Below, in pieces: positions 1 through 64,000 of a stretch of 64,000 nt of DNA. The stretch's first letter is position 1. Every line of letters begins with the position of its first letter. The DNA lies in contig NZ_JBFMVT010000002.1 of the NCBI RefSeq assembly GCF_040786275.1, positions 2,542,001 to 2,606,000 on the forward strand. The letters run 5' to 3'. The notes below the pieces were generated by a model, which was not told where the DNA came from, did no database searches, and saw only the letters and a program-made list of their open reading frames with translations. Position numbers and translations under genes: made by a program. The DNA comes from Buttiauxella gaviniae. Its GTDB lineage: Bacteria; Pseudomonadota; Gammaproteobacteria; Enterobacterales; Enterobacteriaceae.

Positions 1-725
1 TCATGATCGGCTTCAACGGCGTGAAGCGTGAGAAAACGTCAGACCGCGCGACCTATCCACTGCTGCAGGATGTGAATATCGGCTGGCTGGAAAAAATCCG
101 CCAGGAGAAACCCGTTCAGGTGATGGATAAGATCGTGTCCGAAGGCGAGGTGATTTCTCAGACTATCCGTGTCGGTAAAGGCGGTGATTTCCTGAATCTG
201 GACGCACTGGTTATGGGCGCCGTGAATGAGAAAATCGCGCCGTGGTATCAGGAAGATACGGAGCTTGTGGTTATCGTCGGGCGCCAGTTACTGGCGGATA
301 AATATTTCCCGATCGTCAACCGTGACCAGCCAAACAGCGAAGCGCTGGCGGCAGATCTCATCGTCAGCCAGAAGCGTATCGGCAACCTCCCGGCCGTTCG
401 TGCGCCGTTCTTCCCGGCGAATGCCATGCTGATCACCCGCCTGGATAACCTGTCTATTTACTGGCAATCAGGCTCCCGCCGCCGTTCGGTCATCGACAAT
501 CCTAAGCGTGACCGCGTGGAGAACTTCGAGTCCGTTAACGAGGCGTATGTTGTCGAAGATTACGACGGCGTTTGCCTGGTTGAGAACATCGAACTGTTGC
601 CCGTGCAGGCAGATGGCAATGCCAGCCCAGCGCTGACAACTGAAACCATCCAGGAAATCGTCACGGCAGCGGTGAAAGGCGCGCTTGATGCGCAGGCAGC
701 TGGCGGTGCTGGCGCCGGAGCGTGA
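1..725 (+). CDS. N: Major capsid protein gpN, 5' end outside window
   Basis: The last 240 residues of a P2 gpN-type major capsid protein, which forms the icosahedral shell and is cleaved on maturation. The frame is open to the window edge. The P2 protein is about 357 residues, so roughly the first 120-140 are missing. Stretches such as WYQEDTELVVIVGRQLLADKY and ISQ/VSQKRIGNLPAVR match the P2 family closely. The C-terminal end carries an Ala/Gly-rich tail (AAGGAGAGA) that P2 gpN lacks. The gene is followed after 3 bases by the terminase subunit M, as in P2. Confidence 0.93.
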   Translation, partial: MIGFNGVKREKTSDRATYPLLQDVNIGWLEKIRQEKPVQVMDKIVSEGEVISQTIRVGKGGDFLNLDALVMGAVNEKIAPWYQEDTELVVIVGRQLLADKYFPIVNRDQPNSEALAADLIVSQKRIGNLPAVRAPFFPANAMLITRLDNLSIYWQSGSRRRSVIDNPKRDRVENFESVNEAYVVEDYDGVCLVENIELLPVQADGNASPALTTETIQEIVTAAVKGALDAQAAGGAGAGA

Positions 726-728
726 TAA

Positions 729-1382
729 ATGAATCCGTTCCGTGCTCACACTCAGTATGTACAGGCACAGGATGCCGCCCGGCAGGGCGGCAGTAATGCC
801 AGCCTGACGGGCTACAACCAGATGCTGTTACAGCTGACAGAACACCGCAGGCGCCTTAAAACCGTCCAGTCAAATGAGCGCAAGGCTCAGCTCAAACGTG
901 AGTTTCTTCCCGCTTATGCCTCATGGATTGCCGGTTTACTGGATGCTGACGCGTCAGGCCAGGACGACGTGGCGATGTACGTCATGATCTGGCGCATTGA
1001 TGCCGGAGACTATACCGGCGCGCTGGACATTGCCCGTCATGCCATTAAACACGGCTGGGTCCTGCCGCAGCGATTCAACCGGACCTGCGGGACCGCTGTT
1101 GCGGAAGAGTTTGCCGACGCGGCAATGCGCGCTTTTTCTGCCGGTGAATCATTCAGTGCCGCCATTCTTACCCAGGTGCTCGATATCGTTGAAGGTCAGG
1201 ATATGCCGGATCAGTCCCGCGCCCGACTTCATAAGGCGATGGGCTACGCGCTGCGGGATAACGATCAGGCAGTGGCGGCACTTAACCATCTGAAGCGTGC
1301 CCTGCAGCTGGATAACAGTTCTGGCGTCAAAACCGAAATCAACAAGCTTGAAAGCCGATTGCGACAGGCAATGTCGGCTTAA
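729..1382 (+). CDS. M: Terminase endonuclease (small) subunit gpM
   Basis: A 217-residue protein of the P2 gpM family, the endonuclease subunit that works with the ATPase gpP to cut cos ends and package DNA. It begins MNPFRAHTQYVQAQ, as P2-like gpM proteins do, and lies directly after N, the conserved place. P2 gpM is about 247 residues, so this one is somewhat short. The C-terminal part (LHKAMGYALRDNDQAVAALNHL) resembles a TPR-like helical pair. It is translated from an ATG three bases after the N stop. Confidence 0.9.
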   Translation: MNPFRAHTQYVQAQDAARQGGSNASLTGYNQMLLQLTEHRRRLKTVQSNERKAQLKREFLPAYASWIAGLLDADASGQDDVAMYVMIWRIDAGDYTGALDIARHAIKHGWVLPQRFNRTCGTAVAEEFADAAMRAFSAGESFSAAILTQVLDIVEGQDMPDQSRARLHKAMGYALRDNDQAVAALNHLKRALQLDNSSGVKTEINKLESRLRQAMSA

Positions 1383-1480
1383 CGAATCGTGCCAACGCGC
1401 GGGGCGGCACGGGGTGGCGACAGGCTTTATGCCGCGTCAAAACCCCGTCCACCGCCCAACTATTTGGGAGTGCCAGAAAT

Positions 1481-1948
1481 ATGCAATTCGTTTCGCCGGA
1501 ACAGGCCGGGGAAAGTACCCAGGACGTTATTAAAAACACCAGTTTCTGGCCTGATGTCAGGGTTTCAGAGTTCCGCCGTGATATGCGCATGGATGGGAGT
1601 GTCACCGATCCGCGCCTGCGTCTGGCGTTGCTGACAGCGATTGCTGAAGTTAACGCCGATCTTTATGAGTTCCGCGAGAAACAACGGGCGCAGGGGTATG
1701 CGCGCCTGGCCGACGTCCCTGCAGATGTGATCGACGGCGAAAGCCAGCGGCTCATGCTGTATCGCCGTGCGGTGTTTTGCTGGGCAAAAGCAAACCTGGT
1801 TGAGCGCTATCGCGATTTTGACGCAACCGGCGACGGAAGCAAGAAAGCTGAAGATATCGAAACAACCTTAGGCGAGCTGTGGCGCGATGTGCGCTGGGCT
1901 GAGTCCCGCCTGCGCGATATGCCGCATATGACGGTGGAGCTGATTTGA
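1481..1948 (+). CDS. L: Head completion/stabilisation protein gpL
   Basis: A 155-residue protein of the P2 gpL family, which completes filled heads. The central block (RLADVPADVIDGES, ERYRDFDATGDGSKKAEDIE, LWRDVRWAESR) is the family signature. It is separated from M by 98 bp holding a GC-rich inverted repeat (GGGCGG...CCGCCC at about 1401-1468) that may fold in the mRNA. The stop codon overlaps the start of X in TGATG. Confidence 0.88.
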   Translation: MQFVSPEQAGESTQDVIKNTSFWPDVRVSEFRRDMRMDGSVTDPRLRLALLTAIAEVNADLYEFREKQRAQGYARLADVPADVIDGESQRLMLYRRAVFCWAKANLVERYRDFDATGDGSKKAEDIETTLGELWRDVRWAESRLRDMPHMTVELI

Positions 1949-2151
1949 TGAAAGTGCGTGCGCATCAGTATGACACGGTGGACGCACTCTGCTGGCGCTA
2001 TTACGGGCGCACGCAGGGAGTCACTGAACAGGTGCTGCAGGCGAATCCGGGGCTGGCTGAATATGGCCCCTTTTTACCGCACGGGCTGCAGGTGGAGCTG
2101 CCGGACATTACGGCGTCAACCACTGCGCAGACTGTCCAGTTATGGGACTGA
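1948..2151 (+). CDS. X: Tail protein gpX (LysM-like)
   Basis: A 67-residue protein of the P2 gpX family, needed for tail assembly. The motif YDTVDALCWRYYGRT...VLQANPGLA...LPHGLQVELP is the LysM-like fold typical of gpX. The ATG at 1948 overlaps the L stop codon (TGATG), which indicates translational coupling. An in-frame TTG one codon upstream is not needed. Confidence 0.9.
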   Translation: MKVRAHQYDTVDALCWRYYGRTQGVTEQVLQANPGLAEYGPFLPHGLQVELPDITASTTAQTVQLWD

Positions 2152-2154
2152 ACT

Positions 2155-2370
2155 ATGACGCTTGAACGAATCAGCGCCTTTATCACTTACTGCGTTGCCC
2201 TGCTTCTGGCATGGCTCGGCGATTTGTCTCTTAAAGATGTGTCGACCATCACCGGTCTTGCGCTGGGGATTATTACTGCAGCGGTGACCTGTTATTTACG
2301 CTGGAAAGCCTACCAGCTGCTGCGGGACGGCAGAATATCCAGGGGGGAATATGAGTCCTTCAATCGTTAA
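2155..2370 (+). CDS. Phage holin, small two-helix type
   Basis: A 71-residue membrane protein with two hydrophobic segments (residues about 6-22 and 29-49) and a basic C-terminal tail. Its place between X and the endolysin, and its 20-bp overlap with the endolysin start, mark it as the holin that times lysis. It does not resemble P2 gpY (93 residues) and looks like the short holins of other temperate enterobacterial phages paired with SAR endolysins. With such endolysins a pinholin would suffice, but the pore size cannot be judged from sequence. Confidence 0.78.
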   Translation: MTLERISAFITYCVALLLAWLGDLSLKDVSTITGLALGIITAAVTCYLRWKAYQLLRDGRISRGEYESFNR

Positions 2371-2866
2371 GCGTTGCCTGGTCGGCGCGGTGCTGGCGAT
2401 TGCCGCCACGCTGCCGGGCTTTCAGTCGCTTCATACCTCCGTCGAGGGGCTGAAACTGATTGCTGATTTCGAAGGGTGTCGCCTCCAGCCATACCAGTGC
2501 AGCGCCGGGGTATGGACTGACGGGATTGGCAATACGTCCGGGGTAGTACCGGGCAAAACCATAACGGAGCGACAGGCCGCGCAGGGGCTGATTAATAACG
2601 TGTTGCTGACGGAAAAAAGGATTGAAGCCTGCCTGCAGGTTAAGCCACCTCAGCATGTTTACGATGCCCTGATCAGTATCGGTTTTAATGTCGGAACGGG
2701 GGCCATCTGCCGGTCAACAATGGTTTCTTACATCAATCGCCAGCAATGGTGGCAGGCGTGCAACCAGCTCCCCCGCTGGATTTATGTAAATGGTCAACGG
2801 AATAAAGGGCTGGAAAACAGGCGCGCCCGTGAGCTTGCCTGGTGTCTTAAAGGGGCAGGGGCATGA
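2351..2866 (+). CDS. SAR endolysin, GH24 lysozyme with P1 Lyz-type cysteines
   Basis: A 171-residue T4-type lysozyme. The N-terminus is a weakly hydrophobic, Ala/Gly/Leu-rich signal-arrest-release (SAR) segment (about residues 9-24), so the enzyme would be exported by Sec and held inactive in the membrane until holin action. The catalytic triad positions are Glu41, Cys50 and Thr56 (T4: Glu11, Asp20, Thr26). Cysteines at 9, 43 and 50 fall where phage P1 Lyz has Cys13, Cys44 and Cys51, which regulate that enzyme by disulfide exchange. It replaces the P2 K lysozyme. A strong GGGGGG Shine-Dalgarno run lies just upstream, inside the holin gene. Confidence 0.92.
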   Translation: MSPSIVKRCLVGAVLAIAATLPGFQSLHTSVEGLKLIADFEGCRLQPYQCSAGVWTDGIGNTSGVVPGKTITERQAAQGLINNVLLTEKRIEACLQVKPPQHVYDALISIGFNVGTGAICRSTMVSYINRQQWWQACNQLPRWIYVNGQRNKGLENRRARELAWCLKGAGA

Positions 2867-3291
2867 CGCGCGCGCTGGCGGTGATCCTGGCTCTGGTGCT
2901 GGCATTGCTGGGCTGGCAGTCATGGCGGCTTAACAATGCCGGTCACACCATCGGGACGCAGGCTGAGGCGCTTAAAAAGAACAAGCAGGAGCTGGCGAAG
3001 AAAAACAGCCAGCTCATCAGCCTGTCCATTCTTACCGAAACCAACAGCCGGGCGCAGATGCAACTTTATGCTGCAGCGGAGGAGACTTCCTCGCTGTTGC
3101 GGAGTCGCCAGCGCCGGATCGAGGAGCTAAAACGTGAAAACGAGGATTTACGCCGCTGGGCTGACACTCCTTTGCCTGCTGACATTATCCGGCTGCGGGA
3201 GCGCCCGGCCCTCGCCGGAGGTGCAGCTTACCGTGAGTGGTTGTCCAAAAGTGACGCAATGCCGCCTGGACAGGTCAGCGCCGCGCAGTAA
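2863..3291 (+). CDS. lysB: Inner-membrane spanin subunit (LysB/Rz-like)
   Basis: A 142-residue protein with one N-terminal transmembrane segment (residues 4-17) followed by a long coiled coil (about 35-100), the form of an i-spanin. With the outer-membrane partner it fuses inner and outer membrane in the last step of lysis. Its start overlaps the endolysin stop by 4 bases, and the partner gene begins inside it in another frame, as in P2 lysB/lysC. Confidence 0.85.
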   Translation: MTRALAVILALVLALLGWQSWRLNNAGHTIGTQAEALKKNKQELAKKNSQLISLSILTETNSRAQMQLYAAAEETSSLLRSRQRRIEELKRENEDLRRWADTPLPADIIRLRERPALAGGAAYREWLSKSDAMPPGQVSAAQ

Positions 3292-3424
3292 TGGGGATTT
3301 GAACCAGGTGCTGGATGAGACTGAGGCCGCCTGGGCAGTATGTGCCGACAAAGTGGACACGATCATAGCGTGTCAGGAGCGAGACAGTGAACAAGCCGCA
3401 GTCCTTACGCAACGCCCTGAATAA
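3134..3424 (+). CDS. lysC: Outer-membrane spanin lipoprotein (LysC/Rz1-like), nested in lysB
   Basis: A 96-residue lipoprotein, read in a different frame from lysB and extending 133 bp past it. Signal peptide with lipobox LTLSGC (Cys21 the likely acylated residue), then a Pro/Ser stretch typical of Rz1-like o-spanins. The start is a GTG at 3134 inside lysB. Its 3' end also overlaps the start of gene R (3387), so three genes overlap in about 300 bp. Confidence 0.85.
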   Translation: MKTRIYAAGLTLLCLLTLSGCGSARPSPEVQLTVSGCPKVTQCRLDRSAPRSNGDLNQVLDETEAAWAVCADKVDTIIACQERDSEQAAVLTQRPE

Positions 3425-3818
3425 ATCGGTGGCGTATGTCCGTGACAATCCGGACAAACTGCACCTTTTTGTTGATAACGGTTCGCTGGTCGCAACCGGC
3501 GCCCGTTCAATGTCATGGGAATATCGCTACACCCTGAATGTGGTGATTGAAGACTTTAGCGGCAACCAGAATTTAGTGATGGCGCCCGTATTGCTCTGGT
3601 TAATGACCAATCAACCGGACGCTATCAACAACCCGGAGCTGCGCGAAAAACTTTTTACCTTTGACGTCGATATCCTGAGCAACGATCTGTGTGATATCAG
3701 CCTCAATCTGCAGCTCACGGAGCGCGTGATTGTCAGCACAGACGGCACCGTATCGAGCGTTGAAGCGGTGCCGGAACCCGACGTACCCGAAGAAATGTGG
3801 ACGGTGAAACGTGGATGA
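3387..3818 (+). CDS. R: Tail completion protein gpR
   Basis: A 143-residue protein of the P2 gpR family, needed to finish tails and join them to heads. It begins MNKPQSLRNAL from a GTG start inside lysC. The central YRYTLNVVIEDFSGNQNLVMAPVLLWL and FDVDILSN blocks are typical. It overlaps the following S gene by 8 bases. Confidence 0.9.
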   Translation: MNKPQSLRNALNKSVAYVRDNPDKLHLFVDNGSLVATGARSMSWEYRYTLNVVIEDFSGNQNLVMAPVLLWLMTNQPDAINNPELREKLFTFDVDILSNDLCDISLNLQLTERVIVSTDGTVSSVEAVPEPDVPEEMWTVKRG

Positions 3819-4257
3819 CCTGCAGAGGGTGGATGACTGGCTGGCGGCCCTGCTGGCGAATCTGGAACCGGCAGCCCGCAACCGTATGATGCGACAGCTG
3901 GCGCAGGAGCTGCGCCGGTCGCAACAGCAAAATATCAGGCTGCAGCGCAATCCAGACGGCACCACCTTTGAGCCGCGCCGGGTGACGGCCAGAAGTAAAA
4001 AGGGGCGCATCAAGCGCCAGATGTTCGCCAAATTGCGCACCACTAAATACCTGAAAACCGCAGCCACTGCGAACTCTGCCAGCGTGCAGTTTGATGGGAA
4101 AGTCCAGCGCATCGCCCGTGTTCACCATTATGGTCTGCGTGATCGAGTCAGACGCAACGGCCCGGAGGCCCGGTACCCGGCACGCCGTCTTTTGGGCGTG
4201 AATGATGAGGTAGAAACCATCACCCGTGACACGCTGTTGCGCTGGCTGTCGGAGTGA
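3811..4257 (+). CDS. S: Tail completion protein gpS
   Basis: A 148-residue protein of the P2 gpS / virion morphogenesis family, the last gene of the capsid-lysis transcription unit. It has the family blocks RNPDGTTFEPRR, MFAKLRTTKYLK and RVHHYGLRDRV...YPARRLLG. Start is GTG at 3811, overlapping R. Behind it lies a 68-bp gap with an Ogr-type late promoter. Confidence 0.9.
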   Translation: MDDLQRVDDWLAALLANLEPAARNRMMRQLAQELRRSQQQNIRLQRNPDGTTFEPRRVTARSKKGRIKRQMFAKLRTTKYLKTAATANSASVQFDGKVQRIARVHHYGLRDRVRRNGPEARYPARRLLGVNDEVETITRDTLLRWLSE

Positions 4258-4261
4258 AATT

Positions 4262-4279
4262 TGTGTCACGGACGGCACA
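4262..4279 (+). promoter_or_regulatory. Ogr activator site of the V late promoter (PV)
   Basis: TGT (4262-4264), 12 bases, ACA (4277-4279), within the wider inverted repeat TTGTG/CACAA. TGT-N12-ACA is the Ogr/Delta recognition pattern of P2-family late promoters, centred about 55 bp upstream of the start of transcription. The position between S and V is that of P2 PV. Confidence 0.8.
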
Positions 4280-4325
4280 AAACCCAACGCTGCCTCCCTT
4301 TTCCCTCTGATGGCAACCTTTCGTT

Positions 4326-4904
4326 ATGAACGCACAACTAACCGAAATCATGCGCCTTATCACCAACCTGATCCGCACCGGCACCGTAACTGAAGTGGAC
4401 CGGGAAAACTGGCTATGCCGGGTGAAAGTGGGCGAGCTTGAAACCAACTGGATTAACTGGCTGACACTGCGCGCAGGTGGTGCCCGTACATGGTGGTGCC
4501 CGTCGCCGGATGAGCAGGTGGTGGTGCTGAGTATGGGCGGCAATCTGGAAACCGCTTTTGCCTTACCTGCGATCTATTCCAACCAGTTCGCCCCGCCGTC
4601 GGACTCTGTGGACGGCTGCGTAACGGAATACCCGGACGGTGGCTGGTTTGAATATGAACCCGCGACCGGCCGCTGGCATGTGCGGGGCATCAAATCCATG
4701 GTGATCGAAGCTGCAGATAACGTAACCCTGAAAACGGGGGAATTTGTGGTGGAAGCAAGCAACACGCGCATAAACAGCGAAGTGGTGATCAATGGTGGCG
4801 TCACCCAGGGCGGCGGCGCCATGAGTTCTAACGGGATCGTAGTCGATAAACACGGTCATACCGGCGTTAAATCCGGCGGTGATACATCGGGAGGTCCGGT
4901 ATGA
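4326..4904 (+). CDS. V: Baseplate spike protein gpV
   Basis: A 192-residue membrane-piercing spike of the P2 gpV family. N-terminal OB-fold part (IRTGTVTEVD...CRVKVG...WLTLRAGGARTWWCPSPDEQVVVL), then a beta-helical stalk and a C-terminal tip with the HxH motif HGHTG, which in P2 gpV binds iron. First gene of the V-W-J-I-H operon. No Shine-Dalgarno sequence is visible before the ATG, and the predicted transcript start falls at or next to it (see findings). The start fits the length of P2 gpV. Confidence 0.92.
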   Translation: MNAQLTEIMRLITNLIRTGTVTEVDRENWLCRVKVGELETNWINWLTLRAGGARTWWCPSPDEQVVVLSMGGNLETAFALPAIYSNQFAPPSDSVDGCVTEYPDGGWFEYEPATGRWHVRGIKSMVIEAADNVTLKTGEFVVEASNTRINSEVVINGGVTQGGGAMSSNGIVVDKHGHTGVKSGGDTSGGPV

Positions 4905-5260
4905 CGCTGTATATCGGCATGAGTCAGGGCAACGGCAGGGCCATTACCGACACTGACCACCTGCGCCAGTCGGTCCGGGATATTCTGCTGACCCCGCAGG
5001 GGAGCCGCATTGCCCGGCGGGAATACGGCTCGCTTCTGTCTGAACTGATAGACCAGCCGCAGAACCCGGCGCTGCGCCTGCAGGTTATGTCTGCGGTCTA
5101 TGTGGCTCTGAGTCGCTGGGAGCCACGGCTTACCCTGGATTCCATCACCATAAACAGCAGTTTTGATGGTTCGATGGTGGTTGAGCTTACCGGGCAGCGT
5201 GATAACGGCGCGCCTGTTTCTCTTTCGGTATCAACAGGAGCAGACAATGGCAGTCATTGA
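4901..5260 (+). CDS. W: Baseplate wedge protein gpW (gp25-like)
   Basis: A 119-residue gp25/GPW family protein, a wedge component of the contractile-tail baseplate. It has the family motif LLTPQGSRIARREYGS and SLLSELIDQP. It overlaps V by 4 bases (ATGA) and the start of J by 14 bases. Confidence 0.92.
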   Translation: MTLYIGMSQGNGRAITDTDHLRQSVRDILLTPQGSRIARREYGSLLSELIDQPQNPALRLQVMSAVYVALSRWEPRLTLDSITINSSFDGSMVVELTGQRDNGAPVSLSVSTGADNGSH

Positions 5261-6155
5261 CCTTTCCCAGCTGCCCGCCCCGCAGATAGTGGATGTGCCG
5301 GATTTTGAAATGCTGCTAAACGAACGGAAAGCCGCGTTTATGGCCCTTTATCCGGCAGACGAGCAGGACGCGGTAAGGCGCACGCTTGAGCTGGAGTCTG
5401 AACCCGTGACCAAGCTCCTGCAGGAAAATGCGTATCGTGAAATCCTTCTGCGCAAGCGCATTAACGAGGCGGCGCAGGCGGTCATGGTGGCTTATGCCAT
5501 TGGCGGCGATCTCGATCAGATGGCAGCCAACTACAACGTGAAGCGGCTGACGGTTACACCTGCGGATAACGACGCGGTGCCGCCGGTCGCAGCGGTAATG
5601 GAAAGTGATGAGGCGCTGCGCCTGCGTGTTCCAGCAGCATTTGAGGGGCTGTCCGTGGCGGGGCCGACGGCGGCCTACGAGTTTCACGCTAAAAGCGCTG
5701 ACGGGCGAGTGGCTGACGCCAGCGCAACCAGCCCGTCACCGGCGGAGGTGGTGCTTACCGTGCTGAGCCGTGAGGGCGACGGAACGGCAGCGGCGGATCT
5801 GCTGGCAGTGGTTGAACAGGCGCTTAACAGTGAGAACGTGCGGCCGGTTGCTGACCGTCTGACGGTGCGCAGCGCTGAAATTATTCCGTACAGCGTGGAT
5901 GCGACGATCTTTCTTTACCCGGGGCCAGAAGCTGAGCCGGTGATGGAGGCGGCAAAAGCCAGCCTGCAGAAATATATCGCCAGCCAGACGAGGCTGGGGC
6001 GTGATATTCGCCGCAGTGCTATTTATGCCGCGCTGCATGTTGAAGGTGTGCAGCGTGTTGAGCTGGCCTCGCCGCTCGCTGATGTGGTGCTGGATAAGAC
6101 ACAAGCCGCTTCATGTACGGAATGGAGCGTAACCAACGGGGGAACGGATGAATAG
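5247..6155 (+). CDS. J: Baseplate assembly protein gpJ
   Basis: A 302-residue protein of the P2 gpJ family, which forms the baseplate edge. The start at 5247 (MAVIDLSQLPAPQ) is chosen because it matches P2 gpJ and has an AGGAG Shine-Dalgarno at 5236-5240. The blocks SADGRVADASATSPSPAEV, YPGPEAEPV and RLGRDIRRSAIYAALHVEG are conserved. It overlaps I by 8 bases. Confidence 0.93.
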   Translation: MAVIDLSQLPAPQIVDVPDFEMLLNERKAAFMALYPADEQDAVRRTLELESEPVTKLLQENAYREILLRKRINEAAQAVMVAYAIGGDLDQMAANYNVKRLTVTPADNDAVPPVAAVMESDEALRLRVPAAFEGLSVAGPTAAYEFHAKSADGRVADASATSPSPAEVVLTVLSREGDGTAAADLLAVVEQALNSENVRPVADRLTVRSAEIIPYSVDATIFLYPGPEAEPVMEAAKASLQKYIASQTRLGRDIRRSAIYAALHVEGVQRVELASPLADVVLDKTQAASCTEWSVTNGGTDE

Positions 6156-6753
6156 CCTGCTTCCTCCTGGTTCATCGGCGCTGGAGCGCCGACTTGCTCA
6201 GACCTGCAGCGGAATTTCCGATCTGCAGGTGCCGCTGCGGGATTTATGGAACCCGGCAACATGCCCGGTCAAGTTTCTGCCGTATCTGGCGTGGGCCTTT
6301 TCGGTTGATCGCTGGGACGAAGGATGGGCGGAGAGCGTGAAGCGCCGTGTGGTGCAGGATGCGTTCTATATCCATCAGCACAAAGGCACAACCAGCGCTG
6401 TGCGGCGTGTGGTGGAGCCGTTCGGCTTTCTGATCCGCATCATTGAATGGTGGCAGACCGGCGAGGCGCCGGGCACGTTTCGCCTGGATATCGGGGTGCA
6501 GGACCAGGGCATAACAGAGGAAACCTATCTGGAGCTGGAGCGCCTGATTGGTGACGCCAAACCCTGCAGTCGGCATCTGATCGGCATGTCCATAAATCTG
6601 CAGACGAGCGGGCCATATTTTGTGGGAGCTGCCACTTACACCGGCGAAGAAATCACGATTTACCCGTATATCAACGAAACAATCATTTCCGGTGGCACTG
6701 CCTACGAGGGCGGCGCCGTCCATGTTATCGACACAATGAGAGTGAACCCATGA
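6148..6753 (+). CDS. I: Tail/baseplate protein gpI
   Basis: A 201-residue protein of the P2 gpI family, a baseplate component that connects to the tail fibres. It begins MNSLLPPGSSALERRLA, and the block LPYLAWAFSVDRWDEGW is diagnostic. It overlaps the fibre gene by 4 bases (ATGA). Confidence 0.92.
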   Translation: MNSLLPPGSSALERRLAQTCSGISDLQVPLRDLWNPATCPVKFLPYLAWAFSVDRWDEGWAESVKRRVVQDAFYIHQHKGTTSAVRRVVEPFGFLIRIIEWWQTGEAPGTFRLDIGVQDQGITEETYLELERLIGDAKPCSRHLIGMSINLQTSGPYFVGAATYTGEEITIYPYINETIISGGTAYEGGAVHVIDTMRVNP

Positions 6754-8222
6754 GCGCAAAATTTTATACCCTGCTGACGGATATTGGCGCGGCGAAACTG
6801 GCAAGCGCTGCCGCGCTCGGTGTGCCGCTGAAAATTACCCAGATGGCGGTGGGGGATGGCGGCGGCGTGCTTCCAACTCCCAGCGCACAACAGACGAAGC
6901 TGGTTTCCGAAAAGCGGCGCGCTGACCTGAACATGCTTTACATCGATCCGCAGAACAGCAGCCAGATTATTGCTGAGCAGGTGATTCCTGAAACTGAGGG
7001 CGGTTGGTGGATTCGTGAAGTTGGGCTGTTCGATGAAACGGGCGCGCTGATCGCAGTGGGGAACTGCCCGGAGAGCTACAAGCCGCAGCTGGCAGAGGGA
7101 AGCGGCCGCACGCAGACAGTGCGCATGGTACTGATTACCAGCAGCACCGATAACATTACGCTGAAAATTGATCCGTCCGTAGTGCTGGCTACCCGAAAAT
7201 ATGTGGATGACAAGGTGCTGGAACTGAAGGTGTATGTGGATGAGCTGATGGCGGCGCATCTTGCTGCAGCTGATCCGCATACGCAGTATGCGCCAAAAGC
7301 CAGCCCGACGTTTACCGGCACCCCAAAAGCCCCGACTGCAGCTGCAGGTAACAATACTACTCAGCTTGCCACAACTGCGTTTGTGCAGGCGGCTCTGATC
7401 GCCCTGGTAAATGGTGCCCCGGCTACGCTGGACACGCTGAAAGAAATTGCTGCGGCTATCAACAACGATCCTAATTTCAGCACCACCATTAATAACGCGC
7501 TTGCACTCAAAGCCCCACTGGCAAGCCCGGCCCTGACCGGAACGCCGACAGCCCCCACGGCTGCGCAGACTGTCAACAATACGCAAATTGCCACTACTGC
7601 TTTCGTAAAATCAGCTCTGGCTGCGCTTGTTGGCTCATCACCTGCGGCGCTTGATACCCTGAACGAGCTGGCGGCGGCGTTAGGAAACGATCCTAACTTT
7701 GCAACCACCATGACAAATGCGCTGGCAGGAAAGCAGCCGCTGGATAGCACGCTAACAACTTTGTCTGGAAAAACCGTTGATGGGATTATCGAATACCTTC
7801 GTTTAGGGGAAGCTGCTAAACGTGATGTTGGGGCTGGAGCAAATCAGATTCCTGATATGGCGGAATTTACTCTCGAAAATAATGTTCCAACAGGGAGCGC
7901 TACAGGTTATATAAAGGTCAGTATTGCGGGGATAAAAATAATTGCAGGAACTGTCAGTATACCGTTCACTAATCCAAATACCGCCCCAGCAGGAACGGCT
8001 GTAACAGGCGTTTTCACATTACCTTCGTCCTTCCCTAATCGTTTGCTCACAGTTGTGGGATGTGGCGGGGACATGGCAAGTCTGAATTCTGGATATTTCT
8101 CGTGTGCTACCAATGGAAATGGCGCTGATGGTCGCTCGAAATTCGCATGGACCTATAGAGCGATTGGTAACAATTTATCCAGCGGTGCTACTTTCGCAAA
8201 TTTCCTCGCAATAGGTATTTAA
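6750..8222 (+). CDS. H: Tail fibre protein gpH
   Basis: A 490-residue tail fibre. The N-terminal part (1-160) is the conserved P2 gpH attachment domain (AVGDGGG, WWIREVGLFDETG, ESYKPQLAEGSGRTQTVRM). Two imperfect repeats follow (about residues 185-250 and 252-325), each with GTP.APTAA...ATTAFV.AAL and ALDTL.E.AAA..NDPNF. The last about 130 residues, after TLSGKTVDGIIEYLRLGEAAKRDVG, differ from P2, are shorter (P2 gpH is 669 residues) and come from visibly AT-richer DNA. They should hold the receptor-binding tip. This tip-swapping is usual for fibre genes. The downstream assembly gene starts 2 bases after the stop. Confidence 0.9.
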   Translation: MSAKFYTLLTDIGAAKLASAAALGVPLKITQMAVGDGGGVLPTPSAQQTKLVSEKRRADLNMLYIDPQNSSQIIAEQVIPETEGGWWIREVGLFDETGALIAVGNCPESYKPQLAEGSGRTQTVRMVLITSSTDNITLKIDPSVVLATRKYVDDKVLELKVYVDELMAAHLAAADPHTQYAPKASPTFTGTPKAPTAAAGNNTTQLATTAFVQAALIALVNGAPATLDTLKEIAAAINNDPNFSTTINNALALKAPLASPALTGTPTAPTAAQTVNNTQIATTAFVKSALAALVGSSPAALDTLNELAAALGNDPNFATTMTNALAGKQPLDSTLTTLSGKTVDGIIEYLRLGEAAKRDVGAGANQIPDMAEFTLENNVPTGSATGYIKVSIAGIKIIAGTVSIPFTNPNTAPAGTAVTGVFTLPSSFPNRLLTVVGCGGDMASLNSGYFSCATNGNGADGRSKFAWTYRAIGNNLSSGATFANFLAIGI

Positions 8223-8224
8223 TC

Positions 8225-8635
8225 ATGAAAATTTGGTTCAGCGCTGAATTAGACGCGTTCTTTCAAAGTGACTGGTTTACAGAACAGCCAGGCGGCACTA
8301 TCGAAATTACACCGGAAAGATTTGAAGAATTGATGCAACTACAATCATCAGGATTGAAAATTTCTCACGATGAAAATGGTAATCCTATTGCAGTGGAGCC
8401 ACCGCCACCGACTAAAGAAGAAGCTGTTGGTTACGCTGAACAACAAAAAGCTGCATTTCTGGCTGTGGCGCAGGAAACGATCAGCCTGTGGCAGACTGAA
8501 TTGCAGTTAGACATCATCAGCGATGAAGATAAAGCCAGCTTGATAGAGTGGCTGGATTATATTAAGAAACTACAGGCTATCGATACATCTAAAGCCCCTG
8601 GTATTAACTGGCCGCCAGTTCCGGGTCATAAATAA
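8225..8635 (+). CDS. Tail fibre assembly protein (Tfa/gpG-like)
   Basis: A 136-residue Tfa-family chaperone that helps fold the fibre tip. N-terminal domain MKIWFSAELDAFF...LQSSGLKISHDENGNPIAVEPPPPTKEE, then a helical part and the common C-terminal end WLDYIKKLQAID..KAPGINWPPVP. Such genes travel with the matching fibre tip, and the 5' half shares the AT-rich composition of the end of H. A reversed fragment of a second tfa gene follows immediately. Confidence 0.88.
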   Translation: MKIWFSAELDAFFQSDWFTEQPGGTIEITPERFEELMQLQSSGLKISHDENGNPIAVEPPPPTKEEAVGYAEQQKAAFLAVAQETISLWQTELQLDIISDEDKASLIEWLDYIKKLQAIDTSKAPGINWPPVPGHK

Positions 8636-8780
8636 TCTCAGACCATGCGGGTAGACCGTCACTACCCGCGACCCTCATCATTCCTTCTGGTGGTTCGCCA
8701 GCGAACTCGTTAAAAACCGCTTCCGGTACATCTACTGCATCATCGGGTAATGTTCCAGCTTGCTCATATCCGCGCGGGCG
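8636..8780 (-). pseudogene. Remnant of a second tail fibre assembly (tfa) gene, reversed
   Basis: On the minus strand this stretch reads YEQAGTLPDDAVDVPEAV, then FNEFAGEPPEGMMRVAGSDG, LPAW, SEI. This is the pattern of the N-terminal domain of Tfa proteins, residues about 15-60. It has no start codon in place and no C-terminal domain: the frame runs into the end of the forward tfa gene and stops. It abuts the forward tfa exactly at its stop codon. It is best read as what is left after an inversion or recombination of fibre tips. Confidence 0.7.
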
Positions 8781-8783
8781 TAT

Positions 8784-8801
8784 TGTGTGATTAAGGGAAC
8801 A
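8784..8801 (+). promoter_or_regulatory. Ogr activator site of the FI late promoter (PF)
   Basis: TGT (8784-8786), 12 bases, ACA (8799-8801): the late-promoter pattern of P2-family phages. The centre plus 55 bp gives a transcript start near 8848, leaving a 27-base leader with GGAGG before the FI start. The operon FI-FII-E-T-U-D follows. Confidence 0.8.
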
Positions 8802-8874
8802 ATGCCGCGTAGCTGTCTGCGCGGCCCATTCAATTCACCATAGGGCGAAACCTAAACACCGGAGGGTTCGCCGT

Positions 8875-10047
8875 ATGGCTCAGGATTATCATCACGGTGT
8901 GCGCGTCGTTGAGGTCAACGATGGCACCCGCCCCATTTCAACAGTAAGCACGGCAATTGTCGGTATGGTCTGTACCGGCGATGATGCAGATGCGTCCGTG
9001 TTTCCCCTCAATAAACCGGTCCTGCTCACCGACGTGCTGACAGCCAGCGGTAAAGCAGGCGAGTCCGGCACGCTGGCCCGCTCGCTGGATGCAATTGCCG
9101 ACCAGGCTAAACCCGTGACCGTCGTTGTGCGCGTGGCTCAGGGTGAAACCGAAGCGGAGACAACCTCCAACATTATCGGCGGCGTGACAGCTGACGGTAA
9201 AAAAACGGGCATGAAAGCGCTGTTATCTGCGCAGTCTCAGCTCGGCGTTAAGCCGCGCATTCTGGGCGTGCCGGGGCATGACACGCAGGCGGTTGCCACT
9301 GAGCTGCTGAGCGTGGCGCAGAGTCTGCGCGGGTTCGCCTATCTGTCAGCCTACGGCTGCAAAACGGTAGAGGAGGCCATTGCCTACCGCGCTAATTTCA
9401 GCCAGCGCGAGGGAATGCTGATCTGGCCTGATTTCATCAGTTTTGACACCGTGCTGAATGCTGACGCAACGGCTTATGCCTCAGCCCGTGCGCTTGGCCT
9501 GCGTGCCAAAATTGACGAACAGACCGGCTGGCACAAATCCCTGTCCAACGTGGGCGTGAATGGCGTCACCGGCATTTCTGCTGATGTGTTCTGGGATTTG
9601 CAAGACCCGGCAACCGATGCGGGGCTGCTGAACCAGAACGATGTCACCACGCTGATCCGCAAAGACGGCTTCCGCTTCTGGGGTTCCCGTTGCCTCAGTG
9701 ACGATCCACTGTTTGCCTTTGAAAATTACACCCGCACCGCGCAGGTACTGGCTGACACCATCGCCGAAGCGCACATGTGGGCGGTGGATGGCGTGCTTAA
9801 CCCGTCGCTGGCCCGCGACATTATCGAAGGTATTCGCGCCAAACTGCGCAACCTGAAAACGCAGGGCTACATCATCGGCGCCGACTGCTGGCTGGATGAG
9901 TCCGTAAACGATAAAGATTCCCTGAAAGCCGGGAAGCTCACTATCGATTACGACTATACGCCGGTACCGCCTCTGGAAAACCTGATGCTGCGCCAGCGCA
10001 TCACCGATCAGTATCTGCTGGATTTCTCCAGCCAGGTCAGCGCGTAA
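8875..10047 (+). CDS. FI: Tail sheath protein gpFI
   Basis: A 390-residue contractile tail sheath protein (P2 FI is 396). N-terminal [21 protein letters not shown], the block [23 protein letters not shown] and the C-terminal [13 protein letters not shown] are the family signatures. The C-terminal domain forms the sheath core. ATG with a GGAGG Shine-Dalgarno sequence. First gene of the FETUD operon. Confidence 0.95.
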
Positions 10048-10056
10048 GGGGACAAT

Positions 10057-10572
10057 ATGGCTTTACCACGCAAGTTAAAACACCTGAACCTGTTTAACGA
10101 CGGGAATAACTATCAGGGGATCGTTGAGTCCCTGACCCTGCCTAAATTCGGCCGCAAGTTTGAAAAGTATCGCGGCGGCGGTATGCCCGGTTCGGCTGAT
10201 GTTGATCTGGGGCTGGATGATGGCGCGCTGGACACGGAATTTTCAATCGGTGGCACCGAACTGCTGTTATTCAAACAGATGGGTAAAGCCACCGTTGACG
10301 GTATCCAGCTGCGTTTCACCGGCTCCATTCAGCGTGACGATACCGGCGAAGTGCAGGCCGTTGAGCTGGTTGTGCGCGGGCGACATAAAGAAGTCGATTC
10401 CGGCGAATGGAAAACCGGGGAGAGCAACACCACAAAAGTCAGCAGCACCAACAGCTACGCGAAGCTGACCATTAACGGCGAGGTGCTCTATGAGGTTGAT
10501 GTGATCAACATGATTGAAATCGTTGATGGCGTGGACCTGATGGAAGAACACCGCAACGCCCTGGGCCTCTGA
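10057..10572 (+). CDS. FII: Tail tube protein gpFII
   Basis: A 171-residue major tail tube protein of the P2 FII family (172 in P2). It has ALPRKLKHLNLFNDGNNYQG and KYRGGGMPGSADVDLGLDDG. It forms the inner tube inside the FI sheath. Expected in equal copy number with FI, which it follows after 9 bp. Confidence 0.95.
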   Translation: MALPRKLKHLNLFNDGNNYQGIVESLTLPKFGRKFEKYRGGGMPGSADVDLGLDDGALDTEFSIGGTELLLFKQMGKATVDGIQLRFTGSIQRDDTGEVQAVELVVRGRHKEVDSGEWKTGESNTTKVSSTNSYAKLTINGEVLYEVDVINMIEIVDGVDLMEEHRNALGL

Positions 10573-10626
10573 TCTACGTTGAAGGCGCGGGCAGCCGCGC
10601 CAGTACCTTATTAACAGGAAATGACA

Positions 10627-10929
10627 ATGAGCGAACAACTGACTGAAAAAACCGTACAGCTGGACACCCCAATCAAACGCGGTAAAACCGAAATTGCCGA
10701 AATTGTGCTGCGCAAGCCGCAGTCCGGCGCGCTGCGTGGCACCCGTCTGCAGGCGATCATGGATATGGACGTCGGCGCGATGATGACGATTATTCCCCGC
10801 ATCTCCACGCCCGCGCTGACCGCTCAGGAAATGGCTGAAATGGACCCCGCCGATCTCACCGCGCTGTCGGTTGAGGTGGTCACTTTTTTGTTGAAGAAAT
10901 CGGTGCTTGCCGGTTTGCTGACAGCCTGA
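10627..10929 (+). CDS. E: Tail assembly protein gpE
   Basis: A 100-residue protein in the place of P2 gpE, one of the two tape-measure chaperones (counterpart of lambda gpG). The ATG at 10627 is chosen over the ATG at 10621 because the AGGAA Shine-Dalgarno at 10616-10620 touches the first but is 6 bases from the second. Codons 86-88 read ACT TTT TTG, giving the slippery heptamer T-TTT-TTG at 10884-10890, where a fraction of ribosomes should shift to make E-E'. Confidence 0.9.
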   Translation: MSEQLTEKTVQLDTPIKRGKTEIAEIVLRKPQSGALRGTRLQAIMDMDVGAMMTIIPRISTPALTAQEMAEMDPADLTALSVEVVTFLLKKSVLAGLLTA

Positions 10930-11063
10930 CGGTAGAAGACCTGGTGGCTGATATCGCCACCATTTTTCACTGGCCGCCGTCCGTCACTGACGTTATGCCG
11001 CTGACCGAAGTGCTGGAGTGGCGGCATAAAGCGATTCAGAGAAGCGGGGCCAGCGATGAGTGA
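10627..11063 (+). CDS. E+E': Tail assembly chaperone E-E' by programmed -1 frameshift
   Basis: After a -1 slip on T-TTT-TTG (10884-10890) the frame stays open for 57 codons from 10890 to a TGA at 11061-11063, giving a product of about 145 residues (P2 E+E' is 142). The extension contains IATIFHWPPSVTDVMPL and LEWRHKAI, matching the E' part of P2-like phages. The extended frame overlaps the start of T by 8 bases. E and E' correspond to lambda gpG and gpGT, which load the tape measure protein. The shift is established for P2; here it is inferred from the conserved site and frame. Confidence 0.9.
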
Positions 11064-14000
11064 CACTAACCTGCGTTTGCAGGTAATTCTAAATGCGGTT
11101 GATAAACTCACCCGCCCATTCCGATCAGCGCAGGCCAGTTCTAAAGAGCTGGCTACCGCCATTCAGCAAAGCCGCGCAAGATTAAAAGAACTGGACGCCC
11201 AGGCGGGCCGTATTGACGGTTTCCGCAAGGCAAGCGCGCAGCTGGCCGTCACCGGCAACAGTCTTAAAGCCGCACGCGAAGAAGCGGCGAAGCTTGCCAC
11301 GCAGTTCTCGGCCACTAACCGGCCGACGGCGGCGCAGGCGCGTCTGCTGGAGCAGGCAAAAAACCGCGTTAACGAGCTGCAGAGCAAATATAACGGCCTG
11401 CGTCAGTCGGTGCAGCGTCAGCGTCTTGCGCTCAATGAGGCCGGGCTGGACACCAAAAAGCTGAGCAGTGCGCAGCGGGAGCTGCGGCAGAATGCCGACG
11501 AAACCCGGCAGGCGCTGGACCGACAGCAGAAATCCCTTAAGCGCCTGGGCGAGCAGCAGGCCCGTATGAACGCCGTCCGCGATCAGTATTCGCGGCGCCT
11601 TGAGGTGCGGGATCGTATTGCGGGCGCCGGAGCAACGACGACTGCCGCCGGGCTGGCGATGGGCGCGCCGGTGATGGCTGCCGTTAAAAGCTATGCCAGC
11701 ATGGAAGATGCGATGAAAGGCGTGGCAAAGCAGGTTAACGGGCTGCGGGACGACAACGGCAACCGCACAAAACAGTTTTATGACATGCAGGATGCCATCA
11801 AGGCCGCCAGTGAACAGCTGCCGATGGAGAATGGCGCCATCGACTATGCCGCGCTGGTTGAAGGTGGCGCCCGCATGGGCGTGACAAACCAGAACGATTC
11901 TTACGAAGACCAGAAGCGTGACCTGCTGGCCTTTGCATCCACTGCTGCAAAGGCCGCAACGGCATTCGAGCTGCCCGCTGATGAGCTGGCGGAGGGGCTG
12001 GGGAAAATCGCGCAGCTCTATAAAGTGCCGACTCGAAATATTGAACAGCTTGGCGATGCCCTGAACTACCTGGACGATAACGCCATGTCTAAGGGCGGCG
12101 ATATCATCAATGTGCTGCAGCGTATGGGCGGCGTGGCTGACCGGCTTGATTTCCGCAAGGCGGCCGCGCTGGGTTCCACCTTCCTGTCTCTGGGCGCCGC
12201 GCCTGAAATTGCCGCCAGCGCATCAAATGCGATGGTGCGCGAACTGTCGATTGCAACCATGCAGAGCAAGCGGTTCATGGAAGGTATGGATCTGCTGAAA
12301 CTCAATCCAGAAGAGATTGAAAAGCAGATGACAAAGGACGCAATGGGGACCATTCAGCGTGTGCTGGAGAAGGTCAACAAACTGCCGCAGGACAAGCGCC
12401 TGTCCGCCATGACGATGATATTTGGCAAGGAGTTTGGCGACGATGCGGCGAAGCTGGCAAATAACCTGCCGGAGCTGCAGCGACAGCTGAAACTTACCTC
12501 AGGCACTGAGGCTAACGGCTCCATGCAGAAAGAATCCGATATCAATAAGGATTCACTTTCCGCGCAGTGGTTGCTTGTTAAAACGGGCGCGCAGAACGCT
12601 TTCAGTAGCCTGGGTGAAACCCTGCGCCAGCCGCTGATGGATATCATGGGGTACGTCAAAAGCGTTACCGGGGCAATGCGTCGATGGGTTGAGGCTAACC
12701 CGCAGCTGGCGGGCACGCTGATGAAAGTGGCGGCTGCCACTGCTGCGATAACCGTTGTACTCGGCACGCTGGCGGTGGCCGTGGCTGCCGTGCTGGGGCC
12801 GCTGGCGGTGATCCGTTTAGGCCTGTCCGTGCTGGGTGTAAAAACACTCCCCTCCGTTATGTCTGCAGTGACCCGCACCGGAGGTGCGCTGTCCTGGCTG
12901 GCAAATGCGCCGCTTTCCCTGTTGCGCCGTGGCCTGGCGGCATCCGGCAGCAGCGTCGGATTGCTGACGTCTCCCCTTAACTCCCTGCGCCGTTCTGCCG
13001 GGCTGGCTGGCAATGCGCTGAAAGCGCTGGCCGGTGCGCCGCTTGCTGTCCTTCGCGGCGGAATGTCTGGTATTCGCAACATTATCGGCATGGTAATGAA
13101 TCCGCTGGCCGCGTTGCGCGGGGGATTATCCGCAGCCGGTGGCGTGCTGCGTTTTCTGGCGTCCGGCCCGCTGGCCCTCCTTCGCGTTGCGCTGTACGGG
13201 ATTTCTGGATTGCTGGGCGCCCTGCTTAGTCCGATAGGTCTGGTCGTGGCGGCGCTGGCTGGCGTGGCGCTGGTTGTCTGGAAATACTGGCAGCCGATAA
13301 GCGCATTTTTAGGCGGAGTGGTTGAAGGATTCAAAGCTGCAGCTGCGCCTATCAGTGCGGCGTTTGAGCCACTGCAGCCTGTTTTCCAGTGGATAGGTGA
13401 CAAGGTCCAGGCGTTATGGGGCTGGTTTACTGATCTGCTGACGCCGGTTAAATCCACCTCTGCAGAACTGCAAAGCGCGGCGTCGATGGGGCGGCAGTTT
13501 GGCGAAGCGCTGGCGGCAGGGCTGAACATGGTCATGCACCCGCTGGATTCGCTTAAATCGGGCGTGTCCTGGCTGCTTGAAAAACTCGGCATTGTCAGCA
13601 AGGAGGCGGCCAAAGCGAAGCTTCCTGAACAGGTCACGCGGCAGCAGCCAGCTACGGTCAACAGAGATGGTAAAGTGGTGCTGCCGCCTGGCGGATTCCC
13701 GACGATGGGTTTTGCTGGAATGTACGACAGCGGCGGTACCATTCCGCGCGGCCAGTTCGGCATCGTGGGCGAGAATGGCCCAGAGATTGTTAACGGACCC
13801 GCCAATGTCACCGGCAGGAAACGGACTGCTGATCTGGCGAGGGTGGCGGCAACGCTCAATCCTTCCCGGACGGAACCGGCCAGCGCTAAACAACGTCCTG
13901 AACGCGGGATAGTTTTCCCGCCTGATAGTGTGAACGGTCCGGCAAATATTCCGGTAATCAATCGCACTACTGAACTGGTGAAACTGGCGGCAACAGCAAG

Positions 14001-14499
14001 CCCCGTTCGTGATGTAACAGCCAGCCCGGAGCAACGGCCTGAAAGCAGGTTAATACTGCCTCCTGAGATTGTTAACGCCCCGGTAAAACTTCCTAGTCGG
14101 GATCGTGCTGCGGAGCTGGCAGATATCGCTGCTGCCGTCATGCCAGCACCGGCCATTATGGAAATCACGGATAACAGGGCTGACCCGATGGCTATGCGCC
14201 AGAAGGTGTTCGCTTCCGTGGTCGCTGGCGTAATGGGCCTGGCGGCTGCCCCGGCAGAAGCCGCACCACTTCATCCGTACAGTGTGCCTGTCAGGACGCA
14301 ACCGGCGCCGTCGCCGAAGGAAGAGAGACAGCCGCAGGTCATTAAGTACGAGATAAGCGCGCCAATTCATATTGTCGCGCAGCCAGGGCAAAGCGCGCAG
14401 GATATCGCCCGCGAGGTGGCCCGGCAGCTTGATGAGCGTGAGCGCAGGGCCAGGGCAAAAACACGCAGTAATTTCAGTGATCGAGGGGGTTACGAATAA
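11056..14499 (+). CDS. T: Tail tape measure protein gpT
   Basis: A 1147-residue tape measure protein, considerably longer than P2 gpT (815). N-terminal coiled coil (about 20-190), the conserved P2-type block ASMEDAMKGVAKQVNG and its following helical domain (about 215-500), hydrophobic membrane-prone segments (about 550-745) that include a repeated Leu/Gly-rich motif (A.LRGG.S), then a Pro-rich C-terminal part with three diverged tandem units of about 47 residues (nt 13781-14151). Tape measure length sets tail length, so a tail longer than that of P2 is possible, though the repeats may not count. The stop overlaps U (TAATG). Confidence 0.93.
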   Translation: MSDTNLRLQVILNAVDKLTRPFRSAQASSKELATAIQQSRARLKELDAQAGRIDGFRKASAQLAVTGNSLKAAREEAAKLATQFSATNRPTAAQARLLEQAKNRVNELQSKYNGLRQSVQRQRLALNEAGLDTKKLSSAQRELRQNADETRQALDRQQKSLKRLGEQQARMNAVRDQYSRRLEVRDRIAGAGATTTAAGLAMGAPVMAAVKSYASMEDAMKGVAKQVNGLRDDNGNRTKQFYDMQDAIKAASEQLPMENGAIDYAALVEGGARMGVTNQNDSYEDQKRDLLAFASTAAKAATAFELPADELAEGLGKIAQLYKVPTRNIEQLGDALNYLDDNAMSKGGDIINVLQRMGGVADRLDFRKAAALGSTFLSLGAAPEIAASASNAMVRELSIATMQSKRFMEGMDLLKLNPEEIEKQMTKDAMGTIQRVLEKVNKLPQDKRLSAMTMIFGKEFGDDAAKLANNLPELQRQLKLTSGTEANGSMQKESDINKDSLSAQWLLVKTGAQNAFSSLGETLRQPLMDIMGYVKSVTGAMRRWVEANPQLAGTLMKVAAATAAITVVLGTLAVAVAAVLGPLAVIRLGLSVLGVKTLPSVMSAVTRTGGALSWLANAPLSLLRRGLAASGSSVGLLTSPLNSLRRSAGLAGNALKALAGAPLAVLRGGMSGIRNIIGMVMNPLAALRGGLSAAGGVLRFLASGPLALLRVALYGISGLLGALLSPIGLVVAALAGVALVVWKYWQPISAFLGGVVEGFKAAAAPISAAFEPLQPVFQWIGDKVQALWGWFTDLLTPVKSTSAELQSAASMGRQFGEALAAGLNMVMHPLDSLKSGVSWLLEKLGIVSKEAAKAKLPEQVTRQQPATVNRDGKVVLPPGGFPTMGFAGMYDSGGTIPRGQFGIVGENGPEIVNGPANVTGRKRTADLARVAATLNPSRTEPASAKQRPERGIVFPPDSVNGPANIPVINRTTELVKLAATASPVRDVTASPEQRPESRLILPPEIVNAPVKLPSRDRAAELADIAAAVMPAPAIMEITDNRADPMAMRQKVFASVVAGVMGLAAAPAEAAPLHPYSVPVRTQPAPSPKEERQPQVIKYEISAPIHIVAQPGQSAQDIAREVARQLDERERRARAKTRSNFSDRGGYE

Positions 14500-14984
14500 T
14501 GATGATGGTGCTGGGGTTGTACGTATTCATGCTGCGAACAGTGCCCTATCAGGAGCTGCAGTATCAGCGCAGCTGGCGGCACGCAGCCAACAGCCGGGTT
14601 AACCGGCGCCCGTCAACGCAGTTTCTTGGACCGGATAACGATACGCTTACTCTGTCCGGTGTCCTGCTGCCGGAGATTACCGGCGGCAGGTTGTCTTTGC
14701 TGGCGCTGGAGCAGATGGCGGAGCTGGGAAAGGCCTGGCCTCTGATTGAGGGGAGCGGGACGATTTACGGCATGTTTGTGATCGAGAGTCTGAGCCAGAC
14801 AAAAACAGAATTTTTTGAGAGTGGTATGCCCCGGCGCATCGAATTTTCGCTGAGCCTGAAAAGGGTGGATGAATCGCTGTCTGATATGTTTGGCAGCCTC
14901 AGCGATCAGCTCAGTAATTTGCAGGACTCCGCCACCTCTGCGATAGGCAGTATGAAAAATAAGGTTGGGGGGTTACTGCAGTGA
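14499..14984 (+). CDS. U: Tail protein gpU
   Basis: A 161-residue protein of the P2 gpU family, needed for tail assembly near the baseplate. The conserved ALEQMAELGKAWPLIEGSGTIYG and SFSL-type MPRRIEFSLSLKRVDE blocks are clear. Translation starts in the stop codon of T, and it overlaps D by 4 bases. Confidence 0.92.
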   Translation: MMMVLGLYVFMLRTVPYQELQYQRSWRHAANSRVNRRPSTQFLGPDNDTLTLSGVLLPEITGGRLSLLALEQMAELGKAWPLIEGSGTIYGMFVIESLSQTKTEFFESGMPRRIEFSLSLKRVDESLSDMFGSLSDQLSNLQDSATSAIGSMKNKVGGLLQ

Positions 14985-16081
14985 ATTTCAGCTCTGATCT
15001 CCTGAACCTGAACAGCAAAACCTCCGGTTTCAGCATCATCATTGAAGGTAAAGATGTGACTACCGTGCTGGATGCGCGCCTGATGAGTCTGACGCTGACC
15101 GATAACCGGGGTTTTGAAGCGGACCAGCTTGATCTGGAACTGGACGACTCGGACGGGCAAATCGTTCTGCCGCGTCGGGGGGCCATTATTCAGTTTGCGC
15201 TGGGGTGGAAAGGTCAGCCACTTTTTCCGAAAGGGGCCTTTACTGTCGATGAGATTGAGCACAGCGGCGCGCCTGACCGTCTCACAATTCGCGCGCGTAG
15301 TGCAGATTTCCGTGAAACCCTGAATACGCGGCGTGAAAAGTCCTGGCACCAGACAACGGTGGGCGAAGTCGTGAAGGAAATCGCGGGCAGGCATAAATTA
15401 AAGATGGCGCTGGGAAAGGACCTGTTGGACAAGCCTGTCGATCATCTTGACCAGACTAATGAAAGCGACGCCAGCTTTTTGATGAAGCTGGCGCGGCAGT
15501 ATGGGGCGATAGCCTCAGTTAAGGACGGCAATCTGTTGTTTATCCGCCAGGGGCAGGGCAGAACGGCAAGCGGTAAGCCGCTGCCGGTTATCACCATCAC
15601 CCGCCAGGCCGGTGACGGTCATCGTTTTACTCTGGCTGATCGCGATGCCTATACGGGGGTAATTGCCAGCTGGCTCCATACCCGTGAGCCAAAGAAAAAA
15701 GAGACGGCAAAGGTTAAGCGCCGTCGAAAAAAAACCACTGCGGCAAAGGAGCCGGAAGCAAAACAGGGAGATTACCTGGTTGGAACGGATGAAAACGTGC
15801 TGGTACTCAACAGAACTTATGCAAACCGCAGCAATGCAGAGCGAGCGGCAAAGATGCAGTGGGAGCGCCTGCAGCGCGGGGTGGCAACATTCTCCCTGCA
15901 ACTCGCAGAGGGAAGGGCTGATCTGTATACCGAAATGCCGGTGAAGGTGAGCGGCTTTAAACAGCCCATTGATGATGCCGAATGGACCATTACCACCCTG
16001 ACGCATAGTGTCAATGCAGATAATGGTTTCACTACGACTCTGGAGCTTGAGGTAAAGATAGATGATTTAGAAATGGAATGA
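14981..16081 (+). CDS. D: Late control / baseplate hub protein gpD
   Basis: A 366-residue protein of the P2 gpD family, the baseplate hub to which the V spike binds (counterpart of T4 gp27). GTG start overlapping U. Conserved blocks: FSIIIEGKDVT, LTDNRGFEADQLDLELDDSD and SDASFLMKLARQYGA. A lysine-rich insert (about residues 228-257, KKKETAKVKRRRKK) separates the halves, as in other members. Last structural gene of the FETUD operon. Confidence 0.93.
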   Translation: MNFSSDLLNLNSKTSGFSIIIEGKDVTTVLDARLMSLTLTDNRGFEADQLDLELDDSDGQIVLPRRGAIIQFALGWKGQPLFPKGAFTVDEIEHSGAPDRLTIRARSADFRETLNTRREKSWHQTTVGEVVKEIAGRHKLKMALGKDLLDKPVDHLDQTNESDASFLMKLARQYGAIASVKDGNLLFIRQGQGRTASGKPLPVITITRQAGDGHRFTLADRDAYTGVIASWLHTREPKKKETAKVKRRRKKTTAAKEPEAKQGDYLVGTDENVLVLNRTYANRSNAERAAKMQWERLQRGVATFSLQLAEGRADLYTEMPVKVSGFKQPIDDAEWTITTLTHSVNADNGFTTTLELEVKIDDLEME

Positions 16082-16150
16082 TAATGTTCACAAAATGGAT
16101 GTTCGTGTATCATTATGGGGTTGCGGGTAATGACTTGGGGAGAAACGGAT

Positions 16151-16369
16151 ATGATGAATTGTCCGAAATGCGGACACGCGGCACATACTCGCAGTAGCTT
16201 TCGTGTATCAGATAATACGAAAGAGCGTTATTGCCAGTGCCAAAACATAAACTGTGGAACCACTTTTGTTACTCATGAAACCGTAGTGCGCTTTATCGTA
16301 ACACCCGGACAGGTCGATCATGTGCCTCCGCACCCTTTAAACAGTGGTCAGGGACACATGAATTTTTGA
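16151..16369 (+). CDS. ogr: Late transcription activator Ogr
   Basis: A 72-residue zinc-finger activator of the Ogr/Delta family, which binds TGT-N12-ACA sites and recruits RNA polymerase through its alpha subunit to the four late promoters. Zinc ligands CPKC near the N-terminus and CQCQNINC about 25 residues on. The start at 16151 follows GGGGA by about 9 bases and matches the length of P2 Ogr; an ATG three bases later is also possible. Its sites are seen before V and FI in this window. Confidence 0.93.
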   Translation: MMNCPKCGHAAHTRSSFRVSDNTKERYCQCQNINCGTTFVTHETVVRFIVTPGQVDHVPPHPLNSGQGHMNF

Positions 16370-16375
16370 CAAACT

Positions 16376-16397
16376 AACCCGCTTCGGCGGGTTTTTT
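16376..16397 (+). terminator. Rho-independent terminator after ogr
   Basis: Stem AACCCGC / GCGGGTT with a TTCG tetraloop (16376-16393) followed by a T run. It closes the late transcript before the attachment region. Confidence 0.88.
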
Positions 16398-16402
16398 ATT
16401 GG

Positions 16403-16436
16403 TGGCAGCTTATTTCCTGCTGCCATTTTGCTGCCA
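16403..16436. repeat. TGGCAGC repeats near the prophage end (candidate integrase arm sites)
   Basis: Three copies of TGGCAGC within 34 bp: one on the plus strand (16403-16409) and two on the minus strand (16419-16425, 16430-16436). Short repeats of this kind beside an att core usually bind the arm-binding domain of tyrosine integrases. The integrase gene is not in the window, so this is an inference from position. Confidence 0.45.
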
Positions 16437-16453
16437 ATGATGAAACTATAAAC

Positions 16454-16479
16454 AAAAAAGCCACTCGCGAGAGTGGCTT
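16454..16479 (-). terminator. Rho-independent terminator downstream of ileX
   Basis: Perfect 9-bp stem AAGCCACTC / GAGTGGCTT with a GCGA loop. On the minus strand it is followed by a run of six T (16459-16454). It lies 27 bp beyond the tRNA 3' end, so it can end ileX transcription and separate it from the convergent ogr transcript. Whether it belongs to host or phage DNA depends on the exact att position. Confidence 0.82.
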
Positions 16480-16505
16480 AATTATATGATTCTAAAGCTA
16501 AAATT

Positions 16506-16581
16506 TGGTGGCCCCTGCTGGACTTGAACCAGCGACCAAGCGATTATGAGTCGCCTGCTCTAACCACTGAGCTAAGGGGCC
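16506..16581 (-). tRNA. ileX: tRNA-Ile2 (CAU anticodon), ileX; likely prophage attachment site
   Basis: A 76-nt cloverleaf including an encoded CCA end (16506-16508). Acceptor GGCCCCT / AGGGGCC, TTCAAGT loop, and anticodon CAT at 16548-16546. The sequence matches E. coli ileX in place (beside mug and rpoD) and form. The wobble C is changed to lysidine so that the tRNA reads AUA. The P2-like prophage ends at its 3' side, so the 3' half is the probable att core. Confidence 0.93.
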
Positions 16582-16584
16582 GTG

Positions 16585-16612
16585 GCGCAGGATTATAATG
16601 TAACTCTGGGAT
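16585..16612 (-). promoter_or_regulatory. ileX promoter (-10 region)
   Basis: On the minus strand a perfect TATAAT (16597-16592) is followed by a GC-rich discriminator (CCTGCGCC) leading into the tRNA 5' end at 16581, typical of stringently controlled stable RNA promoters. No good -35 hexamer is seen at 16-18 bp. Confidence 0.55.
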
Positions 16613-16707
16613 GCAATCCAGCGATTGTGTGACATGTGCTGGTTTTATAATCAACGCCTAATCAATCCCTTATACTTACTCCAATATCTATAACGACAGG
16701 AAAGGTC

Positions 16708-17214
16708 ATGATTAGCGATATTCTTCAACCAGGACTGCGAGTTGTGTTTTGCGGGATAAATCCAGGCAAGTCTTCGGCGCATACAGGCTTTCATTTTGCG
16801 CACCCTGGCAATCGTTTCTGGAAGGTCATTCACCTTGCCGGGTTTACAGAGCGCCAGCTAAAGCCTGAAGAGGAGCAGCATCTGCTTGATACCCGCTGCG
16901 GTATTACGATGCTGGTTGAGCGGCCTACGGTTCAGGCGAGCGAGGTAGCGCTACACGAACTGCGTGCCGGTGGGCGTGAGCTGATGACGAAGATGCAGGA
17001 TTATCAGCCTATGGCGCTTGCTGTGCTCGGCAAACAGGCTTTTGAACAGGCATTTAACCAGCGAGGTGCAAAGTGGGGGAAGCAGGATATTACTCTTGGC
17101 GACACTGAAGTTTGGATTTTGCCAAATCCCAGCGGTTTGAACCGTGCTACGGTGGAGCAGCTTGCGGATTCTTATCGTGAGTTAGAGGTGTCTTTGACGG
17201 CACGTGGCCGATAG
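16708..17214 (+). CDS. mug: G/U mismatch-specific uracil DNA glycosylase
   Basis: A 168-residue protein with the length and sequence of E. coli Mug, which removes uracil and ethenocytosine from mismatches with guanine. The catalytic motif [20 protein letters not shown] (about residues 16-35) and the DNA-intercalation motif NPSGLNR (about 140-146) are intact. It stands between ileX and rpoD, as in E. coli. The start follows AGGAAAGG. Confidence 0.96.
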
Positions 17215-17237
17215 TATACGAACAGGCGGAAGAGAAT

Positions 17238-17280
17238 GCCCTCACCCCGACCCTCTCCCTCAGGCGAGGGAGAAAGACGG
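17238..17280. repeat. Short GC-rich palindromic intergenic repeat
   Basis: CCCTCACCCCGACCCTCTCCC followed by TCAGGCGAGGGAGA forms a CTCTCCCTC/GAGGGAGA-type hairpin between the convergent ends of mug and rpoD. The left part resembles the element at 49857-49960. Such elements are common in Enterobacterales intergenic regions and can act as a bidirectional transcription end. Confidence 0.6.
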
Positions 17281-17297
17281 AGGAGGGTGTGGACGAA

Positions 17298-19136
17298 TTA
17301 ATCGTCCAGGAAGCTACGCAGTACTTCAGAGCGGCTTGGGTGGCGCAGTTTGCGCAGAGCCTTCGCTTCGATCTGACGGATACGTTCGCGGGTAACGTCG
17401 AACTGTTTACCCACTTCTTCCAGCGTGTGGTCAGTATTCATGTCGATACCGAAACGCATACGCAGTACTTTCGCTTCACGAGCGGTCAGGCCTGCCAGCA
17501 CGTCGTGCGTGGCATTACGCAGGCTCTCGGAAGTAGCAGAATCCAGCGGCAGCTCGAGGGTAGTATCCTCGATGAAATCACCCAGATGCGAATCTTCATC
17601 GTCGCCGATAGGCGTTTCCATGGAGATTGGCTCTTTGGCAATTTTCAACACCTTACGGATTTTGTCTTCCGGCATCAGCATGCGTTCAGCCAGCTCTTCC
17701 GGCGTTGGCTCACGGCCCATCTCTTGCAGCATCTGGCGCGAAATACGGTTGAGTTTGTTGATCGTCTCAATCATATGCACCGGAATACGGATGGTACGCG
17801 CCTGGTCGGCGATAGAGCGTGTGATAGCCTGACGGATCCACCATGTTGCATAAGTTGAGAACTTATAACCACGGCGGTATTCAAACTTATCAACTGCTTT
17901 CATCAGGCCGATGTTACCTTCCTGAATCAGGTCAAGGAATTGCAGACCACGGTTGGTGTATTTCTTAGCGATAGAAATAACCAGACGTAAGTTTGCTTCA
18001 ACCATCTCTTTCTTCGCACGGCGCGCTTTCGCTTCACCGATCGACATACGACGGTTGATATCTTTAACCTGCTCGATGGTCAGGCCGGTCTCTTCTTCGA
18101 TCTGCTGCAGTTTTTGCAGGCTGCGATGCACGTCGTCAGAAACGTCATGCAATTTTTCAGACCACGGTTTGTTCATAGCAATAGCTGCGTTGAACCAGGT
18201 TTCGCTGGTTTCATTGCCGGTGAACAGTGTGATGAAGTTTTTCTTCGGCATTTTGCACTGTTCAACACACAGCTTCATGATGATACGTTCTTGCGTACGA
18301 ACGCGGTCCATCATGACGCGCATGCTGTTTACCAGGTAGTCGAATTGCTTCGGCACCAGGCGGAACTGTTTGAAAACTTCAGACAGTTGCAGGATTTCAG
18401 CTGCGGAATCAGCGTGAGAACGACCTTTCGCTTTGATGGTATCGCGAGTTCTTTCGTACTGCGTGCGCAGTTCGCTAAATTTCTCACGAGCAAGTTCAGG
18501 GTCGATGCTGTTGTCATCGTCCGCGTCGTCCTCATCTTCTTCCTCATCGTCATCATCACTATTTTCTTCGCTAGTCAGCTCAGAACCAATGTGAGTGGCG
18601 GTAGGTGCCAGATCTTCTTCAGCATTCGGGTCAACAAAGCCGGTGATCAAATCAGACAGACGGGCTTCTTCTGCTTCAACACGATCGTACTGTTCAAGCA
18701 GATAGGTGATGGCTTCCGGGTATTCAGCAACGGAGCATTGCACCTGGTTGATACCGTCTTCGATACGCTTCGCGATATCGATTTCACCCTCACGGGTTAA
18801 CAGCTCGACGGTACCCATTTCACGCATGTACATGCGAACCGGGTCAGTGGTGCGTCCGATTTCAGATTCTACGCTGGACAGTACCTGAGCGGCTGCTTCT
18901 TCCGCATCTTCGTCTGTGTTGTTTGAGTTTTCAGCAAGCAACAGGTCATCGGCGTCAGGTGCTTCTTCCATCACCTGAATGCCCATGTCATTGATCATTT
19001 GGATGATGTCTTCGATCTGATCGGAGTCGACGATATCTTCCGGCAGATGGTCATTGACCTCAGCATAGGTCAGATAGCCTTGCTCCTTACCACGTTGGAC
19101 AAGAAGTTTAAGCTGTGACTGCGGGTTTTGCTCCAT
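17298..19136 (-). CDS. rpoD: RNA polymerase sigma-70 factor RpoD
   Basis: A 612-residue housekeeping sigma factor (613 in E. coli). Region 1.1 (1-95), region 1.2, the acidic non-conserved insert ([17 protein letters not shown], about 188-205), region 2 with the -10 recognition and melting helix ([20 protein letters not shown]), region 3, and the region 4 HTH ([20 protein letters not shown]) ending in the usual RSFLDD. The start [12 protein letters not shown] is taken from E. coli; an upstream in-frame ATG is not needed. Last gene of the rpsU-dnaG-rpoD operon. Confidence 0.98.
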
Positions 19137-19288
19137 AAGACGGTATCCACACTTCAGTATTAGGGTTGTGTCGGTAGGCGTTGCCGCCAACAATAACGTA
19201 CGGGGGCTGATTTATTTTAATGCCGCTGCCCGTCCACGCGGCGTTCGGGTTTGACCCGATCAATGTTCGGCAGTTAAGCCGCGAATAT

Positions 19289-21034
19289 TTACTTTTTCGC
19301 GCGTGATTGCGTAATCACACGGACTTCCTCGCGCTCCGCAGGCGTTAGCCCGGATGTTCTGGAACGCGCCATCAATTCTTCAAACCTCAACTCCAGCACG
19401 GAATCAAACATATGTTCCAGCGCATCGGTGAACGTTTTTTCTGCAATATCCTTATCTGCTATATCGTCCCACGAAGAGAGTTTTTCAAGGGTGGCGGCTT
19501 CATTTGTGCCGCGATATAGCTCTAAAAGCTGCCCGGTGGTTAAACCCGGTTGCGCCAGACAGGTATTTACCAGGTCGATAAAGAGTTTCAACCCTGGCAA
19601 CTTCGCCTGCTCCAGGCCGTTAAGCGGTGGCACACTCGGTGCCAACTCTGGATTCTGGACCAGTAGTCCTATCAGTATACGCATGGTTGTGCGTTTTAGC
19701 TGTGGGGCCGGGCGCGGCGTATTGTTTTCCGCAAGCTTTGGCATCAGCTTTTCAAGCTGGCTATCGTCCAGAATACCCAGTTTATTACCCAGTTCCTGAC
19801 GTAGATAAATACGTAGGGTTTCACCAGGTACCTGACTAATCAGGGGTAATGCAAGGGTACTCAGTCGCGCACGGCCATCAGGAGAACTCAAATCGACCTG
19901 TGGCATCAGGCTGTTAAAAAGAAACGTAGATAGCGGTTGAGCATGTTCCATACGCGCTTCAAATGCTTCTTTACCTTCTTTACGCACCAGCGTGTCGGGG
20001 TCTTCACCGTCAGGCAGGAACATAAAGCGCAACTGGCGCCCGTCTGTCATATAAGGTAGCGCAGTTTCCAGAGCTCGCCATGCAGCGTCTCGGCCTGCGC
20101 GATCCCCGTCATAACAACAGACCACGGTATCCGTTACCCGGAACAGCAGTTGGATATGGTCGGCGGTAGTTGAAGTGCCCAGTGAGGCAACGGCGTAAGA
20201 GATGCCGTACTGCGCCAATGCCACCACATCCATGTAGCCTTCTACGACCAACAAACGCGCCGGTTCTGGCTGACTTTGTTGGGCTTCATACAGGCCATAC
20301 AGCTGGCGGCCTTTATGGAAAATATCGGTTTCCGGGGAGTTCAGGTACTTCGGCTGGCCATCGCCCAGCACACGGCCACCAAAACCAATTACCCGGCCTC
20401 GCTTATCGCGGATGGGGAACATCACCCGTTCGCGGAAGCGGTCGTAACTGCGTCCCTGATCGTTGGTTACTAACATGCCTGCATCCGTCAGCGCCTGACG
20501 GTTTTCGCTATTGCCACCAAAACGCTTTAAGACGTTATCCCAACCGGGAGGGGCGTAGCCGATGGCAAAGTGTTGAATAACCTCTGCACTCAAACCGCGC
20601 TTTGCCAGATACTGGCGAGCAGTTTCAGCGGATTGTTGAGCCAGGGATTGCTGATAAAAGGCGTTCAGGCCATCCATCAGTTGATAAAGACTTTGCCGTT
20701 GATGACGCTCAATCTGGCTTGGTCCGTTACCTGCTTCGTATGGCACCTCAAGGTTATGCATGGCCGCCATTTCTTCAACGCTTTCGACAAACTCAAGCTT
20801 GTCGTAGTTCATTAAAAAATCGAGCGCGTTGCCGTGCGCACCACAGCCGAAGCAATGGTAAAACTGTTTTTCACCGTTTACGGTGAAAGAAGGGGTTTTT
20901 TCGTTATGGAACGGACAGCACGCATGATAGTTCTTGCCCTGCTTTTTGAGCTTAACACGCGCATCGATCAGATCGATGATGTCGGTGCGAGCCAGCAAGT
21001 CATTGATGAAAACACGTGGAATTCGTCCAGCCAT
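19289..21034 (-). CDS. dnaG: DNA primase DnaG
   Basis: A 581-residue primase, the same length as in E. coli. N-terminal zinc-binding domain (Cys40, His43 in CPFH and a CFGC pair about 20 residues on), TOPRIM catalytic core with VVEGYMDVVALAQYG and YDGDRAGRDAAW, and the C-terminal helicase-binding domain. It makes RNA primers for both strands by recruitment to DnaB. Second gene of the operon, lying 169 bp after rpsU with a terminator-like hairpin between them. Confidence 0.98.
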   Translation of the reverse strand: MAGRIPRVFINDLLARTDIIDLIDARVKLKKQGKNYHACCPFHNEKTPSFTVNGEKQFYHCFGCGAHGNALDFLMNYDKLEFVESVEEMAAMHNLEVPYEAGNGPSQIERHQRQSLYQLMDGLNAFYQQSLAQQSAETARQYLAKRGLSAEVIQHFAIGYAPPGWDNVLKRFGGNSENRQALTDAGMLVTNDQGRSYDRFRERVMFPIRDKRGRVIGFGGRVLGDGQPKYLNSPETDIFHKGRQLYGLYEAQQSQPEPARLLVVEGYMDVVALAQYGISYAVASLGTSTTADHIQLLFRVTDTVVCCYDGDRAGRDAAWRALETALPYMTDGRQLRFMFLPDGEDPDTLVRKEGKEAFEARMEHAQPLSTFLFNSLMPQVDLSSPDGRARLSTLALPLISQVPGETLRIYLRQELGNKLGILDDSQLEKLMPKLAENNTPRPAPQLKRTTMRILIGLLVQNPELAPSVPPLNGLEQAKLPGLKLFIDLVNTCLAQPGLTTGQLLELYRGTNEAATLEKLSSWDDIADKDIAEKTFTDALEHMFDSVLELRFEELMARSRTSGLTPAEREEVRVITQSRAKK

Positions 21035-21121
21035 AGGCCCCGTTTGGTACTTGCTCGCTTTCTTTCAGTTATGCGCTAAAACAGCAGGTTGAAAGAGCAG
21101 AAGTATGTCAGTTCATGAACG

Positions 21122-21154
21122 AAAATAAGCCGCGCATTCCTTTCGGAAGCACGG
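21122..21154 (-). terminator. Internal attenuating hairpin between rpsU and dnaG
   Basis: On the minus strand CCGTGCTTCC-GAAA-GGAATGCGCGG folds into a stem with one bulged base, followed by a weak T-rich stretch (TTATTTT). E. coli has a partial terminator (T1) at this place that lowers dnaG expression relative to rpsU. The same role is inferred here. Confidence 0.6.
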
Positions 21155-21203
21155 CCTTTATAACTACTACAAGTCTGTTCCGGAGGTTAAAACCTCCAGG
21201 AAA

Positions 21204-21425
<222 letters not shown>

Positions 21426-21565
21426 TCACCTTTGATAAATTCGGTTTGCCGCTGACTGATGCGTCAGCTATTTCAAAATGGTGCGGAATTTTACTGCAAC
21501 TACTGCTGCTTTGTAAAGCACCGGACAACCAGAAACCTGGCTTTTAAGGCCGGAATCTTCCAGGG

Positions 21566-21577
21566 GTGCGGATTATA
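21566..21577 (-). promoter_or_regulatory. Candidate rpsU operon promoter (-10)
   Basis: A perfect TATAAT on the minus strand (21577-21572), about 155 bp upstream of rpsU, preceded by GGTGGTG. The -35 region (TCAACT at 17 bp) is poor. No clear LexA box (CTGT-N8-ACAG) is seen in the rpsU-tsaD gap, although the E. coli operon is LexA-linked. Confidence 0.45.
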
Positions 21578-21666
21578 CACCACCTGGGCTGAATAGTTGA
21601 GCATCATTTTACAATGATGGCCTGGGAGCTTAAACTTCGCCGCAAGACTGAGAGGTAGAGAAAGCC

Positions 21667-22680
21667 ATGCGCGTATTGGGTATAGAGACATCCTGTGATG
21701 AAACCGGCATCGCCATTTATGACGATGAGAAGGGGTTGTTAGCCAACCAATTGTATAGTCAGGTGAAGTTGCACGCTGACTACGGCGGCGTGGTGCCGGA
21801 GCTTGCCTCTCGTGACCATGTGCGCAAAACCGTGCCATTGATTCAGGCGGCGCTTAAAGAAGCCGGGTTAACCGCAAAAGATATTGATGGCGTTGCTTAT
21901 ACCGCAGGGCCGGGCCTGGTTGGCGCGCTGTTGGTCGGCGCAACAATTGGTCGCTCATTGGCATTTGCCTGGGATGTTCCTGCCGTGCCGGTCCATCATA
22001 TGGAAGGGCATTTATTAGCGCCGATGCTGGAAGATAATCCTCCAGCGTTTCCGTTTGTTGCGCTGCTGGTTTCTGGCGGTCATACGCAGCTAATCAGCGT
22101 AACGGGAATCGGGCAGTATGAGCTTCTCGGGGAATCCATTGATGACGCCGCAGGCGAAGCCTTTGATAAAACAGCCAAACTACTGGGGCTGGATTATCCA
22201 GGTGGGCCGATGCTGTCAAAAATGGCCGCAGAAGGCACCGAAGGGCGCTTTACTTTCCCACGCCCGATGACGGACCGCCCAGGTCTGGACTTCAGCTTCT
22301 CCGGCCTGAAAACTTTTGCTGCCAACACAATTCGCGGCAATGAAGACGATCCGCAAACGCGGGCAGACATCGCACGAGCTTTTGAAGATGCGGTCGTCGA
22401 TACGCTTGCCATTAAGTGCAAACGCGCATTGGATCAAACCGGCTTTAAACGCCTGGTGATGGCGGGTGGCGTTAGCGCGAACCGCACGCTGCGCACGCGC
22501 ATGGAAGAGATCATGACGAAACGTCGTGGAGAAGTGTTCTACGCGCGCCCAGAATTCTGTACAGATAACGGCGCGATGATAGCGTATGCGGGCATGATTC
22601 GTTTGAAAGCGGGTACGGCGGGCGAATTGAGCGTCACCGTGCGCCCACGCTGGCCTCTGGCGGAGTTGCCTGCGGCCTGA
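21667..22680 (+). CDS. tsaD: tRNA N6-threonylcarbamoyladenosine transferase TsaD
   Basis: A 337-residue Kae1/TsaD protein (E. coli YgjD/Gcp), which with TsaB and TsaE transfers the threonylcarbamoyl group to A37 of ANN-decoding tRNAs. ASKHA-fold motifs GIETSCDET at the N-terminus, the metal-binding HHMEGH (about 110-115), SGGHTQL and [10 protein letters not shown] are intact. Same length as in E. coli. Divergent from rpsU, conserved in enterobacteria. Confidence 0.97.
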
Positions 22681-22868
22681 TAGTTGTTTATTGCAGCCTG
22701 ATATTCCTGTTGGGCTGCATTCTCCCTTCTGCTCTTAATTCTGAAAACTTCATTTTTTATCTAACCCAATATTTCACCTTCCAGATTCTATACTCAGAAC
22801 GTTAGCTTTGTGAGCGCCTTCCAAACGGCCTTTATCAACGCATCACTGTAGTGAATTGTGGAGGTTTA

Positions 22869-25800
22869 ATGTTTGCTTCAGATGAGAGCCACGCCTGGTC
22901 CAAAGCATTACTGATTCTTGCTATGTGCCTGAGTAATGAGGCTTTCGCCGCCACAACGATCCCTTCTTCGACAACCACCGTTAACCTGCAAACACTTTCA
23001 TCCACCGATACATCCTTTGTGCTACCTGCCACGGGGACGATTAGAACCTTGCAGGGCGATGGAATTGATGCTGATGCCTCGCGTAGTTGGGAATTGCTTA
23101 TTCAGGGGGTTGTTAATGCCGCGGATATTGGGGTGAATCTGGCGGGCAATAATAATTCGCTGGTGAACAGTGGAACGATAGGCAGCAATGGCGGAATTGC
23201 GATCTTACTGAATGGGGCCGGGAATTTAATTACGCTGAATTCCGGTTCAGTGATTAATGGCAGTATCTTCAGCTCCGGTTACAAAAATGCGTTGGTGCTC
23301 CAGGGCAAAGGGAGTATCGGCGGTAGTATTGGCGGCTCAAATGGTTTCGATACCATTGACGTAGTCAATGATAGCTGGGTGCTTGAGGATAGCGTGTTAC
23401 TCAGCGATGCATCTGATGCTCTGCTGACAATTGGTAAGGGAAGTGCATTGACGCTTCCGGGGACGTTAAGCAGCAAAAATAACCAGACGGCGACGGCGCT
23501 GATTGAAAGTGGCGGCCTGCTACAGATAGGCAACGGGGGGACAAGTGGCGAGATTCACTTCCCTATTATTAACGAAGGCGTACTCGCCTTTTTCCGCTCC
23601 GATACCGTCTATGAATTATCTACCCCGATTTCAGGCAACGGAATCTTGTTACTTAAAGGTACTGAAGTCAGCGGAGAGTCCTCATACCTGTTGAACAGTG
23701 ATAATCCCGCATTTACCGGCAATGTCATTATTGCTAAAGGTGCGCGTTTACACGTTAATAATACAAACCCGGCCCCCAAAGCGCATGTTCTGGTACTGAA
23801 TGGCGGCACCCTCTGGTTAGGGAGTACCGCGAATTTTACTACACCCATTTTGCTTGAAGGTAATGGTTGGGATGAGAGCGGTGGCCCGTACGGCTCATTG
23901 CGACTTGATAGCAGCGCGATTCAGGCAGGCTCCGTGGAACTTACCGGAAACGCGCGAATTACGGCGATTTTCGACAACTACTCAGGAACCATTTCCGGCC
24001 AGATTAGCGATGGGGGAAAGGGTTATCAGATTGAAAAATACGGCAACGGTTTAATCACGCTTTCCGGAGATAACACCTGGAGCGGAGGAATGTTGCTCTC
24101 CCAGGGGCGTCTTTCCGTTTCCGCAGACAGCAACCTCGGGGCTTCTTCCGGCACATTAATATTCAACGGTGGCTTGCTGGAAATGACGGGCGATTTTGTT
24201 AGTCAGCGAGCGCTAGCGGTAAACGCACCGGGCGGCGCCATTTTTTCAACCGGAACAAACACTTTTGTCGGAGGGAGCAGTGGCAGCGGCCCACTAACGT
24301 TAGGTAGCGGCACGCTAGTCCTGGCGGGTAACGACACCCGAACCGGGAATACTATCGTCTACGCAGATTCTCACCTGCAAATTGGCTCAAATGATGTGAA
24401 CAACGCCGTGCAAGGCACGTTAAGCGGAAATGTCCTCAATAACGGGACTTTAACGTTTAACCGCTCGGGGGAGTCATCTTATAGCGGTGTGCTGGAGGGA
24501 AGCGGAGCACTGATCAAACAAAACAGTGGGCTAGTTGACCTCACCGGCGCGGGCTCTTCGCAGGGTAGCGTGGCGGTGAATGGCGGTACGCTGAGGTTTT
24601 CTCCTGCGGGTCCGTTTAACGTTGCTGGAACGCTCATAACCGCTGCGGGGGCGCAAACCTCGGTATCGACGGGTTCTCAACTGAACATTCAGGGCGCGAT
24701 GACGCAGCAGGCAGGCGCGGCGCTGGAAACCTCCGTGGATGCTTCGCAGCCCGCGGCTATCGCTCCCACTATTGCGCTTAATGGCGCGTTAAAGGTGAGT
24801 GGCGCACCCGTTTCAGCCAGCAGTATTACCGCTAAAACATTGACCATTTTGCACAGTACCAACGCTTCAGGAATAAGCGGTGACTTCTCTTCATTGGGAT
24901 TCAGTAATCCTGCCGATTATCTCATTGTGAACGGCAGCAAAGTTAACAACGATCAGGACTACAACCTGGGATTTGGTTTGACGTGGTTTGCTGGCCCCGC
25001 GCAGGGTAACGGGAACTTTACCCTGATCAACCCCAGCGATACGTTTGATATGGATATAGCCCTGACCAACCAAACGCCGCCATTTTCCAGCGGGTGGGAC
25101 GGGCAAACTCTCACGAAGGCAGGTGCCGGGACGCTGATTTTATCGCAACCCAATACTTATACCGGCAGCACTCTGGTTAACGGTGGGACGTTGCAAACGA
25201 ATGTGCAAGACGCGTTTGCCAGTTCAGGGAACGTCGTTGTTAATTCAGGCGCGACGCTCAATCTGAACAATTTTAACCAGCAAGCCAATAATCTCAGCGG
25301 CGGAGGTGCCGTCAGTCTCGGCAACGCGGCACTGACGGTGACAAATAACAGTGACAGCCAGTTTGCCGGGAATATTTCTGGAAACGGCTCGCTGGTTAAA
25401 AACGGCGCTCAAACCCTGACTCTTGCGGGCAATAATACCTTTGCTGGTGGCCTGGCGATTAATGCCGGCACATTAATCGCCACGTCGGGAGCCGCTCTGG
25501 GGGCCGGTGCGGTGGTAAACAATACGGTTCTGACGCTGGCGTTTACGACCAGGAGCCTGGTGAAAAACTTGCTTTCTGGCAGCGGTACGCTCAACAAAGA
25601 GGGCAGCGGCTGGGCGCAATTACTGAAAACGGGATCTTCTGCCGGGCGGGTTAACGTCAACAGTGGAGTGCTGAATTTCGGCGAAGGCGTCACTTTCACC
25701 AGTAATGACGATTTCAATACTGCCGCTGGAGCGGTTACCCGCATTGATAATGGTGGTGCGCTAAATGTAGTGAATAGATTTGATCTCAAAGGTGAACTGG

Positions 25801-28127
25801 CCGTTGTACCTGGTGAAATGGAGCCAGTTGTCACGGCAAATACCGTGCTGCTTGATAGCCAGTCGATGCTAAACATTGCAGGTCTGACGACCGATGATGA
25901 ATTGCCAGAAGCGCAGCGTTTTTTGCAATCCTTTAAAGTCATCAGCACAGCTGCACCCGGCGGGATTAGCGGGGATTTTTCGGAGCTACATATTGGCGGC
26001 TCGGCGTCTCCCGTCGATTATGCGACGCTCACCGGATATAAAGATCTTCTCAGCCAACACTACAATGTGGATATTCGCCTTAACTGGTATGCGCAACATT
26101 CCAGCACGCCAGAGATTGCGAATGGCGTATTTACGCTAGCCGATGCAGGTGAATCATTCCGCCTTGGAAGCCTGCTGATTGACCAAAAGCCTAACCCTGC
26201 CACCGCCTGGGATGGCAAAACACTCACCAAAGCTGGGCAGGGGACGCTCATCCTTGCAAAGCATAATCAGTTTACTGGCCCGACGCTGATTAACGGCGGC
26301 ACTCTGCAGACAGCTATTGATAACGCGCTGGCGTTAAGTAGTGAAGTGAACATTGCCAGTGGCGCAACCTTTGCGCTGGACGGTTTCGATCAGAACGTGA
26401 ATCGCATTTCTGGTAACGGCGATATCACGCTCGGAGATGCGCAACTCAGCGTGAATAACAACAGCGGTGCGGTGTTTGGCGGCACGATCAGCGGCAGCGG
26501 TGGGCTGATTAAAAACGGCGCGGGGGATTTGCAATTTCTGGCCAATCAGGCGTGGACAGGCTCCACCGCTATTAATAGCGGGAGCCTGACTCTGGGTGCC
26601 AGTCCCGCCGCTGAGGTAAATCTTTCCAGTTCCCAGGTAAACATTGCCTCAGGCTCAATGCTCGGCGGCTATGGCAGCATCGCCGGAAATGTTTCAAACC
26701 AGGGAACCATCGCTGTAGCGGATGCGGCACCGCAATTTTCTGAAGGTGCCGCCGGGAATCTGGTCATCGGCGGTGATTTGATTAACGCAGGCCAAATTAT
26801 TATGGCAAGCCCCGTTCCGGCCAGCTCGCTTATTATTAACGGCAATTACCAAGGAAATGATGGGCTGTTAACGTTAAGCACGGTACTGGGCGATGACAAT
26901 TCAGCCACGGATAAATTGATTATTCTCGGCAACAGCAGCGGCAGCACGCAGGTGAAAATTAATAACGCTGGTGGGGCGGGCGCGGCGACTGTTAACGGCA
27001 TTGAAATTATTCACGTCGCGGGCCAGTCCAACGGCATTTTTACTCTGAACGGGCGCGTGGTGGCCGGGGCTTACGACTACTTTTTGCACCAGGGGTTACC
27101 AGGCACGCCAAACGGTAACTGGTACTTGCGCAGCCAGCTTCCCGAGCCTCCACCAAATCCTCCCGTTCCTCCGGCGCCACAGCCTGAAATTGTTCGCCCT
27201 GAAGCCGGGAGCTATCTGGCGAACAAATCCGCGGCGAGTAACATGTTTACGCAGCGGCTGGAAGACAGAGCTGGCCGGGCAGAAAACTCAACCCTGTGGC
27301 TGCGTCAAATTGGCACGCATACCGGCGCCTACGATGGCAGCGGTCAGCTAAAAACCACCGCTAATAGCTATATGATTCAGGGCGGCGGTGAACTGGCGCA
27401 AGGGAGTTTCTTCCAGGACGACAGGCTTGGCGTGGGCGTTATGTTTGGCTACGGCAACGCACATAGTCATACAGACTCGAATCGTAGCGGCTATAGCTCA
27501 AAAGGTTCTGTGGATGGCTACAGCAGCGGGGTTTATGGAACCTGGTATCAGAACGCTAAAAGTCTGGAAGGAACGTACGTCGATAGCTGGCTGCAATACA
27601 GTTGGTTTAAAGCGCAAGTGAAAGGCGACGATCTGGAAACGGAAAACTATCACCTCAACGGCTTTAGCGGCTCGCTGGAAACAGGGTACCGAATGGGGAT
27701 TTATCAGGGCGAGAACAGTCGCGTTTTCCTGACGCCGCAGGCACAGATCATCTGGGACGGATTACAGGCTGATTCTCATACGGAAAACAATGGCACCCAT
27801 GTGACGTACCCGGATGGCAACAACCTGCAAAGTCGGCTTGGGCTGAAACTTTCCCGCGACGGTGTATCCACCAAAGATAAGCCCAGCGGCAAGCTCTTCA
27901 CCACTTATGTGGAAGCCAACTGGCTACACAACAGTGACCCGGCTACGGTGGCGCTCGATAATGAAAAAGTGGGGCTTTCCGGAACGCGTAATGTTGGGGA
28001 ACTGAAATTGGGCATTGAAGGGAAATTATCCGCGCGCCTGAACGTGTGGGGCAATGTGGCGCAGCAAATGGGAGGCAGCGGCTACAGTGCAACCTCCGGC
28101 GTAATCGGTGTGGATTATCGCTTTTAA
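22869..28127 (+). CDS. Large autotransporter (type Va) with beta-helical passenger
   Basis: A 1752-residue surface protein. The ATG at 22869 is chosen because GGAGG lies 5 bases before it; a GTG six codons upstream is less likely. Signal peptide with likely cleavage after EAFA (about residue 30). The passenger is a Gly/Asn/Ser-rich beta-helix with autotransporter-associated repeats (LTKAG.GTLIL, T..G.T.INGGTLQT). It contains a duplicated module of about 370 residues (nt about 24,980-26,080 and 26,080-26,650). A Pro-rich linker (PEPPPNPPVPP, about 1427-1437) leads to a beta-barrel of about 300 residues ending in the expected Phe (VDYRF). Function (adhesion, biofilm or other) is not readable. 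No protease triad was recognised. It lies where E. coli has the ttd tartrate genes. Confidence 0.92.
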   Translation: MFASDESHAWSKALLILAMCLSNEAFAATTIPSSTTTVNLQTLSSTDTSFVLPATGTIRTLQGDGIDADASRSWELLIQGVVNAADIGVNLAGNNNSLVNSGTIGSNGGIAILLNGAGNLITLNSGSVINGSIFSSGYKNALVLQGKGSIGGSIGGSNGFDTIDVVNDSWVLEDSVLLSDASDALLTIGKGSALTLPGTLSSKNNQTATALIESGGLLQIGNGGTSGEIHFPIINEGVLAFFRSDTVYELSTPISGNGILLLKGTEVSGESSYLLNSDNPAFTGNVIIAKGARLHVNNTNPAPKAHVLVLNGGTLWLGSTANFTTPILLEGNGWDESGGPYGSLRLDSSAIQAGSVELTGNARITAIFDNYSGTISGQISDGGKGYQIEKYGNGLITLSGDNTWSGGMLLSQGRLSVSADSNLGASSGTLIFNGGLLEMTGDFVSQRALAVNAPGGAIFSTGTNTFVGGSSGSGPLTLGSGTLVLAGNDTRTGNTIVYADSHLQIGSNDVNNAVQGTLSGNVLNNGTLTFNRSGESSYSGVLEGSGALIKQNSGLVDLTGAGSSQGSVAVNGGTLRFSPAGPFNVAGTLITAAGAQTSVSTGSQLNIQGAMTQQAGAALETSVDASQPAAIAPTIALNGALKVSGAPVSASSITAKTLTILHSTNASGISGDFSSLGFSNPADYLIVNGSKVNNDQDYNLGFGLTWFAGPAQGNGNFTLINPSDTFDMDIALTNQTPPFSSGWDGQTLTKAGAGTLILSQPNTYTGSTLVNGGTLQTNVQDAFASSGNVVVNSGATLNLNNFNQQANNLSGGGAVSLGNAALTVTNNSDSQFAGNISGNGSLVKNGAQTLTLAGNNTFAGGLAINAGTLIATSGAALGAGAVVNNTVLTLAFTTRSLVKNLLSGSGTLNKEGSGWAQLLKTGSSAGRVNVNSGVLNFGEGVTFTSNDDFNTAAGAVTRIDNGGALNVVNRFDLKGELAVVPGEMEPVVTANTVLLDSQSMLNIAGLTTDDELPEAQRFLQSFKVISTAAPGGISGDFSELHIGGSASPVDYATLTGYKDLLSQHYNVDIRLNWYAQHSSTPEIANGVFTLADAGESFRLGSLLIDQKPNPATAWDGKTLTKAGQGTLILAKHNQFTGPTLINGGTLQTAIDNALALSSEVNIASGATFALDGFDQNVNRISGNGDITLGDAQLSVNNNSGAVFGGTISGSGGLIKNGAGDLQFLANQAWTGSTAINSGSLTLGASPAAEVNLSSSQVNIASGSMLGGYGSIAGNVSNQGTIAVADAAPQFSEGAAGNLVIGGDLINAGQIIMASPVPASSLIINGNYQGNDGLLTLSTVLGDDNSATDKLIILGNSSGSTQVKINNAGGAGAATVNGIEIIHVAGQSNGIFTLNGRVVAGAYDYFLHQGLPGTPNGNWYLRSQLPEPPPNPPVPPAPQPEIVRPEAGSYLANKSAASNMFTQRLEDRAGRAENSTLWLRQIGTHTGAYDGSGQLKTTANSYMIQGGGELAQGSFFQDDRLGVGVMFGYGNAHSHTDSNRSGYSSKGSVDGYSSGVYGTWYQNAKSLEGTYVDSWLQYSWFKAQVKGDDLETENYHLNGFSGSLETGYRMGIYQGENSRVFLTPQAQIIWDGLQADSHTENNGTHVTYPDGNNLQSRLGLKLSRDGVSTKDKPSGKLFTTYVEANWLHNSDPATVALDNEKVGLSGTRNVGELKLGIEGKLSARLNVWGNVAQQMGGSGYSATSGVIGVDYRF

Positions 28128-28160
28128 ACGCCCCCTACAAATGCAGAAAATAACGGTTTT

Positions 28161-28191
28161 CGTAGGTCGGATTAGCGTCGCGACATCCGAC
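28161..28191. repeat. REP-type palindrome
   Basis: CGTAGGTCGGATTAGCGTCG followed by CGACATCCGAC matches, on the minus strand, the form of enterobacterial REP elements (xTCGGATGxCGxCGxx...ATCCGACCTAC). It lies between the autotransporter and plsY 3' ends, the usual place for REPs. Confidence 0.75.
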
Positions 28192-28205
28192 ATTCAACCG
28201 GATAC

Positions 28206-28229
28206 GTTCACCTACCTTTGTCGGTGAAC
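28206..28229. terminator. Hairpin between the convergent autotransporter and plsY genes
   Basis: Perfect 7-bp stem GTTCACC / GGTGAAC with a 10-base loop, touching the plsY stop codon. A T-rich stretch (TTTTCTTTTTTC) lies about 12 bases further on the plus strand but not directly after the stem, so terminator activity is uncertain. Confidence 0.4.
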
Positions 28230-28844
28230 TTACTGCTCAGTTTTCTTTTTTCTGCGCAGCTTCTTCCAGATCTTGGTTTCCTGGCCGCGCCACAAACGCT
28301 GAATATTATCGTGATGGCGCATCAAAATGAGGCAGGAAAGCATCGCTACCGGAAAGGTGAATTGCGGTTTGAACCACCAGACATAGAAAGGGGCAATCAG
28401 CGCGCTGATAATCGCACCTAATGACGAATAACCGCTCAGGAGTACGCTCAGCAGCCAGGTTCCCGCCATTACGCCGGTTAAGTCCCAGCCAATGGGGGCG
28501 ATGGCACCAAAGGCCGTTGCAACACCTTTACCGCCGTGGAATTTAAAGAAAACCGGCCATATATGGCCCACACAGGCTGCGATGGCGATAAGCCCCAGCC
28601 AGAAAGGTGTCACGCCGAGCGCGTAAGCCGCCCAAACGGGCAACATCCCTTTGAGAATGTCAAAAATCAGTACCGCTACGGCTGCCCCTTTCCCGCCAAG
28701 TCTCAAGACGTTGGTAGCACCTGGATTACCAGAGCCGTTCTCTCGTGGATCAGGAAGACCGGCAACGCGGCAGACCAGAATGGCGCTAGAGATTGAGCCG
28801 CAAAGATACGCAAGCAGGATCATGCCTGGCGCGATTACACTCAT
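28230..28844 (-). CDS. plsY: Acyl-phosphate glycerol-3-phosphate acyltransferase PlsY
   Basis: A 204-residue inner-membrane enzyme that acylates glycerol-3-phosphate from acyl-phosphate, the first step of phospholipid synthesis. About five transmembrane segments. Signature loops GSGNPGATN (about 37-45) and [11 protein letters not shown] (about 103-113) are present. Basic C-terminal tail (KKLRRKKK). Divergent from folB, as in E. coli (ygiH). Confidence 0.96.
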
Positions 28845-28951
28845 AACGCTGTTCCATTTTGAAAGTGTCGTTGTATTCTCTGCATCTGTGGATAATACGC
28901 ATATTTCGCCAGAAGTGGTATCTGGCGTGACTAAAAACCGGGCAGGGCGTG

Positions 28952-29314
28952 ATGGACATTGTATTTATAGAGCAACTGACTGTAATCACCACTATTGGTG
29001 TTTATGACTGGGAACAGACTATCTCCCAGAAACTGATATTCGATATCGAAATGGCGTGGGACAACCGCCAGGCCGCCAGCAGCGACGATGTAAACGACTG
29101 TTTAAGTTATGCTGATGTCAGCGAAGCGGTAATCGGCCATGTCGCTGGTGGCCGTTTTGCTCTGGTGGAACGCGTGGCTGAAGAGGTCGCACAGCTCTTG
29201 TTGACTCGCTTTAACTCGCCGTGGGTGCGTTTAAAAGTCAGCAAACCGGGTGCTGTTGCTCAGGCCGCAAATGTAGGGGTTATTATCGAGCGTGGCAGTA
29301 ATCTGAAAAGCTAA
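28952..29314 (+). CDS. folB: Dihydroneopterin aldolase FolB
   Basis: A 120-residue aldolase/epimerase of folate synthesis, making 6-hydroxymethyl-7,8-dihydropterin. The start [21 protein letters not shown] equals that of E. coli; a GTG one codon earlier is not needed. Motifs YADVSEAV (with the active-site Tyr/Glu region) and [17 protein letters not shown] are conserved. Confidence 0.96.
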
Positions 29315-29375
29315 AAAATAAATTCATATTTGTTAAACCAAAGGCGCGTAACCTGGTCATAACTGTCATCTTTTC

Positions 29376-29397
29376 GCGGCAGCCGCCGCTTTTTTTA
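29376..29397 (+). terminator. Rho-independent terminator after folB
   Basis: Stem GCGGC / GCCGC with an AGCC loop followed by seven T. It lies 60 bp after folB and 30 bp before uppP. Confidence 0.75.
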
Positions 29398-29426
29398 TGT
29401 TTGTTTTAGGGGTATGAGGGTTAAAA

Positions 29427-30245
29427 ATGGGCGATTTACACTCGTTAGTGATTGCTGCGATTCTTGGCGTTGTAGAAGGGCTAACAGAGTTTTTACCTGT
29501 TTCGTCTACCGGCCATATGATTATTGTCGGCCACCTGCTTGGATTCGAAGGTGATACGGCGAAAACGTTTGAAGTGGTTATCCAGCTAGGTTCTATTCTC
29601 GCGGTAGTCGTCATGTTCTGGCGTCGCCTGTTCGGGCTTATTGGTATTCACTTCGGCCGCCAGCCGCATGAAGGCGAAGGGAAAGGGCGCTTGACGCTGA
29701 TCCACATCCTGCTGGGTATGGTGCCGGCAGTGGTGCTTGGGCTAATTTTTCACGATGCCATCAAATCGTTGTTTAACCCGATAAACGTCATGTATGCGCT
29801 GGTGGTTGGTGGTGTGCTGCTGATCGCGGCTGAACTGTTGAAGCCAAAAGAGCCGCGTGCGGTTGGCATTGATGACATGACCTATCGCCAGGCCTTTGTC
29901 ATCGGTTGCTTCCAGTGTTTAGCGTTATGGCCGGGCTTTTCGCGCTCTGGAGCGACGATTTCAGGCGGGATGTTAATGGGCGTTAGCCGTTACGCGGCCT
30001 CTGAGTTCTCATTCCTGCTGGCGGTTCCGATGATGATGGGCGCCACGGTGCTGGATGTTTATAAGAGCATTGGCTTCCTGACCCTCGCAGATCTTCCTAT
30101 GTTTGCCGTTGGCTTTATTACCGCATTTATTGTTGCGTTAATTGCCATTAAAACATTCCTGCAAATCATCAAACGCATCTCCTTTATTCCGTTTGCCATT
30201 TATCGTTTTGCGGTTGCGGCAGTGGTTTATTTCGTCTTCTTTTAA
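29427..30245 (+). CDS. uppP: Undecaprenyl-diphosphatase UppP (BacA)
   Basis: A 272-residue integral membrane phosphatase that recycles undecaprenyl pyrophosphate for cell-wall polymers; overproduction gives bacitracin resistance. The catalytic [14 protein letters not shown] motif (about 17-30) and [13 protein letters not shown] (about 171-183) are intact. Start [18 protein letters not shown] matches E. coli closely. Single-gene unit with a terminator behind. Confidence 0.97.
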
Positions 30246-30264
30246 CAGTAACGTTTATTAATAA

Positions 30265-30292
30265 AAGCCACTCATATTGAGTGGCTTTTTTA
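30265..30292 (+). terminator. Rho-independent terminator after uppP
   Basis: Perfect 9-bp stem AAGCCACTC / GAGTGGCTT with an ATATT loop and a run of T. It separates the conserved uppP gene from the PTS-mannosidase operon. Confidence 0.9.
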
Positions 30293-30326
30293 TTGTCTGA
30301 TTGTTGATGCGTGCAAAGTAATAAAT

Positions 30327-30376
30327 TGTGGCGATAATCACATTCCTGCTTTTCATTCCTGACTATTATCATCTGC
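30327..30376 (+). promoter_or_regulatory. Class II CRP-dependent promoter of the PTS-mannosidase operon
   Basis: TGTGG-N6-TCACA (30327-30342) is a near-consensus CRP site (TGTGA-N6-TCACA) within AT-rich flanks. A TATTAT -10 hexamer at 30364-30369 gives a start near 30376, so the CRP centre (30334.5) lies at -41.5, exactly the class II spacing. No good -35 hexamer exists, as expected for an activator-dependent promoter. It would place the operon under catabolite control. Confidence 0.72.
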
Positions 30377-30393
30377 TCGTTTCTGGAGGAAAT

Positions 30394-30894
30394 ATGTCAG
30401 CCATCGTCCATCGATTTATCAGTTATTGCTTTTATTGCCTGCTGGGGAAATTCAGCAGCGTGAAGACATTGCTGTGCGGACTTTGCTGTTTCAATTCCAT
30501 TCAGTCATTGAGCGCTGCGGAAGAGTCTGCCCAGGAAAATAATGAAGATGAATTTTCTGGCGGCTGGTCGCGTTTATGGGGCTGTGCCAGCCAAAGTTTG
30601 TTTGCATCAACAAAACATCTCCCCATTCCGCAATCTTCTGGCCGCGTAAATACCACTATTCAGGCTCGTCTGGTGGCGCAGCATCGCCATGAACTGGGGT
30701 TTAGCTTCACTACCCGCAGTGTTCACCAATTACTGGTTTGCCATCGTTTGAGCGGCGAGTCAGACGGCCCTTTAGATTCCCATAACATGCTGTTTTATTG
30801 CTTAAAAAGCACAATGCGCCACGCGGCCATTGTGCTTTTTTTATTGTCCAAATCCGACCTGAGAGAGAAATCATTATGTATATCGTTTGTGTAG
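30394..30894 (+). CDS. Unknown leader ORF crossing a terminator, upstream of PTS genes
   Basis: A 166-codon ORF with a strong GGAGGA Shine-Dalgarno (30385-30390) 18 bases after the predicted CRP promoter start. The product is not recognised. It has a Cys-rich hydrophobic N-terminal part (about 5-42, KTLLCGLCCFNSIQSLSA) that could be a signal peptide, then a polar, Ser/His-rich part and a hydrophobic end. Its frame runs through a strong intrinsic terminator (30804-30842) and ends 19 bases inside the PTS IIB gene. It may be a translated leader controlling read-through, a small exported protein, or decayed coding sequence: another frame at 30396-30539 also looks protein-like (IYQLLLLLPAGEIQQREDIA). 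Treat the product as unproven. Confidence 0.38.
   Translation: MSAIVHRFISYCFYCLLGKFSSVKTLLCGLCCFNSIQSLSAAEESAQENNEDEFSGGWSRLWGCASQSLFASTKHLPIPQSSGRVNTTIQARLVAQHRHELGFSFTTRSVHQLLVCHRLSGESDGPLDSHNMLFYCLKSTMRHAAIVLFLLSKSDLREKSLCISFV
30804..30842 (+). terminator. Strong intrinsic terminator 33 bp before the PTS IIB gene
   Basis: Perfect 13-bp stem AAAAAGCACAATG / CATTGTGCTTTTT with an 11-base loop and seven T (30836-30842). There is no room for a promoter between it and the IIB start at 30876, so expression of the operon should need read-through. This suggests attenuation or antitermination. No BglG-type antiterminator sequence was recognised upstream. Confidence 0.85.
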
Positions 30895-31190
30895 CTGCAT
30901 GTCCGACCGGCGTTGCCCACACCTTTATGGCCGCCGAAGCGCTGGAAATCACAGGCAAAAATCGCGGGCATGAAATTAAAGTCGAAACCCAGGGCAGCAT
31001 GGGGGCGGAAAACGAAATAACCGCTGAAGACCTGGCGCGAGCAGATGGTGTGATCATCGCCGCCGACGTCGCTATCAACAACAAAGAGCGTTTCGATGGC
31101 ATGCTAAAGCTGGAATGCAGCGTGGCAGACCCGATCAAATTCGCTGATGCGGTGTTTGAAGCCATTGAGCAGGAGATAAATCATGGCTAA
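30876..31190 (+). CDS. PTS fructose-type EIIB component
   Basis: A 104-residue fructose-family IIB protein. Cys9 in AACPTGVAHTFMAAEAL is the phosphorylated residue. It takes phosphate from IIA and passes it to the sugar bound by IIC. The ATG at 30876 follows GAGAGAG, and the protein ends 8 bases inside the IIC gene, so the two are coupled. E. coli frw/fry systems have similar separate IIB units, whereas E. coli MngA has IIA, IIB and IIC in one chain. Confidence 0.92.
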   Translation: MYIVCVAACPTGVAHTFMAAEALEITGKNRGHEIKVETQGSMGAENEITAEDLARADGVIIAADVAINNKERFDGMLKLECSVADPIKFADAVFEAIEQEINHG

Positions 31191-32310
31191 ATTTCAGGGC
31201 GGCGGGGTGAAATCCTCCGCGGGTACGGAAGTGAAAAACGCCATTATGACCGGCGTGTCATACATGCTGCCGTTTGTCATTGCCGGAGCGGTGATTATGG
31301 GTATCGCCCGTATCGGCGCTTCGATGTATGGCATTGATAACATTTGGGATGCCAGCCACGAACAGGCCGCAAGCGTGGTCGTGCAGATGCTGCATAAATT
31401 CGACGGCTTTGGCGGGCTCGCACTCTCTTTGATGCTGCCGATTGTCGCGGGCTACATCAGTTTTGCCATTGCCAATAAGCCTGGGATTGCGCCGGGAATG
31501 GTGGGCGGCCTGCTGGCAAGTAACCTGGGAACCGGCTTTCTGGGCGCGCTGGCTGCGGGTTTTGTGGCAGGTTACATCGTCCGTCTACTGACGGCAAAAG
31601 TAAAACTGCCGCGCTCGCTGGCCTCCGCAGGGCCGATTTTCATCCTGCCCGTTGGCGGTACGTTGCTGACCTGCATCATCATGGCGTTTGTGATTGGTAC
31701 GCCGCTGGCGGCGCTAAATCGCGGTATGGAAGCGTGGCTGCTGGCGATGTCCGGCACCAACAAAATCATTCTGGCGGCGGTGGTTGGCGGTATGGTCGGC
31801 TTTGACCTTGGCGGCCCGGTCAACAAAGCGGCAGTCACGACGGCGATGGCGCTGCTGGCGTCCGGCATTTATGACCCGAACACGGCGGCACAGGTCGCGA
31901 TTATCATCCCGCCAATTGGCCTCGGCGTCGCTTCGCTTATCTGGAAACATCGTTTCCCTGAATCGCTGCAAGAAGCGGGTAAGGCCTCAACGTTGATGGG
32001 CCTGATTGGGGTTTCAGAAGGGGCCATTCCTTTTGCGCTGGCAAATCCAAAAATCATTATTATTAACGTCATCGGTACCGCGACCGGGTCTGCAATGGCG
32101 GTCGGTTTAGGTGCGGTAAACCATGCCCCTATTTCTGGTTTTTACGGCTGGTTAGCCGTTGATGGCTGGCCGGTATATATCCTGTCTATCGCCGTTGGCT
32201 CCGCGATTGTCGCAGTGGGTTCTCTGCTGGTTTTCCGCCAGTCTACGCCCTCTGGCAATAAAGAAGAAAAAGTGGCAGCGCCTGCGCCTAAATTTAAAGT
32301 GAGCCGCTAA
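31183..32310 (+). CDS. PTS fructose-type EIIC permease
   Basis: A 375-residue integral membrane protein with about eight to ten hydrophobic segments, the sugar channel of a fructose-family PTS. Typical blocks: TGVSYMLPFVIAGAVIMGIA, KPGIAPGMVGGLLASN, GGMVGFDLGGPVNKAA and GVSEGAIPFAL. Gene order and the alpha-mannosidase behind it suggest a mannoside, perhaps mannosylglycerate, as substrate, but the IIC itself does not prove this. A 136-bp gap without a gene follows. Confidence 0.92.
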   Translation: MAKFQGGGVKSSAGTEVKNAIMTGVSYMLPFVIAGAVIMGIARIGASMYGIDNIWDASHEQAASVVVQMLHKFDGFGGLALSLMLPIVAGYISFAIANKPGIAPGMVGGLLASNLGTGFLGALAAGFVAGYIVRLLTAKVKLPRSLASAGPIFILPVGGTLLTCIIMAFVIGTPLAALNRGMEAWLLAMSGTNKIILAAVVGGMVGFDLGGPVNKAAVTTAMALLASGIYDPNTAAQVAIIIPPIGLGVASLIWKHRFPESLQEAGKASTLMGLIGVSEGAIPFALANPKIIIINVIGTATGSAMAVGLGAVNHAPISGFYGWLAVDGWPVYILSIAVGSAIVAVGSLLVFRQSTPSGNKEEKVAAPAPKFKVSR

Positions 32311-32446
32311 CGGTTTATTTTATGATGCGGTGATTGGAAAGCGATAAATATCTATGGGGCTTGTTAGCTTCAGGGGTTTTCACATTTTAAATAAATCCAT
32401 GATGACGTGATAAATATTATCTGGATCGTCGTGGTAAGGCTGAAAA

Positions 32447-35035
32447 ATGAAAACGGTTCATCTGATACAACATACTCATTGGGATCGTGAATGGTATTTT
32501 ACCGAGAATGATTCTAAAGCAGTGCTTTATTATTTTATGGAAGATTTATTGCAGCGTCTGGAAGATGACCCCACTCTTGGGCCATTTGTTCTTGATGGGC
32601 AAACGGTGGTCATTGAAGATTATTTAAGTGTGGCCCCGCATCAGGAAAATCGGCTACGAAAATTAATTGCACAAGGGCGAATCACGATTGGCCCGTGGTA
32701 CACACAAAGCGATTTTCTGGTGGTCGGCGCGGAGTCGATTACGCGTAATTTGCTGCTGGGCCACGCGGATTGCCAGCGTTTTGGTGACGCAATGCCGATT
32801 GGTTATGTCCCTGATTCCTTTGGTCAAAGCGCCCAGCTTCCGATGTTTCTGCAACAGTTTGCTATCGACCATGCCGTTATCTGGCGCGGCTGGAGTGAGC
32901 ACAACGTCCCGCACAGCGAGTTTAGCTGGCAGAGCGCTGACGGTAGCAAAGTGACCACCGCCGTGCTGCCGTGGGGGTATGGCTGCGCGAAATGGCTGCC
33001 GGATGATCCTCAACACGCCCAAAAAACGCTGGAACCGATTCTGGCGAAACAGACGCGATTTTCACTGACCGACCAGGTTTTGCTGCCCAACGGCAACGAC
33101 CAGTCGCCGTTTGAATATCGGGTTCCGGCCATGCTCGACCAGCTAAATCAGCAACAAGATCAGTATCACTTTGTGCGCAGCAGTTTCAGCCAGTTTTTCC
33201 AGGCGCTGGAAAACAGCAACGTGGCGCTGCCGGAATATCAGGGTGAGCTGATTAGCCCGAAATACATGCGTATCCATCGCGGGATTTTCTCAACGCGCGT
33301 TGATATTAAGCAACTGAATGCCCGTCTCGAACAGACATTAAGCCAACACCTGGAACCATTGCTGGCGCTGAACTGGCGTCTTGGCTTGCCGTATCCGCAG
33401 TATGCGGTTGATAGCATCTGGCGCGAAGCGATGAAATCCCACGCCCATGACAGTATCGGCGGGTGCAACTCCGACCGCGTGAATGCGATGGTCAAAAACC
33501 GCCTCGAATCAGGCCTGGAAATGGCGCACCAGCTTATCGACCTGAACATGAAAATGCTGGCGGAAGGCATTTCAGCCCGACAGGACGGCAAGAAAATCAT
33601 TATTTTTAATGCCCGCCCGCAGGCCAGTACCGGCCTGGTCGAGCTGACGATTTTTACCCCGGAGCAAGATTTCCGCGTCATCGACGGCGAGGGCAACGAA
33701 TGCCGCTGGCAGATCGTCGAGGAAGGTCGCCAGGACATGTCGATCATCGTCCAGGAGCTTTCAAACAGCACCGAAACTACCTGGTATCGCAAATGTAAAT
33801 TACTGCTGGAAGTACGTGATATTCCGGCGTGCGGCTATCAAACGTTATATCTGCAAGAGGGCGTCAGCGCGGGCTTTAATTCTGAGACGGAACTCGCCGT
33901 GAAACTGGAAAACGAATGGCTGCGCCTGGAAACGGATGAACGGGGCGTTCTGACGTTAACCGACAAACGCAATCAGCAGATTTATCACAACATCTTGCAA
34001 CTGGTGGACGGCGGAGATGCGGGTGATAACTACAACTATTCGCCGCCGTTTGATGACTGGCTGGTCAGTAATGAGGGCTTTCTGGTGTCGGTCAGCGGGA
34101 CACAGGGCTCGTTGCAAAGCAGCCTGACGCTGAACTGGAAGATGGCTGTTCCGCAGGATTTAGCGGCACGCAACGAGCGCCGCGCCGATGCCCAACTTGA
34201 TGTTTCCATGACCATCACGCTTGCGCACAGCAACGCCTGGCTTGATGTAAACATCAGCGTCAATAACACGGTTCGCGATCACCGTTTGCAGGTTCTGCTG
34301 CCGACGAATGTTCAACAACATATTCACTTTGCCGACCAGCCGTTTGGCCTGATTGAGCGTCACAACCAGCCGCCGGAAATGGCCCTCTGGCAGGACGAAC
34401 AATGGACGGAAGCGCCGGTTGCGCTCTATCCGATGCAAAGCCAGGTGATGATGTTTGATACGCAACGCGGGCTGTGCGCGGTGACCGAAGGGCTGCGCGA
34501 ATACCAAATAAATGAAAACAGCCAGGACACCCTCGCGGTGACGTTACTGCGTAGCGTCGGCTGGCTCGGCCAGGCAAACATGCCTTACCGCCCAGGGCGT
34601 GCATCCGGCATGGTTCTGCCATCGCCGGATTCGCAAATTCAGGGGATGCACCATTTCAAACTCAGCGTGCTGCCGATGAATAACGGCGCGGATAAATCCT
34701 TCTGGCGTGACGTCGAACGCGCTCGCGGGCACCTGCATGCCTGGCTTGCTACCGGCTGGTCGCGCTTTCGCACCAATCCTCATGGTCGCGTTTTCCCGCC
34801 GCATTACAGCGTTTTAAGCTGGGACAGCGAGCTTCACTTCAGCGTGCTGAAAAAAGCCCAACACAGCGACGCCCTGGTCGTGCGTGGCTGGAACCCAACG
34901 GCACAGCCTTTGCCGTACGGAACCGTCAAGGCGAACGGGAAAATCACGCCGGTGACGCTTGCTGAAACTGCGTTGCAAACTCATCACGAAGCGGTGCCAA
35001 CGTGTGCGCCAGCGACGTTTGCTATCACTTTTTAA
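32447..35035 (+). CDS. mngB: GH38 alpha-mannosidase, MngB-like
   Basis: An 862-residue glycoside hydrolase family 38 enzyme (E. coli MngB is 877). The N-terminal zinc motif HTHWDREW (ligands His11 and Asp13) and the nucleophile Asp123 in YVPDSFGQSAQLP are intact, as is KSHAHDSIGGCNSD (about 331-344) with further metal ligands. E. coli MngB cleaves 6-phospho-mannosyl-glycerate, made by its PTS, to mannose-6-phosphate and glycerate. The same reaction on a phospho-mannoside is inferred from the PTS neighbours. It is cytoplasmic, with no signal peptide. The next gene starts 13 bp later. Confidence 0.88.
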   Translation: MKTVHLIQHTHWDREWYFTENDSKAVLYYFMEDLLQRLEDDPTLGPFVLDGQTVVIEDYLSVAPHQENRLRKLIAQGRITIGPWYTQSDFLVVGAESITRNLLLGHADCQRFGDAMPIGYVPDSFGQSAQLPMFLQQFAIDHAVIWRGWSEHNVPHSEFSWQSADGSKVTTAVLPWGYGCAKWLPDDPQHAQKTLEPILAKQTRFSLTDQVLLPNGNDQSPFEYRVPAMLDQLNQQQDQYHFVRSSFSQFFQALENSNVALPEYQGELISPKYMRIHRGIFSTRVDIKQLNARLEQTLSQHLEPLLALNWRLGLPYPQYAVDSIWREAMKSHAHDSIGGCNSDRVNAMVKNRLESGLEMAHQLIDLNMKMLAEGISARQDGKKIIIFNARPQASTGLVELTIFTPEQDFRVIDGEGNECRWQIVEEGRQDMSIIVQELSNSTETTWYRKCKLLLEVRDIPACGYQTLYLQEGVSAGFNSETELAVKLENEWLRLETDERGVLTLTDKRNQQIYHNILQLVDGGDAGDNYNYSPPFDDWLVSNEGFLVSVSGTQGSLQSSLTLNWKMAVPQDLAARNERRADAQLDVSMTITLAHSNAWLDVNISVNNTVRDHRLQVLLPTNVQQHIHFADQPFGLIERHNQPPEMALWQDEQWTEAPVALYPMQSQVMMFDTQRGLCAVTEGLREYQINENSQDTLAVTLLRSVGWLGQANMPYRPGRASGMVLPSPDSQIQGMHHFKLSVLPMNNGADKSFWRDVERARGHLHAWLATGWSRFRTNPHGRVFPPHYSVLSWDSELHFSVLKKAQHSDALVVRGWNPTAQPLPYGTVKANGKITPVTLAETALQTHHEAVPTCAPATFAITF

Positions 35036-35048
35036 GGGCGAGAGAACC

Positions 35049-37529
35049 ATGTTAACACTCGACTTTATCTGTACCTTGCCCAACGGCATTCATGCGCGTC
35101 CGGCAAGTGAAATTGAACAGCGCACGCAGGTTTTCACTTCTTCTGTCACGCTGATCAATATCAGCAAGAAAACGCAGGCCGATGCTAAAAGCGTGCTGGG
35201 AATGATCGGCGCGGATATTACCCATGGCGATAAGTGCCAGTTCCTGATTGAAGGTGACGATCGGCAGGCGGCGTATGAATATCTCCTGGCGTTTATGCGC
35301 GATGAATTTGAAGAGTGCGATGAGCCGCTGCCACAAACGCCGGACAATCACGCGCAACCGCTGCCGGTATTTATTGAACATGCAGAGGCAAAATATCTGC
35401 GCGGCAACGGCGTCAGTAAGGGGATCGGGCGTGGCGTTCCGGTTCATATCGATTCCGTCGATCTTTATGAGTTATCGCGCCAGGAACCTGCGGCTGAGGC
35501 TGCCCGCCAGCGGCAGCAATTAAGTGACGCCTGGGCTTTAACCCAAAAAACACTGGCGGAAGGGGATGCGGGGGCCGCGCAAGTGCTGGCGGCACAGCTT
35601 AAATTATTGAGCGATCCGGCCTTTAAAACGTGTTTGCTCTCACACCCGACTGCACGAAATGCGTTGCAGGCCATTGCGCTGACGGCGCAGCAACTCAGCC
35701 AGCCATTACTTAACAGCAGCAGCCAGTATCTGCGTGAGCGGGTGATCGACATCCGCGATCTTTGCCAGGCAATTGCAGCAAACTTACTGGGCAGGCCGCT
35801 TGAGACACAACTGACGCTCACCCAGGACAGCATCGTTATCTGTAGCGGTACGCTCACGCCCGGCCAGTTTTTGCGCCTGCGTAACGCACATTTGAAAGGC
35901 ATCGTGATGGGCGACGGCGGGGAAACCTCACACACCGTGATTCTTGCACGATCATTTGGCATTCCGTTGCTGTGTGGCGTGACGCAAAGTGAGGGGCTGA
36001 CCCGCGAGGCCAGCATGTTGCTGCTCGACAGTCGCTACGGTTTGCTGGTGGCAAATCCCGATACCACCATGGAAAGCTGGTATCGGCTGGAAACCGAAAA
36101 GCAGCGGGCAATTGCTGCCCGCAGTGCCCCGCTGCGCGGGCAACAGGTTGCAACAAGGGATGGCACCAGGGTTAGCGTACTGGCGAATATCGCGCTTGCG
36201 GTGGAAGCGCAGGGCGCATTTGCCCAGGGCGCTGATGGTTTCGGGTTGTTCCGCACCGAAATGCTGTTTTGCGAACGCAGAGAGGCACCGGGCGAAGAGG
36301 AACAATATCAGGCGTATAGCGAGGTGTTAAGAAGCGCCGCGGGTAAAAAAATCACTATCCGCACGCTGGATATTGGCGGCGATAAGCCCTGCGAGTTTCT
36401 TGATTTACCGAAAGAGGAAAACCCGTTCCTTGGTTATCGGGCAGTGCGTATGTACCCGCAATTCCAGGAGATTTTCACCACTCAGGCGCGTGCTTTGCTG
36501 CGGGCAAGCGTTGTGGGGCCGATAAATATTATGGTGCCGATGGTGGCAACGCTTCAGGAAATTCAGTGGCTGCACGGCCAGTTCCATCACATCGCACAAA
36601 CTCTGCAACAAGAAGGTATCGCCGTGGGTGAATGGCATTTGGGCATTATGGTCGAAGTGCCTTCGACGCTTTATCTTCTGGAAAAAGCGGCAAACTATCT
36701 CGATTTTGTTTCGATCGGCAGTAATGACCTGGCGCAGTACTTCCTGGCGTGCGATCGCGGTAACCCTTACGTGCGTCATCTTTACAACTACCGTAATCCG
36801 ACGTTTTTAGCGCTGATGCGTGATATTACCCATCGTGCGCAGGCGGCAGGGCTCAAGATCAGCCTGTGTGGAGAAATGGCCGCTGATAAACAGATGCTGC
36901 CGTTGTTAGTGGGCATGGGATTAACGCAGCTAAGCATGGCGGCGGGAATGATCACGGCCTGTAAGGACGCTCTCACCACTCTGAATACCGCACATTGCCA
37001 GGCGCTTCTTGAGTCAGCTATTGCCTGCGAGAGCGGTGAACAGGTTCTGGAACTCGTTGAACAATTCTTGCGTGCGCAGTCGCAAAAACCGGTTCTGGCG
37101 CCGGAACTGTTGCTGCTGGATAAAACCGTTAGCAGCAAAGAAGAGGCCATTAAGTTGCTGACGGATAACCTGGAAGTGCAGCAGCGCGTGGTATCTGGGC
37201 CGCTGGCAGAAAGGGCGATTTGGGAGCGTGAAGCTGTGTTCTCCACCGCGCTGGGATTCTCCGTGGCTATTCCGCACTGTAAATCACCTCATGTTTTACA
37301 CAGTAGTATTTCACTCTTGCGGCTGAATACGCCGCTTGCCTGGGGTGAAGATGTTGAAGTGCAACTGGTGATTATGCTGACGGTTAACGAGCAGGAGCAG
37401 GATAGCCATATGAAAATATTCTCACGCCTCGCCCGCAAGCTCATGCATAGCGATTTCCGCGAGCAGCTACTGACGCTGTCGGACGCGTCGGCGATTGCCG
37501 CTCTGTTGTCCACCGAACTGGCGCTTTAG
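35049..37529 (+). CDS. Multiphosphoryl transfer protein, HPr-EI-EIIA(Fru) fusion
   Basis: An 826-residue three-domain PTS protein. Domain 1 (1-90) is HPr with His15 in NGIHARPA. Domain 2 (about 115-670) is enzyme I with active His295 in GGETSHT and the PEP-binding GFGLFRTEMLF and CGEMAAD motifs. Domain 3 (about 683-826) is a fructose-type IIA with His743 in AIPHCKSP. The order equals that of E. coli FrwA/PtsA and FryA. It can relay phosphate from PEP to the IIB above without the general PtsHI proteins. The start at 35049 gives a complete HPr and follows GAGAG. It overlaps nothing; the permease starts 4 bp later. Confidence 0.93.
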   Translation: MLTLDFICTLPNGIHARPASEIEQRTQVFTSSVTLINISKKTQADAKSVLGMIGADITHGDKCQFLIEGDDRQAAYEYLLAFMRDEFEECDEPLPQTPDNHAQPLPVFIEHAEAKYLRGNGVSKGIGRGVPVHIDSVDLYELSRQEPAAEAARQRQQLSDAWALTQKTLAEGDAGAAQVLAAQLKLLSDPAFKTCLLSHPTARNALQAIALTAQQLSQPLLNSSSQYLRERVIDIRDLCQAIAANLLGRPLETQLTLTQDSIVICSGTLTPGQFLRLRNAHLKGIVMGDGGETSHTVILARSFGIPLLCGVTQSEGLTREASMLLLDSRYGLLVANPDTTMESWYRLETEKQRAIAARSAPLRGQQVATRDGTRVSVLANIALAVEAQGAFAQGADGFGLFRTEMLFCERREAPGEEEQYQAYSEVLRSAAGKKITIRTLDIGGDKPCEFLDLPKEENPFLGYRAVRMYPQFQEIFTTQARALLRASVVGPINIMVPMVATLQEIQWLHGQFHHIAQTLQQEGIAVGEWHLGIMVEVPSTLYLLEKAANYLDFVSIGSNDLAQYFLACDRGNPYVRHLYNYRNPTFLALMRDITHRAQAAGLKISLCGEMAADKQMLPLLVGMGLTQLSMAAGMITACKDALTTLNTAHCQALLESAIACESGEQVLELVEQFLRAQSQKPVLAPELLLLDKTVSSKEEAIKLLTDNLEVQQRVVSGPLAERAIWEREAVFSTALGFSVAIPHCKSPHVLHSSISLLRLNTPLAWGEDVEVQLVIMLTVNEQEQDSHMKIFSRLARKLMHSDFREQLLTLSDASAIAALLSTELAL

Positions 37530-37533
37530 CAAA

Positions 37534-38769
37534 ATGACTTTAACGACGGCGTTACCGAATGATGCCAAAAGCATTCGCAAACCCCTGGCGGTGCTGACAT
37601 GCGCCTTTTTCCTGTGGGGCTGCCTGACCAGCATCAACAGCGTGTTGATTCCTTTTTTCTATCACTATTTTTCGCTGACTTACCGGGATGCCATGCTGGT
37701 TAATGTCGCATTTTATCTGGCTCCTTTTGTCGCCTGCTTGCCCTGTTCGGCACTGATGGCACGCTTAGGGTACCGGACGACGCTGATGTTGGCGGTAGGG
37801 TTTGCGGTCATGGGCTGCCTGTTAATGGCGCTGGCGATGTGGCTGGTTGCGTTTTCGCTGGTGCTGGTGGCGATCTTTATTCTGGCAATTGGCGTTGCGG
37901 CGATGCAGGTGGTCGCCAATCCTTATGTCACGCGCCTGGGGCCAGAAGCCACGGCGGCGGGGCGGTTGAGTTTGGCTTCTGCAATAAACTCCACCGGCAC
38001 CACCGCAGCGCCTTTGTTGGTTGCCGGGCTGCTGGTTCTCTTCCCGGTGAGCCTTGCAACTCATCAGGAGCCGATACGCTGGCTTTATGTGGTGCTTGCA
38101 GGTCTGGCGTGCGGGTTGATTGGCTTGTTGTCGCTTTGCCGGTTGCCCGACTTTCGCCAACAGCAGATGCAGCGTTTGACTCATAGCGCGAAAGCGCTGT
38201 TTCGTGAATCTCATTTTGTCATCGGGTTGCTGGCGATTTTTACCTATGTCGGCGTGGAAGTGGCGATTGGCACCACGGCACTGAGCTATCTCAGCGATGC
38301 TTCGCTGGGCAATTTGGATCTGCAGCAGGCGACCTCGCTGATTGCAATTTACTGGGGCGGTTCACTCGTAGGACGAATGCTCTACGGTGCAGTAGCGCAT
38401 CGCGTTAACGCGGTAAGTGTATTTCGCATAGCCACCCTCAGCGCGGGGCTATTGGTGATCCTGGCGATTTTTTTGGGTAACCGCTGGGGCGGATTCTGTT
38501 TGCTGTTAATTGGCTTGATGAATTCGCTGATGTATCCGGTGATTTTCTCGCAAAGCGTACGTAATTTGGGGGATAAAACCAGCCTGGCTTCTGCTTTTTT
38601 GATTATGGCGGGGATTGGCGGGGCGGTGCTGCCCTTCCTGCAAGGGTGGATGATGGATGCGGTTGGTTTACGGCTGAGTTTTTTGCTGCCGTGTGCTGCG
38701 TATGGCGTGTTGATGTGGGTTGGCCTGAAAATGCGCCAACCCCTGTCCGTCAGACCGCAGGCGGCGTGA
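37534..38769 (+). CDS. MFS sugar permease, FHS (fucose/glucose-galactose) family
   Basis: A 411-residue major facilitator protein with twelve predicted membrane segments. The FHS-family block [20 protein letters not shown], then [10 protein letters not shown], is present, so it belongs with FucP/GluP-type sugar:H+ symporters. It is the last gene of the operon, 4 bp after the PTS fusion gene and with no clear Shine-Dalgarno, so translational coupling is likely. It might import a free sugar or move a hydrolysis product; the substrate is unknown. Its 3' end overlaps the convergent cca gene by 20 bp. Confidence 0.85.
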
Positions 38770-39997
38770 TAAGTCCTGCCTCTTTTTTCCAGGCTTCAAC
38801 GGCGGCAATCCGGCGGCGCGTGAGTTCTTCGCGAATCGCCGGGCCGCTAAATCCATCATCAATTACTTCTTTGTTGGTCACGCTTTGTGCCGCAACCCAG
38901 GCGGCGCGTAGCAGCCTGCCCTGAGGATAATCGCTGGCTTCAAAACCGGTGCGCCCACGGGCGTCAGCTTCGCTGGTTAAGGCGACTTGTTCAACGCGCT
39001 GCGGCTTGCGCCAGGCATCAATGGCATCGAATAATTTAATGATGGTTTTTGGCTGCAAGATTGGCAGCGTATGAATCAGGTCGTGATATTCAGCCACCAG
39101 TTTAGCAAGGTCGCGGATTTCGTTAGGCACGCGCATGCGCTGGCATAACTTCTCAACAAGTTTCACGCCTGCCGGGCCGTGCCCATGATGGCGCGGCCAG
39201 AACTCTTTAGGCGTCAAACCTTTGCCCAAATCGTGGCACAGCGTGGCGAAGCGTACATCCACCTCCGGGCTGAGCTGCGCGGCAATCGCCAGCGTCATCA
39301 GAACGTGAATACCGGTGTCGATTTCCGGGTGCCATTTCTCAGGCGCAGGGACGCCAAATAGCGCGTCGATCTCCGGGAATAACACGGCTAATGCACCGCA
39401 TTTGCGCAGCACATCGAAATACACATGAGGATTTCGGCTGGTGAGCGCATTTTCTGTCTCTTTCCAGACGCGCTCGGGCGTCAGATGCTCAAGTTCACCG
39501 TTGGCGGCCATCGAGGCCATCAGCGCTAGTGTTTCAGGGGCAATCTGGAAATTGAGATGGGCATAACGTGCAGCAAAACGCGCTACGCGTAAAACACGTA
39601 ACGGGTCTTCATTGAAAGCGGGGGAGACATGGCGTAGCAGACGTTTTTCTATATCGGCACGCCCGTTATAAGGGTCGATAAACTCGCCGTGTTCGTCCTG
39701 GGCAATGGCGTTGATCGTCAGATCGCGGCGCAGCAAATCCTGCTCAAGCGTGACATCAGGCGCGGCATAACAGGTAAAACCTGTATAACCATGGCCTGAT
39801 TTACGCTCGGTACGCGCTAACGCGTACTCTTCACGCGATTTAGGATGCAGAAAAACGGGGAAGTCTTTCCCCACCTGCTGATAGCCTGCATCCAGCATCT
39901 CTTGTGGCGTTGCACCCACTACCACCCAATCTTTATCTTTGACCGGTATTCCCAACACGCCATCACGAACTGCACCACCGACCAGATAAATCTTCAC
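38750..39997 (-). CDS. cca: CCA tRNA nucleotidyltransferase with HD domain
   Basis: A 415-residue multifunctional CCA-adding enzyme (412 in E. coli). Nucleotidyltransferase motifs [10 protein letters not shown] and DKDW (catalytic aspartates about 21 and 23), [10 protein letters not shown], the ERVWKE motif and the C-terminal HD phosphohydrolase motif CHDLGKG are present. It builds or repairs the 3' CCA end of tRNAs. Convergent with the PTS-operon permease, whose stop lies 20 bp inside this gene. Confidence 0.97.
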
Positions 39998-40073
39998 GCT
40001 TTGCCCCAGATTTCGCTCAAATTAATTCAATACCATGCAATTTATTATGCAATTGTAGATGGTTTGAGACGAA

Positions 40074-40694
40074 TCAGTTCATCCAGCGATCTTTCTTCTT
40101 ACGGCTTGGGATCATGTGTGGCAGCAACAGGCCAAGCAGCAGGCCGAATCCGGCAACACCGCCGCCGTACATAAACCATTGCATAATAATGGCGCGTTGT
40201 TTGTCATCAAGCTGAACGTTCGCGGCGTCGACTTTCTTCTTCGCAACGATCAACTGGTTTTTAAGTTGTTGATTTTCTTCTTTCAGACCGGTAATCACGC
40301 TGTCGCTTTGCGACACTTTCTGCTGCATATCAGCGGTGCGCTGATTCCAGGTTGTGTCGATATTGGTGAGTTTGTCGGTCAGGGTTTTCACTTGGTTTTC
40401 AAGATCTGGCACACGAGTACGCAGGCTTGGCGTGGCGCTCAATTGCGCAAGAGGAATCCATGAGGTACGGCCGTTGCTATCCCGCACCTGGCCATATTTT
40501 GTTTCTTCATTGCTTTGCAGCAGGGTGACTTCTTCGCCGGCGTTCACAGTGCCAAGCAGACGGTAATTATCCCCGGGACCACTACGCACCCAAGTATTCA
40601 ATTCATCAGATACATAACGTTTTTCATCGGCATGAGCCACAACAGAAACGCTAAGAGAGAGCAAAGTAAGGCAAATTAGGCGGAATTTGTGCAT
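40074..40694 (-). CDS. ygiM: SH3-domain periplasmic membrane protein YgiM
   Basis: A 206-residue protein of the length of E. coli YgiM. Signal peptide (1-22, ending VVAHA), bacterial SH3 domain (about 28-90, RYVSDELNTWVRSGPGDNYRLLG), a coiled coil (about 95-165), a C-terminal transmembrane helix (about 172-192) and a basic tail (SRKKKDRW). A role in the envelope is inferred from the fold; the exact function is not known. Confidence 0.93.
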   Translation of the reverse strand: MHKFRLICLTLLSLSVSVVAHADEKRYVSDELNTWVRSGPGDNYRLLGTVNAGEEVTLLQSNEETKYGQVRDSNGRTSWIPLAQLSATPSLRTRVPDLENQVKTLTDKLTNIDTTWNQRTADMQQKVSQSDSVITGLKEENQQLKNQLIVAKKKVDAANVQLDDKQRAIIMQWFMYGGGVAGFGLLLGLLLPHMIPSRKKKDRWMN

Positions 40695-40935
40695 GATTTC
40701 GTCGTTATTGTCATAAATAGTGGAACGATAGTAGTGGCATCAGTCTGACGGTGCAATCCGTAAACCTGAATGAGAATCATCCTGGTGTGAATTTGACCAA
40801 ATGCACACGCTCAATGGCCCGTCAAAATGCGCGCCACTCATGGTAATTTAGTGAAAAATATTATCTACTGACCGCTATTAAACGATTAAGTTCGCCGAGT
40901 ATACCCGGCGTAACACAACGAAAAGTAAAAATACG

Positions 40936-42234
40936 ATGACTCAGGAAATCGAACTCAAATTTATTGTTAATCCAGCTGAACTGGATTCTTTGCGTAACAC
41001 ATTAAACGCGCTGGAAAGCCAGCACAGTGAACCTCGTCAACTGCTCAACATCTATTATGAGACGGCTGATAATCAGTTGCGTCGTCATGATATGGGGCTT
41101 CGCATCCGTGGCGATAACGGCCGCTATGAAATGACGATGAAAATTGCAGGGCGTGTGACGGGTGGGTTACACCAGCGCCCGGAATACAATGTGGAATTGA
41201 ACGGGCCGGAATTGGATTTGTCCCTGTTCCCACAAGAAGTTTGGCCGGAAGGGCTTTCCCCAAATGAGTTGCAGGCGCAGCTTAACCCGCTTTTCAGCAC
41301 CGATTTTGCGCGCGAGAAATGGGTGGTGACCCACGGCAAAAGCCGTATCGAACTGGCGCTGGATTTAGGCGAAGTCAAAGCGGGCGAGCTGGCTGAACCC
41401 CTGTGCGAGCTGGAGCTTGAACTGCTGGAAGGCGAAACGGCCGATATTCTTGCGTTTGCAAAACAACTGGTCGCTCAACCGGGGTTGCGTCAGGGAAGCC
41501 TGAGTAAAGCCGCGCGCGGTTACCATCTGGCGCAGGGAAATACGGAACGCGAAATTAAACCGTTAACCGTGCTGCGCGTTCCGCCGAAAGCCACGATTGA
41601 ACAAGGCCTGGAAGGTTCGCTGGAACTGGCTTTATCCCACTGGCAATACCATGAAGAACTCTGGCTGCGCGGTAACGGCAAGGCGAAAGCTCAGGTTCTG
41701 GAAGCGGTTGGCCTGGTGCGCCATGCGCTGGCGCTGTTTGGCGGCATTATTCCGCGTAAGGCAAGCACACAATTACGTGAGCTGCTGGCAACCTATGAAA
41801 CGATGCTGACCGAAGAGCTGAAAGCGCCTGAGCTGGCGTTCAGCACGCAAAGCAGCGCTGCCAAACTCGCACTTACCGAATGGCTGGTGGGGCGTCAATG
41901 GCAGAAATTCACCGACGAAAAAGCCAATGTCAAACTGGCGGGGTCGTTTAAGCGTTTTGCAGACACCCATCTTTCGCGCCATGCCGCAGAACTGAAAGAA
42001 ACTTTCCAGCGCCCGTTAGGCGATAGCTATGCTGATCAACTCCCGCGTCTGGCGCGTGAAACCGGCTCTATCCGCCTGCTGGCGGGCGTTTATGACGATG
42101 CAAAAACGCAACCCTGGCTGGATAACTGGCAAGGGCTGCGCCACGCCATTGTGACGCGTCAACAGGTTGAAATTGAGCATTATCGTAATGAAGCTATTTC
42201 GCAGGCACCTTTCTGGCTGCATAGCGGGAAATAA
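40936..42234 (+). CDS. ygiF: Inorganic triphosphatase YgiF (CYTH-CHAD)
   Basis: A 432-residue protein (433 in E. coli). N-terminal CYTH domain with the ExExK motif EIELK at residues 4-8, which binds triphosphate and metals. C-terminal CHAD domain (about 215-430), His-rich helical, linked to polyphosphate binding. E. coli YgiF hydrolyses inorganic triphosphate. It precedes glnE by 24 bp and is probably co-transcribed. Confidence 0.95.
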   Translation: MTQEIELKFIVNPAELDSLRNTLNALESQHSEPRQLLNIYYETADNQLRRHDMGLRIRGDNGRYEMTMKIAGRVTGGLHQRPEYNVELNGPELDLSLFPQEVWPEGLSPNELQAQLNPLFSTDFAREKWVVTHGKSRIELALDLGEVKAGELAEPLCELELELLEGETADILAFAKQLVAQPGLRQGSLSKAARGYHLAQGNTEREIKPLTVLRVPPKATIEQGLEGSLELALSHWQYHEELWLRGNGKAKAQVLEAVGLVRHALALFGGIIPRKASTQLRELLATYETMLTEELKAPELAFSTQSSAAKLALTEWLVGRQWQKFTDEKANVKLAGSFKRFADTHLSRHAAELKETFQRPLGDSYADQLPRLARETGSIRLLAGVYDDAKTQPWLDNWQGLRHAIVTRQQVEIEHYRNEAISQAPFWLHSGK

Positions 42235-42258
42235 CCATCGTTTGTAAGGGATACGACC

Positions 42259-45123
42259 ATGATGTCGCAAGCGCCACTTTTACAGCAGCATTTGCAGGCG
42301 GCGCTGGCGCGTCTGCCACAAGAGATTGACCGTCAGGCGCTAAGCCCAAAGGCTCAGGCAGTGCTGGCGTTTAGTGATTTTGTTTGTGACAGCATAGCGG
42401 CTCATCCCGCATGGCTTGCGGAACTGGAGCAATCTTCCCCGCAGGCAGACGAATGGCAACACTACGCGGGCTGGTTACAGCAGGAATTGCAGGGGATTGA
42501 TAGTGAACCCGCGTTAATGACCGCTCTGCGTCTGTTCCGTCGCCGCATGATGGTGAGAATTGCCTGGGCGCAGGCTTTGCAGCAGGTGCCGACCGAAAGC
42601 ACCCTCCAGCAACTTAGCGTGTTGGCGGAAACGCTGATTATTGCCGCCCGCGACTGGCTCTATGCCGCATGTTGCCGCGAGTGGGGAAAGCCGTGTAATC
42701 AAGCTGGCGTCGCGCAACCCCTGATGATTCTCGGCATGGGCAAACTTGGCGGCGGTGAGCTGAATTTCTCCTCTGATATCGATCTGATTTTTGCCTGGCC
42801 CGAAAACGGTTCAACCCAGGGAGGGCGGCGCGAACTGGATAACGCACAATTCTTTACCCGCCTCGGCCAGCGCTTAATTAAAGTCCTCGACCAGCCGACA
42901 CAAGACGGCTTTGTTTATCGTGTCGACATGCGTCTGCGCCCGTTCGGCGACAGCGGCCCGCTGGTGTTAAGTTACGCTGCCCTGGAAGATTATTATCAGG
43001 AGCAAGGGCGCGACTGGGAACGTTACGCGATGGTCAAAGCCCGCGTCATGGGTGACACCGATGACGCCTGGAGCCAGGAGTTACGCAACATGCTGCGGCC
43101 TTTTGTTTTCCGCCGCTATATCGACTTCAGCGTGATTCAGTCACTACGTAATATGAAAGGGATGATTGCCCGGGAAGTGCGCCGCAGGGGACTGACGGAT
43201 AACATTAAGCTCGGCGCAGGCGGCATCCGTGAAACCGAGTTTATCGTCCAGGTTTTCCAGTTGATTCGCGGGGGACGCGAACCGGCTTTGCAGTCTCGTT
43301 CTTTGCTGCCAACCCTTGCGTCTATCCAACAATTACACCTGTTGCCAGAAGATGATGCCGCAAAATTACACGCGGCTTACCTCTATCTGCGGCGCCTCGA
43401 AAACTTGCTGCAAAGCATCAATGATGAACAGACTCAAACCCTGCCTGGCGATGAGCTAAACCGCGCGCGTCTCGCGTGGGGTATGAATGCGCAAAGCTGG
43501 GAAGAGCTACAAGAAAGTCTGCAACAGCATATGAATGCGGTGCGGCAGGTCTTTAACGAATTAATTGGCGATGATGAACCGGAGCCAGGGGAAGATAAGC
43601 TCGCGGAAACCTGGCGTGAGCTGTGGCAGGACGCGCTGGACGCTGATGAAAACACCCCTGTCCTTGAGCATTTAACCTCGCAAGCACGCGCTGAAGTGTT
43701 ACGTCTGGTGAGCGATTTCCGCCAGGATACCGACAAACGCACCATCGGCCCGCGCGGTCGCCAGGTGCTGGATCAACTGATGCCACGTTTGTTATGCGAA
43801 GCCTGTTCCCGCAACGACGCGCCATTGCCGTTATCGCGTTTAACGCCATTGTTGCTCGGCATTGTCACGCGCACCACTTATCTCGAACTGCTGACGGAAT
43901 ATCCTGGCGCATTGAAGCACCTGATTACGCTGTGCGCGGCATCGCCAATGATTGCCAGCCAGTTAGCGCGTTATCCGCTTTTGCTCGATGAACTGCTTGA
44001 TCCGAATACGCTTTACCAGCCAACCGCTACCGATGCCTATCGGGACGAACTCCGCCAGTATCTGCTGCGTGTGCCGGACGACGACGAAGAGCAGCAGCTC
44101 GAAGCCTTGCGCCAGTTTAAGCAGGCCCAACTGTTGCGTGTTGCGGCGGCTGACATCACCGGAACGTTACCGGTGATGAAAGTGAGCGACCATTTGACCT
44201 GGCTTGCCGAAGCGATGATTGACGCGGTTGTCCAGCAGGCCTGGGCGCAGATGGTGCAGCGCTACGGCCAGCCAAAACATTTACAGAATCGGGAAGGGCG
44301 CGGTTTTGCTGTCGTCGGTTATGGGAAATTAGGCGGTTGGGAACTGGGCTACAGCTCAGATTTGGATCTTGTATTCCTGCATGATTGCCCGTCTGACGTG
44401 ATGACTGATGGCGAGCGCGAAATCGACGGCCGTCAGTTTTACCTGCGCCTCGCGCAACGCATTATGCACTTGTTCAGCACCCGCACTTCGTCAGGTATTT
44501 TGTATGAAGTGGATGCGCGTTTGCGTCCATCCGGTGCGGCGGGAATGCTGGTGACTACCGCTGAAGCTTTTGCCGATTATCAACAAAATGAAGCCTGGAC
44601 CTGGGAGCATCAAGCCTTGGTGCGCGCGCGTATCGTCTATGGCGATCCGCAGTTGAAGCAGGAATTTGATGCTATTCGGCGTCAGATTTTATGCATCCCT
44701 CGTGAAGGTGAAAAACTTCAGACTGAAGTGCGTGAAATGCGCGAAAAAATGCGCGCACACCTGGGCGGGAAAAAACGGGATCGCTTTGATATTAAAGCCG
44801 ATGAAGGCGGTATCACCGATATTGAATTTATCACTCAATACCTGGTTTTACGTTATGCGGCACAGGCCCCAAAACTGACACGTTGGTCGGACAATGTGCG
44901 CATTCTGGAATTAATGGCGCAAAACGACATCATGAGTGATGACGAAGCAAAAGCCCTGACGCATGCTTATGTCACTTTGCGTGATGAACTTCATCATCTT
45001 GCCTTACAAGAGCTGCCCGGAAACGTGGCGCTTGATGCCTTTACGGCCGAACGTGAGCAAGTTAAACGTAGCTGGAAAGTGTGGTTGGGCGAGGCGCAAA
45101 CGCGCATGGAGAATGAATTGTGA
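42259..45123 (+). CDS. glnE: Glutamine synthetase adenylyltransferase/adenylyl-removing enzyme GlnE
   Basis: A 954-residue bifunctional enzyme (946 in E. coli) that adenylylates and deadenylylates glutamine synthetase under PII control. Two nucleotidyltransferase domains are visible: the N-terminal one, deadenylylation, with [18 protein letters not shown] (about 155-172), and the C-terminal one, adenylylation, with [18 protein letters not shown] (about 690-707). A helical regulatory part lies between. Two ATG codons stand in tandem at the start. Confidence 0.97.
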
Positions 45124-45166
45124 TATTATCCGCGACAAAATTTTATCCCTCTCTGGAGAGTCAGGA

Positions 45167-46597
45167 ATGAAAGTAACGCTGCCCGAATACAGCCGTGCAG
45201 GCGTCATGGTAGTTGGTGATGTGATGCTGGATCGCTACTGGTATGGCCCTACGAGCCGCATCTCCCCGGAAGCTCCGGTGCCAGTGGTGAAAGTTGATAA
45301 CATTGAAGAGCGTCCTGGCGGTGCCGCGAACGTGGCAATGAACATCGCTTCGTTAGGTGCCAATTCACGCCTGGTGGGTCTGACGGGTATTGATGATGCT
45401 GCACGAGCACTCAGCCAGACGCTGGCTGGCGTTAACGTTAAGTGCGATTTCGTTTCGGTACCGACTCATCCGACAATCACCAAACTGCGTGTACTTTCCC
45501 GCAACCAGCAGCTGATCCGCCTCGACTTCGAAGAAGGTTTTGAAGGCGTAGACCCGGAACCGCTGCACGAACGAATTAGCCAGGCTCTGCCGCATATCGG
45601 CGCTCTGGTGCTTTCGGACTACGCGAAAGGTGCGTTGGCGAGCGTTCAGCACATGATTAGCCTTGCGCGTGCGGCTAAAGTGCCGGTGCTGATTGATCCA
45701 AAAGGAACCGACTTTAATCGCTATCGCGGTGCGACCTTGCTGACGCCAAATCTTTCTGAATTTGAAGCGGTCGTCGGCAAGTGTAAGAACGACGAAGAGC
45801 TGGTGGAACGCGGAATGAAGCTGATTGCTGAATATGAGCTTTCCGCTTTGCTGATCACCCGTTCAGAACACGGTATGACGCTGCTACAGCCTGGTATTGA
45901 GCCGTTCCATCTGCCGACGCAGGCGCAGGAAGTTTACGATGTGACCGGTGCGGGCGATACGGTGATTGGTGTGCTGGCGGCAACGCTTGCTGCGGGCAAC
46001 AGCCTTGAAGAAGCGTGCTACTTTGCTAATGCAGCAGCGGGTGTTGTGGTCGGTAAACTGGGTACGTCCACCGTTTCTCCTATCGAGCTGGAAAATGCCG
46101 TTCGTGGCCGTGCCGACGCAGGTTTTGGTGTAATGACCGAAGCGGAGTTAAAAGTTGCGGTAGCGGCTGCGCGTAAGCGCGGTGAGAAAGTCGTTATGAC
46201 TAACGGCGTGTTTGACATTCTGCACGCAGGCCACGTTTCGTATCTGGCGAATGCGCGCAAGCTGGGTGACCGCTTAATTGTGGCTGCAAACAGCGATGCC
46301 TCCACCAAACGCCTGAAAGGCGAAACTCGCCCGGTGAACCCGCAGGATCAACGCATGATCGTGCTGGCAGCGCTGGAAGCCGTGGACTGGGTGGTGCTGT
46401 TTGAAGAAGATACGCCGCAACGCTTGATCGGTGAAATCTTGCCTGATCTGCTGGTGAAAGGTGGCGATTACAAACCGGATGATATTGCCGGGAGTAAAGA
46501 AGTCTGGGCCAACGGCGGTGAAGTGATGGTTCTGAACTTTGAAGATGGTTGCTCCACCACCAATATCATTAAGAAGATTCAAAGCCAGGACGCATAA
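45167..46597 (+). CDS. hldE: Bifunctional heptose kinase/adenylyltransferase HldE
   Basis: A 476-residue enzyme (477 in E. coli) of ADP-heptose synthesis for the LPS core. N-terminal ribokinase-like domain (1-318) with GGAANVAMN and the PfkB motif [11 protein letters not shown] phosphorylates heptose-7-P. C-terminal nucleotidyltransferase domain with [16 protein letters not shown] (HxGH) adds AMP. Start [20 protein letters not shown] is preceded by GGAGAG and matches E. coli, so the longer upstream frame inside glnE is not used. Confidence 0.97.
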
Positions 46598-46616
46598 GTT
46601 ATTGTGAATAATAAAG

Positions 46617-46643
46617 AACGCCCCACACTTGGGGCGTTTTTTT
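46617..46643 (+). terminator. Rho-independent terminator after hldE
   Basis: 8-bp stem AACGCCCC / GGGGCGTT with an ACACTT loop and a T run that reaches the ubiK stop codon. It ends the glnE-hldE unit; the A-rich left arm allows some action on the convergent ubiK transcript too. Confidence 0.9.
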
Positions 46644-46926
46644 ACATCTGTGGTTCAGTCGGTGGCGTCACTTCTGGCGCTTGAACACTACGATTCTCAA
46701 GCTCAGTCAAACGCTGTTCAAGCAAAGCGAGTTTCTCACGAGTGCGCAGCAGCACTTGAGTTTGTACATCAAACTCTTCACGGCTGACCAGATCCAAACG
46801 GGTTAACTGCGACTGTAAAACCTGGCGAACTTTCTTTTCAACATCATCCCCGAATTCACGAATCCCTTTCGGCATTGACTCGTGAACCTGGCGAGCGATC
46901 TGTTCAATTTTTTTCGGGTCAATCAT
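46642..46926 (-). CDS. ubiK: Ubiquinone biosynthesis accessory factor UbiK (YqiC)
   Basis: A 94-residue coiled-coil protein of the BMFP family, needed for aerobic ubiquinone synthesis with UbiJ. It begins [20 protein letters not shown], as in E. coli. The start at 46926 has a GGAAG Shine-Dalgarno; an ATG four codons upstream is possible but extra. The C-terminal half ([20 protein letters not shown]) is a heptad coiled coil. Confidence 0.94.
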
Positions 46927-47016
46927 AGCGGCTTCCATAATGTTACGGGATTGGTATGCCCTAATTGTAATGCCTGAGTGACGCCTTAGAAACCCGAAAT
47001 GTTCTAAGGTTTGGCG

Positions 47017-47045
47017 TTGCCAGAGAAAATCATCGGCGTTATAGT
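47017..47045 (+). promoter_or_regulatory. ribB: ribB promoter
   Basis: TTGCCA (47017-47022), 17-bp spacer, TATAGT (47040-47045): a good sigma-70 promoter directly before the FMN riboswitch. Transcription would start near 47052. Confidence 0.7.
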
Positions 47046-47055
47046 AAGTCTGCTT

Positions 47056-47198
47056 ATTCTCAGGGCGGGGTGTAACTCCCCACCGGCGGTAAATCAGCGA
47101 ACGCTGAAAGCCCGCGAGCGCTCCAGAGCAATCTGGAGGTCAGCAGATCCGGTGTAATTCCGGGGCCGACGGTTATAGTCCGGATGGGAGAGAGTAAC
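47056..47198 (+). ncRNA. FMN riboswitch (RFN element) controlling ribB
   Basis: The conserved RFN sequence elements occur in order: TCTCAGGGCGGGG, CCCCACCGGCGGTAAAT, AGCCCGCGAGCG, GGTCAGCAGATCCGGTG, CCGGGGCCGACGGTTA and AGTCCGGATGGGAGAGAGTA. FMN binding to such aptamers stops ribB expression at transcription and translation in E. coli. About 100 bases with the expression platform lie between it and the ribB ATG. Together with its promoter it fills most of the 371-bp ubiK-ribB gap. Confidence 0.96.
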
Positions 47199-47297
47199 GA
47201 CTAAGCTCAAGCTTTTATCAGCCTGCTCACGTTATTTTTATAGCTCCTAAGACTGCCCTGATTCTGGTAACCATAATTTTAATGAGGTTTTTTTACC

Positions 47298-47951
47298 ATG
47301 AATCAGACGCTCCTTTCTGCATTTGGCACCCCTACACAGCGCGTAGAACTGGCTCTTGAAGCCCTACGTGAAGGACGCGGGGTTATGGTTCTTGACGATG
47401 AAGATCGCGAGAACGAAGGCGACATGATTTTCCCGGCCGAAACCATGACCGTTGAGCAAATGGCTCTGACCATTCGTCACGGTAGCGGTATTGTTTGCCT
47501 GTGCCTGACCGAAGAACGCCGTAAACAACTTGAATTGCCAATGATGGTTGAGAACAACACCAGTGCTTATGGCACCGGGTTTACTGTAACTATCGAAGCG
47601 GCAAGTGGTGTAACCACCGGTGTTTCTGCGGCTGACCGTATTACTACCGTGCGTGCAGCGATTGCTGATGGCGCAAAACCAAGCGACCTGAACCGTCCGG
47701 GCCATGTATTCCCGCTCCGTGCTCAGCCGGGCGGCGTGTTAACTCGTGGCGGTCATACTGAAGCGACTATCGATTTGGTGACGCTTGCTGGGTTTAAACC
47801 TGCCGGCGTGCTGTGCGAACTGACCAACGACGATGGCTCAATGGCGCGTGCACCAGAGTGCATCACCTTTGCCCGCCTGCACAACATGGCTGTCGTAACG
47901 ATTGAAGACCTGGTCGAATATCGCCAGACTCACGAACGTAAAGCCAGCTAA
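47298..47951 (+). CDS. ribB: 3,4-dihydroxy-2-butanone 4-phosphate synthase RibB
   Basis: A 217-residue enzyme, the length of E. coli RibB, that turns ribulose-5-phosphate into the four-carbon unit of riboflavin. The acidic metal/substrate loop [11 protein letters not shown] (about 33-43), the [10 protein letters not shown]-like [12 protein letters not shown] and [15 protein letters not shown]...GHTEA are intact. The FMN riboswitch upstream gives feedback control. Confidence 0.97.
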
Positions 47952-47965
47952 CCCGCTCAATGCAA

Positions 47966-47993
47966 AAAGCCCGGTTTTGACACCGGGCTTTTC
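47966..47993 (+). terminator. Rho-independent terminator after ribB
   Basis: Perfect 10-bp stem AAAAGCCCGG / CCGGGCTTTT with an 8-base loop. The symmetric A and T ends let it serve both ribB and the convergent zupT. Confidence 0.9.
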
Positions 47994-48015
47994 TATTTGT
48001 GAAGTATGACGAGTA

Positions 48016-48783
48016 TTAGCCAATTCCGCTGGTTTGCAGCAACGTCAAACTAAATCCCATCACTGCCATCCCACAAAGCACACCGTAACTTGGATTGTTG
48101 TGGGGATCGATCTCTTTAGCGAGCGGCATCAGTTCATCGACCGACAGCGCCACCATAATGCCCGCAACAGCGGCCATTATTGCCGCCATGACAACCGGCG
48201 ACACCATTGTGCCCAGAATCAGCCAGGCCAGTACGCCGCCCAGAATTTCCGCCAGGCCTGAAATCCCTGCCCAGAAGATCGCTTTGCGCTTAGAACCGGT
48301 TGCCGCATACACCGGCCCTGCAACGGCTAACCCTTCAGGAATGTTATGCAGTGCCACTGCAAGGGCAATACCCATCCCTAATTCCAGATTGCTGCTGGCG
48401 GTGACGAACGTCGCCACGCCTTCGGGGAAGTTATGCAAGCTAATGCCAAGAGTGAGTAATAGCGCGGTGCGGCGCAGATTACGCGGCTGCGGTTTGCTGT
48501 CCATTAGATCTTGCGGATGAGCATGGGGCAGGGCGCGATCAAGGGCAAAGTAGCCCAACAGGCCGACCATAAACATGCCATAGCCCAGCACCGGTGACAT
48601 TCCTTCGGTATGAAGCGCTGCGGGCAACATCTCCATCAACGAGATAAGCAGCATAATGCCCGCTGCAAAACCGAGAGAAAATGCCAGCACACGGTTTGAT
48701 GGCTTCTGGCCAATTACGCCAAGCAAGGCACCAATGAAAGTGGCTCCCCCTGCTAACAGGGTCAGAATCAAGGGTACTGACAT
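48016..48783 (-). CDS. zupT: Zinc/divalent metal transporter ZupT (ZIP family)
   Basis: A 255-residue ZIP-family importer with about eight membrane helices. Metal-binding helix motifs [10 protein letters not shown] (about 119-128) and [15 protein letters not shown] (about 145-159) are intact. In E. coli it takes up zinc and also iron, manganese and cobalt. A Fur-box-like sequence lies just before the gene. Confidence 0.96.
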
Positions 48784-48797
48784 TTATCGCTCCTTAT

Positions 48798-48816
48798 GAT
48801 AATGATTCTCATTCAT
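48798..48816 (-). promoter_or_regulatory. Fur-box-like operator before zupT
   Basis: GATAATGATTCTCATTCAT (48798-48816) matches the 19-bp Fur consensus (GATAATGATAATCATTATC) at about 14 of 19 positions, including both AATGA/TCATT cores. It begins 15 bp upstream of the zupT start, where bound Fur would block transcription. Iron control of zupT would fit its iron uptake activity; this is inferred only. Confidence 0.6.
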
Positions 48817-48981
48817 ATTAACGGGCAATGTGCCAAAAATCGAGAGCTCGTTGAGAAGCTTTACACATCGCTTACATTCAAATTTCCTGAAGATCTTCAT
48901 CATGGTTATCTGAGTTCTTCATGACGCAAAAACGCGTACTGTGGTGTTTATAAACTGAATGACCTGACAAAGGACACCACC

Positions 48982-49770
48982 ATGACTACCCAACGAATGC
49001 CTGCGCTGTTCCTGGGACACGGCAGCCCAATGAACGTGCTGGAAGATAATCACTATACCCAAGCCTGGCGTCATTTGGGAGAGACCTTACCGCGTCCTAA
49101 AGCTATTGTGGTGGTATCTGCGCACTGGTTCACGAAAGGCACCGGCGTTACGGCGATGGAAACGCCAAAAACCATTCACGATTTCGGTGGTTTCCCGCAG
49201 GCGCTCTACGATACGCATTATCCCGCTCCGGGCTCGCCGGAACTGGCTCAGCAGTTAGTGGATTTGCTGGCTCCTGTTCCGGTAATGCAGGATAAAGAAG
49301 CCTGGGGGTTTGACCACGGCTCCTGGGGTGTGCTGATCAAGATGTACCCGAATGCTGATATTCCAATGGTGCAGCTCAGCATCGACAGTACCAAACCGGC
49401 GGCCTGGCATTTTGAGATTGGTCGCAAACTGGCAACGCTGCGCGAACAGGGAATTATGCTGATTGCCAGCGGTAACGTTGTTCATAACCTCAGAACCGTA
49501 CGCTGGCACGGTGAAAACACGCCTTATCCATGGGCTGAGTCGTTTAACCAATATGTGAAAGATAACCTTACCTGGCAGGGGCCAGTTGCCGAGCATCCGT
49601 TAGTGAATTATTTACAACACGAAGGCGGATCGTTATCTAACCCAACGCCGGATCACTATTTACCGTTGCTCTATGTTCTGGGGGCGTGGGACGGCAAAGA
49701 GCCGATAACGCTGCCAGTCGATGGCATTGAGATGGGGTCGCTGAGTATGCTTTCGGTGCAGATTGGGTGA
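48982..49770 (+). CDS. ygiD: 4,5-DOPA extradiol dioxygenase-type protein YgiD
   Basis: A 262-residue member of the LigB-type extradiol dioxygenase family, like E. coli YgiD, which opens DOPA between carbons 4 and 5. Metal-ligand histidines lie in LGHGSPMN (about 12-19), SAHWF (about 46-50) and FDHGSWG (about 108-114), with NVVHNLR (about 164-170). Physiological substrate unknown. Divergent from zupT. Confidence 0.93.
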   Translation: MTTQRMPALFLGHGSPMNVLEDNHYTQAWRHLGETLPRPKAIVVVSAHWFTKGTGVTAMETPKTIHDFGGFPQALYDTHYPAPGSPELAQQLVDLLAPVPVMQDKEAWGFDHGSWGVLIKMYPNADIPMVQLSIDSTKPAAWHFEIGRKLATLREQGIMLIASGNVVHNLRTVRWHGENTPYPWAESFNQYVKDNLTWQGPVAEHPLVNYLQHEGGSLSNPTPDHYLPLLYVLGAWDGKEPITLPVDGIEMGSLSMLSVQIG

Positions 49771-49856
49771 TATTTTCCCCGTATCCATAAGCTGCCTCTT
49801 AGTCACATCTTTGAACACAAGTGCTGGTGACTCTGGCTGTATCTGGAACGAATGAT

Positions 49857-49960
49857 CCCCACCCAGCCTCCCCCTTGCCAGGTGGAGGAGCAAAAGACAT
49901 GAGGCGTTAGCTGCTCCCTCCCCTGGAAAGGTGTACAGTCCGGGGAGGGTTGGGGTGGGG
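49857..49960. repeat. Long imperfect palindromic intergenic repeat
   Basis: About 104 bp whose ends pair: CCCCACCCAGCCTCCCCC and GGAGGAGC on the left against GCTCCCTCCCC and GGGGAGGGTTGGGGTGGGG on the right. It lies between the convergent ygiD and ygiC. The left arm resembles the short element at 17238-17280. It looks like a non-coding, MITE-like repeat family of Enterobacterales. Confidence 0.65.
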
Positions 49961-49985
49961 TCAGAACCTAAGAGGAGGGAAATAA

Positions 49986-51146
49986 TTACTCTACAAAAAC
50001 ATGCGGATAAAAACGTGAAAGATCCTGGGTGATCAAGTCCCGATCTTCACGAATACCAATTCCCGCAGGTTGATCGTTGATAAGCCAGCTCCCGATCAGC
50101 ACATAGCTGTCACCAAATTTTGGTAATTGATAGAACTGTTGGACGATCATCCCTTCTTCACCGTAAGGCCCATCGACACGGGCGATTTCCTGGCCGTTTT
50201 CGATGATCTTCACGTTTGCACCTTCGCGGGAGAAGATTGGCTTCATCACGTACTTATCCATCTCTGGATAGCTATCTTCGGCGAAATAAGCGGGCAGCAA
50301 GTTTGGGTGATCCGGGAACATTTCCCATAGCATCGGCAGCAATGCTTTGTTGGAGATAATGCTCTTCCAGGCAGGTTCCAGCCAGCGCACGCCAGCGTCT
50401 TCCAGCTTGGTAGAGAACATCTCACGCAGCATGAATTCCCACGGATAGAGCTTAAAAAGATTGCTGATCACTTGATCCTGCAAATCGGTAAACTGGCCTT
50501 TTTCGCCCAGGCCGATCTCTTCCATGTACACAAACTCGCTGGCTACGTCTGCTTCTGCGGCACAATCTTGCAGATACTGAACCGTACCGCGATCTTCTAC
50601 CGTGTCCTGGCAGCAAGCGAAATGCAGCAAGTTGAAACCGTGTTGCTGTTTCAATTCGGCAAAACGTTCGATGAGCTTTTCTTGCAGGCTGTTGAATTGA
50701 TCGCTTTCGGCAGGCAGATTACCGGCCTGAATCTGATCTTCAAGCCAGATCCACTGGAAAAATGCTGCTTCGTATAAAGAAGTGGGAGTGTCGGCATTGT
50801 TTTCCAGAAGCTTAGGTTCACCTACGCCATCCCACGCCAGATCGAGGCGGGAATAGAGCGAGGGCTGCTGAGTACGCCAGGCCTGGCGCACAAACTCCCA
50901 GGTGTGTTTAGGAATGCGAAATTTAGCCAACAGCTCATCGCTGCTTACCACTTTTTCGACAACCTTCAGGCACATCTGATGCAGTTCAGCCGTCACTTCT
51001 TCGAGGCGTTCAACCTGTGGGAGCGTCAGTTTGTAATAAGCATCTTCACACCAGTATGGTTCGCCATACATAGTGTGAAAATTGAAACCGTATTCTGTGG
51101 CTTTCTCGCACCAGTCCGGGCGCTCTGTAATCGCAATTCTTTCCAT
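49986..51146 (-). CDS. ygiC: Glutathionylspermidine synthase-like ATP-grasp protein YgiC
   Basis: A 386-residue protein of the glutathionylspermidine synthetase preATP-grasp family, as E. coli YgiC. The blocks [20 protein letters not shown] and [15 protein letters not shown] form the ATP-binding part. It lacks an amidase domain, so it is not the full Gsp enzyme. It follows ygiB by 6 bp and is part of the tolC-ygiB-ygiC unit. The true substrate is not known. Confidence 0.94.
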
Positions 51147-51152
51147 AATTTC

Positions 51153-51827
51153 TTAGCCACCCATAGAGCGAGAAGAACCTGTTGCGCTGTTGCTGCGCTG
51201 CATTGTTGATTGTTTAGCGACGGAATCACCAAAGCCACCGCGCGTAACGGTACTCGTCGTTGCAGGTTTAGGTGCCATGGCGGTTTTTGGAACGGTGGTG
51301 GTACGGCCCGGAGTGGCTGCGCCGTAACTTTTGCCGCTGGCGTCGGCATATTTACCGTAAGCCGGGCTTGCCGGGTTTTTTGAGGTAAACAGCGGTTGCT
51401 GAGCAAAGCCCGCACCGCCGCCCATCAGACGACCCATCATGTAGCCAGCCATCAGTGGCATCCAGAAGCTGCCGCTTTGCTGAGGCTGCGCCTGAGCTTG
51501 TTCACCCGCCATGCTCGCTTGAGCAGGTGCTTGCTGACATTGGCCTTCGCCAAATTCAGCGATACATTCTTCGCGCGAGGCATATTTAGGCGCAGTACGT
51601 TCCGCTTCCTTCAACGCATTGTTGTAGGAAGTCGTACATTCGGCACTTTTGCCTGGGTTGGCCTGCGCGCAGTCATCCGCGTTCTGATACATGGAGACCG
51701 TTTCGTCATTCTGTTCGCAACCGGCAAGCATAAACACGGCTGTAACCGCCAATGCGACCGGTGTCAAATGGCGAGCGTTCCAGCTTTTGCGGAACGATGC
51801 GTGATTTATGATTTTTGTCCGTTTCAT
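51153..51827 (-). CDS. ygiB: DUF1190 lipoprotein YgiB
   Basis: A 224-residue protein with a long basic N-terminus, a hydrophobic segment and the lipobox LAGC (Cys37), so a probable lipoprotein. The Cys-containing periplasmic part ([27 protein letters not shown]) is typical of DUF1190. The C-terminal half is low complexity (Gln, Gly, Thr, Ser) and ends SRSMGG. Second gene of the tolC operon. Confidence 0.93.
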
Positions 51828-51995
51828 TTACCTGTCCTGAGCCCAAAGGAAGCAATTTACTATTACGCTTAGGATAGGGGATGAATGGTTGAAATTAAAG
51901 CGATGACGGGCGTTGAGGGGTGGATCTTTACGTTGCCTTACGTTAAAAGGCGCAAGTTGTGACGGGGGCATGTTGCCACGCCCCCGCAAACAGGA

Positions 51996-53483
51996 TCAGT
52001 TACCGAATGGGTTAGCTGATTTAGTGCTTGTTGCTGAAGCTGGAGTCGCTCTTGCAGGCGTCGCCGTTGCCGTTGTTGCAGCGGTATCGTCTGAATAACC
52101 ATCTGCACGCGCATTCTGGTCAGGCGTTTCTGGTGCAACGCTTTCAGCCGTTGTCGGGACTGGTTTACCAAGAGTCGCATTAAGCGCAGTCAAATCTTGT
52201 TCGTTAAGCGTACCCAACGCTGATTTAATTCTCAGTTGGTTGATCAGGTAGTTATAACGTGCACTGGAGAGCTGTTGTTTTGCGTTGTACAGCGTAGTGG
52301 TCGCATCCAACACATCAACGATGGTACGTGTACCCACGGAATAGCCCGCTTCCATTGCATCCAAAGAGCTTTGTGCAGAGACAACCGCTTGTTTGTAAGC
52401 ATCAATAGTACTGATTGATGCATTGACGTTGTTAAACGAAGAGCGAACAGTTTGCACGACGCTACGGTGCGCGCTTTCCAGTTGCTCACTCGCGCCAACA
52501 AAGTTGTATTGCGCTTGTTTTACCTGAGAAGTGACAGAACCGCCGCTGTACAATGGCAGGGAGAAGTTCAGGCCGATTTTGTTCTGGCCCATATTGCTGT
52601 CATCGTACTGTGCGCTATTGGTTTTAGAACCGCTATAAGTGGTATCGGAAACGCCCGTCGACGCCGTTAAGCCAACGGTAGGCATGTGCCCGGTTTCTGC
52701 GTAACGAATTTGCTCACGCGCTAAGTCTTGAGACAGACGTGCTTGCAGCAACGCCAGGTTGCGCTTTTCAGCTTCTTTCAGCAGATTATTAACGCCGTCA
52801 GGTTTGTTAGTTTTAAAACCATCCACGTTCAGTGACGCAAGCGTTGGGTAGTAATTACCGGTCACCTGGCGCAGCGTTTCTACCGCGTTATCCAGATCGT
52901 TGCGTGCCGTCACTTCGTTCGCGAGTACGTTATCGTACTGTGAACGGGCGTTTTGCACGTCGGTAATGGCAACTAGGCCTACGTTAAAGCGCTGAGTGGT
53001 TTGATCCAACTGGCGATAAATAGCCTGTTTCTGTGCTTCGGTGTAGGAGAGTGCATCGATGGCACTCAGCACATTAAAATAGGCTGTGGCTGTATTCAGG
53101 ATGAGCGTCTGTTGGTCAGTTTGATAGGTGACGTCCTGGATACCGGCAGATTTTTCCTGCAACGTCAGTGCACGCCATTTCGACATATCAAAAATGGTTT
53201 GTGTTAATGACAAAGAGGCACTGGTTGAATTGGAGTTGACGCCATTCGCATCACGGTAGCCACTGCTGTAACCGTAATCTGCGCCAAGGCCTAGCTGTGG
53301 CAGCAACGGGCTGCGTGCTTCGTTAATTTTTTCGAATGCGGCATCACGGTCAGCAGCGGATTTACGCAAGTCCGGGTTGCTTAAACGTGCCTGCTGATAA
53401 ACCTGCATCAGGTTTTCTGCCTGGCTCATGGCACTGAAACCCGTTAGGCTCAGACCGATAAGAATGGGGAGCAGTTTCTTCAT
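51996..53483 (-). CDS. tolC: Outer membrane efflux channel TolC
   Basis: A 495-residue TolC (E. coli precursor 493). The start MKKLLPILIGLSL has AGGA 7 bases upstream; an ATG two codons earlier is not needed. Signal peptide ends AMSQA before ENLMQVYQQARLSNP. The repeated halves form the trimeric beta-barrel plus alpha-helical tunnel; conserved GLVAITDVQNARSQYD and VGTRTIVDVLDATTTLYNAK are the matching helix pairs of the two halves. Partner of AcrAB, MacAB, EmrAB and type I secretion systems. The tail after residue 450 is variable. Confidence 0.98.
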   Translation of the reverse strand: MKKLLPILIGLSLTGFSAMSQAENLMQVYQQARLSNPDLRKSAADRDAAFEKINEARSPLLPQLGLGADYGYSSGYRDANGVNSNSTSASLSLTQTIFDMSKWRALTLQEKSAGIQDVTYQTDQQTLILNTATAYFNVLSAIDALSYTEAQKQAIYRQLDQTTQRFNVGLVAITDVQNARSQYDNVLANEVTARNDLDNAVETLRQVTGNYYPTLASLNVDGFKTNKPDGVNNLLKEAEKRNLALLQARLSQDLAREQIRYAETGHMPTVGLTASTGVSDTTYSGSKTNSAQYDDSNMGQNKIGLNFSLPLYSGGSVTSQVKQAQYNFVGASEQLESAHRSVVQTVRSSFNNVNASISTIDAYKQAVVSAQSSLDAMEAGYSVGTRTIVDVLDATTTLYNAKQQLSSARYNYLINQLRIKSALGTLNEQDLTALNATLGKPVPTTAESVAPETPDQNARADGYSDDTAATTATATPARATPASATSTKSANPFGN

Positions 53484-53575
53484 TTGCATTCCTTGTTGTG
53501 AAGCAGAAATTATTTGTTAGCGCTGACAAGAGCCGAAAATGATCGTCGATTCTAGCAGAGTCTGCCAGCAGGGGA

Positions 53576-53594
53576 GCTTGGCGTAATGTGCCAT
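53576..53594 (-). promoter_or_regulatory. Marbox upstream of tolC
   Basis: On the minus strand ATGGCACATTACGCCAAGC fits the MarA/SoxS/Rob consensus (AYnGCACnnWnnRYYAAAY) at all but one defined position. It lies about 93-111 bp upstream of tolC. The E. coli tolC promoter region also has a marbox, so mar/sox/rob control of efflux is probably kept. Confidence 0.7.
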
Positions 53595-53695
53595 CTACCC
53601 TTAATTTTCATCAATCTACCACATAGCAAATGAAACGACAGTCAAACGGGTTTGAAATTACGCATTTCATGGCCATAACACATCAGGAAACCACA

Positions 53696-54328
53696 ATGAC
53701 TAAACAAAACGATCCGCTCGTCACATTAGCCAAAAACGATGTTGAAATTATTGCACGGGAAACGCTTTATCGCGGTTTTTTTTCGCTGGATCTTTATCGT
53801 TTTCGCCATCGCCTGTTTAATGGCGAAATGAGCGGTGAAGTGCGGCGTGAAATTTTAGAACGCGGGCACGCCGCAGTGCTGCTACCCTATGACCCTGTGC
53901 GAGACGAAGTTGTGCTCATCGAGCAGATTCGGATCGCTGCGTACGACACCAGTGAAAGCCCGTGGTTGCTTGAGTTGGTGGCCGGAATGATTGAAGAAGG
54001 CGAAAGCGTGGAAGAGGTTGCACGCCGCGAAGCCGTCGAAGAAGCAGGGCTAGTAGTTGGTCGTACAAAACCGGTTATCAATTACCTCGCAAGCCCAGGT
54101 GGAACCAGCGAACGTCTGCATATTTTGGTGGGTGAAGTGGATGCGACAACCGCGACGGGCATACATGGTCTGGCAGATGAAAACGAAGATATTCGTGTTC
54201 ATGTCGTGAGCCGGGAAAAGGCTTATCAGTTAGTAGAAGAAGGGAAAATCGACAACGCAGCTTCAGTCATCGCGCTACTTTGGCTGCAATTGCATCACGA
54301 GAAATTAAGAGCAGAGTGGAACCCTTAA
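53696..54328 (+). CDS. nudF: ADP-ribose pyrophosphatase NudF
   Basis: A 210-residue Nudix hydrolase (209 in E. coli) cleaving ADP-ribose to AMP and ribose-5-phosphate. The Nudix box [20 protein letters not shown] (about 98-117) then AGL is complete. The start at 53696 (MTKQNDPLV) has CAGGA upstream and fits E. coli; an upstream in-frame ATG at 53630 would add 22 unmatched residues. Divergent from tolC; first gene of the nudF-yqiB-cpdA-yqiA-parE cluster. Confidence 0.96.
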
Positions 54329-54330
54329 AC

Positions 54331-54753
54331 ATGAAGCGCTATACCCCTGACTTCCCTGAAATGATGCGCCTGTGCGAAACCAACTTCGCACAACTACGAC
54401 GCCTGCTGCCTCGTAATGACGAGGTGGGTGAAAAAGTGACATACCAGGTGAATAGCGCCCAATATCGACTCACGATTCTTGAATCAACCCGTTACACTAC
54501 GCTTGTACAAATTGAGCAAACCGTTCCCGCTGTGAGCTACTGGAGCCTGCCGTCAATGTCGGTCAGGCTTTATCATGACGCCATGGTCGCGGAAGTGTGT
54601 TCAAGTCAGCAGATCTTTCGTTTCAAAGCACGTTATGATTATCCTAATAAAAAGTTGCATCAACGCGACGAAAAGCATCAAATTAATCAGTTTCTGGCCG
54701 ATTGGCTGCGTTATTGTTTAGCGCATGGAGCGATGGCGGTTCCGGTTTGTTAG
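54331..54753 (+). CDS. yqiB: DUF1249 family protein YqiB
   Basis: A 140-residue cytoplasmic protein of the DUF1249 family, 2 bases after nudF. Conserved block [19 protein letters not shown] and [13 protein letters not shown]. Its function is not established. Always found between nudF and cpdA in enterobacteria, so translationally linked. Confidence 0.93.
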
Positions 54754-54778
54754 TGAGGGTGAAACCTAAGGACACCAT

Positions 54779-55606
54779 TTGGAAAGCCTGTTAAATCTTC
54801 CTGTGGCCGGTGGGGGCCAGATCAGGATCTTGCAAATTACAGATACCCACCTGTTCTCTGGAAAGAACGAAACGCTGCTTGGCATCAATACGTGGATGAG
54901 CTATCAGGCTGTCATTGATGCCATCCTCGCTGAGCAGCGTCAGTACGACCTAATCGTTGCAACTGGGGACTTAGCCCAGGATCACAGCGCGCAGGCCTAT
55001 CAGCACTTTGTTGAAGGCATCGCGGAGATTCCTGCGCCCTGCGTATGGCTGCCGGGCAATCACGATTTCCAACCCGCGATGTTTAGCTCATTGCTGGAAG
55101 CGGGCATCTCCCCGGCAAAGCAGGTTTTTCTCGGCGACCACTGGCAGATTTTGCTGCTGGATAGCCAGGTGTTTGGTGTCCCGCACGGTGAACTAAGCGA
55201 TTACCAGCTTGAATGGCTGGAACGCAAACTTGCCGATGCGCCTGAACGCCATACTCTTTTGCTGCTGCATCATCATCCCGTTCCCGCCGGTTGTAGCTGG
55301 CTGGATCAACATAGCCTGCGAAACGCCGCAGAGCTCGATAACGTCCTGCAAAATTTCCCGAAAGTGAAAACATTGGTCTGCGGGCATATTCACCAGGAGT
55401 TAGATCTCGACTGGAATGGCCGCCGTATGCTGGCGACGCCATCTACCTGTGTGCAATTCAAACCCCATTGCGCCAACTTTACTCTCGACACCATTGAGCC
55501 AGGCTGGCGTTGGCTGGAACTCCATCCAAATGGCGAAGTCACCACAGAGGTTTGCCGCCTGAAAGGTGCGGTGTTTAACCCTGATACCGCGTCAGAAGGC
55601 TATTGA
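54779..55606 (+). CDS. cpdA: 3',5'-cyclic AMP phosphodiesterase CpdA
   Basis: A 275-residue metallophosphoesterase that hydrolyses cAMP. Motifs [26 protein letters not shown] and GHIHQE give the bimetal centre. Translation starts at a TTG (54779) with AAGGA upstream: the frame has no better start, and the N-terminus then reads [12 protein letters not shown] as in E. coli CpdA. The weak start may limit its level. The stop overlaps the yqiA ATG (TGATG). Confidence 0.95.
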
Positions 55607-56181
55607 TGTCAACGCTACTTTATTTACACGGCTTCAATAGTTCGCCACGTTCCGCCAAGGCTACCGGCCTGCAAGCGTGGCTTGCGCAGAACCATCCGCA
55701 CATCACTATGATTGTGCCGGAACTGCCGCCGTATCCCGCAGAGGCTGCCGAGTTGCTGGAGTCGCTGGTGCTGGAACACGGCGGTGAACCCTTAGGCGTT
55801 GTGGGCTCGTCCTTAGGCGGCTATTACGCCACCTGGCTGTCGCAATGTTTTATGCTGCCAGCGGTAGTGGTAAACCCAGCGGTACGGCCTTTCGAACTGC
55901 TGGTGGATTATCTGGGCGCCAATGAGAACCCCTACACCGGGCAGCAATATGTGCTAGAGTCTCGCCATATTTACGATCTTAAAGTCATGCAAGTTGACCC
56001 GTTAGAATCACCAGATCTCATCTGGCTATTGCAACAAACGGGTGACGAAGTGCTTGATTACCGCCAGGCAGTGGCGTACTACACCCCCTGTCGCCAGACG
56101 GTAGAATCCGGTGGCAATCACGCCTTTGTAGGCTTCGAAGATTATTTCACACAGATCGTCGACTTCCTTGGCCTGCATTAA
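55606..56181 (+). CDS. yqiA: Esterase YqiA
   Basis: A 191-residue alpha/beta hydrolase (UPF0227/YqiA family). Oxyanion region [13 protein letters not shown] (about 8-20), nucleophile Ser in [11 protein letters not shown] (about 67-77) and the catalytic His in [12 protein letters not shown] (about 170-181). Start chosen at the ATG overlapping the cpdA stop. E. coli YqiA cleaves short acyl esters such as palmitoyl-CoA and nitrophenyl esters; natural substrate unknown. Confidence 0.95.
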
Positions 56182-56222
56182 GGCCGGTTGTCGAATTCCT
56201 GTTTCGCTATCTGAACGAATAA

Positions 56223-58121
<1,899 letters not shown>

Positions 58122-58214
58122 TATCACCTTCCAGAAAAGGTGTTCAACGGCAGGATCATGTTGATCATCTTTTCTGGCCTCATTGACCCCTCTCACACTT
58201 TTCCCCTTTGCCGC

Positions 58215-58254
58215 TTGAAATAGTAATACTCCATACTCTATTCTTTTTTGGAGT
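58215..58254 (+). promoter_or_regulatory. Candidate nan operon promoter with inverted repeat
   Basis: TTGAAA (58215-58220), 18 bp, TATTCT (58239-58244) forms a possible sigma-70 promoter. An inverted repeat ACTCCA (58228-58233) / TGGAGT (58249-58254), within longer arms TGAA...ACTCCA and TGGAGT...TTCA, overlaps the spacer and -10. It is a plausible operator for the RpiR-type regulator encoded three genes downstream. Confidence 0.45.
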
Positions 58255-58287
58255 TAAACTTCAATTGAGCGAGCAAGGCGGAGCAAA

Positions 58288-58968
58288 ATGTCACTTTTAG
58301 CAAAGTTAGACCAAAGCGTGCGTGATTTCGGCGGGCTGATTGTCTCCTGCCAGCCTGTTCCTGGTAGTCCGATGGACCGGCCAGAAATTGTGGCGGCAAT
58401 GGCTCAGGCCGCTGTTTCTGCCGGAGCCGTAGCTGTTCGCATAGAAGGTATTGCCAACCTGGAAGCGGTTCGTCCGCTTATTTCGGAACCGATTATTGGC
58501 ATCATGAAGCGTGACCTCGAAGACTCTCCCGTGCGTATCACACCGTTTTTGCATGATGTCGATGCGCTGGCGAAAGCGGGGGCCGACATCATTGCTTTTG
58601 ATGCCACATTCCGCCCGCGTCCAGTCGCCATTGATGAACTGATTGCTCGCATTCGCTATCACGGTTTGCTCGCAATGGCCGATAGCGCCACGGTAGAAGA
58701 GGGGCTTAACAGCCATCGCCAGGGCGTTGAGTTTATCGGCACGACCTTGTCTGGCTACACCACGGCGGTAACGCCCGACGAACCGGATCTCATGATGGTA
58801 TCTGAGCTAAGTGGAGCAGGCTGCCGTGTCATTGCCGAGGGGCGTTACCACTCTCCAGAGCTGGCCGCACAGGCGATGGCCCACGGTGCCTGGGCCGTGA
58901 CGGTGGGTTCGGCTATCACGCGTATTGAACATATTTGCCAGTGGTTCAGCCATGCCGTTCAACGCTAA
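58288..58968 (+). CDS. nanE: N-acetylmannosamine-6-phosphate 2-epimerase NanE
   Basis: A 226-residue TIM-barrel epimerase turning ManNAc-6-P into GlcNAc-6-P. Conserved [16 protein letters not shown], the catalytic Lys in [27 protein letters not shown], and [11 protein letters not shown] near the C-terminus. First gene of a nanE-nanK-nanQ-rpiR set; no nanA or nanT is in the window. Confidence 0.95.
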
Positions 58969-58980
58969 GCGGAGAAAACC

Positions 58981-60323
<1,343 letters not shown>

Positions 60324-60408
60324 GATTCTGTCCATCCTCTTGAAGTATGGCGGGCAGAGATTTGATACGCTTTAAACTCACGAACATGCATTAACGATCA
60401 GGAAATCT

Positions 60409-61290
60409 ATGGAGCCTCAAGCCCTACGCCTTAAACCCGGAAAAATTCTCGACACGCTGGGTGCCATGCAAAATAGCCTGACGCGTGTTTCCCAGCGTAT
60501 CGCGCACTATGTTTTGAGCTCTCCGCAGAAGGTGACACAGTTATCTATCTCTGAGCTGTCGCGGGAAACGCAGGCGGGCGAAGCGACCCTTATCCGGTTC
60601 TGCCGCGCTTTGGGCTATAAAGGCTTCCAGGATTTTAAAATGGATTTGGCTATCGAATTAGCCACGACGGAAACAGATAACAGCAGCCCGCTATTGGAGG
60701 GTGAAATAAGTGAGTCAGACGATGCGCACACCATCGGTTTGAAGCTGCAAAGCACCATTAATAACGTGTTGTCTGAAACCCTGAACTTACTCGATATGAA
60801 TCAAGTCAATCAGGTGGTTAACGCTTTGCGTACCAGCAGTGCCGTCTATATTTTTGGCGTGGGCTCCTCCGGGATTACTGCGGAAGATATGAAGCATAAG
60901 CTGATGCGTATTGGTTTGCGTGTCGATGCGGTAACCAATAATCACTTTATGTATATGCAGGCTACGTTGTTAAAAGCGGGGGATGTAGCCATCGCGATTA
61001 GCCACACCGGCACATCTCCAGAAACGGTTCACGCACTTGAGCTTGCTAAAGAGGCGGGGGCAACGACGGTGGCGCTTACCCATCATTTGGGCTCACCGCT
61101 GTGTGACGTTGCGGACTTTAGTCTGATCAACGGCAACCGCCAGGGCATGCTGCAAGGTGACTCGATAGGCACGAAAACGGCTCAGCTCTTCGTGCTGGAT
61201 TTGCTCTATACCTTGTTGGTTCAGGCCGCTCCAGAAAAGGCTCGCGAAAGCAAACTGCGCACCATGGATGCGCTTAACCTGGCAAAATAA
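60409..61290 (+). CDS. RpiR/MurR-family transcriptional regulator
   Basis: A 293-residue regulator. N-terminal RpiR-type HTH (about 15-90, RIAHYVLSSPQKVTQLSISE with TLIRFCRALGYKGFQDFK), C-terminal SIS sugar-phosphate binding domain (about 135-270, VYIFGVGSSGITAEDMKHKL, SHTGTSPETVHAL). It lies 85 bp after nanQ and on the same strand, so it probably controls the nan set by sensing ManNAc-6-P or GlcNAc-6-P. E. coli instead uses the GntR-type NanR. Confidence 0.9.
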   Translation: MEPQALRLKPGKILDTLGAMQNSLTRVSQRIAHYVLSSPQKVTQLSISELSRETQAGEATLIRFCRALGYKGFQDFKMDLAIELATTETDNSSPLLEGEISESDDAHTIGLKLQSTINNVLSETLNLLDMNQVNQVVNALRTSSAVYIFGVGSSGITAEDMKHKLMRIGLRVDAVTNNHFMYMQATLLKAGDVAIAISHTGTSPETVHALELAKEAGATTVALTHHLGSPLCDVADFSLINGNRQGMLQGDSIGTKTAQLFVLDLLYTLLVQAAPEKARESKLRTMDALNLAK

Positions 61291-61317
61291 TAGTTCCGGC
61301 TTAACCCAGGCGTCATA

Positions 61318-61349
61318 GAGGAAGGCTCCACCACGGCAGAGCCTTCCTC
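61318..61349. terminator. Strong hairpin between the rpiR gene and the second autotransporter
   Basis: Perfect 11-bp stem GAGGAAGGCTC / GAGCCTTCCTC with a 10-base loop, between two convergent genes. No T run follows on either strand, so it may be a bidirectional end or an RNA-stabilising hairpin rather than a classical terminator. Confidence 0.5.
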
Positions 61350-61369
61350 CTGTGGCTACAAACTCATCG

Positions 61370-64000
61370 TCAGAACTTGATTTTTAACCCAACAATTCCG
61401 CCGTAATTTACGCTATTACCTTCAAACGATTTCTCGACGTTTAATGAGCCGGTCAAAGAAACGGATTTGTTGATTTGATGATCAATGCCTGCGTTTAACT
61501 GCCCCCAGGTTCCTGCGCTGTTCGTGACGAAGGGAATGTCCCCGTCCTGTGAAGAAAACGCAGTTTTAGTCTCACCTCTGAATTCATGCATAATCCCAGG
61601 CCGAATCCAGGCCGTCGTTCGGGTGCGTTCTTCCTTTTTCTTTTGCGAGTCATCATGATTCCAGGTCTGGTGGAAGCGCAGGCTGACGCGCCCGGTGAGT
61701 GAATCAGCGCCGCTAAATTTCACATCTGAAGCGCTATCGTGAGTTTTATCGAGTTTCGCCGTCGAGTAAATCACCTGTACCTGAGGTTCGATAAAGCGCT
61801 GCACGTCAGCATCGGGCTGCCAGGGATAACCAGCCTCCAGAGAAGCACTGATCCCATAACCTTTGGTTTTCATTGGGCTGAGATCGGTAGGGTTGGATTC
61901 CACATATAGCCGATTGTATTGAGCGACAACATCCAGGTAACTCCCAGCGGGTGTAAAGTGAGTCCAGTAGCCGCCGATGCCCCATGATTTCAGCGTATTG
62001 CGGCCTGCATTTTCGCCGTCGGTATGGGTAACTTTGCTCTTCATTTTGCCGATGTTGCCTAATACCCCCGCAAAATTTGAGCTCCCGTCATCTTTGCTTT
62101 TTCGATACAAATCGATACCTAACTGAATAGCATTCAGCGAAAAGCGCGACTGCGGCCCGTCGAAATCAGATTTCCCATTTTTAAATATCACGCGCCCCCA
62201 ACTCATAGAGGGAGATTCGGTGGCTTCGGTGATTTTTTCCGGGTTGAAAAACTGCTCCCCGGTACGCTCGTGTAAGCTATCAACAAGCATCCGGCCATAG
62301 AGCAACGCTAGCTGTGGGATATCCTGATACAGCGATGTTTCAGCCCGATAATCAGGTTCGGCGACAGTTTGCTGAGGAGGCAACGGTACGACCGGGTTTT
62401 TATTTCCGTCTTCATTTTCGTGAGCAATTGGCGGATCCGTTTCCTTTGGTTCATCAGGAGCAGGAGTCACAGGCTCAGGGGACGGATCGATCTCCTCTAT
62501 CGGTTTTTGAATTTCTTTGTGTGAACGTAAGTACCAGGCTTCTAGATTACTGTCATCTACGCTTGAGCGATAAAGTGAGTATTCATAGGGACCCGCTTTA
62601 ACTTTACTCAGTAAACTAAACGCTTGCGCAGCGGTTGTTGCGCCGCTAATGGCATCGACAACCTTAATGCCATTTCCGTGCGTAAGCGCGCCACTGCCGC
62701 CTGTATTGTTGATTTTCAGGCTGGTAGAGCCCTCGGCGTGCCCACCATTAATAACCAACCGGTCTGTAGATGAATCATCGTCATATAAGTGAGTGTTGAG
62801 CGCAATGGTTCCGTTATCGCCGTGATAGTCATTTACCGTCAGAGTTTTGTACTGATGATTGTCGGGAGCGCTAAAATTGATAAGGCTCTGATTATTCACT
62901 AAGTCACTGAGCACAGAATTTCCGGTCAGGTACCACAGAGTGGTGTTGTTTAAGGCCACCTCCGACCTGGCGTTCTCTTCCGTTAGTGCCGCGCCGGTGA
63001 CAAGACTTCCTGACATCACAACACTGGCATGACCTTGTAAGCCTCCGGCGCCGTTTTGCACCTCTAGCCACTGATTTTCACCGCTAACCCGGCTGTTGTG
63101 CATTTCAATGTCCGCATAACCTGTTGTTTCAATGCCATGGCCGTGCTCGCTGGTGAGAAGGGTATTATTGATATCAACTGTGGCTGGGAATACAGGTGAG
63201 CCTTGAACAGCAAGGGCTGCTGCTTGCTCCCCAAGTGCCGTGACAACAGTATGATCCGCCTGCACATGTGCTCCATTACTGGCGAGAATACCGTGTGATA
63301 ACTTCCCGGCTGTTTGTATTACCGAATTTTTAGCGCTCAGTTCTGCCCCGGCTTCGGCCCACAATCCGCGTGAGTTATCGCCTTTTGTCGTCAGGGTGAC
63401 GTTATTAAGCGTCATCTCTGCGGTTTCAGGTTTATATTTACGCCCTACAAAAGCGCCGGTCGCATTATTGCCCAGCGTCTCGACGGTGGTATTGCTTGCG
63501 GTTAGAGTGACATTTCCAGGTTTTGCAGTGCCTATCCCTGCATACAAACCGATTGAATTATCCCCCTGTGTTTTAACCGAGACATTTTTCAGGGTGATAT
63601 TTCCCCCGTCATCCGCGGTGGCACCGTAGGCCTGAGTGCCTTTTGTAAGAAGGCTGGTTCCTTCGACCGTGAGCTGCGATCCTGCATTACGTGAAGCCAG
63701 CGCGTGTGGGAAGGTAAGGTTCGATTGCACAGGAGAGCCATTACCCGATGTGACCACGCTTCCGCCAGTTACCGAAACCGTCGCTCCTGCGTCAGCAACA
63801 ATCCCCATCGCGTTATCATTACCGGAGGTATTGACGTGTGTATTGACGATCGTGGTCGTTCCATTGGCGGTAGAGATTCCTGCCGAGTAATTACCGCCAG
63901 TGTTAATCTGAGAAGCATTAACATTTAGACTCGCGCCGTTTGTGGCACTGATTCCATAGCTGGAGTTTTGCGTTGTAGAGACCTCACTCTCGCTAAGATT
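61370..64000 (-). CDS. Second autotransporter, 5' end outside window
   Basis: The frame is open to the window edge, so only the last 876 residues are seen. The passenger is built of short pertactin-like beta-helix rungs, with many T(T/V)...G.NS.G(I/L).A motifs over nt 63,100-64,000. Then comes a pertactin-like junction (RLVINGGHAEGSTSLKINN), a Pro/Glu-rich linker at about nt 62,370-62,510 (EIDPSPEPVTPAPDEPKETD) and a C-terminal beta-barrel (about nt 61,370-62,230) starting MSWGRVIFKNGKSDFDG and ending with a lysine-phenylalanine (IKF). The junction segment resembles that of the autotransporter at 22,869, so the two are related. Function unknown. Confidence 0.9.
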   Translation of the reverse strand, partial: NLSESEVSTTQNSSYGISATNGASLNVNASQINTGGNYSAGISTANGTTTIVNTHVNTSGNDNAMGIVADAGATVSVTGGSVVTSGNGSPVQSNLTFPHALASRNAGSQLTVEGTSLLTKGTQAYGATADDGGNITLKNVSVKTQGDNSIGLYAGIGTAKPGNVTLTASNTTVETLGNNATGAFVGRKYKPETAEMTLNNVTLTTKGDNSRGLWAEAGAELSAKNSVIQTAGKLSHGILASNGAHVQADHTVVTALGEQAAALAVQGSPVFPATVDINNTLLTSEHGHGIETTGYADIEMHNSRVSGENQWLEVQNGAGGLQGHASVVMSGSLVTGAALTEENARSEVALNNTTLWYLTGNSVLSDLVNNQSLINFSAPDNHQYKTLTVNDYHGDNGTIALNTHLYDDDSSTDRLVINGGHAEGSTSLKINNTGGSGALTHGNGIKVVDAISGATTAAQAFSLLSKVKAGPYEYSLYRSSVDDSNLEAWYLRSHKEIQKPIEEIDPSPEPVTPAPDEPKETDPPIAHENEDGNKNPVVPLPPQQTVAEPDYRAETSLYQDIPQLALLYGRMLVDSLHERTGEQFFNPEKITEATESPSMSWGRVIFKNGKSDFDGPQSRFSLNAIQLGIDLYRKSKDDGSSNFAGVLGNIGKMKSKVTHTDGENAGRNTLKSWGIGGYWTHFTPAGSYLDVVAQYNRLYVESNPTDLSPMKTKGYGISASLEAGYPWQPDADVQRFIEPQVQVIYSTAKLDKTHDSASDVKFSGADSLTGRVSLRFHQTWNHDDSQKKKEERTRTTAWIRPGIMHEFRGETKTAFSSQDGDIPFVTNSAGTWGQLNAGIDHQINKSVSLTGSLNVEKSFEGNSVNYGGIVGLKIKF

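Follow-up and report, generated by a model that had tools for sequence, protein, structure and literature searches.

A genomic island of Buttiauxella gaviniae, flanked by uppP (PF02673) and cca (poly-A polymerase head domain, PF01743), lies within the 64,000-nucleotide stretch of DNA analysed here, which we call the window. The island carries a PTS operon encoding IIB, IIC, a GH38 alpha-mannosidase of the MngB type, an HPr-EI-IIA fusion and an MFS transporter (Table 1). Before IIB lies a leader with a CRP-like site, a ribosome binding site and an ORF that runs through an intrinsic terminator and ends inside IIB. A preliminary description, made from the sequence alone, had already given this anatomy (ribosome site, 166-codon ORF, terminator and a stop inside IIB), and its placement of these parts proved exact to the base. 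In combining a PTS with a GH38 mannosidase, the operon resembles the mng operon of E. coli (MngA/MngB); that operon, unlike this one, has a fused MngA and a repressor, MngR. Reading the island's ORFs of at least 150 codons by eye, we found none between uppP and cca that encodes a transcription factor. Klebsiella (L015) has an AraC-type gene upstream, which may be the sugar sensor in that genus. Elsewhere in the window, a repeat-rich ORF of 1758 aa (22851-28127) resembled an autotransporter by eye, and an FMN riboswitch (RF00050) was found at 47052-47199, 5' of a ribB-like gene.

Table 1. Features of the leader and of the PTS/GH38 operon, in positions of the window
Feature	Position	Strand	Basis or remark
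CRP-like site TGTGGCGATAATCACA	30327-30342 (centre 30334.5)	+	Read in the sequence; counterpart in 29/29 leaders
-10-like TATTAT	30364-30369	+	Read in the sequence; predicted transcription start near 30376
Ribosome binding site of the leader ORF, GGAGG	30385-30389	+	Sequence and relatives
Leader ORF, 166 codons	30394-30894	+	ORF list; crosses the terminator; stop at 30892-30894, 19 bases inside IIB
C-terminal core of the leader peptide, codons 92-122	30667-30759	+	dN/dS 0.05, most constrained part
Linker, codons 123-138	30760-30807	+	Between genera, length kept and sequence not
Intrinsic terminator inside the leader ORF	30804-30842	+	13-bp stem, seven T; fold and relatives
PTS IIB, operon gene 1	30876-31190	+	PF02302, E 1.5e-18
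PTS IIC	31183-32310	+	PF02378
GH38 alpha-mannosidase (MngB-type)	32447-35035	+	PF01074, PF09261, PF07748
HPr-EI-IIA fusion (start codon putative)	35046-37529	+	PF00381, PF02896, PF00359
MFS transporter, last island gene (start codon putative)	37495-38769	+	PF07690

Promoter, terminator and read-through

The CRP-like site is centred at about -41.5 relative to the predicted transcription start, and the -10-like region, TGACTATTAT, was retained in 8 of 8 Buttiauxella. By itself, a strict CRP pattern is unremarkable, occurring once in the window where 0.47 are expected. At 59-65 nt 5' of the leader ATG, however, a CRP-like site was centred in all 29 related leaders, matching exactly in 18 and with a single mismatch in 11, a placement expected by chance about 0.013 times per locus. 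The class II CRP site at -41.5 that had been proposed is thus present, as a putative site, and recurs in the relatives. A mechanical scan of the window reported neither the terminator nor a sigma-70 promoter at the leader, probably because the terminator loop exceeds the length that the scan permits and because the promoter is CRP-dependent and has no -35 box.

The terminator consists of arms at 30804-30816 and 30828-30840 that form 13 perfect pairs, with seven T at 30836-30842, five of which also pair with the A-run. Its fold has an energy of -21.7 kcal/mol (z -5.83), with none of 200 shuffles as stable; the seven terminators that we folded ranged from -10.7 to -21.7 kcal/mol, with 0 or 1 of 200 shuffles equally stable. 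Comparison of the stem among related genomes, which had been suggested as a check, showed that 15 Enterobacterales sequences have almost the same stem; in Rahnella, one U-A pair is replaced by C-G, a compensatory change. This high conservation would suit an RNA that is read by a factor or ligand (a BglG-type antitermination protein or a riboswitch), with the ORF as a bystander, and BglG-type antiterminators often control PTS operons. The island, however, contains no antiterminator gene, Rfam gave no match near the leader, and such a mechanism would leave the open frame and the dN/dS described below unexplained; we consider it very unlikely. The whole leader was no more structured than its shuffles (z -0.88). 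A candidate antiterminator pairing was sought and rejected, as no pairing occurred at a shared place and the best pairings fell differently in 13 loci.

The last T of the window's terminator lies 33 nt before the IIB ATG, and in 26 IIB loci the distance from the end of the U-run to IIB was 27-36 nt (for one locus, L030, the gap was read by eye, as the script had taken a later T-run). Judged by length alone, this gap leaves no room for a promoter, so that the operon would have to be made by read-through; the need for read-through claimed in the preliminary description is borne out across these loci. The short gap has two exceptions, namely a copy of the leader before a porin gene in Psychromonas (about 140 nt) and locus L052. 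In L052, a group II intron (about 1920-2350; Rfam RF02001, RF01998) starts right after the U-run and splits the leader from IIB; group II introns of this kind insert behind terminators. Psychromonas has two terminators in a row, of a sequence other than that described above, and the leader frame crosses both.

A leader family in Enterobacterales and Psychromonas

By sequence comparison, the leader ORF belongs to an undescribed protein family that precedes IIB of the same PTS/GH38 operon in Enterobacterales and Psychromonas, and the ORF, the terminator and the missing stop recurred in every relative examined. Leader DNA was matched in 8 of 12 Buttiauxella genomes; the four genomes without it also have no close IIC (best E about 1e-62 to 1e-63, vs 1e-225 or better). 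A contig scan with IIC yielded 26 loci, distributed over Buttiauxella, Klebsiella, Superficieibacter, Rahnella, Citrobacter, Enterobacter, an Enterobacteriaceae, Cedecea, Providencia and Psychromonas. In 24 of these loci, tblastn placed the leader directly upstream of IIB, and in the remaining two, both from Psychromonas, the frame is present and shares the invariant residues of the family. Among 392 genomes of the bacterial family, the leader was found in 23 and an IIC orthologue in 24; in the genome with IIC and no leader match (G422), the contig ends where the leader would lie. A broken ORF beside an intact operon, which would have spoken against the preliminary description, was sought among these relatives and not found.

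Broader searches added little to this distribution. At the level of the order, 7 of 394 genomes were matched (three Buttiauxella, two Psychromonas and two weak matches that we took as chance), and a class-level search of 369 genomes returned only the genome itself and two weak matches (E about 0.007-0.008), which were likewise taken as chance and one of which has internal stops. The leader had no match in E. coli DNA (20,395 records) and no accepted match in Pfam, NCBIfam, PHROGs or PDB. Weak matches to the family libraries, up to loose E-value limits, involved only a few scattered members and are attributed to chance. Among the literature matches listed, titles and the beginnings of abstracts held no description of the leader.

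Additional copies of the leader were found in Psychromonas (L033 and L034). A second leader, with an exact CRP-like site and a terminator crossed by its frame, precedes a porin gene (PF16966), so that the whole module of CRP-like site, ORF and terminator is duplicated there; a second promoter may lie between this terminator and the porin gene. A third, diverged leader precedes a metallophosphoesterase gene (PF00149), without a clear U-run terminator. Copies before different genes are hard to explain for a trans-acting protein and natural for a cis-acting control module. At the end of the leader before the porin gene (3824-3845 in L033 and the corresponding position in L034) stands a strong ribosome site and then ATG TAG, perhaps a trimmed IIB start that came along with the duplication.

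Coding selection and the open frame

A comparison of synonymous with non-synonymous change, also suggested beforehand, revealed coding-type selection that ends at the terminator. Across seven Buttiauxella, dN/dS was 0.16 before the terminator, with values of 0.43 in codons 71-91 and 0.05 in the core, which is selection on the amino-acid sequence of the kind that nascent-peptide arrest calls for. Within the terminator dN/dS was 0.41, where synonymous change is low too (0.157), and after it 0.81, a value drawn from about 15 codons of which six overlap IIB. The two other reading frames of the leader gave dN/dS of 1.65 and 1.11 and contained 4-11 stops. Values for the leader elsewhere were 0.25 in Rahnella, 0.35 in a Cedecea-like group and 0.26 in Providencia. 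Across Enterobacterales genera the leader protein is only about 30% identical; mean pairwise identity between genera was 0.46 in the C-terminal core and 0.12 in the linker, and the stem lay 19-23 codons beyond the invariant Cys116 in 27 of 27 leaders. With the core conserved, the linker divergent and the spacing from cysteine to stem fixed, the peptide appears to matter up to the core, and beyond it only length and openness.

This selection bears on what termination would produce. The preliminary description had offered, as an alternative, an Hfq-bound sRNA of about 465 nt, and the RNA would indeed have a U-rich 3' end. The coding constraint nevertheless extends over the whole region before the terminator, and the substitutions in Buttiauxella (synonymous 0.51 vs non-synonymous 0.12) reflect coding selection, not conservation of an RNA. 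Rfam lacks a match here as well, and once a ribosome had reached its 3' end the RNA would be open to rescue-linked decay. We give the sRNA scarcely any credence.

Codons 16-25 (30439-30468), at CTGCTGGGGAAATTCAGCAGCGTG, had low synonymous change in Buttiauxella (pS 0.09). This segment can form a small hairpin and is possibly a pause or RNA element; its single-sequence fold was not better than shuffles (z -0.81).

From the ATG at 30394, the Buttiauxella frame has 138 codons before the terminator, and across leaders the length from ATG to stem is about 129-138 codons. In none of 43 leaders did the leader frame contain a stop before the end of the U-run, vs 53 of 86 off-frames that did (counted from 48 nt 5' of the stem to the end of the U-run). 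For 17 clade representatives, which were picked by the analyst and are not fully independent, the counts were 0 of 17 vs 21 of 34 (Fisher p 8e-6), and shuffling of the linker put the joint chance of the open frames at about 10^-6.7. Among relatives, all three phases occur where the frame meets the stem, the first in-frame stop lies 6-262 nt 3' of the U-run, and the ORF closes, depending on the species, either upstream of IIB or as much as 226 nt within it, so that genera differ in the length and frame of the C-terminal tail. Since the terminator is crossed in three frames and the stop is found at such varied distances, no protein C-terminus is being kept.

As a background set, we collected 36 distinct strong terminators from the window and 20 loci (first ~13 kb of each). 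Leader terminators accounted for 23 of them, with through-frames of at least 142 codons; nine of the other 13 had frames of at most 13 codons and four had frames of 128-209 codons, one of which (L027) was judged antisense. The U-run could also serve as a slippery run for -1 frameshifting. A -1 frameshift joining the leader to IIB at this run was rejected, as the -1 frame stops before IIB in two of eight Buttiauxella (L002 and L006).

Two further explanations were considered. Under plain constitutive read-through, the ratio of leader RNA to operon mRNA would be fixed, or transcription blocked at globally poor translation, and the peptide would have a separate role, for example as an SgrT-like membrane regulator of the PTS. 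Coding selection on the leader would fit such a role, as would the hydrophobic N-terminus: in 25 of 27 leader peptides, the 19-residue segment of highest hydrophobicity begins no later than residue 15, but the value is above 1.6 (Kyte-Doolittle) in only some of them. A released protein, however, would require a stop codon, and neither the variation of the tail between genera nor the leader copies before other genes would be expected; we regard this explanation as improbable. The second is an ArfA-like non-stop gene, in which the leader protein would itself be the product; termination within the ORF would yield non-stop mRNA by design, with the protein kept low by tmRNA and accumulating only when rescue is overloaded. 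Passages of PMC3989581 describe ArfA (YhdL) as carrying a hairpin inside its ORF before the stop codon, so that the terminated mRNA is non-stop; in every leader, too, the hairpin precedes the stop codon, and coding selection ends at the terminator as in ArfA. ArfA, however, is a trans-acting ribosome-rescue protein, whereas the leader is always tied to this operon in Enterobacterales, and Psychromonas has multiple copies, each placed before a different gene, an arrangement for which a protein acting in trans would have no use. Its promoter is of the CRP type, its predicted structure is of low confidence and suggests no fold (pLDDT 54.7, pTM 0.26), and it matches no family. The sequence thus gives no indication of a free-standing trans-acting product, and we think an ArfA-like gene unlikely.

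A candidate translated attenuator

We favour the reading, to which we assign a probability of about two in three, that the leader acts in cis as a translated attenuator of transcription, of the pyrBI type but encoding a long conserved peptide. Its general mechanism is already known: in the E. coli pyrBI operon, as passages of PMC5021804 and PMC4824070 describe it, the leader ORF (pyrL) spans an intrinsic terminator and a ribosome close behind prevents the hairpin. More generally, these passages describe how intrinsic terminators well inside coding regions are suppressed when a ribosome follows RNA polymerase closely; the leading ribosome reaches the polymerase within about 100-200 nt, and termination returns if a ribosome stalls 5' of the pyrL hairpin (PMC4824070, PMC5021804). 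With catch-up over such a distance, a 400-nt coding leader fits without a special pause. Like pyrBI, the Buttiauxella leader ORF is open through an intrinsic terminator, as are all 43 leaders. Its length differs, since pyrL is about 135 bp and responds to UTP via RNA polymerase pausing, whereas the leaders of the Buttiauxella type are not short by this measure (129-138 codons to the stem); the conserved peptide, the CRP-type promoter and the sugar-uptake operon are further differences from pyrBI. That translation across the terminator could be the switch had been suggested in the preliminary description, and the open frame in 43 of 43 leaders, together with the coding selection, argues for it.

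In this attenuator, CRP-cAMP would activate the class II promoter and a ribosome would translate the 138-codon part before the terminator directly behind RNA polymerase. A ribosome keeping pace would cover the terminator's 5' arm while the U-run is being synthesised (a position that we infer from ribosome footprints), no hairpin would form and the operon would be transcribed. Because the ribosome must cover the 5' arm, the frame has to stay open through the hairpin. If the ribosome lagged or stalled earlier, the hairpin would form, transcription would end and the message would be left without a stop codon, with its peptide and RNA cleared by ribosome rescue. Whether the ribosome stays close to RNA polymerase is probably determined by the leader peptide. 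Given the spacing of 19-23 codons, the hairpin would remain free to form if a ribosome were held where the core ends, and the fixed spacing is suggestive of stalling at a defined codon; no recognisable stall motif was seen in the C-terminal core among the motifs known to the analyst. Stalling would presumably be the off state, and whether the nascent chain stalls the ribosome or lets it proceed may depend on the sugar being transported or on the transporter's state. The near-invariant stem sequence across genera exceeds what the attenuator model needs.

In having a conserved peptide encoded in the leader of a regulated operon, the locus resembles TnaC, SecM and other regulatory nascent peptides. 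TnaC acts via Rho and ends in a stop codon, unlike the present leader, which has an intrinsic terminator within its frame and where stalling would be the presumed step. A more specific proposal is that the leader peptide is a nascent-chain sugar sensor that reads the transport state, stalls or frees the ribosome and so switches the terminator, the module being copied before several genes of a regulon and replacing a transcription factor. Its hydrophobic N-terminus, at the membrane, could perhaps read the state of the transport system and, with no stop before the terminator, the peptide would not be released normally from a terminated message. We hold this sensor proposal tentatively and with some doubt.

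If the attenuator reading is true, a catabolic, CRP-activated operon would be governed by the coupling of ribosome and RNA polymerase over an in-frame terminator, with a controlling leader peptide that is conserved across genera. Such a leader would provide a natural, comparative way to study when intrinsic termination is overridden by translation and how nascent chains sense. The family, for which Pfam and NCBIfam have no model, would also represent regulatory genes that standard annotation can miss.

The module can move, as Chimaeribacter arupi (L072) carries the whole PTS/GH38 operon on a 251-kb plasmid, with the leader before IIB. No annotated feature lies under the leader match on this plasmid, whose gene table is incomplete. 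A metallophosphoesterase of the same kind as that behind the third Psychromonas leader follows the operon there.
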